The notes beneath the pieces are model-generated. The model made no database searches, had not been told where the DNA came from, and saw only the letters and a program-made list of their open reading frames with translations. Positions 1 through 47,968 of a DNA stretch of 47,968 bases are shown in pieces. How positions within the stretch are numbered: position 1 is the first letter of the stretch; each line of letters opens with the position of its first letter. Location of the stretch: the NCBI GenBank assembly GCA_003224235.1, contig QHYU01000148.1:56072-104039 (forward strand), read 5' to 3'. The stretch comes from Acidobacteriota bacterium. GTDB lineage: Bacteria > Acidobacteriota > Terriglobia > Acidiferrales > UBA7541. The translations under genes and the position numbers were made by a program.

Positions 1-1189
1 TAGCCAGCGCCGCAGCGGTCACCTGTGCCAGCATGAACCCGGAGTTGAGACCAGGCTCTGCGGTGAGAAATGCCGGGAGCAGGCTGGTGCTCGGATTGGT
101 CATTTGCTCGATGCGCCGCTCGGAGACGCCGGCCAGAGTGGCGAGCCCCACCGCCAGTTGGTCGGCCGCCATCGCCAGAGGCTGGCCGTGGAAGTTGCCG
201 CCGCTGATCACTTCACCACCCTGCGCATCCACAAAGACCAGCGGGTTGTCGGTGGCGCTGTTCAGTTCGAGGGCAGCAGTCACGCGCACCTGTGCGATCG
301 CGTCGCGAACCGCACCGTGTACCTGCGGGGCGCAGCGCAGGCTATAGGCGTCCTGCACGCGCGGGTCGTGCTCGGCCGAGCGATGCGATTCGCGGATCTG
401 GCTGCCGCGGTTCAGGCGCGTCAAATTGCGTGCCGTGGTCGCCGCGCCCGGGTAGGGGCGAGCCCGCGCGATGCGCTCGTCGAACGCCGCGGGGCTGCCG
501 CGCAGCGCGTCGAGCGACAGCGCCGCGGCCACGTCGGCCGTATCGGCGAGGATTGCCGCCTCGCGCAACCCCAGCACCAGCAAGGCCAACATCCCCTGCG
601 TGCCGTTCAGCAGCGAGAGGCCCTCTTTGGCCTCCAGAGTAAGCGGCGCAATGCCCGCGCCGCGCAGCGCGTCGCGCCCCGAAAGCTTTTCTCCGCGCGC
701 GATGGCTTCGCCTTCGCCAATGATCACCTGCGCCAGATGCGCCAGCGGAGCCAGGTCGCCCGACGCTCCGACCGAACCCTGCGATGGGATCACCGGATGA
801 ACGCGCCGGTTCAGCATTGCGCAAAGTGTCTCCACGACGACCGGCCGCACCCCACTCAGGCCCTTCGCCAACGCGTTCGCGCGCAACAGCATCACTCCGC
901 GCGTTTCGGCTTCGCTGAGCGGAGCGCCCACACCGCAGGCGTGGCTACGCACCAGGTTGAGCTGCAGCTTGCGGATCTGATCCGGCGAGATCCGCACCTC
1001 GGACAATTCCCCAAAGCCGGTGTTCACACCATAGACGGTTGTGTTTGACGCCACCAGACGCTCGATCACCGCGCGCGATGCCTCCATGCTTGCCCGCGCA
1101 TGGGAGGCGAGCGCAACTTCAGCCCCGTTGAAGACCACAGCTTCGAGTTGCACGAAAGTCAGGTCGTTGCCGGTCAGCGCAACACTCAT
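1..1189 (-). CDS. hutH: histidine ammonia-lyase, 3' end cut by window edge
   Basis: Catalyses the first step of histidine breakdown, non-oxidative deamination of L-histidine to urocanate in the cytoplasm. Read on the minus strand, 396 codons are present and the C-terminus lies beyond base 1. The Ala-Ser-Gly triad that cyclises into the MIO electrophile is at residues 142-144 in the context VGASGDLAPLAHL, the position known for HutH. Further family motifs are YGVNTGFGEL near the N-terminus and NSATDNPLVF plus GGNFHGQPLA near the cut end. The ATG (1187-1189) overlaps the stop of the upstream thioesterase gene as TGATG, so the two are probably translationally coupled. Other aromatic ammonia-lyases share the MIO fold, but the NSATDNPL/GGNFHG motifs fit HutH. 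No other hut gene is visible. Confidence 0.95.
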   Translation of the reverse strand, partial: MSVALTGNDLTFVQLEAVVFNGAEVALASHARASMEASRAVIERLVASNTTVYGVNTGFGELSEVRISPDQIRKLQLNLVRSHACGVGAPLSEAETRGVMLLRANALAKGLSGVRPVVVETLCAMLNRRVHPVIPSQGSVGASGDLAPLAHLAQVIIGEGEAIARGEKLSGRDALRGAGIAPLTLEAKEGLSLLNGTQGMLALLVLGLREAAILADTADVAAALSLDALRGSPAAFDERIARARPYPGAATTARNLTRLNRGSQIRESHRSAEHDPRVQDAYSLRCAPQVHGAVRDAIAQVRVTAALELNSATDNPLVFVDAQGGEVISGGNFHGQPLAMAADQLAVGLATLAGVSERRIEQMTNPSTSLLPAFLTAEPGLNSGFMLAQVTAAALA

Positions 1190-1617
1190 CAGTGTACCGT
1201 CGAGGCTGAATGCGCGGGCGCGAAGAGCTTGCGATATTTGGCTGGCAGCGACCTAGGGTGGCCGTCGCGGTCGCAGACCACGTGCGTCGTCTCGCCGGTG
1301 GCTAGGCTCTCGCCGGTTGCGTCGTTGACTATTTCATAGGCAAAGCGCAGGGTGCGCGAGCGGGCCTCAGCGATGCGAGTGCGGATGCGCAAGAGATCGT
1401 CGTAACGCGCCGGACGCAGGTAGCGGCAGTGCGCCTCGGCTACCACAATGTGGCAGTCGTCTTCCAGCTCCATCTGCTTGTAGGTAAACCCCAACTGCCG
1501 GAGCAGCTCGACGCGCCCCACTTCAAACCAGACGAAGAAATTCGCGTAGTACACCACGCCGAACTGGTCCGTTTCGGCGTAGCGCACGCGCACCGTAGTC
1601 TCGTAAACCTCTTTCAT
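1189..1617 (-). CDS. acyl-CoA thioesterase, YbgC/FadM hotdog family
   Basis: A 142-residue single hotdog-fold protein of the 4-hydroxybenzoyl-CoA thioesterase/YbgC type, expected to hydrolyse an acyl-CoA in the cytoplasm. The N-terminus RVRYAETDQFGVVYYANFF carries the catalytic Asp and the Tyr-Ala-Asn motif at about residues 8-26. The ATG at 1617 is chosen because the family motif begins a few residues in, and the longer reading up to 1713 adds 32 low-complexity residues. It sits between a crotonase and hutH and shares a one-base overlap with hutH. Its substrate cannot be read from sequence; the context suggests release of a branched-chain or short acyl-CoA. Confidence 0.85.
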   Translation of the reverse strand: MKEVYETTVRVRYAETDQFGVVYYANFFVWFEVGRVELLRQLGFTYKQMELEDDCHIVVAEAHCRYLRPARYDDLLRIRTRIAEARSRTLRFAYEIVNDATGESLATGETTHVVCDRDGHPRSLPAKYRKLFAPAHSASTVH

Positions 1618-1755
1618 GAGTCTGCTGAGTCTATCAAGAGGAGCAAGCGGAGGGGAATGCCTCAGGGGCCAAGACCCCGGGGACAGGCAAGGCTCAGAAG
1701 GATGCACCGGCACGACGTCGAGCCTCAGCCCCTGAAGTCACAGACTTCGAACACT

Positions 1756-2538
1756 CTACCTTCCATGCCAGGAGGCTCTGCGCTTTTCTAGGAACGAGGC
1801 TAGGCCCTCGCGGAAGTCAGCGGTGGTGCGGATGCGGGCGTTCTCCTCGATGGCGCACGCCAGCTCGCGGTCGATTTCCTCCTCGGCGAAACGGCACAGC
1901 AGCCGCTTGGTGCGCGCCAGGCTGGTGGGGCTCGCGGCCACCAGCGCGGCAGCAAGTTCGCGGGCAATGTCCATCAACTCCTCGCGGGAGACCACTTCCG
2001 TGACCAGGCCCATGCGTTGCGCCTCTTCCGCGTCGAAGATGCGGCCGGTAAGCAGCAAATCTCGGGCTCGTTTCTCACCGATCTGGCGAATCAAAAACAC
2101 GGACACAATCGCGGGAATGAAGCCGATGCGGACTTCGGTGTAGCCGAACTTGGCTTCCGGTACGGCCAGCGTGAAATCGCACAGGGTAGCGATGCCGCAG
2201 CCGCCGGCGATGGCCGGGCCGTTCACCGCGGCGATCAGCGGCTTCGAGTAACTCCACAACCGGCGGAACATCCTTGCCATACGCTTTGAGTCTTCGAGGT
2301 TTTGCTCGGGCGACTGTTGCGCAAGGGCTGCCAGCGCGTCCAAGTCCATACCCGAACAGAAGGCTTTGCCTGCGCCGGTGAGGATCACCACGCGGGCGGG
2401 GCTCGCTTCAGCTTCTTCCAGCGCGGCGAGCAGCTCCTCGATCATTTCGGTCGAAATGGCGTTGCGCTTCTCCGGCCGGTTGAGCGTGATTGCGGCGATA
2501 TCACCATCGCTCTGCAGCGTCAGCGTAGCGTAGGGCAT
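1756..2538 (-). CDS. enoyl-CoA hydratase family, probable methylglutaconyl-CoA hydratase
   Basis: A 260-residue crotonase. The oxyanion-hole segments are FCSGMDLDAL (about residues 61-70) and NGPAIAGGCGIATLCDF (about 105-121). The active-site segment FGYTEVRIGFIPAIVS keeps the first catalytic Glu; the second position is Asp in RARDLLLTG. This pattern resembles LiuC/AUH-type 3-methylglutaconyl-CoA hydratases, which make HMG-CoA in leucine breakdown. The flanking HMG-CoA lyase-like and carboxyltransferase genes on the same strand support that role, but crotonase specificity is hard to fix from sequence. The ATG is at 2538; the upstream leader is extremely pyrimidine-rich on the coding strand. 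Confidence 0.85.
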   Translation of the reverse strand: MPYATLTLQSDGDIAAITLNRPEKRNAISTEMIEELLAALEEAEASPARVVILTGAGKAFCSGMDLDALAALAQQSPEQNLEDSKRMARMFRRLWSYSKPLIAAVNGPAIAGGCGIATLCDFTLAVPEAKFGYTEVRIGFIPAIVSVFLIRQIGEKRARDLLLTGRIFDAEEAQRMGLVTEVVSREELMDIARELAAALVAASPTSLARTKRLLCRFAEEEIDRELACAIEENARIRTTADFREGLASFLEKRRASWHGR

Positions 2539-2544
2539 GGCGGA

Positions 2545-2690
2545 AGGATAGAGGCAGAGAAGCGGGGAAGCAAGGAGGACGCAGAGCAGGGAAAGGAAGT
2601 AAAGGAAGGAGAGAAGCGAAAGAGAAAGAACTTTGAAGCAGCGGGGGGAGAAGGGCAGGGAATATAGAAATAGCGACGGGAGAGAAAAAA
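2545..2690. repeat. polypurine/polypyrimidine tract
   Basis: On the plus strand this gap between the crotonase start and the HMG-CoA lyase stop is strongly purine-rich, built of AGGAA, GAGAAG and GGGAGA blocks. On the minus strand the crotonase leader would therefore be a long pyrimidine run. No Shine-Dalgarno sequence or terminator hairpin stands out. A shorter polypyrimidine stretch of similar flavour lies upstream of dnaE at 23650-23692. Confidence 0.6.
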
Positions 2691-2747
2691 TCAGCTTCGC
2701 TTTGCTCTGTGCCCGCTGTGCCTCGGCGTTGAGATTCTGGCTCCTTC

Positions 2748-3641
2748 TTACGCGTGGGCGTATTTGCTGCGAATCTGATTGGTGAATTCGATTACCGGCG
2801 AGAGGGCTACAGGCTTGACTCCCGTCTCGACGCCGCCCTTCGCCAGGGTTTCGATTACGATCTCCGTCGCGATGTTGCCAACCAGCTCATCCCTGGCAAA
2901 CGGGCATCCGCCGAGTCCCGTGAGGGCGCTATCGAACCGCCGGCAGCCCGCCTCATAGGCGGCAAGCACCTTTTCCGGCGCCCCTTCGGGCCGGCTATGT
3001 AGATGAACGCCCAGCTCGATCCCCGCCACGCAACTCTTTACCGCGCGGTAGAGCGCGCCAACCTCCTCCGGCGTCGCGGTCCCCACTGTATCGGCAAGAG
3101 AAACGGTATGGACTCCGATGTCCTTCAACCATTCGAGGGTCTCCTCGACGATCTCTGGTCCCCACGGCTCGTCATAGGGATTGCCGAAGGCCATGGAGAT
3201 GTACACGACCAAGTTGCGCGCAGCAGCTTTGGTTTCCTTCTCGAGTTTCTCGACGAGAGCGCGGGATTCAGCGCGGGACATGTTGGCGTTGGCCCGTCGG
3301 AAATATGCCGAAATGGAATACGGATAGCCGAGTGTGGCCACGCCCGGCGTGGCGAGCGCGCGCTCCAGGCCCTTCTGGTTTACCACGATGCCGATGATTT
3401 CCGGTGGCTCCTCGCCCGGCGGTAAGGTTACCGGTAGCGCCCCGCGCAAAGCCTGCATGACCTCTTCGCTGTCGGCCATCTGCTTTACGTGCTTGGGCGA
3501 AACGAAGCTGACCGCGTCAATGTGGCGGAAGCCAGCGGCAACTAGCCTCTTCAAGTACTCGACCTTCACCCCCGTCGGGATCAATTGGGGCAGCCCCTGC
3601 CACGCGTCGCGCGGGCATTCGATGATCTTCACCTGGTCCAT
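2748..3641 (-). CDS. hydroxymethylglutaryl-CoA lyase-like enzyme
   Basis: A 297-residue DRE-TIM metallolyase-type protein. HMG-CoA lyase splits HMG-CoA into acetoacetate and acetyl-CoA, the last step of leucine degradation. The N-terminal Arg-Asp pair is in ECPRDAWQ, followed by the family signature SFVSPKHVKQMADSEEV at about residues 45-61. Near the C-terminus the catalytic-Cys motif GLGGCPFA and the metal-ligand segment VGNIATE are intact. Odd points: the usual GLQNE after the Arg-Asp reads AWQGL, and the second metal-binding motif, normally His-x-His-Asp-Thr, reads HLHSRPEG. The fold call is firm; the substrate is inferred from neighbours. About 130 bases separate it from the upstream carboxyltransferase gene on the same strand. 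Confidence 0.82.
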   Translation of the reverse strand: MDQVKIIECPRDAWQGLPQLIPTGVKVEYLKRLVAAGFRHIDAVSFVSPKHVKQMADSEEVMQALRGALPVTLPPGEEPPEIIGIVVNQKGLERALATPGVATLGYPYSISAYFRRANANMSRAESRALVEKLEKETKAAARNLVVYISMAFGNPYDEPWGPEIVEETLEWLKDIGVHTVSLADTVGTATPEEVGALYRAVKSCVAGIELGVHLHSRPEGAPEKVLAAYEAGCRRFDSALTGLGGCPFARDELVGNIATEIVIETLAKGGVETGVKPVALSPVIEFTNQIRSKYAHA

Positions 3642-3769
3642 AAGGTCGATCAGAGCCTGAAATTAACAGGGGATAGTCGAAAGCCGACTCATCGCTTCCG
3701 CCAGACGCCGCGCTCAATTCCTGCTCGATCCCGAACTTCCAGCTTTCGACCGGCGGCTGTCAACTCGCC

Positions 3770-5446
3770 TCAGGTCTGCAAAACCCCGGTCTTGAACTCG
3801 CGCACCACAGGATTGAGCGACGCGGCTTCGAGTGCCCAAATGAGCGCTTCGCGTGTCTGCGCCGGGTCGATGATTGCGTCCACCCAAAGCCGCGCGGCGG
3901 CGTAGCGCGGGTCGGTCTGGTGCTCGTAGGTCGAGCGGATGGACTCCAGCAGCTCCTTTCTCTCTTTCTCCGACAGCTTTTTGCCTTCGCGCTCGAGTTG
4001 CTTGATCTTGATTTCGACCAGAGTGCTCGCTGCCGAATCGCCGCTCATCACCGCGTAACGCGCCGTGGGCCAGGCGAAGATGAACCGCGGGTCGTAGGCT
4101 TTGCCACACATGGCGTAATGGCCCGCACCGAAGCTGCCCCCGCAAATCACCGCAATCTTCGGCACCACGCTGTTGGATACGGCGTTCACCATTTTTGCTC
4201 CGGCGCGGATGATTCCGCTCCACTCAGCCTCTTTACCCACCATGAAGCCATTGACGTCGTGCAGGAAGACCAGCGGCACCAAATTCTGGTTGCAGTCGAG
4301 GATAAACCGCGCGGCTTTTTCGGCGGACTCGGTGTAGATAACGCCGCCGAACTCGATCCGCCGCTCGCCGGTGCCCGGCGCGATAGTCTGCACGTTTTTT
4401 TTCTGGTTGGCGACGAGGCCTACGGCCCAGCCGCCGATGCGCGCGTAGCCGCACAGCAGCGTCTCGCCGTACTCGGAGCGATACTCTTCAAATCGGCTGC
4501 CGTCGACGATCCGCGCAATCACCTCCCGCATGTCGTACTGCTTGACGGGGTCGGCTGAGAATACCCCGTAGATCTCCTCCGGGGGGTAAGCGGGCGGTTG
4601 GGAATCCTTGTGGTCAAAGGGAGCCCGCGGCCGGTGACCCATCATGTCCACCAGCTCGCGAATGCGGCGGATACAGGCGTCGTCATCCGGCTCTCGGAAG
4701 TCCACCGTGCCGCTGATCCGCGCGTGCATCTTGGCTCCGCCGAGTTCTTCGGCGGAAACTTTTTGCCCAATGGCGGCCTGCACCAGGGCCGGGCCGGCAA
4801 GGAACAACCCCGAGCCCTCGGTCATCAGGATGTGGTCGCACATCACCGGCAGGTAAGCGCCGCCGGCGACGCACATCCCCATGATGGCGGTGATTTGCGG
4901 GATGCCCATGGCGCTCATCACCGCGTTGTTGCGGAAGACGCGGCCAAAATCGTCGGTGTCGGGGAACACGTCTTCTTGAAGCGGCAGGAAAACCCCGGCT
5001 GAGTCCACCAGGTAAATCGTGGGGATGTGATTTTCGATGGAAATATTCTGCGCGCGGATGACCTTCTTTGCGGTCATGGGGAAGAACGCTCCGGCCTTCA
5101 CCGTCGCGTCGTTGGCGATGATCATCACCGTTCTCCCCGCCACGTGAGCCAGGCCGGTGATGGCGCCTGCTGCAGGCGCGCCGCCCCACTCCTCGTACAT
5201 CTCATACGCGGTGTAAATGCCGAGCTCGAAAAACGCACTGCCGGGGTCAATCAATTGGGCGATGCGTTCCCGCGCAGTCAGCCGGCCTTTCTTATGCTGC
5301 GCCTCGATGGCCTTGGCGCCGCCGCCCTGACGTATTTGCTCCTCTTCATTCTTTATCTCGGTGAGCAGGTCGACCATGCGGCGGATGTTTTTCTCGAAAT
5401 CAGGAGATTTGCGATTGATGTGCGTCTGCAGGACGGAACTCGACAA
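3770..5446 (-). CDS. acyl-CoA carboxylase carboxyltransferase (beta) subunit, probably methylcrotonyl-CoA type
   Basis: A carboxyltransferase of about 558 residues that would move the carboxyl group from biotin to an acyl-CoA such as 3-methylcrotonyl-CoA. The N-terminal part has GRLTARERIAQLIDPGS. Typical MCC-beta stretches follow: FPMTAKKVIRAQ, AYLPVMCDHILMTEGSG and LAGPALVQAAIGQ. The C-terminal crotonase half has GSFGAGHYAMCGKAYDPRF. TTG at 5444-5446 is preferred because AGAGG lies eight bases upstream; a second TTG at 5452 is too close to it. The biotin carboxylase/biotin-carrier (alpha) subunit is absent from the window. A propionyl-CoA carboxylase role is an alternative, but neighbours favour leucine catabolism. 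Confidence 0.88.
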   Translation of the reverse strand: MSSSVLQTHINRKSPDFEKNIRRMVDLLTEIKNEEEQIRQGGGAKAIEAQHKKGRLTARERIAQLIDPGSAFFELGIYTAYEMYEEWGGAPAAGAITGLAHVAGRTVMIIANDATVKAGAFFPMTAKKVIRAQNISIENHIPTIYLVDSAGVFLPLQEDVFPDTDDFGRVFRNNAVMSAMGIPQITAIMGMCVAGGAYLPVMCDHILMTEGSGLFLAGPALVQAAIGQKVSAEELGGAKMHARISGTVDFREPDDDACIRRIRELVDMMGHRPRAPFDHKDSQPPAYPPEEIYGVFSADPVKQYDMREVIARIVDGSRFEEYRSEYGETLLCGYARIGGWAVGLVANQKKNVQTIAPGTGERRIEFGGVIYTESAEKAARFILDCNQNLVPLVFLHDVNGFMVGKEAEWSGIIRAGAKMVNAVSNSVVPKIAVICGGSFGAGHYAMCGKAYDPRFIFAWPTARYAVMSGDSAASTLVEIKIKQLEREGKKLSEKERKELLESIRSTYEHQTDPRYAAARLWVDAIIDPAQTREALIWALEAASLNPVVREFKTGVLQT

Positions 5447-5980
5447 GATCAAGACCTCTCGGCCGACGATTAGCGTGCCGCGGGAATCCTGCCGCCGCAG
5501 AATAGTGCTAACGCGCTCTGGACTGCGGCGACTTTGCCGACCAAAGAGTATACGTTGTTTCGCCCAGAAGACGCGAGCCGGCCGAAGCTTGAAGGTGAGG
5601 TTGTGGCACGCCCTGCCTTGACTCTGGGCCGTAATCCGTTAAACTCCAGATAGTTTCACCGCGGTAGAAAGCACCGAAAGGAGAAGGCCGGACTATGAGG
5701 GTCACCCACAAAACGAGGGAAGTACTGGCTCGCGTGTCCGCTCTTCATCGGAACTAAGAGCGAGCGGGGTCTGCTGCCGGACCTTGCTTCTTGGAATCCC
5801 TAGGCTGAACGGCCTCGCTGGCATCCTTCCTTCGTCTCCCAATCCTGTCTGACACAGTCTCCGACTAGGTGTCGGCTGTTTCGCCGGTTATGAGCGGCCC
5901 TCGGCGCTGCGCTGCTTTGTTCCCTATAACGCTCGTGCGGCCAGGTTTTTTTTCGAAGCTTGGAAGCAAAGGAGGAAGTC
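5447..5980. other. 534-base divergent intergenic region
   Basis: This separates the minus-strand carboxyltransferase gene from plus-strand rsgA. No conserved protein or RNA gene is recognisable. It holds one 20-codon reading frame with a clear ribosome-binding site (5694-5756) and a weak TTGACT at 5618-5623 without a convincing -10 partner. Confidence 0.5.
5694..5756 (+). CDS. possible 20-residue leader or small ORF
   Basis: ATG at 5694 opens 20 codons (MRVTHKTREVLARVSALHRN) ending in TAA. AAGGAGA at 5677-5683 lies ten bases upstream, a better ribosome-binding site than many real genes here have. The peptide is basic and has no recognised family. It could be a leader peptide for a downstream transcript or chance; nothing else supports it. 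Confidence 0.25.
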
Positions 5981-7047
5981 TTGTTCCAGCTAGAAGAACT
6001 CGGATGGAGTTCCTTTTTTGAAGAGCAGATCGATCCGGAAGAGAGAGAACTTTACAGCCCAGCGCGGGTTGCCGAAGAGACGAAGAAATTCTACCGCGTC
6101 TACGCCGAATGCGGAGAGCTGCTCTCCGAGGTATCGGGAAAGCTTCTTCACCAGGCAGCGTCCAGGCAGGCGCTGCCTGCCGTCGGGGATTGGGTGCTCG
6201 TCCACGCACGAGCTACGGAGGGCCGGGCCACCATTCACCGGGTGTTGCGCCGCAAGAGCAAATTCTCGCGTAAGGTGGCGGGCAAGACGACGGCCGAGCA
6301 GATACTTGCTGCGAATGTGGATACGCTCTTTCTGGTTATCGCGCTTGATCGCGACTTCAACCTGCGGCGCATCGAGCGCTATCTCACCTTGGTCTGGGAG
6401 AGCGGCGCCCGGCCTGTGATCTTGTTGAACAAAGCCGACTTGTGTGACGAGCCCCAGGCTCGGGCCTTGGACGTGGAGGTGGTCGCCTCCGGCGTGCCGG
6501 TGCATTTGCAGAGTGCCATAAACGGCGAAGGGCTTGAAGCGCATGAGCGTTACCTCCGTCGAGGGCAGACCGCCGCTCTGCTGGGCTCCTCCGGGGTTGG
6601 GAAATCTACTCTGATCAATCGCCTGGCGGGTCGCGAGGTCCAACGCGTGCAGGAAATCAGCGTCGCCGCCGACCGCGGCCGACATACCACGTCCTCGCGC
6701 CAGCTCATTCTTCTGCCCGCAGGCGGCGTGCTGATCGACACACCCGGAATGCGTGAACTACAGCTCTGGGGTTCGGCCGGCAGCCTCCCGCGCGCATTCG
6801 AGGACATTGCGGCGCTTGCTGCAGGCTGTCGCTTTCGCGACTGCCAGCACCGTGCCGAGCCGGGTTGCGCCGTGCAGCAGGCGCTCCAGACGCCACAATC
6901 GATCCGGACCGCTGGGAGAACTACCTAAAGCTGGAAAAAGAGCTGCACTACCTGGCATTAAAACAGGACGCGCGAGCGCGCCTGGCAGAGCAAAACAAAT
7001 GGAAGAAAATCGTCAAAGAACAAAAACGAAACAAAAAGCGTTTCTGA
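5981..7047 (+). pseudogene. rsgA: ribosome small-subunit-dependent GTPase A, single-base frameshift near the 3' end
   Basis: RsgA is a circularly permuted GTPase that helps mature the 30S subunit. An OB-fold region (about residues 1-100) precedes the G domain, with NKAD (G4), GSSGVGKSTLIN (G1) and DTPGM (G3), then a zinc knuckle CRFRDCQH...C. The start is TTG 5981, set by AAGGAGG at 5969-5975. The first frame runs only to a stop at 6928, ending in an unrelated tail. The true C-terminus, IDPDRWENYLKLEKELHYL onward to KKRF, continues one frame away to 7047. Restoring one base near 6889 (CAGGAC instead of CAGAC) joins them into a normal protein of about 355 residues. The break may be a sequencing or assembly error or a real mutation. 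It removes only the C-terminal helical tail. Confidence 0.88.
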
Positions 7048-7154
7048 TGTGCCAGTATCGAACGAGTGGCGCTGGGCAGGAGCCCGTCAACACGAGATTC
7101 GATTCGCTCGCCGGGGCTAAAATAACAGGAGAGACTGAAATGCGACTTCCCATG

Positions 7155-7177
7155 TATGTTCGGATATATGTTCGGAT
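7155..7177. repeat. tandem direct repeat TATGTTCGGAT
   Basis: TATGTTCGGAT occurs at 7155-7165 and again at 7167-7177, so the repeat period is 12 bases, close to one helical turn. This spacing suits a tandem protein-binding site, but nothing else identifies a regulator. Confidence 0.6.
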
Positions 7178-7342
7178 CACTGGGAGTGAACGTTGAAGCC
7201 AGCGGAGGGAGCCCAGCTACCGGCACGCGACGAAGCTTCTGTTCCTCATAATCATAAGCCATCTGCGCTCCTGAGGGGCCTGGACGCCGCTGGCTTGTGT
7301 ACGGCGAATGTCCTACCCTCCCGACTGTTACAACCCTATTTT

Positions 7343-7411
7343 CGTGCGCCGGCGTCTAATGTTGAGGCAGGGGACCATTTACGTCTTCTGCACTCAATCG
7401 TGCGCCGGCGT
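7343..7411. repeat. 13-base direct repeat CGTGCGCCGGCGT
   Basis: Exact copies lie at 7343-7355 and 7399-7411, 56 bases apart. The second copy ends on the first base of the candidate -35 element of the M16 gene promoter, so the pair could be operator sites. Confidence 0.55.
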
Positions 7412-7439
7412 TGACGAACCAGTCGTGCCTGCATAGACT
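7411..7439 (+). promoter_or_regulatory. candidate sigma70-type promoter for the M16 protease gene
   Basis: TTGACG (7411-7416), a 17-base spacer, then TAGACT (7434-7439). This predicts a start near 7446 and a leader of about 155 bases. Confidence 0.5.
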
Positions 7440-7602
7440 GCGGAGTTTTGTATTGGGAAGGGCAGAGCTCTTTCTAAGCAGCGTAACCCAGGCGAGGCTG
7501 GTCCGCGCGAACCACAGGCCGACCTCGCTGCATTCGGAAACAATCTGAGCGACCCTGCGTATCTCTACTACAGTGAAATTGCCACCACTCAGGAGACCCG
7601 GA

Positions 7603-10443
7603 ATGAGAAAAGCAAAGCTCGTCTTTCTCTTGTTGTTCTTCCTCGCCGGCAGTTTGGCCACCAGCCCAGCGCCAGCGCAGAAGGTGCCGCAGGTCCAACC
7701 GCCGAAAAGCGACACAGCGGATCTGCCCAAGATCGAATTTGAGAAGTATAAGCTCCCCAACGGCCTGGAAGTAATTCTTTCGGAGGATCACCGCCTGCCA
7801 ATGGTGGCGGTCAACCTGTGGTACCACGTCGGCCCAGCCAACGAGGTACCGGGGCGCACGGGTTTTGCGCACCTGTTCGAGCACATGATGTTCCAGGGCT
7901 CCAAGCATGTGGGGACCAACGAGCACTTGCGCCTGCTCGAAGGGGCCGGAGCAAGCGATTTCAACGGCACGACCGATTTCGACCGTACCAACTACTTTGA
8001 GACCCTGCCTGCCAACCAGCTCGAACTGGCCCTATGGCTCGAATCGGACCGCTTGGGCTACCTGCTCGACAAGCTCGACCAGGCCAACCTCTCCAACCAG
8101 CAAGACGTCGTGCGCAATGAGCGGCGGCAGAGCGTCGAAAATCAGCCCTATGGGATCGTTGAAGAAGGCCTTTTCCACTTTCTGTTTCCACGCGCGCATC
8201 CGTACTACGCCAGCGTGATTGGTTCGCACGCGGACATCCAGGCGGCCAAGCTGGACGACGTGAAGAAATTTTTCAAGGCCTACTACGCGCCCAACAACGC
8301 CAGCCTGGCGATTGTCGGAGACTTCGACAAGGCCGCGGCGAAGAAACTCGTGGAGAAGTACTTCGCCCCGCTCAAGCGCGGAGCCGACGTGCCCAAGATT
8401 AACGTCAACACTCCGGGGATCACCTCCGAGCGCCGCGCCGTCATTAAGGACCGAGTCGAGCTGCCCCGCGTCTACATGGCTTGGCTGACCTCGCCGATCT
8501 ACACGGAAGGTGACGCCGATATGGATTTGGCTGCCGCGATTCTCGGGGGAGGGAAATCGAGCCGGCTCTACAAGAAGCTGGTCTACGAGAAGCAGATCGC
8601 CCAGGACGTTGCTGCGCAGCAGCAGTCCCTGATTCTGGGCTCCGTCTTTGAGGTGCAGGTGACCGCGCGGCCAGGGCACTCGGCCGAAGAGATCGAAAAG
8701 GCCATCAACGAAGAGCTGGAACGCTTCCGCCGCGAAGGCCCGGAGGAAAAAGAGCTGGAGCGCGCGCGCAACGGTATCGAGACGCGGATCATTCAGGGGC
8801 TCGAAACGCTGGGCGGCTTTGGCGGCGTGGCCGATCGCCTGAACCAGTACAATCACTACCTTGACAACCCCGATTTCCTGAGTCAGGATATCGCGCGCTA
8901 TCGCAAAGCGAATGTCCTATCGGTGAGGGCCTTTGTCCAGCAGCAGCTGAAGCCCAACGCTCGCGCGGTTGTCTTTGGCGTCCCGGGCGAGCAGGACCTC
9001 GGCCCAGAAGTCCCCACGCCGAAGACGGAAAAAGCTCCCAGCGGGACCGGGGCCGAGTCGGTGAACGCTGACGAGCCCTGGCGAGCCACGCCGCCCAAAC
9101 CAGGGCCCTCCCGGCCCTTGAATTTGCCGGTGCCGAAATCCTTCCTGCTGGCCAACGGCTTGACAGTCATCTACAACGAGCGTCCTGGCCTGCCGGTGGT
9201 GGCCGCCAACCTCGTCGTGCGCACAGGCAGCGACGCCAACCCGGCCGACACGCCCGGCCTGGCCAATTTCACCGTGGCCATGCTCGACCAGGGCACTATG
9301 ACGCGCAATGCCCTCCAGATCGCCGACGAGGTTGCGCAGCTCGGAGCCACGCTAGCGACCAGTTCTTCGATGGACGCCTCGCAGGTCACGGTTCGCTCGC
9401 TCAAGAAAAATTTTCCGGCCGCGCTCGACTTGCTTGGCGACCTGGTGTTGCACGCAAGCTTCCCGAAGGAGGAGATTGAAAGGCAACGCACCAGCCGTCT
9501 TGGAGAATTAGTGCAGCGCAGAGAAAATCCCGCCGTGGTTGCGAATCAGGTGATGTCGGCCGCACTTTACGGCCCGCGGCATCCCTATGGCTACCCCGAG
9601 ATCGGCACCGAGGCCTCCATCAAAGTAACCCGCAGGGAGGACATGCTGGCCTTCTGGAATCAGAACTTCGTGCCCAACAACGCCGCCCTGGTCGTGACTG
9701 GCAACATCAGCGCGGCCGAACTTCGCGCGCTGGCCGAAAAGGAGTTTGGCGCGTGGCCGCGCGGCGCACCTGCGCGGGCACAGCTCGGCGCCCCGGCCAC
9801 CACCGCCGCGCGCCTGGTGCTTGTGGATAAGGCCGGCGCGCCGCAGACACGCTTGTGTGTCGCGATGGTGGGTGTGCCGCGCTCCACGCCCGATTACGCC
9901 GCGCTCGAAGTGATGAACACCGCGCTCGGCGGCCTGTTCTCCAGCCGCATTAACCTCAACCTGCGCGAGGTCCACGGCTACACCTACGGCGCCGGCTCGC
10001 GTTTCGTCTATCGTCGCTCCGCCGGACCGTTCTTCGTCTCCACGGGCGTGCGCACCGACGTCACCGCGCCCGCGCTGACGGAAATCCTGAAGGAAATTCA
10101 ACGCATGGCCGAGACGCAGCTCACCCCGGAGGAGCTCAGGTTGGCGAAAGATTGGCAGGTGCGCTCGCTGCCCGGTGAGTTCGAGACCAGTACAAGCGCA
10201 GCTACCAGCTTCACCAGTCTCTACCTCTACGACCTGGGTCTCGACTACTACTCGCAACTTCCCGGGCGGCTCTCCAGCATCACCTCGGAAGCCGCGCAGG
10301 CCGTGGCGAAGAAATATCTCGTGCCGGAAAAGATGGTCACCATCGCGGTGGGCGACCGGGCCAAGATCGAGCCGGAACTCGCCAAGCTGAGCCTTGGGCC
10401 GGTGGAAATCCGCGACGCGGACGGCAATGTAATCAAGAAATAG
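7603..10443 (+). CDS. M16 family zinc metallopeptidase, two fused units
   Basis: A 946-residue exported peptidase of the pitrilysin/processing-peptidase family. The N-terminus (MRKAKLVFLLLFFLAGSL..., ending in APAQ) is a signal peptide, so it acts in the periplasm or at the membrane. The first M16 unit has the inverted zinc motif HLFEH in FAHLFEHMMFQG and the downstream acidic region. The second unit (from about residue 505) has lost the zinc ligands (TPGLANFTVAMLDQG) but keeps the substrate-holding Arg/Tyr stretch REVHGYTYGAGSRF. This is the active-plus-inactive arrangement that other bacteria split into two genes. ATG 7603 is preferred over GTG 7573 because CAGGAGA precedes it and the signal peptide starts there. 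Confidence 0.92.
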   Translation: MRKAKLVFLLLFFLAGSLATSPAPAQKVPQVQPPKSDTADLPKIEFEKYKLPNGLEVILSEDHRLPMVAVNLWYHVGPANEVPGRTGFAHLFEHMMFQGSKHVGTNEHLRLLEGAGASDFNGTTDFDRTNYFETLPANQLELALWLESDRLGYLLDKLDQANLSNQQDVVRNERRQSVENQPYGIVEEGLFHFLFPRAHPYYASVIGSHADIQAAKLDDVKKFFKAYYAPNNASLAIVGDFDKAAAKKLVEKYFAPLKRGADVPKINVNTPGITSERRAVIKDRVELPRVYMAWLTSPIYTEGDADMDLAAAILGGGKSSRLYKKLVYEKQIAQDVAAQQQSLILGSVFEVQVTARPGHSAEEIEKAINEELERFRREGPEEKELERARNGIETRIIQGLETLGGFGGVADRLNQYNHYLDNPDFLSQDIARYRKANVLSVRAFVQQQLKPNARAVVFGVPGEQDLGPEVPTPKTEKAPSGTGAESVNADEPWRATPPKPGPSRPLNLPVPKSFLLANGLTVIYNERPGLPVVAANLVVRTGSDANPADTPGLANFTVAMLDQGTMTRNALQIADEVAQLGATLATSSSMDASQVTVRSLKKNFPAALDLLGDLVLHASFPKEEIERQRTSRLGELVQRRENPAVVANQVMSAALYGPRHPYGYPEIGTEASIKVTRREDMLAFWNQNFVPNNAALVVTGNISAAELRALAEKEFGAWPRGAPARAQLGAPATTAARLVLVDKAGAPQTRLCVAMVGVPRSTPDYAALEVMNTALGGLFSSRINLNLREVHGYTYGAGSRFVYRRSAGPFFVSTGVRTDVTAPALTEILKEIQRMAETQLTPEELRLAKDWQVRSLPGEFETSTSAATSFTSLYLYDLGLDYYSQLPGRLSSITSEAAQAVAKKYLVPEKMVTIAVGDRAKIEPELAKLSLGPVEIRDADGNVIKK

Positions 10444-10483
10444 CCGGCAGGGTATTCCAGAAAGCGCGTGAGCATCTACATCA

Positions 10484-10558
10484 GGGGCAACGGCATTTGC
10501 CCCCCATGCCATGAGTCGAGTCGAAGGGAGCGAAGTAAGAGGGATGCCGTGCCCCTAC
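10484..10558. terminator. stem-loops between convergent genes
   Basis: GGGGCAA (10484-10490) can pair with TTGCCCC (10497-10503) over a six-base loop. On a larger scale GGGGCAACGGCAT (10484-10496) is nearly complementary to ATGCCGTGCCCC (10544-10555), with one bulge. It lies between the convergent M16 and crotonase stops, where a bidirectional terminator is expected. There is no T-tract on either strand, so the terminator role is inferred. The distal arm belongs to the GTAGGG-type dispersed palindromes described in the findings. Confidence 0.4.
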
Positions 10559-11217
10559 GCATCTCCCTTCGCGTTGCGTGCCAACCTCAAAGCTGTTTCG
10601 AGCACTTTGTTCGGTGGCACAACGCAGCTCACCAAGCCCCATAGATAAGCTTCGCTGGCGGTGATCGTGCGCGCAGTGGGCAACATTTCCAGAGTCCGCG
10701 CACGGCCCCTGGGACCCATCACGCGCGGCAGCCGCTGCGTGCCGCCCCATCCGGTGATGATGCCGAGCCCGGCGCCGGGATGACCCAAGATCGCGTCGCT
10801 TGACGCGATGCGAAGTTGGCAAGCTAGAGCCAGGTCCAGGCCGCCACCCAGGCAGTAGCCCCGAATCACGGCGAGGATGGGTTTCGCTTGTCGCTCGATC
10901 TTGCGCATCAGGCTTTGGCCCAGCTCCGAGAAGCGCAGCGCCTCACCCGCCTGTAGCGCGCCCACTTCAGCCAAGTCGGCGCCCGCGGCGAAGCATTTTC
11001 CTGTGCCGGTGACGACGGCCGCGCGAACACCAGCCATCCGATCGAGCGCATCGAATTGCTGGTGAAGTTGTTTGAGAACTGCGTGAGTCAGCCGCGGAAA
11101 TCCAGTGGGGTTATCGAGTTCGATCAGCAGTACGGTGCCGCGCCGGCTCGCGCGGACGGAATTAGTATCGGGGAGAAGAGGCCGCGGGCACAGCGCGTCA
11201 GGCTTTCTGCCCGGCAC
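10555..11217 (-). CDS. enoyl-CoA hydratase/isomerase family protein
   Basis: A crotonase of about 220 residues. The oxyanion-hole segments [11 protein letters not shown] and [13 protein letters not shown] are clear, as is GGTQRLPR. At the first catalytic position the usual Pro-Glu reads Pro-Gly ([10 protein letters not shown]), while the second Glu is kept in TLEML. Loss of the first Glu with retention of the second is seen in crotonase isomerases, so hydratase activity is doubtful. The start is uncertain: GTG 11217 and TTG 11229 both overlap the end of the B12-subunit gene, and no good ribosome-binding site is visible. The overlap suggests a shared transcript with the mutase genes. Confidence 0.8.
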
Positions 11218-11602
11218 GCTCGCGCACAAAGTTGACGATCTCTTGCGTGGAGGTGCCCGGCAAGAAGATCTCGGCGATGCCCATCTGCTTCAGCCCAGGA
11301 GCGTCGACGTCGGGAATTGTGCCGCCAAGCAGCACCAGAACGTCTTGCATTCCTTTTTCGCGCAACAACTCCATCAGCCGCGCGCAAAGTGTGTTGTGCG
11401 CGCCGGAAAGAATCGAGAGCCCGATGACGTCCACGTCTTCTTGCTCCGCGGCGGCGGCGATCATTTCGGGCGTCTGCCGCAGGCCGGTGTAAATCACTTC
11501 CATCCCGGCGTCGCGCAAGGCCCGGGCGATGATCTTCACGCCGCGGTCGTGCCCGTCCAGCCCCGGCTTCGCCACCAGCACGCGTATCTTCTTCTCCGTC
11601 AT
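11198..11602 (-). CDS. methylmalonyl-CoA mutase small subunit, cobalamin-binding domain
   Basis: A stand-alone B12-binding domain of 134 residues. It carries the DxHxxG motif in [12 protein letters not shown], whose His is the lower ligand to cobalt, then the conserved SILSGAH and LLGGTIPD segments. It pairs with the catalytic subunit encoded about 240 bases upstream on the same strand to interconvert methylmalonyl-CoA and succinyl-CoA or a related pair. ATG 11602 is chosen because the domain begins immediately; the longer reading adds 31 unlikely residues translated from a CTGTGT-rich intergenic repeat. Its 3' end overlaps the following crotonase gene. Confidence 0.92.
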
Positions 11603-11607
11603 TCTTC

Positions 11608-11640
11608 GCTGTGCTCTCTGTGTCTCTGTGACGTCTGTGT
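11608..11640. repeat. CTCTGTGTCTCTGTG-type intergenic repeat
   Basis: The clearest copy of a degenerate CTCTGTG-rich element; related stretches are at 2699-2732, 16941-16967 and 18168-18200, all between genes. Confidence 0.5.
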
Positions 11641-11839
11641 TTCGCTTTCGATCTTTCGCAGGCTCAAAGATATATCGCCGTACTCCTTCTTTCAAGATTG
11701 GGATGTTGAAATTGATGAGGAGGCCAAGCCTACAGTTAGCCAGGAGAAGACACGTCAGCGTGATGGCCCCGTGGATGGGAGCCGGAGCGCAGCCTCTGGG
11801 CGTCGTGCCCTTACCGACTCGGCGAGTTGTCCGTGGAGC

Positions 11840-13570
11840 TCACGTGATGGCGACTTCTTCGTAGGTGCCAAAGACCGCGCGCATGGCGTCGCAGATCTCG
11901 CCCAGCGTGGCGTAGGCTTTGACAGCCTCGTAGATGTATGGCATCAGGTTCTCGGTGCCTTCGGCGGCCTTGCGCAGCGCCGCCAGGCGCCGTTCGACTT
12001 CATCGCTCGACCGCTCGGCGCGCAGCTTGCGCAGTCTCTCGGCTTGGCGAAGCGCTACGGTCTCATCGATGTGCAGGATTTCGATTGGTTTTTCCTCTGC
12101 GGTGAACTCGTTTACCCCGACAACGATTTTCTCCTTGCGGTCCACCGCCATTTGATACTGGTAAGACGCTTCGGCGATTTCCCGTTGCGGATAGGAGCAG
12201 TCGATGGCAGCGACCATCCCACCCAGCGCGTCGATCTTCTCGATATAATCCCAGGCGGCGCGCTCGACCTCATTGGTGAGCGTTTCGACAAAATACGAGC
12301 CGCCAAGCGGATCCACGGTGTTGGTGACGCTGCTTTCGTGAGCAATGATCTGCTGCGTGCGCAGCGCGAGGGTGGCGGCAAACTCGGTGGGGAGCGCCCA
12401 GGCCTCGTCGAGCGAGTTGGTGTGCAGCGACTGCGTTCCGCCCAGCACAGCGGCCAGCGCCTGAATGGCCGTGCGCACAACGTTGTTGTAGGGCTGCTGC
12501 GCCGTCAGCGAGCATCCGGCCGTCTGCGTGTGGAAGCGCAAGGTGCAGGCGCGCTCCGTCTTTGCGCCGAAGCGCTCGCGCATCGTCTTGTACCAGATCC
12601 GCCGCGCCGCGCGATATTTGGCGATCTCTTCGAAAAAGTCGCTGTGCGCGTTGAAGAAGAACGAGAGACGCGGCACGAATTCATCCACGTCCAGGCCGCG
12701 CCGGATGCCCCATTCGACGTACTCGATACCATCACGCAGCGTGAAGGCCAGCTCCTGGATGGCGGTCGAGCCCGCCTCGCGAATGTGGTAGCCGCTGATG
12801 GAAATGACGTTGTATTTCGGTGTATGCCGCGTGCAGAACTCGAAGGTGTCGATCACCAGCCGCATCGAAGGCTCGGGCGGGTAGATATACTCTTTCTGCG
12901 CGACGTATTCCTTCAGGATGTCGTTCTGCAGAGTGCCGGAGATCTTCTTCCAGTCCGCCCCCTGCTTCTCGGCCACCGCCAGGTACATCGCCCAGATCAC
13001 CGCCGCCGGCGAGTTGATAGTCATCGAGGTGGTAACGTCGGCCAGCGGAATCTGGTCGAACAGCACCTCCATGTCGGCCAGCGAGCTGATCGCCACACCG
13101 CACTTGCCCACTTCGCCCTCGGAAAGCGCGTGGTCGGAGTCGTAACCCATCAGCGTAGGCAAGTCGAAAGCCACTGAGAGCCCCGTCTGGCCCTGCGCCA
13201 GCAGATAACGGAAGCGCCGGTTGGTGTCTTCGGCTGCGCCGAAGCCGGCGAACTGTCGCATGGTCCACAGCCGGCCACGGTACATCGTGGCGTGGATCCC
13301 GCGCGTGTAGGGCGGTTCGCCCGGAAAGCCCAGGTCGCGCTCATCGTCCCAGTCGGCGAGGTCCGCCGGTGTGTAAAGTCGGCGAATCGGATGGTCGGAA
13401 ATGGTGGTGAATTCTGCGGCGCGCTCGGGGGACCTTGCCAGGCTGGGCTTGAGCGTCTTCTCCTCCCACTGCTGCTCGCGCGGTGAAGGCTTCCGTTTGT
13501 CTTTCTCGTTCTCCACTAAGTGGGAGAAAGCTGGATTCGGCTTGCCTTTACCGCGGGTTACTTCATCCAT
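11840..13570 (-). CDS. methylmalonyl-CoA mutase large (catalytic) subunit
   Basis: A 576-residue TIM-barrel mutase without its own B12 domain. Diagnostic segments are [70 protein letters not shown] and [14 protein letters not shown] after YIYPPE keeps the Arg that binds the carboxylate of methylmalonyl-CoA, so methylmalonyl-CoA is favoured over isobutyryl-CoA, although much of the sequence is isobutyryl-mutase-like. ATG 13570 is preferred; GTG 13591 is an in-frame alternative. With the B12 subunit gene downstream it would complete propionyl-CoA oxidation to succinyl-CoA, linking to the branched-chain breakdown genes at the left of the window. Confidence 0.92.
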
Positions 13571-13747
13571 GGGTGGGCCCACTCCCGGCACGCTGCCGAA
13601 ATTGCTGCCGCTCCTGACAAAATACCTTCAATCGCACAGAGTCATGTTAAGCCAAGGGCGAGGAGGGAGCAAGTCGGCCAATAAGCTCTGTGTTCCGGCT
13701 TCGGCGGCAGAACTTTGAGCGATATTGCCCGTGGCCAAAGCTGGCAA

Positions 13748-13769
13748 CCCGGCGGGATCTCCCGCCGGG
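13748..13769 (-). terminator. GC-rich hairpin after the TolC-like gene
   Basis: CCCGGCGGGA and TCCCGCCGGG are perfect 10-base arms around a two-base centre, 54 bases beyond the TolC-family stop and before the mutase gene. It is a strong stem without a T-tract. A terminator or processing site is inferred. Confidence 0.5.
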
Positions 13770-13823
13770 CCGCCCATGGTGGGGATTGAGTGACGATTGA
13801 TAGCTGAGAGCCAGCCGCTTGGG

Positions 13824-15830
13824 TCAGAACTTCTGCGCGGGGCCAACCAGCTCACCGCTGACGGAGGTGCCGGGGATCAAGGTGTCGCGGGGCACCGTGC
13901 CCTGCTTGGCGCCGGCGATACTGATGCGGTTGACCTCGAGCGTGCGGCCCAAGGCGCGATCGAAGTCCACCTTGGCTTTGACCAAATCCACCAAGGCGCG
14001 CACTTCTACGCTCTGCGCCGCGGAGAGGTCGCGTTGCGCTTGGATGACAAAGAAAATGGTCGAGGCCCCGAGCTGATACTTCTTCTGCTCGGCGTCGAGC
14101 GTTTGCTCTTGCAGGATGCGCGATTTCTGCGCTGCTTCCACGCGCGCACGGTTCTGTTCAAGCGCAATCTGCGCGTTACGCACCTCAACCACGATGCCGT
14201 TCTCCAGTTGCTGCAGTCTGGCTTCGGCCTGCCGCTGCTCGAGAATCGCGCGGGCATTGTCGGCTTGCGCCGGGCGATTCCGGATCGGGATGTTCAGATT
14301 GAGCTGCAGCGAGTAAGTGGGGAAGTCAGAGCGGAAGATGCTGCCGAGCGCGTCGCCCAGGCCTGCAAAGTTGGTGCCGGCAACCGGCCGGACCGTGACT
14401 GGGACGAAAAGATCTTGCGGTACCGGGTTGCCGTTGGCATCCACAATATGGGCGCCCGCCTGGGTCGAGGCGGCGCCGAATTTGGCCGAGTTGCCGGACA
14501 GGCCGGTCCAGCCATATTGACCGAACAGGGCCAGCGTGGGCAACAGGGCATTGCGAGTTGCGCGAACGTTTATGTCGCGGTTCAGCAAGTCCATCTGCTG
14601 CTGAAGCACGTCGGGCCGCTTCTGGTACGCCTCTTTCACCGCGTCCTGAATCGGCAAGATCTCGACTTGCGGCAACTGCGCCACTTGGTCGGTGGGCACG
14701 ATCTCGACTTCTCGCAGGAGGGTGTCCATTTGATTCTTGGTGATAGCGTTCTTCAGAAGCGTTTGCTGCTGCAGTTGCAAGGTCTGCGACACGATCAAGT
14801 CCTGCGTGGCGCGGGCCACCTCGGCTTCGGCCCGCACTACTTCGATGGGCGCTAGCGTGCCGATTTCCACCTGCCGCTTGTTGTCGTTGTAGAGCTTCTG
14901 GGCCAGCTCGACCGAGCGATGTTTCACCTTCACGTCCTCGCGCGCGAACACCAGCTCCCAATACAGGTTCTCCACCTGCACCACCGAAGTGATCACTTGC
15001 TGCGTAAACACCTGGTCCGCGATCTTCTTGCTGTTCTTGGCAATCCGGATGAAACGCGTGTTCGGCAGCCGGCCAAACCCATTCAGCAGTTCCTGCGTGA
15101 AAGAGACAAACAGCGTGGATTGAACTGATGGGTCAAATACCGCCGCCGGTGAGGTTGTCGAGACCCGCGAGTTGGTCGACGTCACGGCAAAGGCCGTGCC
15201 GGTGTGAAAGCCCTGCGAGTACTGGAGGTTAGCTCCCGTCGCGTGGTTGATGACCGAGTTCAAGGCGGCCACGCCGGTGCCCGCCAGAAACGGGTTGTTC
15301 ACCGGGGTAGTTCGATGGTCCAGGTTCATCGTCCACGTCAGCAGCGGGTCAAACGTTTGTGAAGGAATGGCGCCCAAGACCGACGCCGTGCCTGTGCCCG
15401 CCAGACCGCGAGAGGCGCCGCCGCCCAGCGTGCGGAGAATATCGGTGTCTGCGATCCAAGGGGTATAGCGTTGCACGGCGATATCCAGATTGTTCTCCAG
15501 CGCCAGTGCGATAGCATCCTGCAGGCTCAACTTCATCTTCCCGTCCTGGATGAGCTGATCAACCCGGGGCGAATTGGTCAGCGCCGGCGCTTGCACCCTG
15601 ATAGGTGAATACGGCGCGAAGATATTTGGGAAGGGTGATTTCCCTTTGGAATAGTCAGGGCCCCTCATGAGTGGAGGATAGCCGGCCGAAGAACTCCCCG
15701 ACCCGGCGCCCTGTGCGCTTTTCGTTTGGCCAGCCGGCTTTGACTGGCCGTACACAGGCGCCACCGGCGCCGCAATGATCGCGGCCGCTAGCAGTAGCGC
15801 CGCGGCCGAACGGAATAGCCTTTCAGTCAT
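13824..15830 (-). CDS. TolC-family outer-membrane efflux protein
   Basis: A 668-residue outer-membrane channel of the TolC/OEP family, the exit duct of a tripartite export system. ATG 15830 follows AGAGG and opens a signal peptide (MTERLFRSAAALLLAAAII, cleaved near VYGQS). Long amphipathic helical repeats follow, for example ENLYWELVFAREDVKVKHRSVE and the Gln-rich LQLQQQTLLKNAITKN. The second half has the typical RPDVLQQQMDLLNRDINVRA...LLPTLALFGQYGW segment. It is longer than classic TolC (about 470), with a Gly/Ser/Pro-rich N-terminal stretch. No membrane-fusion protein or pump gene is next to it, so its partner is unknown. Confidence 0.88.
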   Translation of the reverse strand: MTERLFRSAAALLLAAAIIAAPVAPVYGQSKPAGQTKSAQGAGSGSSSAGYPPLMRGPDYSKGKSPFPNIFAPYSPIRVQAPALTNSPRVDQLIQDGKMKLSLQDAIALALENNLDIAVQRYTPWIADTDILRTLGGGASRGLAGTGTASVLGAIPSQTFDPLLTWTMNLDHRTTPVNNPFLAGTGVAALNSVINHATGANLQYSQGFHTGTAFAVTSTNSRVSTTSPAAVFDPSVQSTLFVSFTQELLNGFGRLPNTRFIRIAKNSKKIADQVFTQQVITSVVQVENLYWELVFAREDVKVKHRSVELAQKLYNDNKRQVEIGTLAPIEVVRAEAEVARATQDLIVSQTLQLQQQTLLKNAITKNQMDTLLREVEIVPTDQVAQLPQVEILPIQDAVKEAYQKRPDVLQQQMDLLNRDINVRATRNALLPTLALFGQYGWTGLSGNSAKFGAASTQAGAHIVDANGNPVPQDLFVPVTVRPVAGTNFAGLGDALGSIFRSDFPTYSLQLNLNIPIRNRPAQADNARAILEQRQAEARLQQLENGIVVEVRNAQIALEQNRARVEAAQKSRILQEQTLDAEQKKYQLGASTIFFVIQAQRDLSAAQSVEVRALVDLVKAKVDFDRALGRTLEVNRISIAGAKQGTVPRDTLIPGTSVSGELVGPAQKF

Positions 15831-16022
15831 GAGTTTTCCTCTCTCTGAAGAGTTAGAGCTAACATAGCCTCCGGCCTGGATCAAAACCTTGTAACGTCCA
15901 AGACCTTGGATTTGTTTCAATTTTTTTTCGCTGCAGCGCTGCTTGCCAGCCGGTTTTGTTAGACGTGCGAAGGGCGCTCTGGTCGTTTCCTGTGGCGCCC
16001 CTTCGTGCGCATCCACACAGAG

Positions 16023-16040
16023 GGCGCGCTAAGGCGCGCC
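16023..16040. repeat. perfect 7-bp GC hairpin with TAAG loop
   Basis: GGCGCGC (16023-16029), TAAG, GCGCGCC (16034-16040). The stem is pure GC and lies upstream of both divergent genes, so it is not a simple terminator for either. Confidence 0.6.
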
Positions 16041-16122
16041 GACACACTCACGGAGAGCGACCTCGCCAAGCCTGGGCACACCACCCAGGCAAAGCGCAGA
16101 AGTCTAGCAGGCTCAGGATTCC

Positions 16123-16151
16123 TTGACAACGCGACTCGCCGCCGCTACCCT
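16123..16151 (+). promoter_or_regulatory. candidate promoter for pyrE
   Basis: A consensus TTGACA (16123-16128) is followed after exactly 17 bases by TACCCT (16146-16151), a weak GC-rich -10. Transcription would start near 16158, about 60 bases before the pyrE ATG. Confidence 0.55.
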
Positions 16152-16220
16152 ACGCCCCGTCACGTTGGAGAGCCAATTCCTGGCTGTCGGTGGGGTTGCG
16201 CGGCCCGCGGCGGTGACTCG

Positions 16221-16829
16221 ATGAGGCCCGAAGAGGTTATAAGACTTCTCGAATCGGTCGGAGCCATTCGCCAGGGCCACTTTGAGTTGTCTTCCGGCCT
16301 GCACAGCGGCACTTACGTCCAGTGCGCCGTGGCCTTGCAGCATCCTCGCTACGCCGAGCAACTTGGCCGCGCCTTGGCCGTAGAGTTTCATGATCTGCGC
16401 GTGGACTGCGTGGCTTCGCCAGCCATCGGTGGCATCGTGTTGGGGCACGAAGTCGCGCGGGCGACTCCCGCCCGGCCGGATGGCTCCATGGCGCGCGCCA
16501 TTTTTGTCGAGCGGGATGCGCGGGGATTGATGGTGCTACGCCGAGGCTTTGAGGTGGGCCCAGACGAGCACGTCCTAGTTGTGGAAGACGTTTGGACCAC
16601 GGGCGGTTCGACCTATGAGACCATCCGCGTGATCGAGCAGGCCGGCGGGCGCGTGGTAGCCGCCGGCGCCTTGATTGATCGCAGCGGCGGCCAGCTGGAA
16701 TTTCCCGTGCGCGCGGAAGCTTTGGTTGACCTCAAGATCGAAAACTACGACGCCGCCGATTGTCCTCTCTGCCGCGCTGGTAGCGCGGCGGTCCGCCCCG
16801 GCAGCCACTTTCTGGGCGCCATGCCGTAG
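16221..16829 (+). CDS. pyrE: orotate phosphoribosyltransferase
   Basis: A 202-residue cytoplasmic enzyme of de novo pyrimidine synthesis joining orotate to PRPP to give OMP. The PRPP-binding motif is HVLVVEDVWTTGGST at about residues 118-132. FELSSGLHSGTYVQC near the N-terminus and SPAIGGIVLGHEVAR are family-typical. The C-terminus carries CPLCRAGSAAVRPGS, found in the longer OPRT group. ATG 16221 (MRPEEVIRLLESVG) is chosen because the upstream in-frame extension is arginine-rich and featureless and would run through the candidate promoter. The next gene downstream, lpxD, is convergent. Confidence 0.92.
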   Translation: MRPEEVIRLLESVGAIRQGHFELSSGLHSGTYVQCAVALQHPRYAEQLGRALAVEFHDLRVDCVASPAIGGIVLGHEVARATPARPDGSMARAIFVERDARGLMVLRRGFEVGPDEHVLVVEDVWTTGGSTYETIRVIEQAGGRVVAAGALIDRSGGQLEFPVRAEALVDLKIENYDAADCPLCRAGSAAVRPGSHFLGAMP

Positions 16830-16980
16830 TTGAAAGTCCGCAGTCCAAAGTCGAGAGTTGAGAGTTTAGAGTGCAAGCGGAATGCGTTTTTTTGTGGGGG
16901 GGCGCAGCCAGCTGTTCTTCAGCGAACGGAATCCACGGCCCCTGCGTGACCTCTGCGGTGAATCTTTATCCCCCGGAATC

Positions 16981-18030
16981 CTATCCAGCCGCGGCCTTGG
17001 CCCGCAGGCGCATGACCTCAGCTTGCAGCTTCCGCACGGTTTTCTGCAGGTCCGGCAGGCGATTGAGCGCGGCCATATTCTTCAGCCACTTCTTGTTCTC
17101 GATCGACGGATACCCGGAGTAGACCGCCCCGGCAGGCACGTCGCTGGGCACGCCGCTCTGGGAAGTAATCACTGTGTTATCGCCGATCATTAGATGCCCA
17201 GCGGCGCCAGCCTGTCCGGCCAGAATACAGCGGTTGCCCACCACCGTCGAGCCAGCCAGGCCAACCTGCCCGCAAAGTAGTGTATCTTCGCCGACCTTGG
17301 AAGAATGTCCGACCAGCACGAGATCATCAATCTTGGCGCCGCGCCGGATGCGCGTCTCACCCACCGTGGCACGGTCCACGCACGCGTTGGCTTGGATTTC
17401 GACGTCGTCTTCAATGATTGTGACTCCCGATTGCTGCATTTTGTACCAGCGGCCGTCGGTCTGCTTGGCGAACCCGAAGCCGTCGCCGCCCACGATAGCG
17501 CCGTTCTGCAAGGTCGCGCGATGGCCCACTTTACAACCCTCGCGCACCACTGCGTGCGCGTGGGCGAAGAAGTCGTCACCGATGCGCGCGTCGCGATAGA
17601 TGACCACAAAGCTGTGCAGCACAGCGTTTTGCCCGATCTCCACGCGCTCGTCCACGAAGCAGTACGGTCCAATGTGTGCCCCCGACCCGATCCGAGCCGA
17701 AGCGGCCACCACCGCCGTGGGATGCACGCCGGGGACATAGCGCGGCGGCTGGTAGAAGAGTTCGATGGCGCGGGCAAAGTCAAGATACGGATTCTGCGAG
17801 CGCAGGGGAGCTAGCGGGGGCAAACCAAGGCCGCGTTTAAGGACCACGTCCGGGCCGACAATCACGGCCGAAGCGCGCGTAGTCTCCAGGGCCCGCCGGT
17901 AGCGCGGGTGCGAGAGAAAGGTCAGTTCTCCCGGCTCGGCAACCTCGATTCCCGCAACGCCACGAATCTCGATGGAGGCGTCGCCCTCCAGCCGGCAATT
18001 CAGCCGCTCCGCAATCTCCCCAAGTCTCAT
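16981..18030 (-). CDS. lpxD: UDP-3-O-acylglucosamine N-acyltransferase
   Basis: A 349-residue enzyme of lipid A synthesis that transfers a hydroxyacyl chain from ACP onto UDP-3-O-acylglucosamine. An N-terminal LpxD domain (MRLGEIAERLNCRLEGDA) is followed by hexapeptide left-handed beta-helix repeats (about residues 100-310). VGGDGFGFA and LVLVGHSSKVG contain the conserved active-site region. A C-terminal helix (ENKKWLKNMAALNRL...) matches the family. ATG 18030 is set by AAGGAGAA nine bases upstream. It shows that this organism makes LPS-type outer membranes. It stands apart from other lpx genes here. Confidence 0.95.
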   Translation of the reverse strand: MRLGEIAERLNCRLEGDASIEIRGVAGIEVAEPGELTFLSHPRYRRALETTRASAVIVGPDVVLKRGLGLPPLAPLRSQNPYLDFARAIELFYQPPRYVPGVHPTAVVAASARIGSGAHIGPYCFVDERVEIGQNAVLHSFVVIYRDARIGDDFFAHAHAVVREGCKVGHRATLQNGAIVGGDGFGFAKQTDGRWYKMQQSGVTIIEDDVEIQANACVDRATVGETRIRRGAKIDDLVLVGHSSKVGEDTLLCGQVGLAGSTVVGNRCILAGQAGAAGHLMIGDNTVITSQSGVPSDVPAGAVYSGYPSIENKKWLKNMAALNRLPDLQKTVRKLQAEVMRLRAKAAAG

Positions 18031-18204
18031 GGCTCGTTCTCCTTTGTCTAGGAAGTATAGCCATAGAGGCACGGGCACGGAGAAAAAAGGAAGACACGCA
18101 ATGGCAAAGAAAGGGGGAAGGTGGAGGAGCAATCAGAACCGCATCGCTACCGCTTTTCTTTCGTCTGATTCTCTGTGTCTTGTGGCTTCTGTGGCGAATA
18201 TAGG

Positions 18205-18720
18205 CTATTCACCGAAAAGTTTCGGCTGGGCGGCAACCTGTGCCGGCTTGCGCCGCGAGATCCCGACCACCCCCAGGACGGTCATCTCAGCCAGCGCCGT
18301 GCGCGGGATGAAGATGCGCAGGCTGGAGCCATGCAAGTCCGGCGGGGTAATTTGCACGCCGTGATCTAGAAGGGCGAGCAGGTCGTTCGGCACCACGCCC
18401 TCGATGGTATCGTTGTCGCGGAACCTCAGCCGCACCCAGAGTCCATCCAGCTTGGGTCGGCTCAGGAAGGCTTTTCGCTCAGGCTCGAAGTCATCGGTAA
18501 ACTCGCGCACGAAATAGACGCTGCGCACGTCCTCGAGTGATACAGCATGGCGCTCACCATCCGGGGTGAGTAAATCGAGCGTTTCGGAGGTTCCCAGGTA
18601 GGCTGGGTTGAGGTAGCCACGCACCGTCTTGCGGTCCGAAAGCAGGACCACAACCTTCTTGTGCGTAGAGGTTGGTGCGCGGTTTTTCACGGCCCGTTTT
18701 TCAGAAAGCGATAACCCCAC
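18205..18720 (-). CDS. hypothetical protein with two SH3/Sm-like repeats (DUF6982-like)
   Basis: A 171-residue soluble protein without a signal or membrane segment. Two related beta-rich units are visible: KVVVLLSDRKTVRGYLNPAY (about residues 22-41) and LWVRLRFRDNDTIEGVVPND (about 94-113). Each is followed by a strand that ends near aromatic or Val-rich residues. The pattern, R/K-V-x-L-x-D-x-x-x-x-x-G, resembles the DUF6982 group common in Acidobacteria; I am not certain of that assignment and the function is unknown. It starts at GTG 18720, after a candidate minus-strand promoter and a leader hairpin, and is divergent from murJ. Confidence 0.7.
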   Translation of the reverse strand: MGLSLSEKRAVKNRAPTSTHKKVVVLLSDRKTVRGYLNPAYLGTSETLDLLTPDGERHAVSLEDVRSVYFVREFTDDFEPERKAFLSRPKLDGLWVRLRFRDNDTIEGVVPNDLLALLDHGVQITPPDLHGSSLRIFIPRTALAEMTVLGVVGISRRKPAQVAAQPKLFGE

Positions 18721-18723
18721 ACC

Positions 18724-18741
18724 CAGGTTCTTGCGAACCTG
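18724..18741. promoter_or_regulatory. palindrome CAGGTTC-TTGC-GAACCTG
   Basis: Seven-base arms (18724-18730 and 18735-18741) surround a four-base centre, between divergent genes. It overlaps the -35 of the murJ promoter candidate and would form a hairpin right before the GTG of the minus-strand gene. It may be a repressor operator or a translation-control hairpin. Confidence 0.5.
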
Positions 18742-18759
18742 CGAAAACTATGTTATGTT
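18731..18759 (+). promoter_or_regulatory. candidate promoter for murJ
   Basis: TTGCGA (18731-18736), a 17-base spacer, TATGTT (18754-18759). Each box matches four of six consensus bases. It overlaps the minus-strand promoter candidate at 18750-18779. Confidence 0.45.
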
Positions 18760-18779
18760 AAACACTAAACTGGTGTCAA
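18750..18779 (-). promoter_or_regulatory. candidate promoter for the two-repeat hypothetical gene
   Basis: On the minus strand a consensus TTGACA (18779-18774) is followed after 18 bases by TAACAT (18755-18750). Transcription would start near 18742, leaving a leader of about 20 bases that is mostly the CAGGTTC hairpin. Confidence 0.55.
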
Positions 18780-18820
18780 GTGTTTGTTTTTCAGGGGCTT
18801 AGGCGGGGGGCCGACACCTT

Positions 18821-20437
18821 TTGACCGACAAGAAGCAAATCCTCAAATCCGCCTCGATCATCACCCTCGTTACGATCGCGAGTCGGGTCTTCGGTTATAT
18901 CCGCGACCAACGCCTCACCCTGTTGCTGGGCACCAGCCTGGCGGCCGACTCCTTCGTATTAGCCTATCGGATTCCCAACCTGCTGCGCCGCCTAGTGGGC
19001 GAAGGCTCCATGACCGCCTCTTTCATTCCGGTCTTTACCAGCTACATGGCCGACAAGCCGCGCGAAGAGGTCTGGGAGTTCGCGCACCGCCTGTTCTGGA
19101 CACTGGCGGTGGTGCTAGCCGTGCTCACGGTGTTGGGCATGGTGTTTTCTCCGGGCGTGATTCACGTGTTCACGATGTTCGGCAAGGAGCAAAGGCAGTG
19201 GGGAGCAGCAGTGGAACTGAATCGCATCATGTTCCCCTACATTTTCTTCATTGGCTTGTCGGCGCTGGCCATGGCAATTCTGAACTGCTTCCATGTCTTC
19301 GGCCCACCGGCCGCAACGCCCATCCTGTTGAATATTTCCATTATCACGTTCTCCATCGCGGTGGTATATCGACACTTCCCCAATAAGGCCGTGGCGCTGG
19401 CGGTAGGGGTTCTGGTGGGCGGGGCGCTGCAGTTCCTTGTGCAGCTGCCCCTGCTGGTGCGACAGGGGATGCGCTTCAACTTCGGCCTCTCCTTCACGCA
19501 TCCCGGCGTAAGGGCTGTGGCGCGGCTGATGGTGCCGGGGTTTTTCGGCATCGGTATCTCGCAGGTGAATTTTTTCGTGGACACGGTCTTCGCCACTTCC
19601 GAGAAGATGCTGCGGATAGGTCCGGGAGCGGTGACTTCGCTGTACGTGGCCGACCGGGTGATGGAGTTGGTGCTGGGCGGGTACGCCATCGCTGTGGCCA
19701 CTGCCATTCTGCCGATGATGTCTCACCAAGCCGCTGCGGGCGATTACGACGCGATGAAGAAGACCTTCGGCTTCTCCCTGCGCATCGTCTCGTTTATCAC
19801 GCTGCCGGCGGCCGTGGGGCTGATCATCCTCCGAGAGCCTATCATCCGGGTGCTCTTCCAACACGGCAGCTTCGATGCCGCCTCCACCCGCCTGACCGCA
19901 CGAGCCCTGCTGTACTACGCCACCGGCCTGCCAGCGTTTGCTGCCATCAAGCTGATTGTGCCCGCTTTCTATTCCACACATGATACTCGCGTCCCCGTTC
20001 GCGCGGCCGCCTACACCCTGGTGATCAACTTCGGACTGAACCTGCTGTTCCTGGTCTATTTCTTCAAGACCTTCCAGAACGGCGGCCCGGCACTGGCCAC
20101 CTCATTGGCCGGATACTTTAATTTTTTCATGCTTTTTGTGATCTTCCGTCTCCGCTTCGGACGCCTGGGTACGTTCGAAATCCTGGGCTCGATGGCAAGA
20201 ATCGCGGTCTGCTCCGGCCTGATGGGCACCGCGTGCTGGGTCATGCTAAAGTTCTCGCGCTTTTCGGGTCACCCAAGTTTCGTGGCGCAACTCTGCATTT
20301 TCACCGCGCTGATCTTGGTCGCCACGTTGATCTATCTGGGGCTGGCGTGGCTGTTCCGCTGCCACGAAATCGAAGAGGTGTACGGCATCGCCTTACGTCG
20401 CGAGCGGGGCGAGGCCGGACCGCAAACGTTGGGGTGA
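18821..20437 (+). CDS. murJ: lipid II flippase
   Basis: MurJ (MviN) moves lipid-linked peptidoglycan precursor across the inner membrane. The protein has 538 residues and about 14 membrane segments. The N-terminal family signature is SRVFGYIRDQRLTLLLG with RIPNLLRRLVGEGSMTASF shortly after, which holds the conserved cytoplasmic Arg-rich loop. The start is TTG 18821 (MTDKKQILKSASIITL); no closer alternative exists and the ribosome-binding site is poor. The xerD-type gene follows after only six bases, so the two are probably co-transcribed. Confidence 0.93.
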   Translation: MTDKKQILKSASIITLVTIASRVFGYIRDQRLTLLLGTSLAADSFVLAYRIPNLLRRLVGEGSMTASFIPVFTSYMADKPREEVWEFAHRLFWTLAVVLAVLTVLGMVFSPGVIHVFTMFGKEQRQWGAAVELNRIMFPYIFFIGLSALAMAILNCFHVFGPPAATPILLNISIITFSIAVVYRHFPNKAVALAVGVLVGGALQFLVQLPLLVRQGMRFNFGLSFTHPGVRAVARLMVPGFFGIGISQVNFFVDTVFATSEKMLRIGPGAVTSLYVADRVMELVLGGYAIAVATAILPMMSHQAAAGDYDAMKKTFGFSLRIVSFITLPAAVGLIILREPIIRVLFQHGSFDAASTRLTARALLYYATGLPAFAAIKLIVPAFYSTHDTRVPVRAAAYTLVINFGLNLLFLVYFFKTFQNGGPALATSLAGYFNFFMLFVIFRLRFGRLGTFEILGSMARIAVCSGLMGTACWVMLKFSRFSGHPSFVAQLCIFTALILVATLIYLGLAWLFRCHEIEEVYGIALRRERGEAGPQTLG

Positions 20438-20443
20438 GCTTCG

Positions 20444-21340
20444 GTGGAAAACCTCATCAACGCGTTTCTCAGCTACGAGCGAATCGAGAAAGGCCTGGCA
20501 GAGAATACCATAATGGCTTACGGCCGCGATCTCGCCAAGTTCTTGGCCTTCCTGTCTAAACAAAAGCGCGCGCTGGCCGACATCCGCCGCGACGACATTG
20601 TAGATTTTCTGGCCAGCCTTTACCGACAGAAACTTGACAGCCGCTCGGTCGCACGGCACTTAGTCACGCTCCGCAACTTCTTCCGCTTTGCGGTTGCCGA
20701 AGGCGCAGTCCCGGCCGACCCGACGCTTACCCTGGAGTCGCCGAAGATCCGGCGGAGCTTGCCAGGCTACCTGCGGCTGGAGGAAGTGGACCGGCTCCTC
20801 GAGCAGCCGGACCTCCGCACCCCATTCGGAGTACGGGACAAGGCCATGCTCGAGGTGCTGTACTCCACCGGCCTGCGGGTTTCGGAGCTGATCGGCTTGC
20901 GCGTTGGAGATCTGGAGATGAAGATGGGTTGCCTGCGCTGCATCGGCAAAGGCGACAAGGAGCGCTTGGTGCCAGTGGGACGCAAAGCCATCGAAGCGGT
21001 GCAGAACTACCTGAGCGAGGCCCGCTCGCTTTTGTTGCGCAAGCGGCGCCCAGGGCCAACTACGCCCTATTTGTTCATTAATCGCCTGGGTGGCAAACTC
21101 AGCCGCGTTGGCGTCTGGAAGATCCTGTCGGATTATGGCCGGCGCGCGGGCCTGCGGGGTCGGCTCACGCCGCACAAGTTGCGCCACAGCTTTGCCACTC
21201 ACCTGCTTGAGGGCGGTGCTGACCTGCGCTCGGTGCAGTTGATGCTGGGCCACGCGGACATTTCAACCACGCAAATCTATACGCACGTGGTGGAGGAGCG
21301 CCTGAAACATATCTACAAAGCGCACCACCCGCGGGCCTGA
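20444..21340 (+). CDS. xerD: site-specific tyrosine recombinase, XerC/XerD type
   Basis: A 298-residue recombinase of the kind that resolves chromosome dimers at dif. An N-terminal SAM-like DNA-binding domain (residues 1-90) precedes the catalytic domain. The catalytic residues are visible: Arg in STGLRVSELIGL, Lys in GKGDKERLVP, HKLRHSFATHLL (His and Arg), LGHADISTTQIYTHV (His and nucleophilic Tyr). Length and lack of an integrase-style extension fit the housekeeping Xer proteins rather than an element integrase. The GTG start lies six bases after the murJ stop with GGTGAG upstream. XerC versus XerD cannot be settled; XerD is favoured. Confidence 0.9.
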   Translation: MENLINAFLSYERIEKGLAENTIMAYGRDLAKFLAFLSKQKRALADIRRDDIVDFLASLYRQKLDSRSVARHLVTLRNFFRFAVAEGAVPADPTLTLESPKIRRSLPGYLRLEEVDRLLEQPDLRTPFGVRDKAMLEVLYSTGLRVSELIGLRVGDLEMKMGCLRCIGKGDKERLVPVGRKAIEAVQNYLSEARSLLLRKRRPGPTTPYLFINRLGGKLSRVGVWKILSDYGRRAGLRGRLTPHKLRHSFATHLLEGGADLRSVQLMLGHADISTTQIYTHVVEERLKHIYKAHHPRA

Positions 21341-21419
21341 AGCAAGGCTGCCGTCTGGTCGCCACAGAAGGGCGGCGGCGCGGTAGGAGATCCGGCGAGG
21401 AGGCCGACAGTCCCTGGGA

Positions 21420-21435
21420 CGGGGAAAGAGCCCCG
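21420..21435 (+). terminator. small GC hairpin after the xerD-type gene
   Basis: CGGGG, AAAGAG, CCCCG form a five-base stem within the 122-base gap before the nucleotidyltransferase gene. No T-tract follows. The sequence just 3' (CCCTACG) links it to the GTAGGG-type palindromes. Confidence 0.3.
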
Positions 21436-21462
21436 ACCCTACGAAAGTGAACGAGGAGCGTC

Positions 21463-22995
21463 ATGCCTGACTACATGTTCTTGCTGGAAAGCCGGCTTTC
21501 CCCCGAGCAACGCGCGGCGATGATGCGCGTGCAAGAGCTCGCCGCCGCTACGGTGGCAAACGTCTACCTGGTCGGCGGAGCAGTCCGTGACTTGATTTCC
21601 GGGATGCCCATCCGCGACCTGGACTTCGTCCTCGAGGGCAACCCCTTCCGCCTGGTGCGAGAACTCGAGAAGGGCGGCGCTAAAATCCTCGAAGAAGACG
21701 AGCGCATGCGCCACGTCGAGCTGATCTTCGCGGGCGACGCCGACGGCAGCATCGCCTCGGCACGAGACGATGTTTATCACCGCCCAGGCACCAAACCCGA
21801 AATCCGTTGGTCCACCATCATGGAAGACCTCCGCCGCCGCGATTTCTCACTCAATGCCATCGCCATTTCGCTTAACCCGGCCTCCCGCGGCCTCCTGCTC
21901 GACCCCACCAATGGTCTGGCCGACCTGGAAAAACGCGAAGTGCGCGCCCTCTCCATCCACAGCTTCACTAACCAGCCGATTCGGCTGGTGCGCGCACTGC
22001 GCTACTGCGTGCGCATGGGCTTCAAGATGGAGCCGCGCACGGCCGAGTGGTTTGCGTTGGCCATCGAGCGGGGCCTGCACGACTCCATTCCCCCAGCAGA
22101 TGTCGGCAGGGAAGTGCGGCAACTCGCGCGCGAAGAAAAGCCCGTTGCTATTTTGAAGGCTTGGGAGGCGCACCAATTGCTGGGCGCGATTCACCCGCAG
22201 CTCGCGCGCCGGCATCCGCACTACGACGCGCTGAACCGGTTGGTGCGGGTACGCGATGAGATGATCGGCGCTGGTTATCGTCCGCGGCTATTCGCGCCAG
22301 CCACGCTCGCCCTGCTCAGGCGCCTGAAGCCGCGCGAACAAAGCGCAGCGCTCGCGCGCCTGGAACTGCGCTCCGCCGAGGTGGAATCGGTTCTGCGCCT
22401 CGACGCCGAAACGAGAAAAATCGTGCAGGCGCTCACCAGCCGTAAGACGGCAGCGCCGCGCGATGCCTACAGTTTCCTCGAAAAAGTTCCGCTCGATATC
22501 CTGGCGTATATTCTGGCCGAAGTTTCCAACGCCAAGGCCGTCGGTAAGGTTCGCAACTACCTTTACAAGTGGCGGCCGTTGCGCCAAGCATTACCCTCTG
22601 CGGAGACAGAACTCGAGGCTCTGGGTCTGCCCCGGGGGCCGAAATTCGACAAGGTGATCGCAGACTTGTTCCAACAGCAACTCCTCGGCAAGGGGCGCAA
22701 TCCGGAAGAGCGCACCAAGCTGCTGCGAAAACTCGCCGGAATCAAAGAGCCGCCAAAGAAAAAGGTAAAAGAGGAGAAAAAGAAGCCCGATGTGAAACCT
22801 GGCAAGAAGAGGGTTGGCCCCGCCGAGGGCGCTGCTCATGAAGCGAGGTCCGGGCCTGCGAAAGCATCAACGCCGAGCACGGTCACACCAGCCCATACGA
22901 CTGCCAAGGCCGCCGCAGCCGCCAAGGGTGCCTCGGCCGCTGCGGGTCACCCGTCGGCGAAGGGGCACTCCAAAGCACACAGCAATCGCCGGTAG
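21463..22995 (+). CDS. tRNA CCA-adding / poly(A) polymerase-family nucleotidyltransferase
   Basis: A class II nucleotidyltransferase of 510 residues that adds nucleotides to RNA 3' ends, either CCA to tRNA or A tails. The head domain has YLVGGAVRDLISG with RDLDFVLEG carrying the catalytic Asp pair (about residues 34-64), then the base-recognition motif RRRDFSLNAIA and the neck segment PIRLVRALRYCVRMGF. Residues from about 425 to the end form a low-complexity tail rich in Lys, Ala, Pro and His that the core enzyme does not need. ATG 21463 follows GAGGAG. Whether it adds CCA, CC or A cannot be decided by eye. Confidence 0.88.
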   Translation: MPDYMFLLESRLSPEQRAAMMRVQELAAATVANVYLVGGAVRDLISGMPIRDLDFVLEGNPFRLVRELEKGGAKILEEDERMRHVELIFAGDADGSIASARDDVYHRPGTKPEIRWSTIMEDLRRRDFSLNAIAISLNPASRGLLLDPTNGLADLEKREVRALSIHSFTNQPIRLVRALRYCVRMGFKMEPRTAEWFALAIERGLHDSIPPADVGREVRQLAREEKPVAILKAWEAHQLLGAIHPQLARRHPHYDALNRLVRVRDEMIGAGYRPRLFAPATLALLRRLKPREQSAALARLELRSAEVESVLRLDAETRKIVQALTSRKTAAPRDAYSFLEKVPLDILAYILAEVSNAKAVGKVRNYLYKWRPLRQALPSAETELEALGLPRGPKFDKVIADLFQQQLLGKGRNPEERTKLLRKLAGIKEPPKKKVKEEKKKPDVKPGKKRVGPAEGAAHEARSGPAKASTPSTVTPAHTTAKAAAAAKGASAAAGHPSAKGHSKAHSNRR

Positions 22996-23096
22996 CACAG
23001 GTATGAGCGGCTGAAGTCGCCGCATCGCTCGGCCACAGTTGGCGTGCCCTGACGTTAGCTTATTGCCTCTAAGAGTCTGTAACACCGCCCAGGATC

Positions 23097-23636
23097 ATGG
23101 ACCGATCACAGACGCTGGCCGAAATCCGCAGCTTTCTTGAAGCCGACGGCGCGATTCCGGCGCACCACCTCTTGGAATGGATGGAATCCGATGATTTGGA
23201 GGTACTCGGCGCGGCGATCACCCTGTTGCGCGACTCACCGCATCGAATCCAGGGCGGGTTTAAGCAGGACCGCATGGTCCACCGGGTCCTCCACTACCAC
23301 CGTCGTTGCTTACTGGAAAACCCACAAGGAGAATGCGCACACAACCGCTACCAAGCTGGCGTAAGCCTGCGCTATTTCTTCTTCCAGTTTTCGGCCGACG
23401 AACAGATTCCCGGAAGGGCGCTTGCGGCGATCAAAACCATGCTGGCTGAGCTGTATCGCTCAGGAGACTCAGAGCTGCGCGCCTGCATCATGACCTCTTG
23501 CCTGGAGCACTTGTTTGAGAGCCGTCGCATCGCCGCGTACTTCTCCGACTGGCAGGAGGACCCCATTCTTGCTGCGGCCTACACCGAAGCGCTAGAATGG
23601 GGCCGGAACTTCTGGCCCGGCCAGCACGGCTACTAG
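23097..23636 (+). CDS. hypothetical protein
   Basis: A 179-residue soluble, mostly helical protein that I do not recognise. The N-terminus MDRSQTLAEIRSFLEADGA is followed by helices rich in His, Arg and aromatic residues (MVHRVLHYHRRCLLENP, SLRYFFFQFSADEQIP, CLEHLFESRRIAAYFSDW). It could be a HEAT-like helical repeat protein. It ends 88 bases before dnaE. Codon composition matches its neighbours, so it is likely real. It has no signal peptide, membrane segment or cysteine cluster. Confidence 0.65.
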   Translation: MDRSQTLAEIRSFLEADGAIPAHHLLEWMESDDLEVLGAAITLLRDSPHRIQGGFKQDRMVHRVLHYHRRCLLENPQGECAHNRYQAGVSLRYFFFQFSADEQIPGRALAAIKTMLAELYRSGDSELRACIMTSCLEHLFESRRIAAYFSDWQEDPILAAAYTEALEWGRNFWPGQHGY

Positions 23637-23687
23637 GTCGCGGTGGCTTCAATCCTTTCCTCCACCTTCTTGTTCTCCTCAACTTCC

Positions 23688-23716
23688 TTTACCTAGTTTG
23701 CCCCTCGGTTTAGAAT
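23688..23716 (+). promoter_or_regulatory. candidate dnaE promoter giving a leaderless transcript
   Basis: TTTACC (23688-23693), a 17-base spacer and TAGAAT (23711-23716, five of six consensus). The predicted start, about seven bases on, falls at or next to the dnaE ATG (23725), which has no ribosome-binding site. Confidence 0.5.
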
Positions 23717-23724
23717 GCTCCGGC

Positions 23725-26700
23725 ATGGGCCAGCGGCCGTTTGTCCACCTGCATCTGCATACCGACTACAGTCTTCTCGATGGCGCCTGCGAAATCTCCC
23801 AACTGGTGAATGAGACCGCGCGGCGCGGCATGCCTGCCGTGGCGGTCACCGATCACGGCAATTTGTTCGCCGCCGCAAACTTCTACCATGAGGCCACGAC
23901 GCGCGGCGTTAAGCCGATCATAGGCTGCGAGGTCTACGTCGCCCGCGGCAGCCGGCACGAACGCGGCCAGGCCAGCCCGCAGGCCGATGCGGGCAGTGCG
24001 CCGCGTGCGGGTGCCGAACCTGCCCTGCGCGGAGCGGCTTCCGAGCCTGGGACGCGCGGCAGCAACCACCTGCTGCTGCTCTGTGAGAACTCGGAAGGCT
24101 ATCGCAACCTGCTGAAGCTGGTAAGCGCCGGCTTCCTCGAAGGCTTCTATTACAAGCCGCGCATCGACCACGAATTGCTCGCCAAGCACAGCCGCGGCTT
24201 GATGGCGCTCTCGGCCTGCCTCCGCGGCGAGGTCGCGGATGCGCTGCTTGAGGACCGCTACCACCAGGCCCGCGAATCCGCCTACCGCCTGCGCGACATC
24301 TTCGGCAAGGGCAACTTCTTCCTCGAAGTGCAGGACCAGGGCATAGAAATCGAAAAGCGCGTCAATCAGGAGATGGTGCGCCTCTCGCGCGAGACCGGCA
24401 TTCCGCTGGTAGCCACCAACGACTGTCACTATCTGACCCAGGCCGACGCCCGCGCTCAAGAAGTGCTGCTTTGCATCCAGACCGGCAAGACGATGAGCGA
24501 CCCACAGCGCATGAAGTTTGCCACTGACCAGTTCTACTTCAAGACCGCTGCGGAGATGGCTCAGGTTTTCCGCGAGTTGCCCGACGCGGTCGAGCGCACG
24601 GCCGCCATCGCCGAGCGGTGTAACGTGAAGATCGAGCGCGTCAGCAACCCATTCCCAGAATTCAAGGTACCCGAGGGACACACGCTCGAGAGTTACTTCG
24701 AAAAGGTGGTCCGCGAAGGCTTCGCCGCCCGCTTGCCCCATCTCGAGGCGTTCCAGAAGAATGGTCGCTTGCGACAACCGCTTGCCGCCTACGAGCCCCG
24801 CCTCTCCGAGGAAATCCAGATGATCAAGAAGATGCGCTTCTCCGGCTACTTCCTGATCGTGTGGGACTTCATTCGCTACGCCCGGGCGCAGGGCGTACCG
24901 GTGGGGCCGGGGCGCGGCTCGGTGGCGGGCAGTCTGGTGAGCTACGCGTTGCAGATCACCGACGTGGACCCGCTGCAATACGGCCTGCTGTTCGAGCGTT
25001 TCCTGAACCCTGAGCGCATCTCCCTGCCCGACATCGACATCGACTTCTGCATGCGGCGGCGCGGCGAAGTAATCGACTACGTCACTCGGACCTACGGCCG
25101 CGACAACGTCGCGCAGATCATCACCTTTGGCACCATGGCGGCCAAGGCCGCGATCAAGGACGTCGGCCGAGCCATGGACCTGCCCTACGGAGAGGTGGAC
25201 CGGCTGGCCAAGCTGGTCCCCAATCAGCTCAATATCACGCTCGAGGATGCACTCAAGCAGTCGCCCCAGCTTCGCGCGCAAGCCGAGACTGACGATCGCG
25301 TCCGCGAACTCATCCAAGTGGCGAGGCGGCTCGAAGGCCTGGCCCGCCACGCCTCCACACATGCCGCCGGCGTGGTGATTTCGCCCCAGCCGCTCACCGA
25401 GATCGTGCCGATTTACAAGACCAACCGCGACGAGATCACCACGCAGTACGATATGAACGCGCTCGAGCGCATCGGCTTGCTAAAGATGGATTTTCTTGGC
25501 CTGACCACGCTCACCGTGCTGGATGACAGCGTGAAACTGGTCGAGCAGAACCGCGGCGTGAAAATTGCCCTCGATGATCTTCCGCTGGACGACCCCGATA
25601 CCTACAAACCCTTCTGCCGTAGCGAAACCACCGGCATCTTCCAATTTGAATCCCACGGCATGCGCGATATCCTGCGCCGCTACCAGCCTTCGCGTCTGGA
25701 AGACCTGACCGCGCTTAACGCCCTCTACCGTCCGGGACCCATCCAGGGCGGAATGATCGACGACTTCATCGATCGCAAGCACGGGAGGAAGAAAGTCTCC
25801 TACGACTTGCCGGTACTGCAGGAAATCCTGGAGGAAACTTATGGCGTCATCCTCTACCAGGAGCAGGTGATGCAGATCGCCAACCGCCTGGCGGGCTTTT
25901 CGCTGGGCGAGGCGGACATCCTGCGCCGCGCCATGGGCAAGAAGAAGCGCGAGGAAATGGCCGCCCAGCGCGAGAAGTTCCTGGCTGGTTGCCGCGCCAA
26001 CAAGGTTCCGCCAAAGAAAGCCGAGCGCATCTTCGATCTGATCACCGAATTCGCTGGGTACGGCTTCAATAAATCCCACTCGTGTGCCTACGCGCTGCTG
26101 GCCTACCAAACGGCGTGGCTGAAAACGCACTACCCGGTCGAGTTCATGGCCGCGCTGCTGACCTCGGAAACGGGCAACACCGATAAGGTGGTGAAGTACA
26201 TCCACGAGGCGCGCGTCATGGGTATCCAGGTGCTGCCCCCGGATGTGCATGAGAGCGTGCTGTACTTCACTCCGGTGGGCGAGGCCATCCGATTCGGCTT
26301 GGCGGCGATCAAGAATGTTGGCGAGAACACTGCCAAAGGGATCTGCGAAGCGCGCGGGCGTTGCGGGCGTTTCAATAACATCTACGAGTTCTGCGGGGCG
26401 GTGGACGCGAAGCTGCTCAATCGGCGCGTTCTGGAGAGCCTGATAAAATCTGGAGCGATGGATTCGTTCGGTTCCCCTCGCGCATCGCTCTGGGCTACCA
26501 TCGACCCAGCCCTCGGGCATGGGCAAAGAGTGGGACACCAGAGATCGGTTGGCCAGCGCGCACTTTTCGGGGCGCGAGCTGTACCTGTCGAGGAGGCATT
26601 CAACGAGCTGCCGGATGTCGCGGAATGGTCAGAAGACGAGCGCCTTGCCGGTGAATACGCTACGCTGGGGTTTTACGTATCCGGCCACCCGCTTGCGAAA

Positions 26701-27261
26701 TACACGGGGCGGTTGAAGCAACTGGGAGCCACCGAACTCGGGGCCATCGAGGGGAAGCGTTCCGGCGAAGAGATCGCTGTGGCGGGCATTGTCGTGGCGG
26801 TTCGCCCCATGCGCTCACGCAAGGGCGACCGTTGGGCCATCTTCACTCTCCAGGATATGACTGGTGTGCTGGAAATTCTGGCTTTTCCGGAGGCGTTTGC
26901 GCGGGTGGAAGCGATGTTGAAGGGCGCGACGCCGCTGCTCATCAAGGGGCGCGTCAATGTCGAAGAGGCCGGCACCCGCATCGCGATGATGGAAGCCCAG
27001 CCGCTTGAGGATGTCGCCGAACCTCTGCCCAGCTTGCTGCGCGTTCACGTGGATCTCGGACTGCTAGACGAGTTCACCCTGGATCGTTTGCACGAGCTGT
27101 TCCGGAGCAAGCCGGGGCCTTGCCCGGTGGCATTTGAGCTGCGCTACCCGGATGGCTCAATCGCCACGCTTGAGGCCCAGCAACGCGTGCGCCCCGACCG
27201 TGCCCTTGTCGAGGCGGTTTGCGAAATGTGCGGGACCGACGCTGTCGAGGTCTTGCGTTGA
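23725..27261 (+). CDS. dnaE: DNA polymerase III alpha subunit
   Basis: The replicative polymerase catalytic subunit, 1178 residues, family length. The N-terminal PHP domain starts [15 protein letters not shown], with VTDHGN, GCEVYV and TNDCHY, so its metal-binding set looks intact. The palm has [12 protein letters not shown] and the catalytic [37 protein letters not shown] lies in the fingers. A helix-hairpin-helix region follows, then an OB fold ([21 protein letters not shown]). About 25 Ala/Gly/Pro-rich residues are inserted within the PHP domain after [15 protein letters not shown] 23725 starts right at the conserved N-terminus. accA follows after 40 bases. Confidence 0.96.
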
Positions 27262-27301
27262 TGCCTTCCAGCCACTAGGATCGATCCCCCGGCTCCCGAG
27301 C

Positions 27302-28261
27302 ATGGACCACAAACGGCGCAAACGCGAGATCGAGCAGCTCGAGAAGAAAGTCGAAGACCTCCGCCGGCTGGCCTCGCCGCAGATTCCTGAAGCGGAGCTG
27401 GAGCGCGTGCGCGCTGAGATCAATTTTCTCAAGCGCGACTTCCACGCTCATCTGGATGCCTGGCAACGCACACAACTCGCGCGCCATCCTCAGCGGCCCT
27501 CCACACTCGATTACATTCGACTGCTCTTTGCAGACTTCACCGAAATCCATGGTGACCGCGCCTTTGCGGACGATCCAGCGATGGTCACCGGCATGGCACG
27601 TTTCCACGGGCGACCGGTCGCCGTCATCGGCCAGCAGAAGGGCCGCGACACCAAACAAAAACTTGCGCGCAACTTCGGCATGTCCAAGCCCGAAGGCTAT
27701 CGCAAAGCCCTGCGGGTGATGAAAATCGCCGGCAAGTTTGGTCGGCCGATCTTCACCTTTGTGGACACGCCTGGCGCCTATCCGGGCATCGACGCCGAGG
27801 AGCGCGGTCAAGCTGAGGCCATCGCTCGAAATCTGCGGGAGATGGCGCGGCTGCCCGTGCCTATAATCGTCACCATCACCGGAGAAGGCGGGTCAGGTGG
27901 GGCGTTAGCCATCGCTGTGGGCGACACGGTGAACATGCTGGAGAATTCGATTTACTCGGTGATTTCGCCGGAGGGTTGCGCCTCGATCATTTGGCGCGAT
28001 GCTTCTAAGGCCGAGCAGGCTGCCGCAGCGCTGAAGATTTCTGCTCCCGATTTACTGGAGCTCGGCCTGATCGACGAAATCGTGCCGGAGCCCGATGGCG
28101 GCGCGCATCTGAACCATGAGGCTACCGCCCAGCTCCTTGACCCGGTGCTTGAACGCTGGTTGAAGGAATTGGTGCGGTTACCCACCCCTGAGCTACTCGA
28201 TCGCCGTTATGAGAAGTATCGCCGCATGGGCCAGTTTATGGAGCAGGCGGCCATACCTTAA
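27302..28261 (+). CDS. accA: acetyl-CoA carboxylase carboxyltransferase alpha subunit
   Basis: With AccD it moves the carboxyl group from carboxybiotin to acetyl-CoA, making malonyl-CoA for fatty acid synthesis. The 319 residues open with a coiled segment ([17 protein letters not shown]). The core has [48 protein letters not shown] and [15 protein letters not shown], then [19 protein letters not shown] 27302 is chosen because the upstream in-frame part overlaps dnaE. It follows dnaE closely, a gene order seen in other bacteria. accD is not in the window. Confidence 0.95.
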
Positions 28262-28329
28262 CTTGATGGAACTATCTAGCTTGTGCTGCGTATAGGAGAG
28301 TATCCAAGGACAAAGCTTCGGAGGGGTAC

Positions 28330-28821
28330 ATGTTCTGTGACCGTTGCGGGACCGAATTGCAGCCGGGCCAGAGATTTTGCGGTTCTTGCGGCAAGCCGGT
28401 GGGCGCGGCCGTTGTTCCTCCGGCCCCAAGTGGACGCGTTGCTCGTCACCTGCACCTCTTGGCTGTACTCTGGTTCGCGGCCTCCGCTATCAACCTGATC
28501 GGGGCGGTCGCTGTGTTCATCGTGGCGAACACCCTGTTCGGCCATTCCATCCGCTTTGAGAACGCCTTGCCGATGCAGGGTTTCCTCCAGACGTTGCTGT
28601 GCTCCGTCGCGGGGCTGCTATTCCTCAAGGCGGTGGCTGGGTTCGCTGCGGCCTGGGGCTTGCTCGAGCGGCAACCCTGGGCGCGTGTGTTGACTCTGGT
28701 GCTGGGGTTCGTCAGCCTGATCCACATCCCGTTTGGCACCGCGCTGGGCATCTACACGATCTGGGTGCTGCTACCTGCCCAGGCCGATGAGGAGTATCGC
28801 CGCCTGGCCCAGGCCGCGTAG
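28330..28821 (+). CDS. zinc-ribbon membrane protein
   Basis: A 163-residue protein that opens with a zinc ribbon, FCDRCGTELQPGQRFCGSCG (two CxxC pairs, residues 3-22). Three or four hydrophobic segments follow (about 43-68, 88-112, 120-150). The layout matches the common bacterial zinc-ribbon plus membrane-domain proteins of unknown function. GGAGGGG lies a few bases before the ATG. It probably forms its own transcript after accA. Confidence 0.75.
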   Translation: MFCDRCGTELQPGQRFCGSCGKPVGAAVVPPAPSGRVARHLHLLAVLWFAASAINLIGAVAVFIVANTLFGHSIRFENALPMQGFLQTLLCSVAGLLFLKAVAGFAAAWGLLERQPWARVLTLVLGFVSLIHIPFGTALGIYTIWVLLPAQADEEYRRLAQAA

Positions 28822-29114
28822 TCGTATTTGCAAGGGGTCGGTTTCGCTTATCTTTCGCATCACATCGGGTCAGTTGGGATGCAGCATCGAATGTCCAACT
28901 CTCCTCCTTCCCCTTGAACTTCCGACCTCCAGCTTCCAGCGCCCACCCTTTGTTGATTCGCTATCTGACTTCCGTCCCGTGGTTGTTCGGTGCGACAATA
29001 TGTCCTAGCCTGTTTTTGTGCCCGGTGAATGGTTCTGCAGGTACCAAGGAGAAATCTTCCCTGAGGCCGGCGACACAAAGCAAGCGTGGGGTCGATTCGA
29101 GGCGAACCGAGAAT

Positions 29115-29417
29115 ATGGGCGAACCCTTCCGTCCCTTTGAGCGTCTGGTTGAAATTGAGATTCTGGGTAAGATGTTCCAGGTCCCGGAAAAGAACTCTGT
29201 CCTGCGCTGCTTCCAATTCATCAGCCCGGACACCATTCCTTACGGGCGGTTTTGCTGGAATCAGGAATGCCAGTATTGCCGCATCGATTGCCAGTTGCCC
29301 GACGACGACCAGCCGCGCGAGATGCTGAGTTGCAAGTTTCTGGTTATGGCTGGGATGTCGATCACCGAGATCAGCCCGGAACTCAAATGGTGCCTGCGAG
29401 CTAAACTGCGCCGGTGA
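29115..29417 (+). CDS. small [2Fe-2S] ferredoxin-like protein
   Basis: A 100-residue protein with VEIEILGKMFQVPEKNSVLRC at the N-terminus (a beta-grasp-like start) and a cysteine cluster FCWNQECQYC (C-x4-C-x2-C). A further Cys lies 17 residues on in MLSCKF. This spacing resembles plant-type [2Fe-2S] ferredoxins, so electron transfer is likely, but the partner is unknown. An extra Cys (RIDC) sits between the third and last ligands. ATG 29115 starts at the fold; the longer frame upstream adds implausible sequence. It is preceded by about 290 bases without a gene. Confidence 0.65.
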   Translation: MGEPFRPFERLVEIEILGKMFQVPEKNSVLRCFQFISPDTIPYGRFCWNQECQYCRIDCQLPDDDQPREMLSCKFLVMAGMSITEISPELKWCLRAKLRR

Positions 29418-29791
29418 CGCGCTGACCCCTCTGCTTATCGCCTTTCTCGGCCAGGCAAGAGCACTGCGCAACTTTTTCTTGCCAGCGGGTGTGCTGGGCG
29501 TTTGGGCGTCACCCACCACGCCGGAACCGACCTGTGGCGCCCAGCCCAAGCGCGTGAAGGGGCGGTCTATTCCCAAGAATGGGAGCGCCCTTCGGCTGCA
29601 CTGGCAACCGAGTCCCACCGAACTAGACCCAAAAATCCCTGGCTCGGTGCCGCTGGTGAGCATGACCATTGCGCCCGCTATTGTCGCGGATTACCATGTC
29701 CTCTCGTCCGGTTAAGGGTGCGTCACACCGGGAGGGAAGGAATTCCTGCCGCCTGGCTGCTGGCAAGTGGAAGCGAGGCGATGACAAGCCG
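29418..29791. other. 374-base stretch without a supported gene
   Basis: Several short overlapping frames cross it on both strands, with no conserved motif, start signal or hairpin. It may be decayed coding sequence. Confidence 0.5.
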
Positions 29792-30442
29792 ATGACGGAG
29801 ATTCTCTGCGACGGTTGCGGCATACCGGCGACGCCGGAGCACATCGCTCGGCGGTTACGGCACCTTGAGTTGGCAACTCGCTTTCGTCCCATTCACGTCG
29901 GGATCTTGTTTGTTGCCGAGGCGCCTCCACCGCGCTTGGAAAACTATTTTTACTACTGTGTTTCAGATCGCAGTGAAAATGACTCACAGCGGACCGGCTC
30001 CTCGGGCATTCTGTTTGATAGTCTGCTCCAGGGTGTGGGCATCCCAGAGCCGGCCGGGAAGGGAGACGAAGTGCGTCTCGCAGAATTTCAAAAGCGTGGG
30101 CTTTTCCTCGCGGATCTCGTCGAGTGCCCCCGGGAAGAAGCCGTCAATGACGAGGCGCATCAGCCAGCGCAACTCGGCGAAATCGAGTCACTGATTCAGC
30201 GCTTCGCCCCGACCCTTCTCAAGCGCATCCAGTTCTCCTATAAGCCCAAGTATGTCGCGCTGATTTCCAGGCGACTCCGCCACCTAATCCCCATTTTCCA
30301 GCAGGCAGGCCTGGGCGATCGACTGTTGCTCGATCGGGGCTTGCCACTTCCTTTTCCGCACAGTGCGGCGACCCGGGAGCGGTTTGTTGCAAGCTTGACC
30401 GAGGTATTGTCCAAGGCCGGGGCGCGAGCAAAGGGCGCATGA
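29792..30442 (+). CDS. hypothetical protein, possibly uracil-DNA-glycosylase-like fold
   Basis: A protein of about 216 residues. The N-terminus has CDGCG, and residues 36-44 read VGILFVAEAPP. Further on come GSSGILFDSLLQGVGI and RGLFLADLVECPREE. The order of a hydrophobic strand ending in EAPP, a Gly-Ser helix start, and a later strand ending in ECP loosely recalls the uracil-DNA-glycosylase superfamily (family 4/5: GEAPG... and ...N..KCxP). The key catalytic motifs are not clearly present, so this is only a hint. ATG 29792 is chosen over the longer frame from 29669, whose first 40 residues look non-native. It is near no DNA-repair gene. Confidence 0.5.
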   Translation: MTEILCDGCGIPATPEHIARRLRHLELATRFRPIHVGILFVAEAPPPRLENYFYYCVSDRSENDSQRTGSSGILFDSLLQGVGIPEPAGKGDEVRLAEFQKRGLFLADLVECPREEAVNDEAHQPAQLGEIESLIQRFAPTLLKRIQFSYKPKYVALISRRLRHLIPIFQQAGLGDRLLLDRGLPLPFPHSAATRERFVASLTEVLSKAGARAKGA

Positions 30443-30631
30443 GAGACGCTCCCGACGGCCCTTCTTCGCACGGCCGACTATCGGGTAGCGGGGCACAGGC
30501 TGGTACTCACATTCTGCTGTTTGGACCTATTTTTCAACCCCATCTCACACCCTTACATTACAGAGAGCCCCAAAGACAAGTCCCCGCAGCGCGGCCCTTA
30601 GATGTGTTGACAAGAAGGGGCCCGCTTCTGA

Positions 30632-31042
30632 ATGACCGAGATCAACTCTTTCAGTACCCAGCAGACCTCGACCGGGCAAGTGAGTGGCGATCATCCAGGG
30701 TTCCCCAGGTGGCTGTGTGTGCCAAAGGCGAAGAAACGCGTCAACGCAGAGAAGCGGCAACATCCCCGATTCAGGATCAATCCGGGGATGCCCGCCATAC
30801 GAGTAGCTTTGCAGCCACTCAGCGCCGGAGAGGAAGGACTCCTTCGAGGAAGGGTTCATGATTTTAGTGCCGGTGGCTTCTGCCTGGTGGCTGATCACAT
30901 GGTCCAACCATCCCAAGTTTTTCGCTGCGTGATCCCCTTTCCTGACCTGCCTTTTGTCATCCCCACACTCTTGCGGACTCGGTGGTGCAAGCGGCGCCAG
31001 CGGGCTCGAAAATACTTTGCAGGTCTACAGTTCCTCTCCTAA
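30632..31042 (+). CDS. PilZ-domain protein 1
   Basis: A 136-residue protein with an N-terminal variable part (1-46) and a PilZ domain. The c-di-GMP-binding motifs are present: RxxxR in EKRQHPRF (about residue 45) and DxSxxG in VHDFSAGGFC (about 75-84). The end, KYFAGLQFLS, is the last PilZ strand. It is expected to bind c-di-GMP and alter a partner, for example in motility or secretion. It is the first of two adjacent PilZ genes with near-identical C-terminal strands. Confidence 0.8.
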   Translation: MTEINSFSTQQTSTGQVSGDHPGFPRWLCVPKAKKRVNAEKRQHPRFRINPGMPAIRVALQPLSAGEEGLLRGRVHDFSAGGFCLVADHMVQPSQVFRCVIPFPDLPFVIPTLLRTRWCKRRQRARKYFAGLQFLS

Positions 31043-31346
31043 CTGGCGAATTGATTGCGGTTCAGCCGTAATAGGACTCCCGACCGAGCGGGGGAGATGG
31101 TCTGAACCAGCCGATTCACTGCACCCACAGGCAACTCAATGCGCCCCCAACTCTGACTCTCTCCCAGCTTCTATATTTTCAGACGCCGTTCCGCACCCTA
31201 AGAGTATAGAAGAGAATGCTTTCACTCACGATCGCCCACTGGGCGGAAATGAAGAAGCATTCTCGGGGGGGAGCACATCCCCCGCCCATCCAATCCCAGC
31301 CTGGGATCCTGTTCGTCTCACTGGTTCCGCAAACGGAGAATCCATC
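31043..31346. other. 304-base gap between the two PilZ genes
   Basis: One frame stays open through it and joins the second PilZ gene, but its translation is Ser/Pro-rich without motif. It could be a poorly conserved N-terminus of the second PilZ protein or non-coding. Confidence 0.4.
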
Positions 31347-31670
31347 GTGTCGATACTAAAGAAGCGCGCGGAGTTGAACAGGCGCAAACATCTGAGGTTC
31401 CCGGCGAATCCGCGCCTCGCCCGTCTACGGATGGCCCTACAAGGAACCGGCCGGGACGCCGTCAGGCCGATCCGGGGACAGATCCATGATTTCGGTACAG
31501 GGGGGGTCTGCATGTTGATCAGTCGCAAGGTCCGGGTTTCGCACGTCTTCCGTGGCATGATCCCCTATCCTGATTTTCCCCTCGCTATTCCAACCCTGCT
31601 GCAGGTTCGTTGGGGCCAGCATGATCCTAAAACGAATAAGTACTTGGTCGGTTTAGAATTTCTATCTTAA
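31347..31670 (+). CDS. PilZ-domain protein 2
   Basis: A 107-residue PilZ domain starting at GTG 31347, chosen because CGGAGAA lies eight bases upstream. RxxxR is kept in NRRKHLRF. The second motif reads HDFGTGGVC, so the usual Ser of DxSxxG is Gly, which may weaken c-di-GMP binding. The segment from GMIPYPDFPLAIPTLLQVRW to the final GLEFLS mirrors the upstream PilZ protein, so this is a tandem duplication that has diverged. An upstream extension in the same frame is possible. Confidence 0.75.
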   Translation: MSILKKRAELNRRKHLRFPANPRLARLRMALQGTGRDAVRPIRGQIHDFGTGGVCMLISRKVRVSHVFRGMIPYPDFPLAIPTLLQVRWGQHDPKTNKYLVGLEFLS

Positions 31671-32302
31671 AGCTGCCGTGCTCTCGGCTCATGCCCTCCA
31701 GGGGAGAGATCTCTTGACTGGTTCGCCCCTCACGCCAACTACCGCGACCTGGGCCGCGCCTGGCCTCCGTGACGACGGCGACCTTCCCGCGAAGGATTCG
31801 CGTGAATTATGGTGACCGCCGACGGTGTCAGCCTGCCGAAGCAAACAACCGAAAGGGGTGGCAGGAAAGGTCTCCCGCGGCGCTGACATTCAACACATCT
31901 GGCGGAATTTCTTGCGCAACGGGTCTTGTCAATTTCCCAAGACTGCAAATGGCCAGCAGCGTCGCATTTAGCCTCGGTACTGGACCGGAAGTACCGGGAA
32001 ATTTTAGACCTACTTTGTGACTTGCTAGATCTCGTTAACAATGCAATCTTAGTTGCGGTGCGAGCCGATTCCAGCCGGTAGTGTGTCGCCTTGCTCCCCA
32101 AGAGCGGCCGAGGGAGGCAGGAAGCCGCATCGGAACAAGGGGCAGGAATGACGCTGAACAAACCTGTTATGCGCCATCGCCACGAAGGACAGGGTCATAT
32201 GTTGTCCCAAAACTGACCCTCATACCAGTACCGTGACTTTCGCCAGGGTGTAGGCTGTGAGTTCGGGCCCAAACGAGTACGGGCAGGGGCCAGAGAAATG
32301 GA

Positions 32303-32399
32303 ATGCCCGATAAATCTTTGCCCGAAAGGCAAACGCAAGCCGGGCGAAGCGCGCGGGTCAGATACGGTTAGGAAAAGGGCTCACGCGCTGGTGCTTTTT
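32303..32399 (+). ncRNA. candidate structured regulatory RNA upstream of ccmE
   Basis: The stretch GCCC-GATAAA is followed by a perfect six-base stem TTTGCC/GGCAAA (loop CGAAA), then ACGCAAGCC, then a GC-rich element. A GGGC near 32377 can pair with the opening GCCC. AGCGCG (32348-32353) can pair with CGCGCT (32384-32389), close to TTTTT at 32395-32399. The order GATAAA, GAAA-containing hairpin, ACGCAA(A)GCC recalls the c-di-GMP-I (GEMM) aptamer, but the first GGCAAA strand and the tetraloop receptor are not clear. I cannot assign it to a class. Confidence 0.3.
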
Positions 32400-32419
32400 A
32401 ATGTGCCCGAGCCGCTCTA

Positions 32420-32428
32420 TGCTAAAAT
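32420..32428 (+). promoter_or_regulatory. extended -10 promoter for ccmE
   Basis: TGCTAAAAT is an extended -10 (TGn plus TAAAAT, five of six). No good -35 is present, as expected for this class. The start would be near 32435, 33 bases before the ccmE ATG. CTAAAAT here also forms a short palindrome with ATTTTAG at 32433-32439. Confidence 0.5.
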
Positions 32429-32467
32429 GTAAATTTTAGAGCCGGCACGCGCAAGGGGAGAAATGCA

Positions 32468-32908
32468 ATGAAGAAGCAAACCAAATTCGTGGTGGGCGCG
32501 CTCATCATAATCGTCTCGCTGGGCTGGCTCGCATGGGTAGGCGCGAAAGAGAGCAAGACCTACTATCACACCATTGCGGAACTCTCCACGCCGAAGGGTG
32601 CCGAGGCGCGCCATCGCATGCGCGTGGGCGGCACGGTTCGCGCCGGCTCGATCGCGCGATACACCGGGCGGGTGGACTTCGTGATCGAAGGGGAAGGGAA
32701 GTCGCTCCCGGTCAGCTACACCGGAAGCGACCCGCTGCCCGATACATTTGTGGATAACAGCCAGGCCCTGGTCGAAGGAAGACTGGCGACGAACGGCACC
32801 TTCGTGGCCGACAAGGTTCAGGCCAAGTGCGCGTCGAAATATGAAGCGGCGCCGGGCCAGCAGAAAAAAGACTACGAAAACCCTGGGTACTCGAACAAAA
32901 AAAGCTAA
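32468..32908 (+). CDS. ccmE: cytochrome c maturation haem chaperone, Cys-type CcmE
   Basis: CcmE carries haem covalently in the periplasm from the CcmABCD exporter to the CcmF synthetase. The 146 residues have an N-terminal membrane anchor (about 7-25) and an OB-fold domain with RVGGTVRAGSI and VDFVIEG. The haem-binding position reads KCASKY (Cys121, Tyr125), a CxxxY motif instead of the classical HxxxY. Cys-type CcmE proteins are known from Desulfovibrio and archaea. AAGGGGAGAAATGCA precedes the ATG. It is the first gene of the ccm operon. Confidence 0.9.
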   Translation: MKKQTKFVVGALIIIVSLGWLAWVGAKESKTYYHTIAELSTPKGAEARHRMRVGGTVRAGSIARYTGRVDFVIEGEGKSLPVSYTGSDPLPDTFVDNSQALVEGRLATNGTFVADKVQAKCASKYEAAPGQQKKDYENPGYSNKKS

Positions 32909-32926
32909 ACCGCTCTTGAGGTGTTT

Positions 32927-34987
32927 GTGGACCTGTTTGGGTCATTCGCACTGCTTCTGGCTTTCGTCTGCGCCGTGTATGCCATCGGCGTAGGCATCGC
33001 CGCCATCCTTAGCCGCCGGCCGCTGCTGAACAAAAGCGCCCGGCAGGCCGGCATGGCCGTATGCGTCCTCATCACGCTGGCGATGGGTAGCTTGGTCTAC
33101 CTGTTCCTGACGGACAACTTCTCGTTAGCTTACGTCGTGGGGCACAGCAACCGCGATCTTCCTACCTTCTACAAATTCGCCGCGCTGTGGTCAGGTCAAG
33201 AAGGCTCGCTACTGTTTTGGAGCTGGCTGCTTTCGATCTATGTCTTCTCAGTTTTGTATTCCTATCGCGCTAAACACCCGGAGCTGATGCCTTACGTCGG
33301 CGTGGTGCTGGCGAGCGTGCAACTGTTCTTCCTCATCTTGAACGTCTTTATCGCCAGCCCGTTCAAAGTGCTGGGCGCGCTGGGCCCCGGCGGCGCGATG
33401 CAGGTGATTACGCAGGCCGACGGCAAGGGTTTGACGCCGCTGCTGCAATACCCCGAGATGGTAATTCACCCGCCCATGCTCTACTCGGGCTATACCGGCT
33501 TCACCATCCCATTCGCTTTCGCGCTGGCGGCGCTGCTGGGCCGCTATCCGGGTGAGAAGTGGATTCACGTAACGCGCAAGTGGACGATGATCGCCTGGTG
33601 CTTCCAGAGTGCTGGCATTTTGCTCGGCGCGCATTGGGCCTATGCCGTGCTCGGCTGGGGCGGCTACTGGGCTTGGGACCCGGTGGAAAATGCCTCGCTG
33701 ATGCCCTGGCTGACGGGCACCGCCTTCCTGCATTCGGTGATGATGCAGGAGAAGCGCGGGATGCTCCGAGTGTGGAACGTCTGGCTGGTCTTCTCTACGT
33801 TCTTGCTGTGCATCCTGGGCACCTTTCTCACGCGTAGCGGCGTGGTCAGCTCGGTGCACGCCTTCGCGCAGTCCAACATCGGACCCTGGTTCGTGGGGTT
33901 TCTCGGTTTGATTGTGGCCGTGTGCATTTTGGCATTTCTGAAAAATCGTGACTACCTGCGCAGCGATAACCAGCTCGATTCGATGGTATCGCGCGAGTCG
34001 AGCTTCCTGTTCAACAATCTGATCCTGCTGGTCGCCTGCGTCGCGGTACTCTCTGGCACGCTCTTCCCGGTGCTTTCCGAGTGGGTGCAGGGCACCAAGA
34101 TCAGCGTTGGCGCGCCCTTCTTCAACAAGGTCAACATTCCGATCGGGCTTTTTCTGCTGTTTTTGACTGGCGTGGGCCCGCTGTTGGCTTGGCGCAAGAC
34201 CTCGGCGGAAAGCCTGAGGCGAAATTTCGGCTGGTCGCTGTTAGGGGGTCTTGCTGCGGGTGCGATCGCGTACCCGCTGGGCTTCCGCGACTTCTACGCG
34301 CTGGTTTGCCTGATCCTCTCCGTCTTCGTTACCCTGACCATCGCCGCCGAATTCTTCCGCGGCGCCCGAGTGATTCGCGCGCGCGCGGGCCTCAATTTCT
34401 TCTCCGCCGTCGGACACCTCACCATGCGCAACACGCGCCGCTACGGCGGTTACGTCGTCCATTTTGGCATGGTGCTGATTTTCATCGGCCTGGCTGGCAC
34501 CGCATTCAACCAGGATAAACAGATGGAGATGGCCCCCGGTTCGAAGATGGAGATTGGCGCCTATACCCTGGTCTGCCAGACTTTCACCTCGCGTCCAGAG
34601 CAGAACTACACCGCAGAGCGCGCCACGATTGAAGCGCTCCGCAACGGCCAACAGGTGATGATGCTCTATCCCGAGCGGCGTTTCTATCCCGCCAACGAAC
34701 AGTCCGGCACGATGGTGGCCATCTACTCGACGCTCAAGGAAGACCTCTACGTTGTCTACGCCGGCCGCAGCCCGGAGACCCAGCAGCCGGTAATTCACGT
34801 CTATCTGAACCCCCTGGTGAAATGGATCTGGCTGGGCGGCGCGATTGTCGTACTCGGCACGATCCTGGCTCTGCTTCCCAACCGCCAGGCCGTCCTGGTA
34901 ATGCGCGCGGCGACACAGCCTGTTTCAGCGGCTCCCGCACCTCAACCCGTTAGTGCTACCCTACGGAGCTATGAAGGGCACGACTAA
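32927..34987 (+). CDS. ccmF: cytochrome c haem lyase subunit CcmF
   Basis: An inner-membrane protein of about 686 residues and some 15 membrane segments, which attaches haem from CcmE to apocytochrome c. The WWD motif is WGGYWAWDPVENASLMPWL (residues about 245-263). HPPMLYSGY and the RSGVVSSVHAFA loop supply conserved haem-ligand regions. GTG 32927 is preferred because TTGAGG lies five bases upstream; GTG 32921 is the alternative. The 3' end overlaps ccmH by 17 bases, so the two are coupled. Confidence 0.94.
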   Translation: MDLFGSFALLLAFVCAVYAIGVGIAAILSRRPLLNKSARQAGMAVCVLITLAMGSLVYLFLTDNFSLAYVVGHSNRDLPTFYKFAALWSGQEGSLLFWSWLLSIYVFSVLYSYRAKHPELMPYVGVVLASVQLFFLILNVFIASPFKVLGALGPGGAMQVITQADGKGLTPLLQYPEMVIHPPMLYSGYTGFTIPFAFALAALLGRYPGEKWIHVTRKWTMIAWCFQSAGILLGAHWAYAVLGWGGYWAWDPVENASLMPWLTGTAFLHSVMMQEKRGMLRVWNVWLVFSTFLLCILGTFLTRSGVVSSVHAFAQSNIGPWFVGFLGLIVAVCILAFLKNRDYLRSDNQLDSMVSRESSFLFNNLILLVACVAVLSGTLFPVLSEWVQGTKISVGAPFFNKVNIPIGLFLLFLTGVGPLLAWRKTSAESLRRNFGWSLLGGLAAGAIAYPLGFRDFYALVCLILSVFVTLTIAAEFFRGARVIRARAGLNFFSAVGHLTMRNTRRYGGYVVHFGMVLIFIGLAGTAFNQDKQMEMAPGSKMEIGAYTLVCQTFTSRPEQNYTAERATIEALRNGQQVMMLYPERRFYPANEQSGTMVAIYSTLKEDLYVVYAGRSPETQQPVIHVYLNPLVKWIWLGGAIVVLGTILALLPNRQAVLVMRAATQPVSAAPAPQPVSATLRSYEGHD

Positions 34988-35459
34988 ACTTCTGCCCCTG
35001 GCGCTGGTGGTCGTTTTGGCGCTGGCACTGAGCCATCTCGCGTGGCTACCCGCCTACGCCCAGCAGACCGAGCGTGCTAAAAACATCGGCAAGCGCCTGT
35101 TGTGCATGTGCAACTGCAATCAGATCCTCACTGCTTGCAACCATGTTGGCTGCTCGACGTCGGCCGCCATGCTGAAAAAACTCGACCAGGTTGTCGCCCG
35201 CAATGAACCCGAGGACCTCACCGTGCAGTCGTTCATTCAGGAGTGGGGCGAGCGGGTCCTGGCTGAACCGCCTGCCAAGGGCTTCAATCGGCTGGCCTGG
35301 TTTATTCCCGGTGGGGCCTTCGCGCTGGGCCTGGTGCTCGTTATCGTGGTCATCGCGCACTGGCGCCGTCGCATGACACTGGCTCCCGCAGGGCCCAGCG
35401 TCTCCCCAGATGCGCTTTCGCGGGCGCGCTTGCAGGCCGATCAGGAGACCGAGGAATAG
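34971..35459 (+). CDS. ccmH: cytochrome c maturation protein CcmH, variant Cys motif
   Basis: CcmH reduces the CxxCH thiols of apocytochromes in the periplasm. A signal or anchor segment (1-30) precedes the short CcmH domain, and a C-terminal membrane helix (about 107-127) follows. The active-site motif, classically LRCxxCQ, reads LLCMCNCNQ with Cys at 45, 47 and 49, plus Cys56 and Cys61 in TACNHVGC. So there are five Cys and no strict CxxC. ATG 34971 follows ACGGAG; it lies inside the end of ccmF. The next gene starts one base after the stop. Confidence 0.88.
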   Translation: MKGTTKLLPLALVVVLALALSHLAWLPAYAQQTERAKNIGKRLLCMCNCNQILTACNHVGCSTSAAMLKKLDQVVARNEPEDLTVQSFIQEWGERVLAEPPAKGFNRLAWFIPGGAFALGLVLVIVVIAHWRRRMTLAPAGPSVSPDALSRARLQADQETEE

Positions 35460-35460
35460 G

Positions 35461-35862
35461 ATGCTGGCTCGAGGCGAGATGCTCCTGGCTGCGATCGAGA
35501 CCTTTGCGGGCATCGATGTTGCCATGCTGCTGGCGTGCCTTGCGCTTTCGGCAGCAACAGTGGTATTCATTTTTCTCATTGAGGCCGACCCTGTTGATTC
35601 CGCGCCGCATCGCTCGCGCCTGGACCAGTTGCTTGAGCGCCGCGACACCATCTACGACAACCTGCGCGACCTGAAGTTCGAGCACCGCGCCGGAAAATTC
35701 TCCGAGCAGGATTATGAGGAGACTAAAAACGCGCTCGAAACTGAAGCCGCTCTCGTTCTGGCCGAAATAGAGAACGTTACCGGCGGCCAGGCCCGCCCGT
35801 CCCGGCGAGAGATACCCAACGCCGCGACGCGCCCTGCCGCTACGGAAAAATCACCTTCATGA
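35461..35862 (+). CDS. CcmI-like small membrane protein
   Basis: A 133-residue protein with one membrane helix (about residues 18-40) and a helical tail, RLDQLLERRDTIYDNLRDLKFEHRAGKFSEQDYEE... This resembles the membrane and coiled N-terminal part of CcmI, the apocytochrome chaperone, without the TPR domain. It starts one base after ccmH and ends in an ATGA overlap with the next gene, so all are one operon. The tail is echoed at the C-terminus of the next protein. Confidence 0.65.
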   Translation: MLARGEMLLAAIETFAGIDVAMLLACLALSAATVVFIFLIEADPVDSAPHRSRLDQLLERRDTIYDNLRDLKFEHRAGKFSEQDYEETKNALETEAALVLAEIENVTGGQARPSRREIPNAATRPAATEKSPS

Positions 35863-37112
35863 CCAAAAATTGTCTTCGCGTCGTCCTCGTAATGCTGTTA
35901 ACCCTTTCTGTAGCGGGTGTAGCCGAAGCCGGGACCGTGTCCGGTGTGGTGCGCAACGCCACTAACGGCTCAGTCGCCGCCGGCGTGGACGTCATCCTGA
36001 TTCAACTCCAGGCCGGCATGGAAACCGTCGCGAACACGAAAACGGACGCCCAGGGCCGCTACCAGCTGGAGCACGCGTCCATCGGCCTCCAGCCCATGCT
36101 CGTTCGCGTCAACTACCGCGGCGTTAATTTCCATCAGGCGCTGCCACCCGGCCGTAATATCGCCGACGTGGAAGTTTTCGAACAAACCACCAATGCCAGC
36201 GCGATGCAGGTAGCCTCGCGGGTAATTGTTCTGCAGCCGGAAGGCGCGCAATTGGTGGTCGGCGAGGAATACGCGGTGGAGAACCACTCAAAGCCTCCCA
36301 TGGCCCATTACAAGTCCGATGGCAATTTCGAGTTCCAGCTTCCGGAAGGCGGGGAGCTAAAGCAGGTGTCGGCCTGGGGCCCGGCCGGTATGCCCGTGGT
36401 GCAGGGAACGATCGAGAAAGGGGGACGCCACCAGGCGATCGCCTTCGCTTTCCGCCCGGGGAAGAACGGTGTACGACTCTCCTACCAAATGCCTTACGCC
36501 ACAAACCAGGCTACGCTCCACACCGCATTGCCCTACGCGGTTGGGCGCGTCCTGGTAGTGGTGCCGCCGACTTTGCAAGTGTCGAGTACGGGTTTCCAGC
36601 CTGCCGGGACCGAGCAGGGGTGGAATATCTATGCCCGCGACTCCGTTGCGGCTGGAACACCTCTAGATATTTCGGTGTCCGGCACCGCGCCGCCACCCTC
36701 GGCGTCCGGGGGACAGTCGCAGGGGCGCGAATCTGGGGGTCGCGAAGAAACCGTCCAAGTAATGCCGAACCGACTCGACGGCTTGAAGTGGGTGCTCGTG
36801 GGCGGCTTTGCCGCGCTGTTTTTCCTAGGCGCGGTCTTCCTGTGGCTCAGGCCAGCCGGCTCAACCAATAATCACCCGGAAGCGCCGCGAAGCTCGAACC
36901 GCAAGCGCGGCCGGTCGAAACAGTCCGAGACAGCAACGGTTTCCCGGTCGGGTCGAGAAGCGGAGACCCAGGCCAATCGCAGCCTGGAGGAGCTGAAGGA
37001 CACGCTGTTCGGACTCGAGTTGCGGCGTCAGGCTGGCACCATCTCCGAGGAAGACTACGCCCGGGAGCGTGGCCGCGCTGAAGGTAAGTTGCGCGAGCTC
37101 GTAAAGGGCTGA
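35859..37112 (+). CDS. membrane protein with carboxypeptidase-regulatory-like domain and CcmI-like tail
   Basis: A 417-residue protein that I cannot assign to a known maturation factor. A signal peptide ([19 protein letters not shown]) is followed by a carboxypeptidase-regulatory (Ig-like) domain ([13 protein letters not shown]... to about 100), a beta-rich periplasmic domain (100-280), a Gly/Ser linker and one membrane helix (about 310-330). The cytoplasmic tail ends [18 protein letters not shown]...SEEDY, which matches the tail of the preceding CcmI-like protein (L-x-x-x-x-D-T...AG-x-x-SE-x-DY). Its ATG overlaps the previous stop, and ccmA follows after ten bases, so a role in cytochrome maturation is likely by context. 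Confidence 0.7.
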
Positions 37113-37122
37113 GTCAAGCCTC

Positions 37123-37878
37123 GTGGCCACTGCGCTGCACCAACCACATCTCGGGATCGAATTCCATCAGATCGAAAAACGCTATGGCACGCTACTCGCT
37201 TTGCGGCAGATTTCTCTCAGCGTCTCCGCGGGCGAATTTGTCGCGCTGCTGGGGCACAACGGTTCGGGCAAAACCACTCTGCTGAGGGTGGCCGCGCTAC
37301 TGGTGAGGCCCAGTGCGGGGCGCGTGTCGTTTTCGGGTGTCGCCGAGGACACGGCGGCAATCAAACAGCGGATCGGCATGGTGGCGCACAACACGATGCT
37401 CTACGACGAGTTGTCCGCCGAGGAGAACCTCACGCTCTTCGCGCGGCTCCACGGTCTGGCGAATCCCGCCGCTCACGCCCGCCAAGCGCTCGAGCCCTCC
37501 GGCTTGGCCGCGCGCCGCAGTGACTTTGTGCGAACCTTTTCGCGCGGCATGCGCCAGCGCCTGGCCATTGCGCGGGCGCTGCTTGCTGCGCCTGGCCTGC
37601 TGCTGCTCGACGAACCCGCCGCGGGACTGGACCGCGAAGGCACCGATTGGTTGACTGAAACACTTCGTCGCCTCCGCGATTCCGGGTGCACGATCCTGAT
37701 GAGCACACACGGCCGCAGCGAAACCTTGTCGCTCGCCACCCGCGCGGTGCGCTTGGAAGCCGGAGTTCTGGTGCAGGACACGGGGGCGGGGAACAACCTG
37801 CGGCAAGTTCTGGAGGCTGCGGCGGGCTCCAGCCAGCCCCCTCGCGATGGGGCCAAGGAGGAGCCATGCCGAATCTGA
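37123..37878 (+). CDS. ccmA: haem exporter ATP-binding protein CcmA
   Basis: The ATPase of the CcmABCD complex, which loads or releases haem on CcmE. Of 251 residues, Walker A is [11 protein letters not shown], the ABC signature is [16 protein letters not shown], Walker B is [12 protein letters not shown], and the switch His lies in MSTHGR. The start is GTG 37123 with a weak ribosome-binding site. Its end overlaps ccmB by 13 bases. Confidence 0.92.
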
Positions 37879-38552
37879 CGCGTGCCGCCACAATCATTTT
37901 GGGAAAGGAACTCCGGACCGAGTTCCGCACGCGCGAGTTGCTCTCCACTACCATCGTCTTCGTCCTGATGGTGGTTGTGCTTTTCAGCTTCACATTCGAC
38001 CCCTCCGCCTCCGAATCGCGCCGCTTTGGTCCCGGTCTGCTCTGGATCGCCTTCCTGTTCGCCGGTTCGCTAATGCTCCATCCCTCGTTCATGCGCGAGC
38101 AGGCCAACGACACCCTTGCTGGGCTGCGTCTGGCTCCCATCGAACCGTTCGCCATCCTGACGGGCAAAATCCTGGCCAACTTCCTGTTCCTTCTCCTGGC
38201 GGAGCTTCTGCTGCTGCCAGTTTTTGCCGTGCTCTACGATGTGCGACTCACGCCGGTGCAGGGTCGCTTGTTACCGGTGATGTTGGTGCTGATCCTGGGC
38301 ACGCTCGGATTGACCACCGTCGGCACCGTGTTTTCGGCTGTCGCCTCGCAGGCGCGCATGCGCGAGCTGCTGCTGCCGCTGCTTCTGTTGCCGGTGCTGA
38401 CCCCGGTTCTGATCGCCAGCGCCGAAGCAACCTCCGGGCTGCTGGCCGATCCGCCCGAGCTGCCCCGCACCTGGCTTGCCTTTTTAGTCGCTTTCGACGT
38501 TGTCTTTTTGACTGCCACCTGGCTTTTCGGCGAATATTTACTCGAAGAATGA
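37866..38552 (+). CDS. ccmB: haem exporter permease CcmB
   Basis: A 228-residue inner-membrane subunit of CcmABCD with about six membrane helices. The N-terminus [21 protein letters not shown] and the [19 protein letters not shown] loop match CcmB. ATG 37866 sits within the last codons of ccmA, and the stop overlaps the first possible ccmC ATG. Order A-B-C-D is the classical one. Confidence 0.9.
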
Positions 38553-38563
38553 AAGAGGCAGGG

Positions 38564-39283
38564 ATGAAACCGAACTGGATGACTACGCTCATTGTTGCCG
38601 CGCTCATCGGGATCGCCGGCTACGCGGCGCTGTTCCTTGCGCCCACCGAGCGCACCATGGGCCTCATCCAGCGGATCTTTTATTTCCACGTGCCCAGCGC
38701 CTGGGCGGGTTTCGTCGCTTTCTTTATCACTTTTATCGCCAGCGTGGCCTACCTGCTGCGCCGGGCGCCGAAGTGGGACTGGTTGGCGGTGTCCTCGGCC
38801 GAAGTTGGCGTGGCCTTTTTCACGGTGGTCCTGGTGACTGGTCCCATCTGGGCTAAGCCGGTCTGGGGCATCTGGTGGACCTGGGATGCGCGACTGACTT
38901 CGACGTTTGTGCTCTGGGTGCTCTACCTCTCGTACCTGCTGTTGCGCACGCTGGTCGCGGACGCCGAGCGCCGGGCAGTGGTGTCAGCCGTGTTCGGCAT
39001 CTTTGCGTTTCTGGATGTGCCGCTGGTGTACATGTCCATCCGATGGTGGCGGACGCAGCACCCCCAGCCAGTAATTGCGGGCGGCAGCGGCTCGGGCCTG
39101 GACCCGCAGATGTGGCGCGTCTTCTTGACCTGCTGGGCGGCGCTGCTCGGAGTGTTGATCGTGATGCTGCGTCAGCGGTACCAGCTCGAGTCGTTGCGCC
39201 ACACCGTAGAAGAAATGACTGTCGAAGCAGAACGCCGCAACGCCGACCTCGAGCGGATACCGTCCACGCAGGCGGTGAGGTGA
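38564..39283 (+). CDS. ccmC: haem handling protein CcmC
   Basis: A 239-residue protein with six membrane helices that attaches haem to CcmE. The WWD motif is WGIWWTWDARLTS at about residues 102-114. Conserved His regions are FYFHVPSAW and the periplasmic RWWRTQHPQ. ATG 38564 is preferred because AGAGG lies five bases upstream; ATG 38549, in an ATGA overlap with ccmB, is the alternative. The C-terminal 40 residues form a charged cytoplasmic helix. Confidence 0.92.
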   Translation: MKPNWMTTLIVAALIGIAGYAALFLAPTERTMGLIQRIFYFHVPSAWAGFVAFFITFIASVAYLLRRAPKWDWLAVSSAEVGVAFFTVVLVTGPIWAKPVWGIWWTWDARLTSTFVLWVLYLSYLLLRTLVADAERRAVVSAVFGIFAFLDVPLVYMSIRWWRTQHPQPVIAGGSGSGLDPQMWRVFLTCWAALLGVLIVMLRQRYQLESLRHTVEEMTVEAERRNADLERIPSTQAVR

Positions 39284-39335
39284 GGAGCGGCGGGCCCGCG
39301 CGCTTTGGCGAGGAGACGGAGATGAGGAGCGCACC

Positions 39336-39473
39336 ATGTTGAAGAATCTGGGTAGCGTGATGGCGGCGTATCTGCTTGTCTGGGGCATCTTTTTTGTCTA
39401 CGTGATTACCGTCGGGCGCCGCCTGGCTCGACTCCAGGCAGACGTGGATCGCCTGAAGCAAACGCTGAAGTGA
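39336..39473 (+). CDS. ccmD: small membrane protein CcmD
   Basis: A 45-residue protein with one membrane helix (about 8-28) followed by a charged helix (RRLARLQADVDRLKQTLK), the standard CcmD layout. GAGGAG lies six bases before the ATG. It follows ccmC directly. CcmD stabilises the CcmABC-CcmE complex. Confidence 0.85.
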   Translation: MLKNLGSVMAAYLLVWGIFFVYVITVGRRLARLQADVDRLKQTLK

Positions 39474-39662
39474 AATCGCCATGACTGTGACGCCGCCCCC
39501 GTCGAGGCGCGGCTCTTGGCTGAGGCCTGGAAAGCCGTTAAAAGCGGCTCGAGCCGTAGGGACGTCTGACGCCCTTCAGGCGCTGAAGCTCTTGGGACGG
39601 CCGGCTGTTTCAGTCCGCCTCCTGGGCTTGCTTTAATGACCCAGCTGCGAGGAAGACCTTGA

Positions 39663-40736
39663 ATGAGTGACCGCAAGAGAGTCGGTGTGGTGTTGTTCCA
39701 ATTGGGCGGGCCTGACTCCCCCGCCGCTATTGAGCCATTTCTCTACAATTTGTTCTGCGATCCCGACATCATCCCGCTGGGCCCTCTGGGCGTCGTGCTG
39801 CGCAAGCCGCTGGCGTGGTACATCTCCAGCCGGCGGGTGAAGACCGTGTCCCACCATTATGACGAGATCGGCGGCCAGTCGCCGATACGCCTGCTGACGG
39901 AGCGCCAGGCGCGGAAGCTGGCCGCAGCGCTGCAGCCTCGTGTCGAGCCGCGCGTGGTCATCGCCATGCGCTACTGGCATCCCCTCACTACGGAAGCTGT
40001 GACCGCGCTCAACGGTTTGCCTCTGGACCAACTGGTCTTGCTGCCGCTTTATCCGCATTATTCGTTCGCCACCACGGGCAGCAGCTTGAAGGAATGGGAT
40101 CGCGTCTATCGGCCCGGCAGCAGGTCATTGCCGGTCACCATCATCCAGCAATTTTACGATCATCCTCTCTACATTGATGCGGTGGTGGAAAGGGTCGCGT
40201 GCAGCTTGACCCACTTCGAGCGTCCGGCCGACGTTCACCTCGTCTTCAGCGCCCATGGTTTGCCCCTGAGCCTGATCGAAAAGGGCGATCCCTACCAGCG
40301 GCAGGTGGAAGAAACGGTGCGCCTGGTGATGCAGCGCGGCGCGCAGGTGGCGTTTCGCCACCCCGAATTCCCGTCGCAAGCTGTCGGATCGCCGCGGGGA
40401 CGGCGGGGAGGCTGGCCCGCCGCGTTTACGCTGTGTTATCAGAGCAAGGTGGGCCGCGCGAAGTGGCTCGAGCCCTCGCTGACGGCAACACTCGAGGACT
40501 TGGCTCGCGGCGGCAAGAAGCACCTGCTCGTCATCCCGATCGCATTTGTCACCGAGCACATCGAAACCCTACATGAAATCAACATCGAAGCGCGCGAAGA
40601 GGTCGAAAAGCTCGGCGTCGAACAGTTCGAGATGATGCCCGCTGTAGGCGACTCCCCGCGGTTTATCGCCACGCTCGCTGATCTGGTTCTCCGCGCCGCC
40701 GGTGTCGAAGCGGCCGTCCCGACGCTTGTCAGATGA
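39663..40736 (+). CDS. hemH: ferrochelatase
   Basis: Inserts Fe(II) into a porphyrin, the last step of haem synthesis. The 357 residues start GVVLFQLGGPDSPAAIEPFLYNLFCDP. The catalytic His is in FSAHGLPLSL, and YQSKVGRAKWLEPS and VTEHIETLHEINIE are the later conserved blocks. Between about 235 and 255 a Gly/Arg-rich insert (GSPRGRRGGW) precedes the YQSKVG motif. ATG 39663 follows AGGAAG. It lies between the ccm operon and the bc-type operon, where haem is consumed. Confidence 0.93.
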   Translation: MSDRKRVGVVLFQLGGPDSPAAIEPFLYNLFCDPDIIPLGPLGVVLRKPLAWYISSRRVKTVSHHYDEIGGQSPIRLLTERQARKLAAALQPRVEPRVVIAMRYWHPLTTEAVTALNGLPLDQLVLLPLYPHYSFATTGSSLKEWDRVYRPGSRSLPVTIIQQFYDHPLYIDAVVERVACSLTHFERPADVHLVFSAHGLPLSLIEKGDPYQRQVEETVRLVMQRGAQVAFRHPEFPSQAVGSPRGRRGGWPAAFTLCYQSKVGRAKWLEPSLTATLEDLARGGKKHLLVIPIAFVTEHIETLHEINIEAREEVEKLGVEQFEMMPAVGDSPRFIATLADLVLRAAGVEAAVPTLVR

Positions 40737-40765
40737 GTTCTCGCGGGCGGCCCAGCCAAATCGGC

Positions 40766-40794
40766 TTGACACCGTCCAGCGCGTTGCATATAAA
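40766..40794 (+). promoter_or_regulatory. strong sigma70-type promoter of the Rieske/cytochrome b operon
   Basis: A perfect TTGACA (40766-40771), exactly 17 bases, then TATAAA (40789-40794, five of six). Transcription would begin near 40801, about 55 bases before the Rieske ATG. It is the best promoter in the window. Confidence 0.85.
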
Positions 40795-40855
40795 GGTCTG
40801 TACGGGCGTGGGCCTACCTTTCGCGATCCCATTCCAGAGGTAGTGCGCGCAATCT

Positions 40856-41452
40856 ATGTCGGAACACACGGAAACGAAGCCGCCTGAGACCGCTGCCCCG
40901 CCTGGCCCTGTTGCCACCGCGGGGCAAAAACCCGCAGCGAAGGTTCCCGCAGAGAGCAAAGCCGCCGTGGAACCCGATAAGATGCGGCGGCGCCTGATTT
41001 GGGCTTGCGTCTGGGGTTACCTGGGCGTCAATTTTCTGATGTTCTTGCGCTTTTTCTTTCCGCGGACCTTGTTTGAGCCTGAAACCGTCTTTTCCGTCGG
41101 ATACCCGTCTGATTTCAGCCTGGGTGTGGAGACTAAGTTCCAGAAGCAATACCGCATCTGGGTGGTGAAGGAACCGGACAAACTATTCGTCATCTACGCC
41201 CGCTGCACGCATCTGGGCTGCACGCCAGACTGGAAGGAGAGCGAAAACAAGTTCAAGTGCCCATGCCACGGCAGCGGTTACACCATGGAAGGGATCAACT
41301 TTGAGGGCCCTGCGCCGCGGCCGATGGACCGCAGCCACGTGGAACTGGACGCAACCGGCCAGATCATCGTGGATACGAGCCGCTTGTACGTCCGCGACCC
41401 GAGGGCCGGGCGCGACGAATTTGAAAACCCGGGTGCATTCTTGACTGTTTAA
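40856..41452 (+). CDS. Rieske [2Fe-2S] protein
   Basis: The high-potential iron-sulphur subunit of a quinol-oxidising bc-type complex. Of 198 residues, an Ala/Pro-rich N-terminal part and one membrane helix (about 46-66) lead to the periplasmic cluster domain. The cluster motifs are CTHLGC and CPCHGSGY, with two Cys and two His ligands; the two inner Cys can form the usual disulphide. The protein reads to a Phe/Thr-rich end without insertion. It opens the operon continued by the cytochrome b subunit 50 bases on. Confidence 0.93.
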   Translation: MSEHTETKPPETAAPPGPVATAGQKPAAKVPAESKAAVEPDKMRRRLIWACVWGYLGVNFLMFLRFFFPRTLFEPETVFSVGYPSDFSLGVETKFQKQYRIWVVKEPDKLFVIYARCTHLGCTPDWKESENKFKCPCHGSGYTMEGINFEGPAPRPMDRSHVELDATGQIIVDTSRLYVRDPRAGRDEFENPGAFLTV

Positions 41453-41502
41453 CCGCCGCAGGATCCGAGTACGGGGCTTGTTTGTAGCTGGGGGAGATTC
41501 GG

Positions 41503-42441
41503 ATGCCGAAAGAAAACGGGGGAAACAAGCGCACAGGCCTTCTTGAAAAAGTCCAGGAAGATGCCAAGGCGCTCAAGGAATTCTTCAGGGAAAAGGGCAA
41601 AGAGGAGCTGGAGGGCCTGAAGGAGCCCGAAAAGACACAGCTTTTCCGCTCCATCTTCCGCGTCAAACACGACGAGACCCCCCGCAACCGCGCGCTCAGC
41701 GTTCTGACAAACCTCTTCTTCCATCTCCATCCGGCCAAAATCAATCGCGACGCAGTGCGCTATAGCTACACCTGGGGCATGGGGGGTATCACTTTCTACC
41801 TGTTCGTCGTGCTCACCTTTACCGGTGTCCTGCTGATGTTCTATTACCACCCCACCAAGATCCAGGCGTTCCGGGACATTCTGTACCTGGAAAACGACGT
41901 CCCGTTCGGGAAACTGCTGCGTAACATGCACCGCTGGGCCGCGCACCTGATGATCATCGCCGTGTGGTTGCATATGTTTCGAGTCTTTCTCACCGGCTCG
42001 TACAAGCGGCCGCGAGAGTTTAACTGGTGCGTTGGCGTCATTCTGATGGTGCTCACTTTGCTGCTGTCGTTCACCGGCTACCTGCTGCCCGACGATCAGT
42101 TAGGCTTCTGGGCGGTGACCGTGGGTACGAACATGGCCCGCGCTACCCCGCTGCTGGGTCACGAGGGGCCGTTCGGGGCGCAGTTGGGTATGACACCTTA
42201 CAACGACGTGCGTTTCGCGTTGCTGGGTGGCTCGATCGTGGATGCCAATGCGCTGTTGCGCGCCTATATTTGGCACTGCATTGCTATCCCGCTGATCGCG
42301 GCGATCTTCATGGGAGTGCATTTCTGGCGCGTGCGCAAGGATGGCGGCATCTCTGGCCCCTCTCCGGTGATGCTGGAATCAGAGATCAAGGAGGAGAAGG
42401 GGCCGCGGCCGGTGATCCTGAGACCGAGCGGTATGCGATAG
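41503..42441 (+). CDS. cytochrome b6-like subunit
   Basis: A diheme cytochrome b core of 312 residues. A charged, coiled N-terminal extension of about 70 residues precedes four membrane helices. The haem ligands are visible: HRW...LHMFR with 14 residues between the pair in helix B, and WHC...GVHFW with 15 in helix D. The 15 spacing is that of b6-type proteins rather than mitochondrial cytochrome b. The C-terminus ends after the fourth helix (RKDGGISGP), so the quinol-site half is on a separate protein, as in b6f. GGGGGAGA precedes the ATG. Confidence 0.92.
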   Translation: MPKENGGNKRTGLLEKVQEDAKALKEFFREKGKEELEGLKEPEKTQLFRSIFRVKHDETPRNRALSVLTNLFFHLHPAKINRDAVRYSYTWGMGGITFYLFVVLTFTGVLLMFYYHPTKIQAFRDILYLENDVPFGKLLRNMHRWAAHLMIIAVWLHMFRVFLTGSYKRPREFNWCVGVILMVLTLLLSFTGYLLPDDQLGFWAVTVGTNMARATPLLGHEGPFGAQLGMTPYNDVRFALLGGSIVDANALLRAYIWHCIAIPLIAAIFMGVHFWRVRKDGGISGPSPVMLESEIKEEKGPRPVILRPSGMR

Positions 42442-42624
42442 CGGTGGCGCCCTTCGTGTAGCCCAAGGGTCTCACCGGCAAAGCGCTGCGGTTCGCTTTC
42501 CAGTTTTTTCTGTCAGGGGGGAGCCACGTCCAGAGAACTGGCTTCGTGGTGAAATCGTGAAGGGGGCGTTGGATTGGGGCACAACCTCTACCATCCTGCT
42601 TCCCTACCTTCAGGAGACTAAGCC

Positions 42625-43614
42625 ATGTGGGGGGATTGGCATCAGGTCTGGGAAATTGTCTCGCAGCCGGACAACGTGCCGATTGTGGCGCTGCTTTTTC
42701 TGGTGCCCTTTTACGTCTGGTACGCCTGCCGTCAAGCCTTTGCCACTGACCGGCTGATCGCGCAGCTCGAAACCGATCCGCAACTGGCCAAGACGCATCA
42801 CCGCAAGGTGTTCCCGTGGAAGGCTGGCTGGGACAGGGAGGTGCACGTCTGGCCGTACTTAATGCGCATCGAGTTTCTGGCGGCCATCATCGTCACCATT
42901 ATTCTGATGGTCTGGTCCATCACCTTGAATGCCCCACTGGAAGAGCCGGCCAACCCCAACCTGACGATGAACCCCGCTAAGGCTCCGTGGTATTTCCTCG
43001 GGTTGCAGGAAATGCTGGTCTATTTCGACCCCTGGATCGCCGGCGTGGTCATGCCGACGCTGATCATCATCGGCCTGATGGTCATCCCCTACGTCGATGC
43101 CAATCCCTTGGGCAACGGGTATTACACCTACAGGCAGCGGCGCTTTGCCATTTGGACCTTCCTGTTTGGCTTTCTCTTCTTGTGGGTGATAATGATCGTG
43201 ATCGGCACGTTTATCCGCGGCCCGGGCTGGATGTGGTTCTGGCCGACGCAGACTTGGGACCACAACCGTCTGGAGTTTGCGGTGAACCGGAACCTGGACC
43301 AAATCGTCGGGATTGACGGCTCCTGGCTGGCCCATCTGCTGCCGCAAACGCTGAAAGCGTCATCCCCCATCATCGCGCGCGCGATCTTCGGTATCTTTCC
43401 CCTCGTGCTTTACGTCATTCTCGCCGCGTATCTGATTCACCTGATTTGTAACCTCACTGCATTCAGTCGAAAGATTTACAAGCGTATGACCCTGTTGCAA
43501 ATCGTGACTGTGCAGGTGTTGCTGGTCCTGATGCTGAGCCTGCCGGTGAAAATCCTGCTGCGGTTGCTTTTCCGGATCAAGTACATATGGGTGACCCCAT
43601 GGTTCAGCATCTGA
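42625..43614 (+). CDS. cytochrome b subunit IV-like protein with extension
   Basis: The second half of the split cytochrome b, 329 residues. After an N-terminal membrane helix (about 18-36) comes the subunit IV core, NPNLTMNPAKAPWYFLGLQE, then MPTLIIIGLMVIPYVD. The quinol-site PEWY motif reads APWY. About 170 further residues, with more membrane helices (IWTFLFGFLFLWVIMIVIG, FGIFPLVLYVILAAYLIHL), exceed subunit IV (about 160). AGGAGA lies before the ATG. A 183-base gap without features separates it from the b6-like gene. Confidence 0.88.
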   Translation: MWGDWHQVWEIVSQPDNVPIVALLFLVPFYVWYACRQAFATDRLIAQLETDPQLAKTHHRKVFPWKAGWDREVHVWPYLMRIEFLAAIIVTIILMVWSITLNAPLEEPANPNLTMNPAKAPWYFLGLQEMLVYFDPWIAGVVMPTLIIIGLMVIPYVDANPLGNGYYTYRQRRFAIWTFLFGFLFLWVIMIVIGTFIRGPGWMWFWPTQTWDHNRLEFAVNRNLDQIVGIDGSWLAHLLPQTLKASSPIIARAIFGIFPLVLYVILAAYLIHLICNLTAFSRKIYKRMTLLQIVTVQVLLVLMLSLPVKILLRLLFRIKYIWVTPWFSI

Positions 43615-43647
43615 GCACCCCCGAAGTCCTGCGCAAGGAGGATCTGG

Positions 43648-46600
43648 GTGCCTGAGACCCATTCCGACGACCCCATTCAGAGCAGGTCTTTCACTGTTCC
43701 CCTCCTGGTCTCTGTGTTTCTGCTGTTGCTGACCGTCGCGTGGTCGCTCTATGATGAGTTCTACGGCCTGCGCCCGTGGCGCTCCTACCAGCACGAATTT
43801 GCCAAGGTCTACGCGCAATACCTCAACAACCAAATCCCGCGGCAACAAAACCGGGAAAAGCTGATCCGGGAATCAGCCGAGTACAAGAAGCTGGACGAGC
43901 AGGTCAGGGCAGCCGAGGAAGCAGCCAGGCCTCGCCTCCGGGAGATTGGGAAAGAGTCCGATTACATTGATCGCCGTCTGGCAGCGCTGACCGACAGATT
44001 CCAGGAGGCCCGTGGAAAGGTCACCGCACTGGTTTACACCATGGAACTCTATCCGGTCGGTACGAACTCCCGGAAGAGCAAATTTGCGGAAGTCGAGCAA
44101 GCCAAGAAAGAAATCTATGCCGTGGAGCTGCCTACCCCCGACGGCAGGGTGGAAACCAAGAAGTTCGTTTATGATCAGCTCGAGGCTGAATTCAACAACC
44201 TGAAAGCGCGCAAGGCGCAACTGGTGGCCGAGCAGGGCGAAGTCTTGCGTCCCCCCAAAGAGCTGCGCGAACAGCGGGACAATTACTTCAAGGAGAAGAT
44301 GGAGGGCCTGACCGCAGACCAGCTCAAGGGCCTCTTGAACGCCGCCGAGCATCTGGACATATCCATCCGGCAGATCAACGTCAATCCGACCGATCCCGGC
44401 ATTAACAACTTCGGTTCCGGAGGATTGGTAGATCGCTGCCAGTCCTGCCACCTGGGGACGGATCCCAAGCTCGTTCCGCTAGCGATGACGCTGATCAAGG
44501 CGGACCTCGGTCTGGCGAAGAGCAAGGACGCGCCCTTCGCGAGCCATCCCGAGACTGAACTCCTCAAGATCCACACCACCGAGAAATTCGGCTGCTCACC
44601 ATGTCATGGCGGCAACGGCCGCGCCCTGGACAGCGTGCGAAGGGCCCACGGCCGGTATGAGCATTGGCTTTGGCCCCTCTACTACGCGGAAAACTACCAG
44701 GCCGGCTGCCAACAGTGCCACGCGGCCGATATGTTGACCGAGCACGCGCCGGTGCTCAACCGCGGCAAGGATCTCTATCGCAGCCGGGGATGCATCGGCT
44801 GCCACAAATTCGAAGGCTTCGATGACCAAAGCGAACAAATCCTAGCTTCGCGGCAGGCTATCCGACAGCTTGAGCAGGAGAAAAAGGACGACGAGCTCGA
44901 AATTCCGCGCCTTAACAAGGCCGCGGACGCCGCCCCTGACAACGAAACGGCACGGAAACTCAACGCGCGTGCGACCAACCTGACCGTCACGATCAGTAAT
45001 ATCGACGCGCGGATTGAGCAACTCGAACAGAAGACGCGCAGCCTGTTCCGCGAAGAGAAGAAGGTCGGCCCCAGCCTGAAAGAAGTCCGCATGAAGCTCC
45101 TCAAGGAATGGATCCCCTACTGGCTGGGCCACACGCACGAGTTTCGCCCGGCCACCAAGATGCCCCAGTTCCGCCTGGAACAGGACCAGATCCAGGCCAT
45201 CGCCGCTTTCATCTGGCAGTCGGGTGTCCCGGGCCCCGCGCTCGCCAAGCAGCCGCCAGGCGATGCGGGCCGCGGCAAACAATTGTTTGAGGCGCGCGGC
45301 TGCATGGCCTGCCACGCCGTGGGCGAAGGATCCAACGTCATCGGCGGCGACTTTGCCGCCAACCTCAGCCACGTCGGTGAAAAAGCCGGCTACGATTATC
45401 TGGTGCGCTGGGTGCACAACCCGCGCGAGCGGACACGCCCCTTTTGCCCGTTCGAGAAGCGCGACCTGGGCCCCGAGGACTACGCCAAACACGGCCTGGC
45501 TTACGTCTTCGATCTCGAGCATTCACGCTGCCCGAACGATGGCCACGAGCTGCAGGTGCAGCAACCGACGGTGATGCCTAGCCTGCGGCTCACCTGGGAG
45601 GAGGCGCGCGATATCGCGAGCTACCTCATTACCTTGAAGCGAAAGGACGCCTCCTACGAACTGGCCCCTGACCTGGACGACCCGAGACTCAAGGAGCGCG
45701 GCCGCGCGCTGGTGAAGAACTACGGCTGTGCCGGATGCCACGAGATCTCCGGTCTCGAGGATGAGCCCCGACTTGGCACTGAGCTGACCACCGAGGGCAG
45801 CAAGCCCATCGAGCGCCTGGATTTCGCCCGGCTGACCGAGGACGCCAAACGCGGTGTCCTTCCCGACGGGAAGGAATCTCCCCGCGGCCCTTGGTACGAT
45901 CAAAAGGGGTTCTTCGAGCAGAAGCTGGCCAGCCCGGCTGTCTATGACAAGGACAAGTACAAGCCGGACCCACTCGACCGGCTGAAGATGCCCAAACCCA
46001 ACGTCACCGCGGACGATATCAACGCACTGACGACCTTTCTGTTGGGAAGCGTAGATCCGCAGTTACCGCAGGATTATATGTACAAGCCCGGCGATGCACG
46101 CCACGACGTCCAGGCGGGCTGGTGGATCGTTACCAAATATAACTGCATGGGCTGTCACCAGGTGCATATCGGACAGCAATCCGTGCTGCAAAACCTGCCG
46201 CAATATCAGGGCGACAACAAGATCAAGCTCCCACCGCCGTTGATCCCCGAAGGCGCGCGGGTCGATCCCAACTGGCTCGCGCACTTCCTTGACAATCCGG
46301 CGATGAGCAAGACGGACCTGAACCGCAACGGCGTGCGCTCGTATCTCGAGGTGCGCATGCCCACTTTCAGCTTCTCCGACGATGAAATCCAGAAGCTGGT
46401 GCGCTTCTTCGCCGCAGCCAGTTCGCAGGCGCAGCCTTATCTACCGCCCAAGCTTGAGCCGCTGACCGACACCGAACGCACCGTAGCGCGGCAGCTCTTC
46501 ACCAGCCCGGCGGCACCATGCTTGAAGTGCCACGCCACCGGCGACCCGGCGCACGACAAAGACGCCACGGCGCCGAACTTCCTGCTTGCGCGCGAGCGGC

Positions 46601-46848
46601 TGAAGCCTGCCTGGACGCTCCGCTGGATCCTCGATCCGGCCCGCATTGTCCCCGGCACGGCCATGCCCTCCGGCCTTTTCCGCAAGGAAGGGGATCACTG
46701 GATCTTTAGCGGGCCGCTGCCGCCGAGTGTCCAGGGCTACGCAAAGGACCACGCGGATCTGCTGGTCCGGTATATGTTCCAGTTGACGCCCGAGGAGCAA
46801 CTCATGCTGACGGGCCGCACCGCCGCCACGGCCGGGTCGGGCGAGTAG
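43648..46848 (+). CDS. octahaem cytochrome c of the bc-type complex
   Basis: A 1066-residue membrane-anchored protein with eight CxxCH haem-binding motifs, at about residues 264, 316, 354, 382, 552, 694, 833 and 958. One membrane helix (about 13-32) anchors it; the rest is periplasmic. Two charged coiled regions flank the first haem cluster, at about 45-215 and 390-475. Met-ligand-like segments such as ATKMPQF, VRMPTFSF and GTAMPSG follow individual haem domains. It takes the place of cytochrome c1 in this operon. GTG 43648 follows AAGGAGG. Maturation would need the ccm genes just upstream. Confidence 0.9.
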   Translation: MPETHSDDPIQSRSFTVPLLVSVFLLLLTVAWSLYDEFYGLRPWRSYQHEFAKVYAQYLNNQIPRQQNREKLIRESAEYKKLDEQVRAAEEAARPRLREIGKESDYIDRRLAALTDRFQEARGKVTALVYTMELYPVGTNSRKSKFAEVEQAKKEIYAVELPTPDGRVETKKFVYDQLEAEFNNLKARKAQLVAEQGEVLRPPKELREQRDNYFKEKMEGLTADQLKGLLNAAEHLDISIRQINVNPTDPGINNFGSGGLVDRCQSCHLGTDPKLVPLAMTLIKADLGLAKSKDAPFASHPETELLKIHTTEKFGCSPCHGGNGRALDSVRRAHGRYEHWLWPLYYAENYQAGCQQCHAADMLTEHAPVLNRGKDLYRSRGCIGCHKFEGFDDQSEQILASRQAIRQLEQEKKDDELEIPRLNKAADAAPDNETARKLNARATNLTVTISNIDARIEQLEQKTRSLFREEKKVGPSLKEVRMKLLKEWIPYWLGHTHEFRPATKMPQFRLEQDQIQAIAAFIWQSGVPGPALAKQPPGDAGRGKQLFEARGCMACHAVGEGSNVIGGDFAANLSHVGEKAGYDYLVRWVHNPRERTRPFCPFEKRDLGPEDYAKHGLAYVFDLEHSRCPNDGHELQVQQPTVMPSLRLTWEEARDIASYLITLKRKDASYELAPDLDDPRLKERGRALVKNYGCAGCHEISGLEDEPRLGTELTTEGSKPIERLDFARLTEDAKRGVLPDGKESPRGPWYDQKGFFEQKLASPAVYDKDKYKPDPLDRLKMPKPNVTADDINALTTFLLGSVDPQLPQDYMYKPGDARHDVQAGWWIVTKYNCMGCHQVHIGQQSVLQNLPQYQGDNKIKLPPPLIPEGARVDPNWLAHFLDNPAMSKTDLNRNGVRSYLEVRMPTFSFSDDEIQKLVRFFAAASSQAQPYLPPKLEPLTDTERTVARQLFTSPAAPCLKCHATGDPAHDKDATAPNFLLARERLKPAWTLRWILDPARIVPGTAMPSGLFRKEGDHWIFSGPLPPSVQGYAKDHADLLVRYMFQLTPEEQLMLTGRTAATAGSGE

Positions 46849-46929
46849 GAGAGGGCAGGGAAGTGTCGCTGTTCTTTTTTCAGTTGTCATCGGCTTTGAC
46901 CTGAATTCAAGAGGAGGATGTACTTAAAA

Positions 46930-47718
46930 ATGAGATCCCCATACTCGTTATACTTGGTCATGGCCGCCGCTCTGGCGTTTTCGCTGCTGAGCTGCGGCAA
47001 AAAGGAAGAAACGACCGAGAAGGCGCCGGCGGTCACGCCGGCCGCGGCGCCGGTGGATTTGGCCACAGTAGGCTCGGTCAGCGGCACGGTCAAGCTGGAC
47101 GGCCCGGCGCCGAAACCCAAGAAGATAAATATGGCTGCCGAGCCTTCCTGCGCTGCCATACATGCCTCCAGCCCGGCCTTTGATGAAGAAGTAGTCGAAG
47201 GTGAGGGGGGCACTCTCGCCAACGTCGTGGTCTACGTCAAGGAAGGCGCGGGCAACCGTGCATTCGAACCGCCGAAGACTCCTGTCACGCTCGACCAGAA
47301 GGGCTGCACGTACATCCCGCACGTGGTCGCGCTGCAGGCTAGCCAGCCGCTGGACGTCATCAACAGCGACAAAACCACGCACAACATCCACCCCGTGCCC
47401 AAGAACAACCGCGAGTGGAACAAGTCGCAACCCCCCGGGGCGCCCAACATCGAAGAAGTCTTTGGGCGCGAGGAAGTAGCCATTCCCGTGAAGTGCAACG
47501 TCCACCCGTGGATGAAGAGCTACATCGCCGTATTCAAGCACCCGTACTTTCAGGTGACCAAGACCAATGGCAGCTTCGAACTGAAGAATCTGCCTGCGGG
47601 CACCTACACGATCGAGGCCTGGCACGAAAAGTATGGCACGACCTCGCAAACGGTCACCCTCGCCGCCAAGGAATCGAAGACGGTAAGTTTCGTCTTCAAG
47701 GCAGCCTCGGGAGACTAG
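46930..47718 (+). CDS. cupredoxin-like lipoprotein
   Basis: A 262-residue lipoprotein: the signal MRSPYSLYLVMAAALAFSLL ends in the lipobox LLSC (Cys22). The mature part has a Pro/Ala linker, then a beta-rich domain. THNIHP and the later CNVHPWM segment give the His, Cys, His and Met spacing of a type I copper site. The C-terminal 60 residues (FELKNLPAGTYTIEAWH) form a carboxypeptidase-regulatory-like domain. ATG 46930 is chosen; ATG 46918 touches the ribosome-binding site GAGGAGG. It is likely an electron carrier after the bc-type complex. Confidence 0.78.
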   Translation: MRSPYSLYLVMAAALAFSLLSCGKKEETTEKAPAVTPAAAPVDLATVGSVSGTVKLDGPAPKPKKINMAAEPSCAAIHASSPAFDEEVVEGEGGTLANVVVYVKEGAGNRAFEPPKTPVTLDQKGCTYIPHVVALQASQPLDVINSDKTTHNIHPVPKNNREWNKSQPPGAPNIEEVFGREEVAIPVKCNVHPWMKSYIAVFKHPYFQVTKTNGSFELKNLPAGTYTIEAWHEKYGTTSQTVTLAAKESKTVSFVFKAASGD

Positions 47719-47745
47719 ACCGTTGTTGAATTCTGTTTGGGCATT

Positions 47746-47772
47746 GTAGGGACACGCCCACCGCGTGCCCTA
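47746..47772. repeat. imperfect GTAGGG palindrome
   Basis: TAGGGACACGC and GCGTGCCCTA can pair with one bulge over a short loop, just after the cupredoxin gene. It may act as a terminator, without a T-tract. Confidence 0.4.
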
Positions 47773-47784
47773 TGATCTCATCCC

Positions 47785-47968
47785 ATGACGACTTCAAAAA
47801 AAACCGGCCTACATCGTTTCGCCCTCTTCACGGCGGGCTGCACGCTTCTGCTTCTGGTCGCTGGCGCCTTGGTCACTTCGAACGATGCCGGCTTGTCGGT
47901 GCCCGATTGGCCGCTTTCCTATGGCTCGCTGACTCCCCCGATGGTCGGCGGCATTCGCTACGAACACA
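47785..47968 (+). CDS. ctaA: haem A synthase (COX15/CtaA family), cut by window end
   Basis: The first 61 codons of a membrane protein. After a hydrophobic helix (FALFTAGCTLLLLVAGALV) comes TSNDAGLSVPDWPLSYG and then GGIRYEH, the first conserved haem-ligand region of the COX15/CtaA family, which oxidises haem O to haem A for terminal oxidases. The rest lies beyond the window. Its position after the bc-type operon suggests oxidase genes follow. A fusion to haem O synthase cannot be excluded. Confidence 0.88.
   Translation, partial: MTTSKKTGLHRFALFTAGCTLLLLVAGALVTSNDAGLSVPDWPLSYGSLTPPMVGGIRYEH

Follow-up and report, generated by a model that had tools for sequence, protein, structure and literature searches.

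Acidobacteria appear to carry a two-gene CcmI substitute, a tiny membrane anchor with a beta-rich periplasmic partner

Introduction

CcmI delivers unfinished cytochromes c to the machinery that attaches heme. Its TPR domain is thought to recognise apocytochromes in System I cytochrome c maturation, and many organisms lack a CcmI TPR domain. The ccm operon described here raises the question of what serves apocytochromes at the heme lyase CcmF in its place. Between ccmH and ccmA, it holds two genes for membrane proteins of 133 and 417 residues, referred to below as nub and big. An earlier note, made from the letters of the DNA, had proposed a split or rebuilt apocytochrome chaperone replacing the TPR part of CcmI. 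The window, that is, the whole stretch of 47,968 nucleotides that was analysed (G000:C141:56072-104039), comes from a genome of 4.57 Mb that is 99% complete.

Results and discussion

Gene order and type of the operon

The operon runs along the forward strand in the order ccmE-ccmF-ccmH-nub-big-ccmA-ccmB-ccmC, followed by a small CcmD-like ORF. Its genes other than nub and big are:

32468..32908, + strand: CcmE, System I* type by its motif (Pfam CcmE, 1.3e-23; all 37 homologues have the heme motif CASKY or CASRY)
32921..34987, + strand: CcmF, heme lyase (TIGR00353, 1.7e-135; CcmF_C, 2.4e-67)
34971..35459, + strand: CcmH (Pfam CcmH, 1e-13; start taken at the first ATG)
37123..37878, + strand: CcmA (TIGR01189, above cut-off)
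37866..38552, + strand: CcmB (Pfam CcmB, 2.2e-33)
38549..39283, + strand: CcmC (TIGR01191, 4.4e-38)
39336..39473, + strand: small TM protein of 45 aa, CcmD-like (by position and size; ORF read in frame)

Nub and big are complete ORFs that share 4 bases; a single base separates ccmH from nub, and 10 bases lie between big and the start of ccmA. Overlaps and gaps of so few bases suggest that ccmH, nub, big and ccmA form one transcription unit. The flanking genes score as CcmE, CcmF and CcmH on one side and as CcmA, CcmB and CcmC on the other, which confirms the earlier placement of both genes inside the operon between ccmH and ccmA. No ccmG was seen in Pfam and NCBIfam scans of the operon genes.

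Since this CcmE carries CASKY, with Cys in place of His in the heme motif, the operon can be assigned to the System I* type. Section 8 of PMC3601427 describes a Cys-type CcmE heme chaperone as the mark of System I*, and CcmI in such systems as enhancing, not absolutely required.

Two side observations concern neighbouring genes. The CcmH at 34971-35459 carries a Cys-rich motif, LCMCNCNQILTACNHVGC; the usual CcmH motif is LRCxxCQ. A pattern search found a similar CxCxCNQ form in 7 of 46 homologues, and the other 39 fit neither of the two Cys patterns tried. Directly 3' of the ccm genes, positions 39663-46848 hold genes that resemble, by sequence, ferrochelatase, Rieske and (two of them) cytochrome b proteins, as well as a 1066-aa protein with eight CXXCH motifs that is a probable client of the ccm system.

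Nub as a probable N-terminal module of CcmI

The features assigned to nub are as follows:

35461..35862, + strand: nub, 133 aa, candidate stand-alone CcmI N-module (profile match to CcmI, 87.8%; TIGR03142 at 15.2 bits, E 0.02, against a cut-off of 29.3)
35515..35580, + strand: nub transmembrane helix, spanning about residues 19-40 within the predicted helix 3-39 (pLDDT 92-94; membrane extent judged by eye)
35617..35778, + strand: nub predicted cytoplasmic helical hairpin, residues 53-106, YDNLRDLxFExRAGKxSExDY (structure model; invariant residues in 41 sequences)

In the structure model, helix 3-39, which holds the TM segment, is followed by hairpin helices at residues 53-76 and 82-106, and the C-terminal end has no predicted structure. 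Seven residues (L57, N67, D70, L71, E74, K79 and D84) are invariant in 41 homologues. The best NCBIfam match of nub, under its cut-off, is TIGR03142, the CcmI family, which is also the most frequent NCBIfam match among the homologues (18 of 41 at E<=0.05). The CcmI alignment spans the TM segment and hairpin of nub over 81 columns; the second TM and the periplasmic TPR domain are both missing from this single-TM protein. Nub adjoins ccmH and so occupies the usual slot of CcmI, because proteobacterial plasmid loci, which hold CcmF-DsbE-CcmH-CcmI in whole or in part, place CcmI after CcmH. Judged from its sequence, nub is probably a stand-alone N-terminal membrane/cytoplasmic module of CcmI.

Among 247 genomes of the phylum, TIGR03142 matched 35, seven of them over the cut-off. 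Four of these are full-domain canonical CcmI (G127, G082, G164, G242), and three are short nub-type ORFs (G115, G075, G152). Canonical CcmI in the phylum follows operons ordered A-B-C-E-F-H (L165, L166, L169; L167 is cut). In the genome studied here, the same profile gave three weak places, none over the cut-off, with nub second and C219 third (12.6 bits); no canonical TPR-type CcmI was detected by this search. The best place, G000:C145, was rejected as CcmI, as it lies inside an amidase ORF, presumably an N-acetylmuramoyl-L-alanine amidase. A sequence search of solved structures gave no meaningful match for nub or for big, and Foldseek with the nub model returned nothing at E<=0.001, the matches being generic hairpins.

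In several distant nubs, a zinc ribbon is added at the cytoplasmic C-terminus (Zn_Ribbon_1 in 8 of 41 homologues; loci L061, L062, L065, L066, L068, L071, L072 and L074).

Domain structure of big

The following features were assigned to big:

35859..37112, + strand: big, 417-aa type I membrane protein (ORF, structure model)
35859..35930, + strand: signal peptide, residues 1-24, cleavage AEA/G (sequence; helix 3-18 modelled; cleavage site by eye)
35931..36176, + strand: CarboxypepD_reg-like (transthyretin-like) domain, residues 25-106 (PF13620, 6.6e-7; 3e8v, Z 12.4)
36195..36683, + strand: second beta domain, residues 113-275, with the predicted fold of the M1-aminopeptidase N-domain and Ost1 (ribophorin I) (VIA-align, Foldseek)
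36774..36848, + strand: transmembrane helix, residues 306-330 (model; K/R versus D/E count)
36933..37106, + strand: predicted cytoplasmic hairpin tail, residues 359-416, AGTISEEDY (pLDDT >90 over most of it; profile matches)

The model of big has a mean pLDDT of 87, with the second beta domain at residues 116-275, a disordered linker between it and TM 306-330, and tail helices at residues 359-391 and 397-416. For the topology, 7 K/R against 2 D/E were counted C-terminal to the TM helix. A periplasmic carboxypeptidase-regulatory-like and beta domain had been read from the sequence earlier, and both the model and PF13620 bear this out. PF13620 scores 30.0 bits on big, just under its gathering score of 32.3, and at E<=0.05 it matches all but one of the 45 homologues; in structure alignment of the model, residues 25-108 match PDB entry 3e8v with Z 12.4 over 80 residues. 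Residues 113-275 align with the N-domain of M1 aminopeptidases and Ost1 (VIA-align of the model, Z ~12, rmsd 3.5, ~150 residues), with a Foldseek E value of ~1e-6. The periplasmic part is predicted to be all beta, the TPR domain is missing, and residue 275 is followed by the linker, TM and hairpin, with no M1 catalytic zinc domain. A shared fold of big is no proof of function.

Across 45 sequences of big, the best Cys column reaches 9% and the best His column 60%, at position 92; most of the conserved positions are structural G, P, F, Y and N. This bears on the alternative that big takes the place of CcmG or acts as a redox or heme-carrying component, for which the operon would leave room, as no ccmG was seen in it and System I* functions without CcmG in Desulfovibrio according to section 8 of PMC3601427. 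No Cys is conserved and no His fully conserved, however, and no thioredoxin fold appears among the fold matches listed. The lack of a conserved Cys led us to reject a redox or heme-ligand role and largely refutes this alternative as a whole, to which we give very little credence.

This genome has two similar extra copies of big, both without the tail, at L054 (G000:C83) and L055 (G000:C115:1-1243). The L055 copy has its start cut, overlaps CcmF near a contig end and may be degraded or misassembled.

A hairpin possibly shared by nub, big and CcmI

An exact AG-x-x-SE-x-DY is found in nub (residues 77-85) and big (392-400) and in no other of the 448 ORFs of 60 codons or more in the window. A gap-free alignment of the two tails scores 22.7 bits by BLASTP (E 0.004), and their Smith-Waterman score was equalled or beaten by 4 of 2000 shuffles. 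The earlier note had described a shared helix pair with the pattern D-T...AG-x-x-SE-x-DY. The AG motif and the hairpins are indeed present in both proteins; the D-T element falls out of register, lying 13 residues before AG in nub and 9 in big.

The tails were compared with CcmI by profile-profile alignment with hhalign, and similarity was found for both. The CcmI N-module (15 sequences) matched nub at 87.8% with a score of 39.6 (maximum of 60 column shuffles, 18.0), in a run with eight family tails in the set; as a control, 42 windows of other ccm-operon alignments reached at most 7.7%. It matched the pooled big tails at 87.0% (score 34.7; maximum of 100 shuffles, 15.0) and the big tails of this family alone at 67.5% (28.2; 22.8). 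Nub, in turn, matched the pooled big tails at 95.9% (51.3; maximum of 100 shuffles, 18.4) and those of this family at 81.9% (32.9; 22.1), and the weakest pair was this family's nub with this family's big tails, at 45.9%. The final family-tail set comprised 33 of 37 sequences, four cut, frame-shifted or gapped ones being left out. At the level of these profiles, the link between the tails of big and nub is firm with all tails pooled.

The link of nub to CcmI reads as firmer than that of big, because single-sequence scans of big homologues at E<=0.05 favour GvpG (23 of 45) and SHOCT (13 of 45) for the tail; TIGR03142 matches 1 of 45, and reaches 7.9e-4 on the tail of big in G169. When 31 genomes were searched with SHOCT, two of the six places returned were big tails (G004, G018), and SHOCT (PF09851, cut-off 27 bits) left the big of this genome unmatched at E<=10. 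Such counts, together with the sub-cut-off CcmI score of this genome's nub, would suit an alternative in which the hairpins are unrelated to CcmI, being generic SHOCT/GvpG-like elements of independent origin that came to resemble it by convergence. In the case of nub, this is countered by the frequency of TIGR03142 among its homologues, the long alignment over TM and hairpin, its genomic slot and the absence of SHOCT among the best 25 of the 29 Pfam families matched by nub homologues. We consider convergence improbable as an account of both proteins; for the tail of big alone, it may hold.

The big tail is absent in the same-order families f2 and f3 and in several other lineages (tail-less big at L060-L062, L065, L067, L069, L070, L072 and L073), so that any pairing through it would not be universal.

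Distribution and synteny

Gene order was examined in 58 fetched loci, a set that counts one contig twice (L004 = L075) and also contains L056, fetched for another reason. The complete order E-F-H-nub-big-A-B-C is present in 30, H-nub-big-A in 41 and adjacent nub and big in 47. The 11 loci without this adjacency comprise four CcmF-big pairs, one lone big, L056 and five others. Big precedes A with no nub seen in L057 and L094, both at contig ends, and in L067 and L092, where A-B-C follows big and none of F, H and nub was seen ahead of it (L092 is near the contig start); L074 has nub and, by tblastn, no big. Another 40 loci were picked by hand, not at random, from phylum-wide matches. The nub model matched 37 of them, namely 34 stand-alone nubs, two canonical CcmI and one kinase. 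A big body was detectable in 21 of the 34 stand-alone-nub loci and in none of the other 13, from which it follows that nub alone can suffice in some loci.

Co-occurrence with ccm genes holds for both proteins. Of the 247 phylum genomes, 111 have a detected nub, 160 a CcmF and 108 both. The three nub matches without CcmF (G078, G102 and G285) are all from family f16, and the one inspected, L195, is a kinase-like false positive. Far from occurring mainly outside ccm operons, big lies within 1 kb of nub at 39 of its 50 strong places; among the remaining 11 are the two paralogue places of this genome and four fetched genomes whose big is on a different contig from F-H-nub or 0.1 to 1.3 Mb away from it (L213-L216). 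Lone copies of big, at L213-L216 and L218, are what a passenger gene unrelated to cytochrome maturation would produce. Synteny refutes this for the main copy of big, given its adjacency to nub and a position kept in loci well beyond this class, and we attach next to no probability to it. The architecture of the pair and its ccm linkage are well supported.

The unit F-H-nub-big is found without E, A, B or C at L058, L059, L164, L224, L225 and L226, and CcmF-big pairs without nub at L049, L050, L051 and L055, with the tail present in L049-L051 and absent in this genome's copy. L067 and L092, in which big precedes A-B-C, count against this; on balance, the loci favour big belonging with the heme-ligation half of the machine.

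As to the loci themselves, L049, L050, L051 and L055 hold a second CcmF and a second big, and nub, CcmH and A-B-C are all missing from them; in L051, a 523-aa ORF with 16 CXXCH motifs beside the pair recalls a dedicated NrfE-like lyase. In several lineages, CcmF and CcmH are fused in one ORF of ~820-950 codons, as at L156-L160, L162, L168, L188-L191 and L194. All searched genomes were from Acidobacteriota. A contig scan with big returned one relative, the nearest contig being a groundwater Acidobacteria MAG, and a plasmid collection gave no match for big or for a distant nub.

A proposed role for nub and big

We favour, with roughly even confidence, the reading that nub and big are a split, rebuilt CcmI of the acidobacterial System I* operon, in which a beta platform and not a TPR domain serves the apocytochrome at CcmF. 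Nub would keep the part of CcmI in and under the membrane, namely the TM with its N-terminus outside and the cytoplasmic hairpin, and would most likely help to hold the CcmF-CcmH heme lyase together, as is thought for Rhodobacter CcmI-1. The C-terminal hairpin of big, on the same cytoplasmic side, would most likely pack with nub and/or CcmF, and the beta platform (CarboxypepD_reg-like plus M1/Ost1-type) would thereby be placed beside the heme-attachment site. There it may take over from the missing TPR domain in holding the apocytochrome. We infer both the complex and hairpin pairing of nub, big and CcmF and the binding of apocytochrome by big.

The chaperone proposed earlier thus survives in part. 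In its favour are the match of the tails to the CcmI N-module, the linkage of nub with ccm genes and a periplasmic part that is not TPR; against it, the tail is a short hairpin of a common type, some big proteins lack it, and the 13 loci mentioned above have nub and no detectable big. The more specific proposal, an apocytochrome c chaperone without TPR, formed by an Ost1/M1-type beta platform and tethered to the heme lyase by a CcmI-derived hairpin used twice, in nub and in big, is put forward tentatively, as a possibility of lesser weight. It would amount to an independent way of presenting unfolded cytochromes to CcmF.

A different role for big has to be weighed here. Nub could be a true CcmI remnant and big an assembly/stability factor of CcmFH or an envelope-link factor, never contacting the apocytochrome and using its hairpin for oligomerisation. 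Big is built of CarboxypepD_reg and M1-N folds, which are generic interaction modules, its conserved residues are mostly structural, and its 45 sequences have no conserved Cys or strongly conserved His, all of which suits such a factor. The presence of big with CcmF alone in four paralogous loci fits a substrate-specific role equally well, and we regard an assembly factor as rather unlikely.

If the split, rebuilt CcmI is correct, a phylum-wide substitute of different fold would mean that substrate delivery to CcmF was re-invented. The lyase-assembly (membrane) and substrate-handling (periplasmic) roles of CcmI would then be divided between two separately deletable genes.

Comparison with known systems

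With System I* of Desulfovibrio and archaea, the acidobacterial operon shares a CcmE with C-x-x-x-Y, and no ccmG was seen in it. It differs in having CcmH and the nub-big pair; the passages of PMC3601427 on System I* describe no such pair, and archaea have neither CcmH nor CcmI according to PMC9084895. Searches of the open-access literature found nothing on a nub-big pair or on a CarboxypepD_reg-like protein with ccmF, and for CcmI in Acidobacteria the titles and abstracts were of community surveys.

NrfG of NrfEFG is, as proposed for big, a dedicated lyase partner, and the paralogous pairs of CcmF and big are reminiscent of a second, dedicated lyase; unlike big, NrfG is a TPR protein. The predicted fold of residues 113-275 is that of the M1 aminopeptidase N-domain, with big lacking the catalytic domain. 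Ost1/ribophorin I resembles big as a single-pass protein with an M1-N-like beta domain (fold Z ~12) and as accessory to an enzyme in the membrane by which translocated polypeptides are modified, an analogy drawn from fold and topology. Ost1 has two similar luminal beta domains, however, serves a different enzyme and has no detected sequence similarity to big. In the review PMC7226087, the folds of Ost1 and related subunits are described as not chaperone-like, which weighs against the reading favoured here, and Ost1 as restraining the glycosylated peptide.

The closest comparison is with CcmI/CycH, represented in Rhodobacter capsulatus by CcmI-1 and CcmI-2. Its architecture is outlined in PMC3884852, and the magnetosome study PMC7676999 summarises Rhodobacter work as linking CcmI-1 to heme ligation and CcmI-2 to a separate function. 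Nub has in common with it the slot after ccmH and an N-out TM followed by a cytoplasmic hairpin. The acidobacterial arrangement differs from CcmI in using two genes, in lacking the second TM and the TPR domain, in having a beta-rich periplasmic part and in carrying, in big, the TM and hairpin at the C-terminal end of that part.

Follow-up and report, generated by a model that had tools for sequence, protein, structure and literature searches.

An octahaem cytochrome with helical arms beside a Rieske/cytochrome b operon of Acidobacteriota, a distinctive variant of a known layout

A stretch of 47,968 nucleotides from an Acidobacteriota bacterium (the window; contig QHYU01000148.1) carries genes for a Rieske protein, a b6-like cytochrome b, an enlarged subunit-IV-like protein and a large octahaem c-type cytochrome. 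We propose that these proteins probably form a menaquinol-oxidising b6f-type complex III of an aerobic respiratory chain, in which the octahaem cytochrome would pass electrons from the Rieske protein to a cupredoxin, which in turn would reduce a CuA-type (aa3) oxidase. The gene set, the cofactor ligands, their conservation and the linkage of such loci to oxidase and haem A synthesis genes were observed directly. The complex represents a known Rieske/cytochrome b plus octahaem layout in a distinctive and widespread form, and not a separate kind. Acidobacteriota are among the commonest soil bacteria, and their complex III has received little attention in the literature found. The operon, the ferrochelatase and CcmA-CcmC genes upstream of it and the cupredoxin gene all lie on the + strand of the window.

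The Rieske/cytochrome b core and its cytochrome

The Rieske [2Fe-2S] protein (40856-41452) has 198 residues and one transmembrane helix (Pfam Rieske, E = 1.5e-8). Its cluster motifs, CTHLGC (41204-41221) and CPCHGSGY (41258-41281), contain the two cysteine and two histidine ligands, and CTHLGC and CPCHGS were conserved in 47 to 48 sequences. The next gene (41503-42441) encodes a b6-like four-helix cytochrome b (Pfam Cytochrome_B, E = 5e-41), for which the best PDB match was cytochrome b6. The haem b ligands His143, His157, His258 and His273 were invariant in 51 of 51 sequences, and the spacing within the two pairs (14 and 15 residues) is that of b6. The subunit-IV-like protein (42625-43614; 329 residues; Pfam Cytochrom_B_C, E = 1.2e-5) aligned to subunit IV of cytochrome b6f, but is twice as long and has about six hydrophobic segments. 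It carries the Qo motif APWY (42982-42993), which was present in all 51 aligned sequences. By its cluster and haem b ligands the complex would count as a Rieske/cytochrome b complex in the wide sense, and a Q cycle is predicted.

The position of the haem ci cysteine (Cys35 of b6) is occupied by Gly92 in the b6-like protein of the window. Among the three classes of octahaem loci distinguished below, only class B has Cys at the equivalent position; class A has Gly and class C has Tyr. A passage in PMC9162462 states that the second residue of the Qo motif tracks quinone type and cofactor potential. With APWY in place of PEWY and the ci cysteine lost, details of the quinol chemistry may differ. 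As regards menaquinone, MqnA/D-type genes were found in the source genome, in which the search for MenB stayed below its cut-off.

The octahaem gene (43648-46848) has a GTG start and a good ribosome-binding site, AAGGAGG. The 1066-residue product contains eight CXXCH motifs, at residues 264, 316, 354, 382, 552, 694, 833 and 958, whereas shuffled versions of the sequence contained a mean of 0.007 and a maximum of one. It has an N-terminal transmembrane anchor (43675-43749, about residues 10-34). Since about 40 of 61 kin genomes carry the gene, mostly with 51-65% identity, we consider it a real gene. The original prediction had described an open reading frame of this length with eight such motifs, the first four of them within residues 264-386, and both points held when the motifs were counted; the predicted order of Rieske, b6-like, subunit-IV-like and cytochrome genes was likewise borne out by Pfam and by alignments to b6f chains. 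The octahaem sequence had no match in the PDB at E <= 0.001, Pfam and homology searches gave no match to cytochrome f, and no relatives were found in plasmid and viral collections. Some relatives were flagged for in-frame stops, and selenocysteine within a haem motif was considered and rejected; in L104, the one case that was resolved, the stop is located near the C-terminus, after all eight motifs.

Haem ligands and helical arms

Distal haem ligands were sought in an alignment of 82 distinct octahaem sequences, comprising 69 of class A, to which the window protein belongs, 7 of class B and 6 of class C. Beyond the eight CXXCH histidines, exactly three more histidines were invariant (300, 309 and 334). 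Five methionines were conserved (505, 643, 781, 904 and 1006), which were invariant in the 69 class A sequences, and the position of Met1006 is Glu or Asp in most of the coil-less class C proteins. Three histidines and five methionines give eight distal ligands, matching the eight haems. This conservation indicates that three bis-His haems come first and that five class I monohaem domains with His/Met ligation follow, the predicted pairing being based on the order and number of the ligands. The trihaem module (44437-44721) would thus combine the CXXCH motifs at 264, 316 and 354 with the three further histidines. The first class I domain (44791-45165) would extend from CXXCH 382 to Met505, and class I domains 2-5 (45301-46668) would pair the motifs at 552, 694, 833 and 958 with Met643, Met781, Met904 and Met1006, respectively. 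Pfam recognised four Cytochrom_C stretches in the protein of the window, and a class C protein had five. The fused monohaem domains suggested originally were thereby retained as five class I domains, but the haems group as three plus five instead of four plus four: the conserved ligands make haem 4, previously assigned to the first cluster, the first of the five class I domains. The second class I domain contains an insertion (residues 600-632; 45445-45543) with the pattern CP...CPNDGH, resembling half a zinc ribbon, whose cysteines are not kept in all relatives.

Both helical arms are long and charged, with AlphaFold2 pLDDT values of mostly 70-88. Arm 1 (43777-44349; residues 44-234) consists of long antiparallel helices, and arm 2 (44827-45057; residues 394-470) is a helical hairpin between the CXXCH motif and the Met ligand of haem 4. 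AlphaFold2 gave confident helices at residues 43-73, 76-132, 174-216 and 393-426/431-469. In four of these five helices hydrophobicity had a period of 3.48-3.56 residues (p 0.002-0.02), while the period was not significant in helix 43-73. Two long coiled regions had been expected, and both the modelled helices and the heptad periodicity agree with them. In the AlphaFold2 model of the whole cytochrome only the arms were confident and the haem part had a mean pLDDT of 49, and for this reason the haem layout was taken from ligand conservation and not from the model.

The three classes differ in their arms. Class A octahaems have both; those of class B (about 960 residues) keep the long N-terminal region and lack the second arm; those of class C (about 700 residues) have neither arm and the same 3 + 5 order of haems. 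In trees built from cytochrome b and from the trihaem module, class A came out as a single, fully supported group (100/99). The interval taken up by arm 2 is uninterrupted in class C, and the second arm appears to be an insertion inside the first class I cytochrome domain. As armed and armless octahaems both exist, an octahaem wire can do without the helical arms. In two families of class A (L105-L111) the stretch between haems 7 and 8 of the cytochrome is longer by 30-80 residues.

Cupredoxin, oxidase genes and the electron acceptor

Directly downstream of the octahaem gene is a gene for a cupredoxin lipoprotein (46918-47718; LLSC lipobox, Cys26), which had been overlooked together with the link to an oxidase. 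The cupredoxin domain (residues 120-206) is set in a carboxypeptidase-regulatory-like domain, and its model (pLDDT 71 overall) matched plastocyanin and amicyanin in Foldseek/VIA comparisons with Z scores of 8.0-8.8. The His-Cys-His-Met copper site, including the upstream His, was invariant in 11 sequences. The copper loop CNVHPWM has the spacing C-x2-H-x2-M, which is the short loop spacing of amicyanin.

We then compared the neighbourhoods of 43 class A loci, about 40 of which are distinct because a few contigs were present twice. The cupredoxin lipoprotein gene followed the cytochrome gene in 42 of them, subunit IV and cytochrome b preceded it in 41 and the Rieske gene in 38; loci missing core genes were mostly at contig ends, and the order Rieske, cytochrome b, subunit IV, cytochrome, cupredoxin was found in every locus reaching far enough. 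This homologue search, which could have refuted the original reading, showed instead that the cytochrome stays with the Rieske and cytochrome b genes. The view that it takes the place of cytochrome c1 or f is supported as well. Genes of haem A synthesis were frequent neighbours (CtaA in 33/43 loci, CtaB in 30/43), as were those for a HEAT-repeat protein (29/43), DUF420 (24/43), ferrochelatase (22/43) and CcmB/C (16/43). COX1 and COX2 adjoined the operon in 12 of the 43 loci (11 distinct). The COX2 proteins have the CuA motif and no haem c and therefore need a separate electron donor. In the window, a ferrochelatase gene (39663-40736; Pfam E = 1.2e-104) and the cytochrome c maturation genes CcmA, CcmB and CcmC (37123-39283; Pfam) lie upstream of the Rieske gene; the latter belong to a system I set (CcmE, CcmF and CcmH, then CcmA, CcmB and CcmC) at 32468-39283. 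CtaA and CtaB are not visible at this locus, since the source contig stops directly behind the gene for the cupredoxin. The conserved HEAT-repeat protein includes a HlyD-like segment and is encoded downstream of the operon, at L039:14226-15431 and in 28 other loci. In the class C operons L081-L086 a cupredoxin gene, encoding a CxVHPxM loop, precedes the Rieske gene rather than following the cytochrome gene.

In the proposed mechanism, the b6-like protein and the enlarged subunit IV would together form the Qo site at which menaquinol is oxidised, with one electron going to the b haems and the other to the Rieske cluster. The octahaem cytochrome, held by its one transmembrane helix, would occupy the place of cytochrome c1 or f; its trihaem bis-His module would accept the electron from the Rieske protein, and the five fused class I domains would carry it outwards to the membrane-anchored cupredoxin, which would reduce the oxidase. 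The helical arms could be scaffolding by which the wire is clamped or oriented, either on the complex or towards the oxidase. What we infer is that the proteins assemble into a single complex, that electrons pass in this order, that the arms have this role and that the cupredoxin is the acceptor. In the original description of the complex, the term quinol oxidase is better replaced by quinol:acceptor oxidoreductase.

Copper delivery could also be the function of the cupredoxin. It is conceivable but unlikely that the octahaem cytochrome reaches CuA directly in a III-IV supercomplex, with the cupredoxin acting not as a carrier but as a chaperone that supplies copper during assembly of the oxidase. 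The dihaem QcrC of Actinobacteria is a precedent, and the oxidase assembly genes CtaA and CtaB come after the cupredoxin gene, but the protein keeps a full type 1 site of the kind typical of electron carriers, and it is also encoded beside class C operons, where no CtaA or CtaB was seen. We regard it as quite improbable that the complex feeds a non-oxygen acceptor, such as nitrogen oxides or extracellular acceptors, or that it works in the reverse direction, as has been suggested in anammox and nitrite-oxidising bacteria. Although published octahaem operons belong to nitrogen-cycle bacteria and ExtP/ExtQ of a Geobacter cluster are similar to the core, no reductase genes were recognised in the conserved neighbourhood, in which oxidase subunits and haem A synthesis recur.

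Several points count against the preferred reading, namely the position of the only COX1 of the source genome elsewhere, the low confidence of the modelled haem part, the APWY motif and the loss of the ci cysteine. Besides one cytochrome b of the b6-like kind, the source genome has two alternative complex III clusters (contigs C109 and C112), and its single COX1 adjoins one of these clusters and not the octahaem operon. The genome thus seems to hold three complex-III-like units, and since an alternative complex III adjoins COX1, electrons from menaquinol could reach the same oxidase by two routes.

Known complexes and cytochromes with five to seven haems

In 2013 Rieske operons with split b6/subunit IV genes and, as their sole c subunit, an adjoining octahaem cytochrome were described in Nitrospina gracilis, Kuenenia stuttgartiensis and Methylomirabilis oxyfera (PMC3578206). 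The acidobacterial operon has the same layout, the octahaems being likened by description and not by sequence; those hosts are nitrogen-cycle bacteria, whereas the acidobacterial operon is linked to cupredoxin and aa3 oxidase genes. In the Kuenenia complexes Kustd1480-1485 and Kuste4569-4574 a hexa- or octahaem cytochrome replaces cytochrome f, the long helices of Kustd1485 wrap round the complex, and a five-helix subunit IV was reported (PMC12954380). These anammox complexes also share with the acidobacterial one a b6-like cytochrome b and an enlarged subunit IV, but they add NAD(P) oxidoreductase subunits, of which none were seen at the acidobacterial locus, and keep haem cN, the haem cysteine of which is missing here. 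Multihaem partners of Rieske/cytochrome b proteins have also been described in Methanoperedens and Geobacter (PMC4683180, PMC2825233).

With cytochrome b6f the acidobacterial complex has in common the split cytochrome b, the 14/15 histidine spacing and the Rieske protein, and the plant acceptor is a cupredoxin, matching the cupredoxin gene found here; it differs in that it lacks cytochrome f and the ci cysteine, has APWY where b6f has PEWY, and has a longer subunit IV. Unlike cytochrome bc1, it has neither cytochrome c1 nor a single long cytochrome b. In the actinobacterial bcc-aa3 supercomplex, which uses menaquinol, a multihaem c subunit of complex III bridges to the CuA oxidase, as may be the case here; that subunit has two haems and no helical arms, in contrast to the eight haems and the cupredoxin gene of the acidobacterial system. 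The suggestion that the architecture may be distinctive therefore stands for its details but not for the octahaem plus b6/IV layout or for long helices as such, both of which are published (PMC3578206 and PMC12954380, respectively). As far as the literature found shows, what is new is the phylum-wide series of five to eight haems, the 3 + 5 accounting of ligands, the insertion of an arm into a cytochrome domain, the absence of the ci cysteine, and the linkage with cupredoxin and oxidase genes.

The trihaem module also occurs in cytochromes with five, six and seven haems, and in 11 of 11 loci examined their genes directly adjoin those for Rieske and cytochrome b. The possibility that the cytochrome is a separate periplasmic protein, merely co-transcribed, appears very remote: the evidence of association is gene linkage, but this adjacency is kept across every class and haem number, the cytochrome has its own membrane anchor and the operon contains no other candidate for c1 or f. 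The module looks like a docking part common to all forms, the direction of change being inferred. Tentatively, and with some doubt, the complex III of Acidobacteriota might be seen as a modular family of a common trihaem docking module and one to five class I domains, in which the longest, helically braced form and a tethered cupredoxin stand in for cytochrome c1 as well as for soluble cytochrome c and form a fixed wire leading to the aa3 oxidase; this would be a third hard-wiring of complexes III and IV beside bcc-aa3 and alternative complex III. The 5-, 6-, 7- and 8-haem partners around one trihaem module constitute a natural experiment on the evolution of the Rieske/cytochrome b exit arm, and the oxidase linkage makes the choice between wire and shuttle directly testable. 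In the operons with five to seven haems (L122-L132), b6 and subunit IV usually form one long frame of 440-500 residues.
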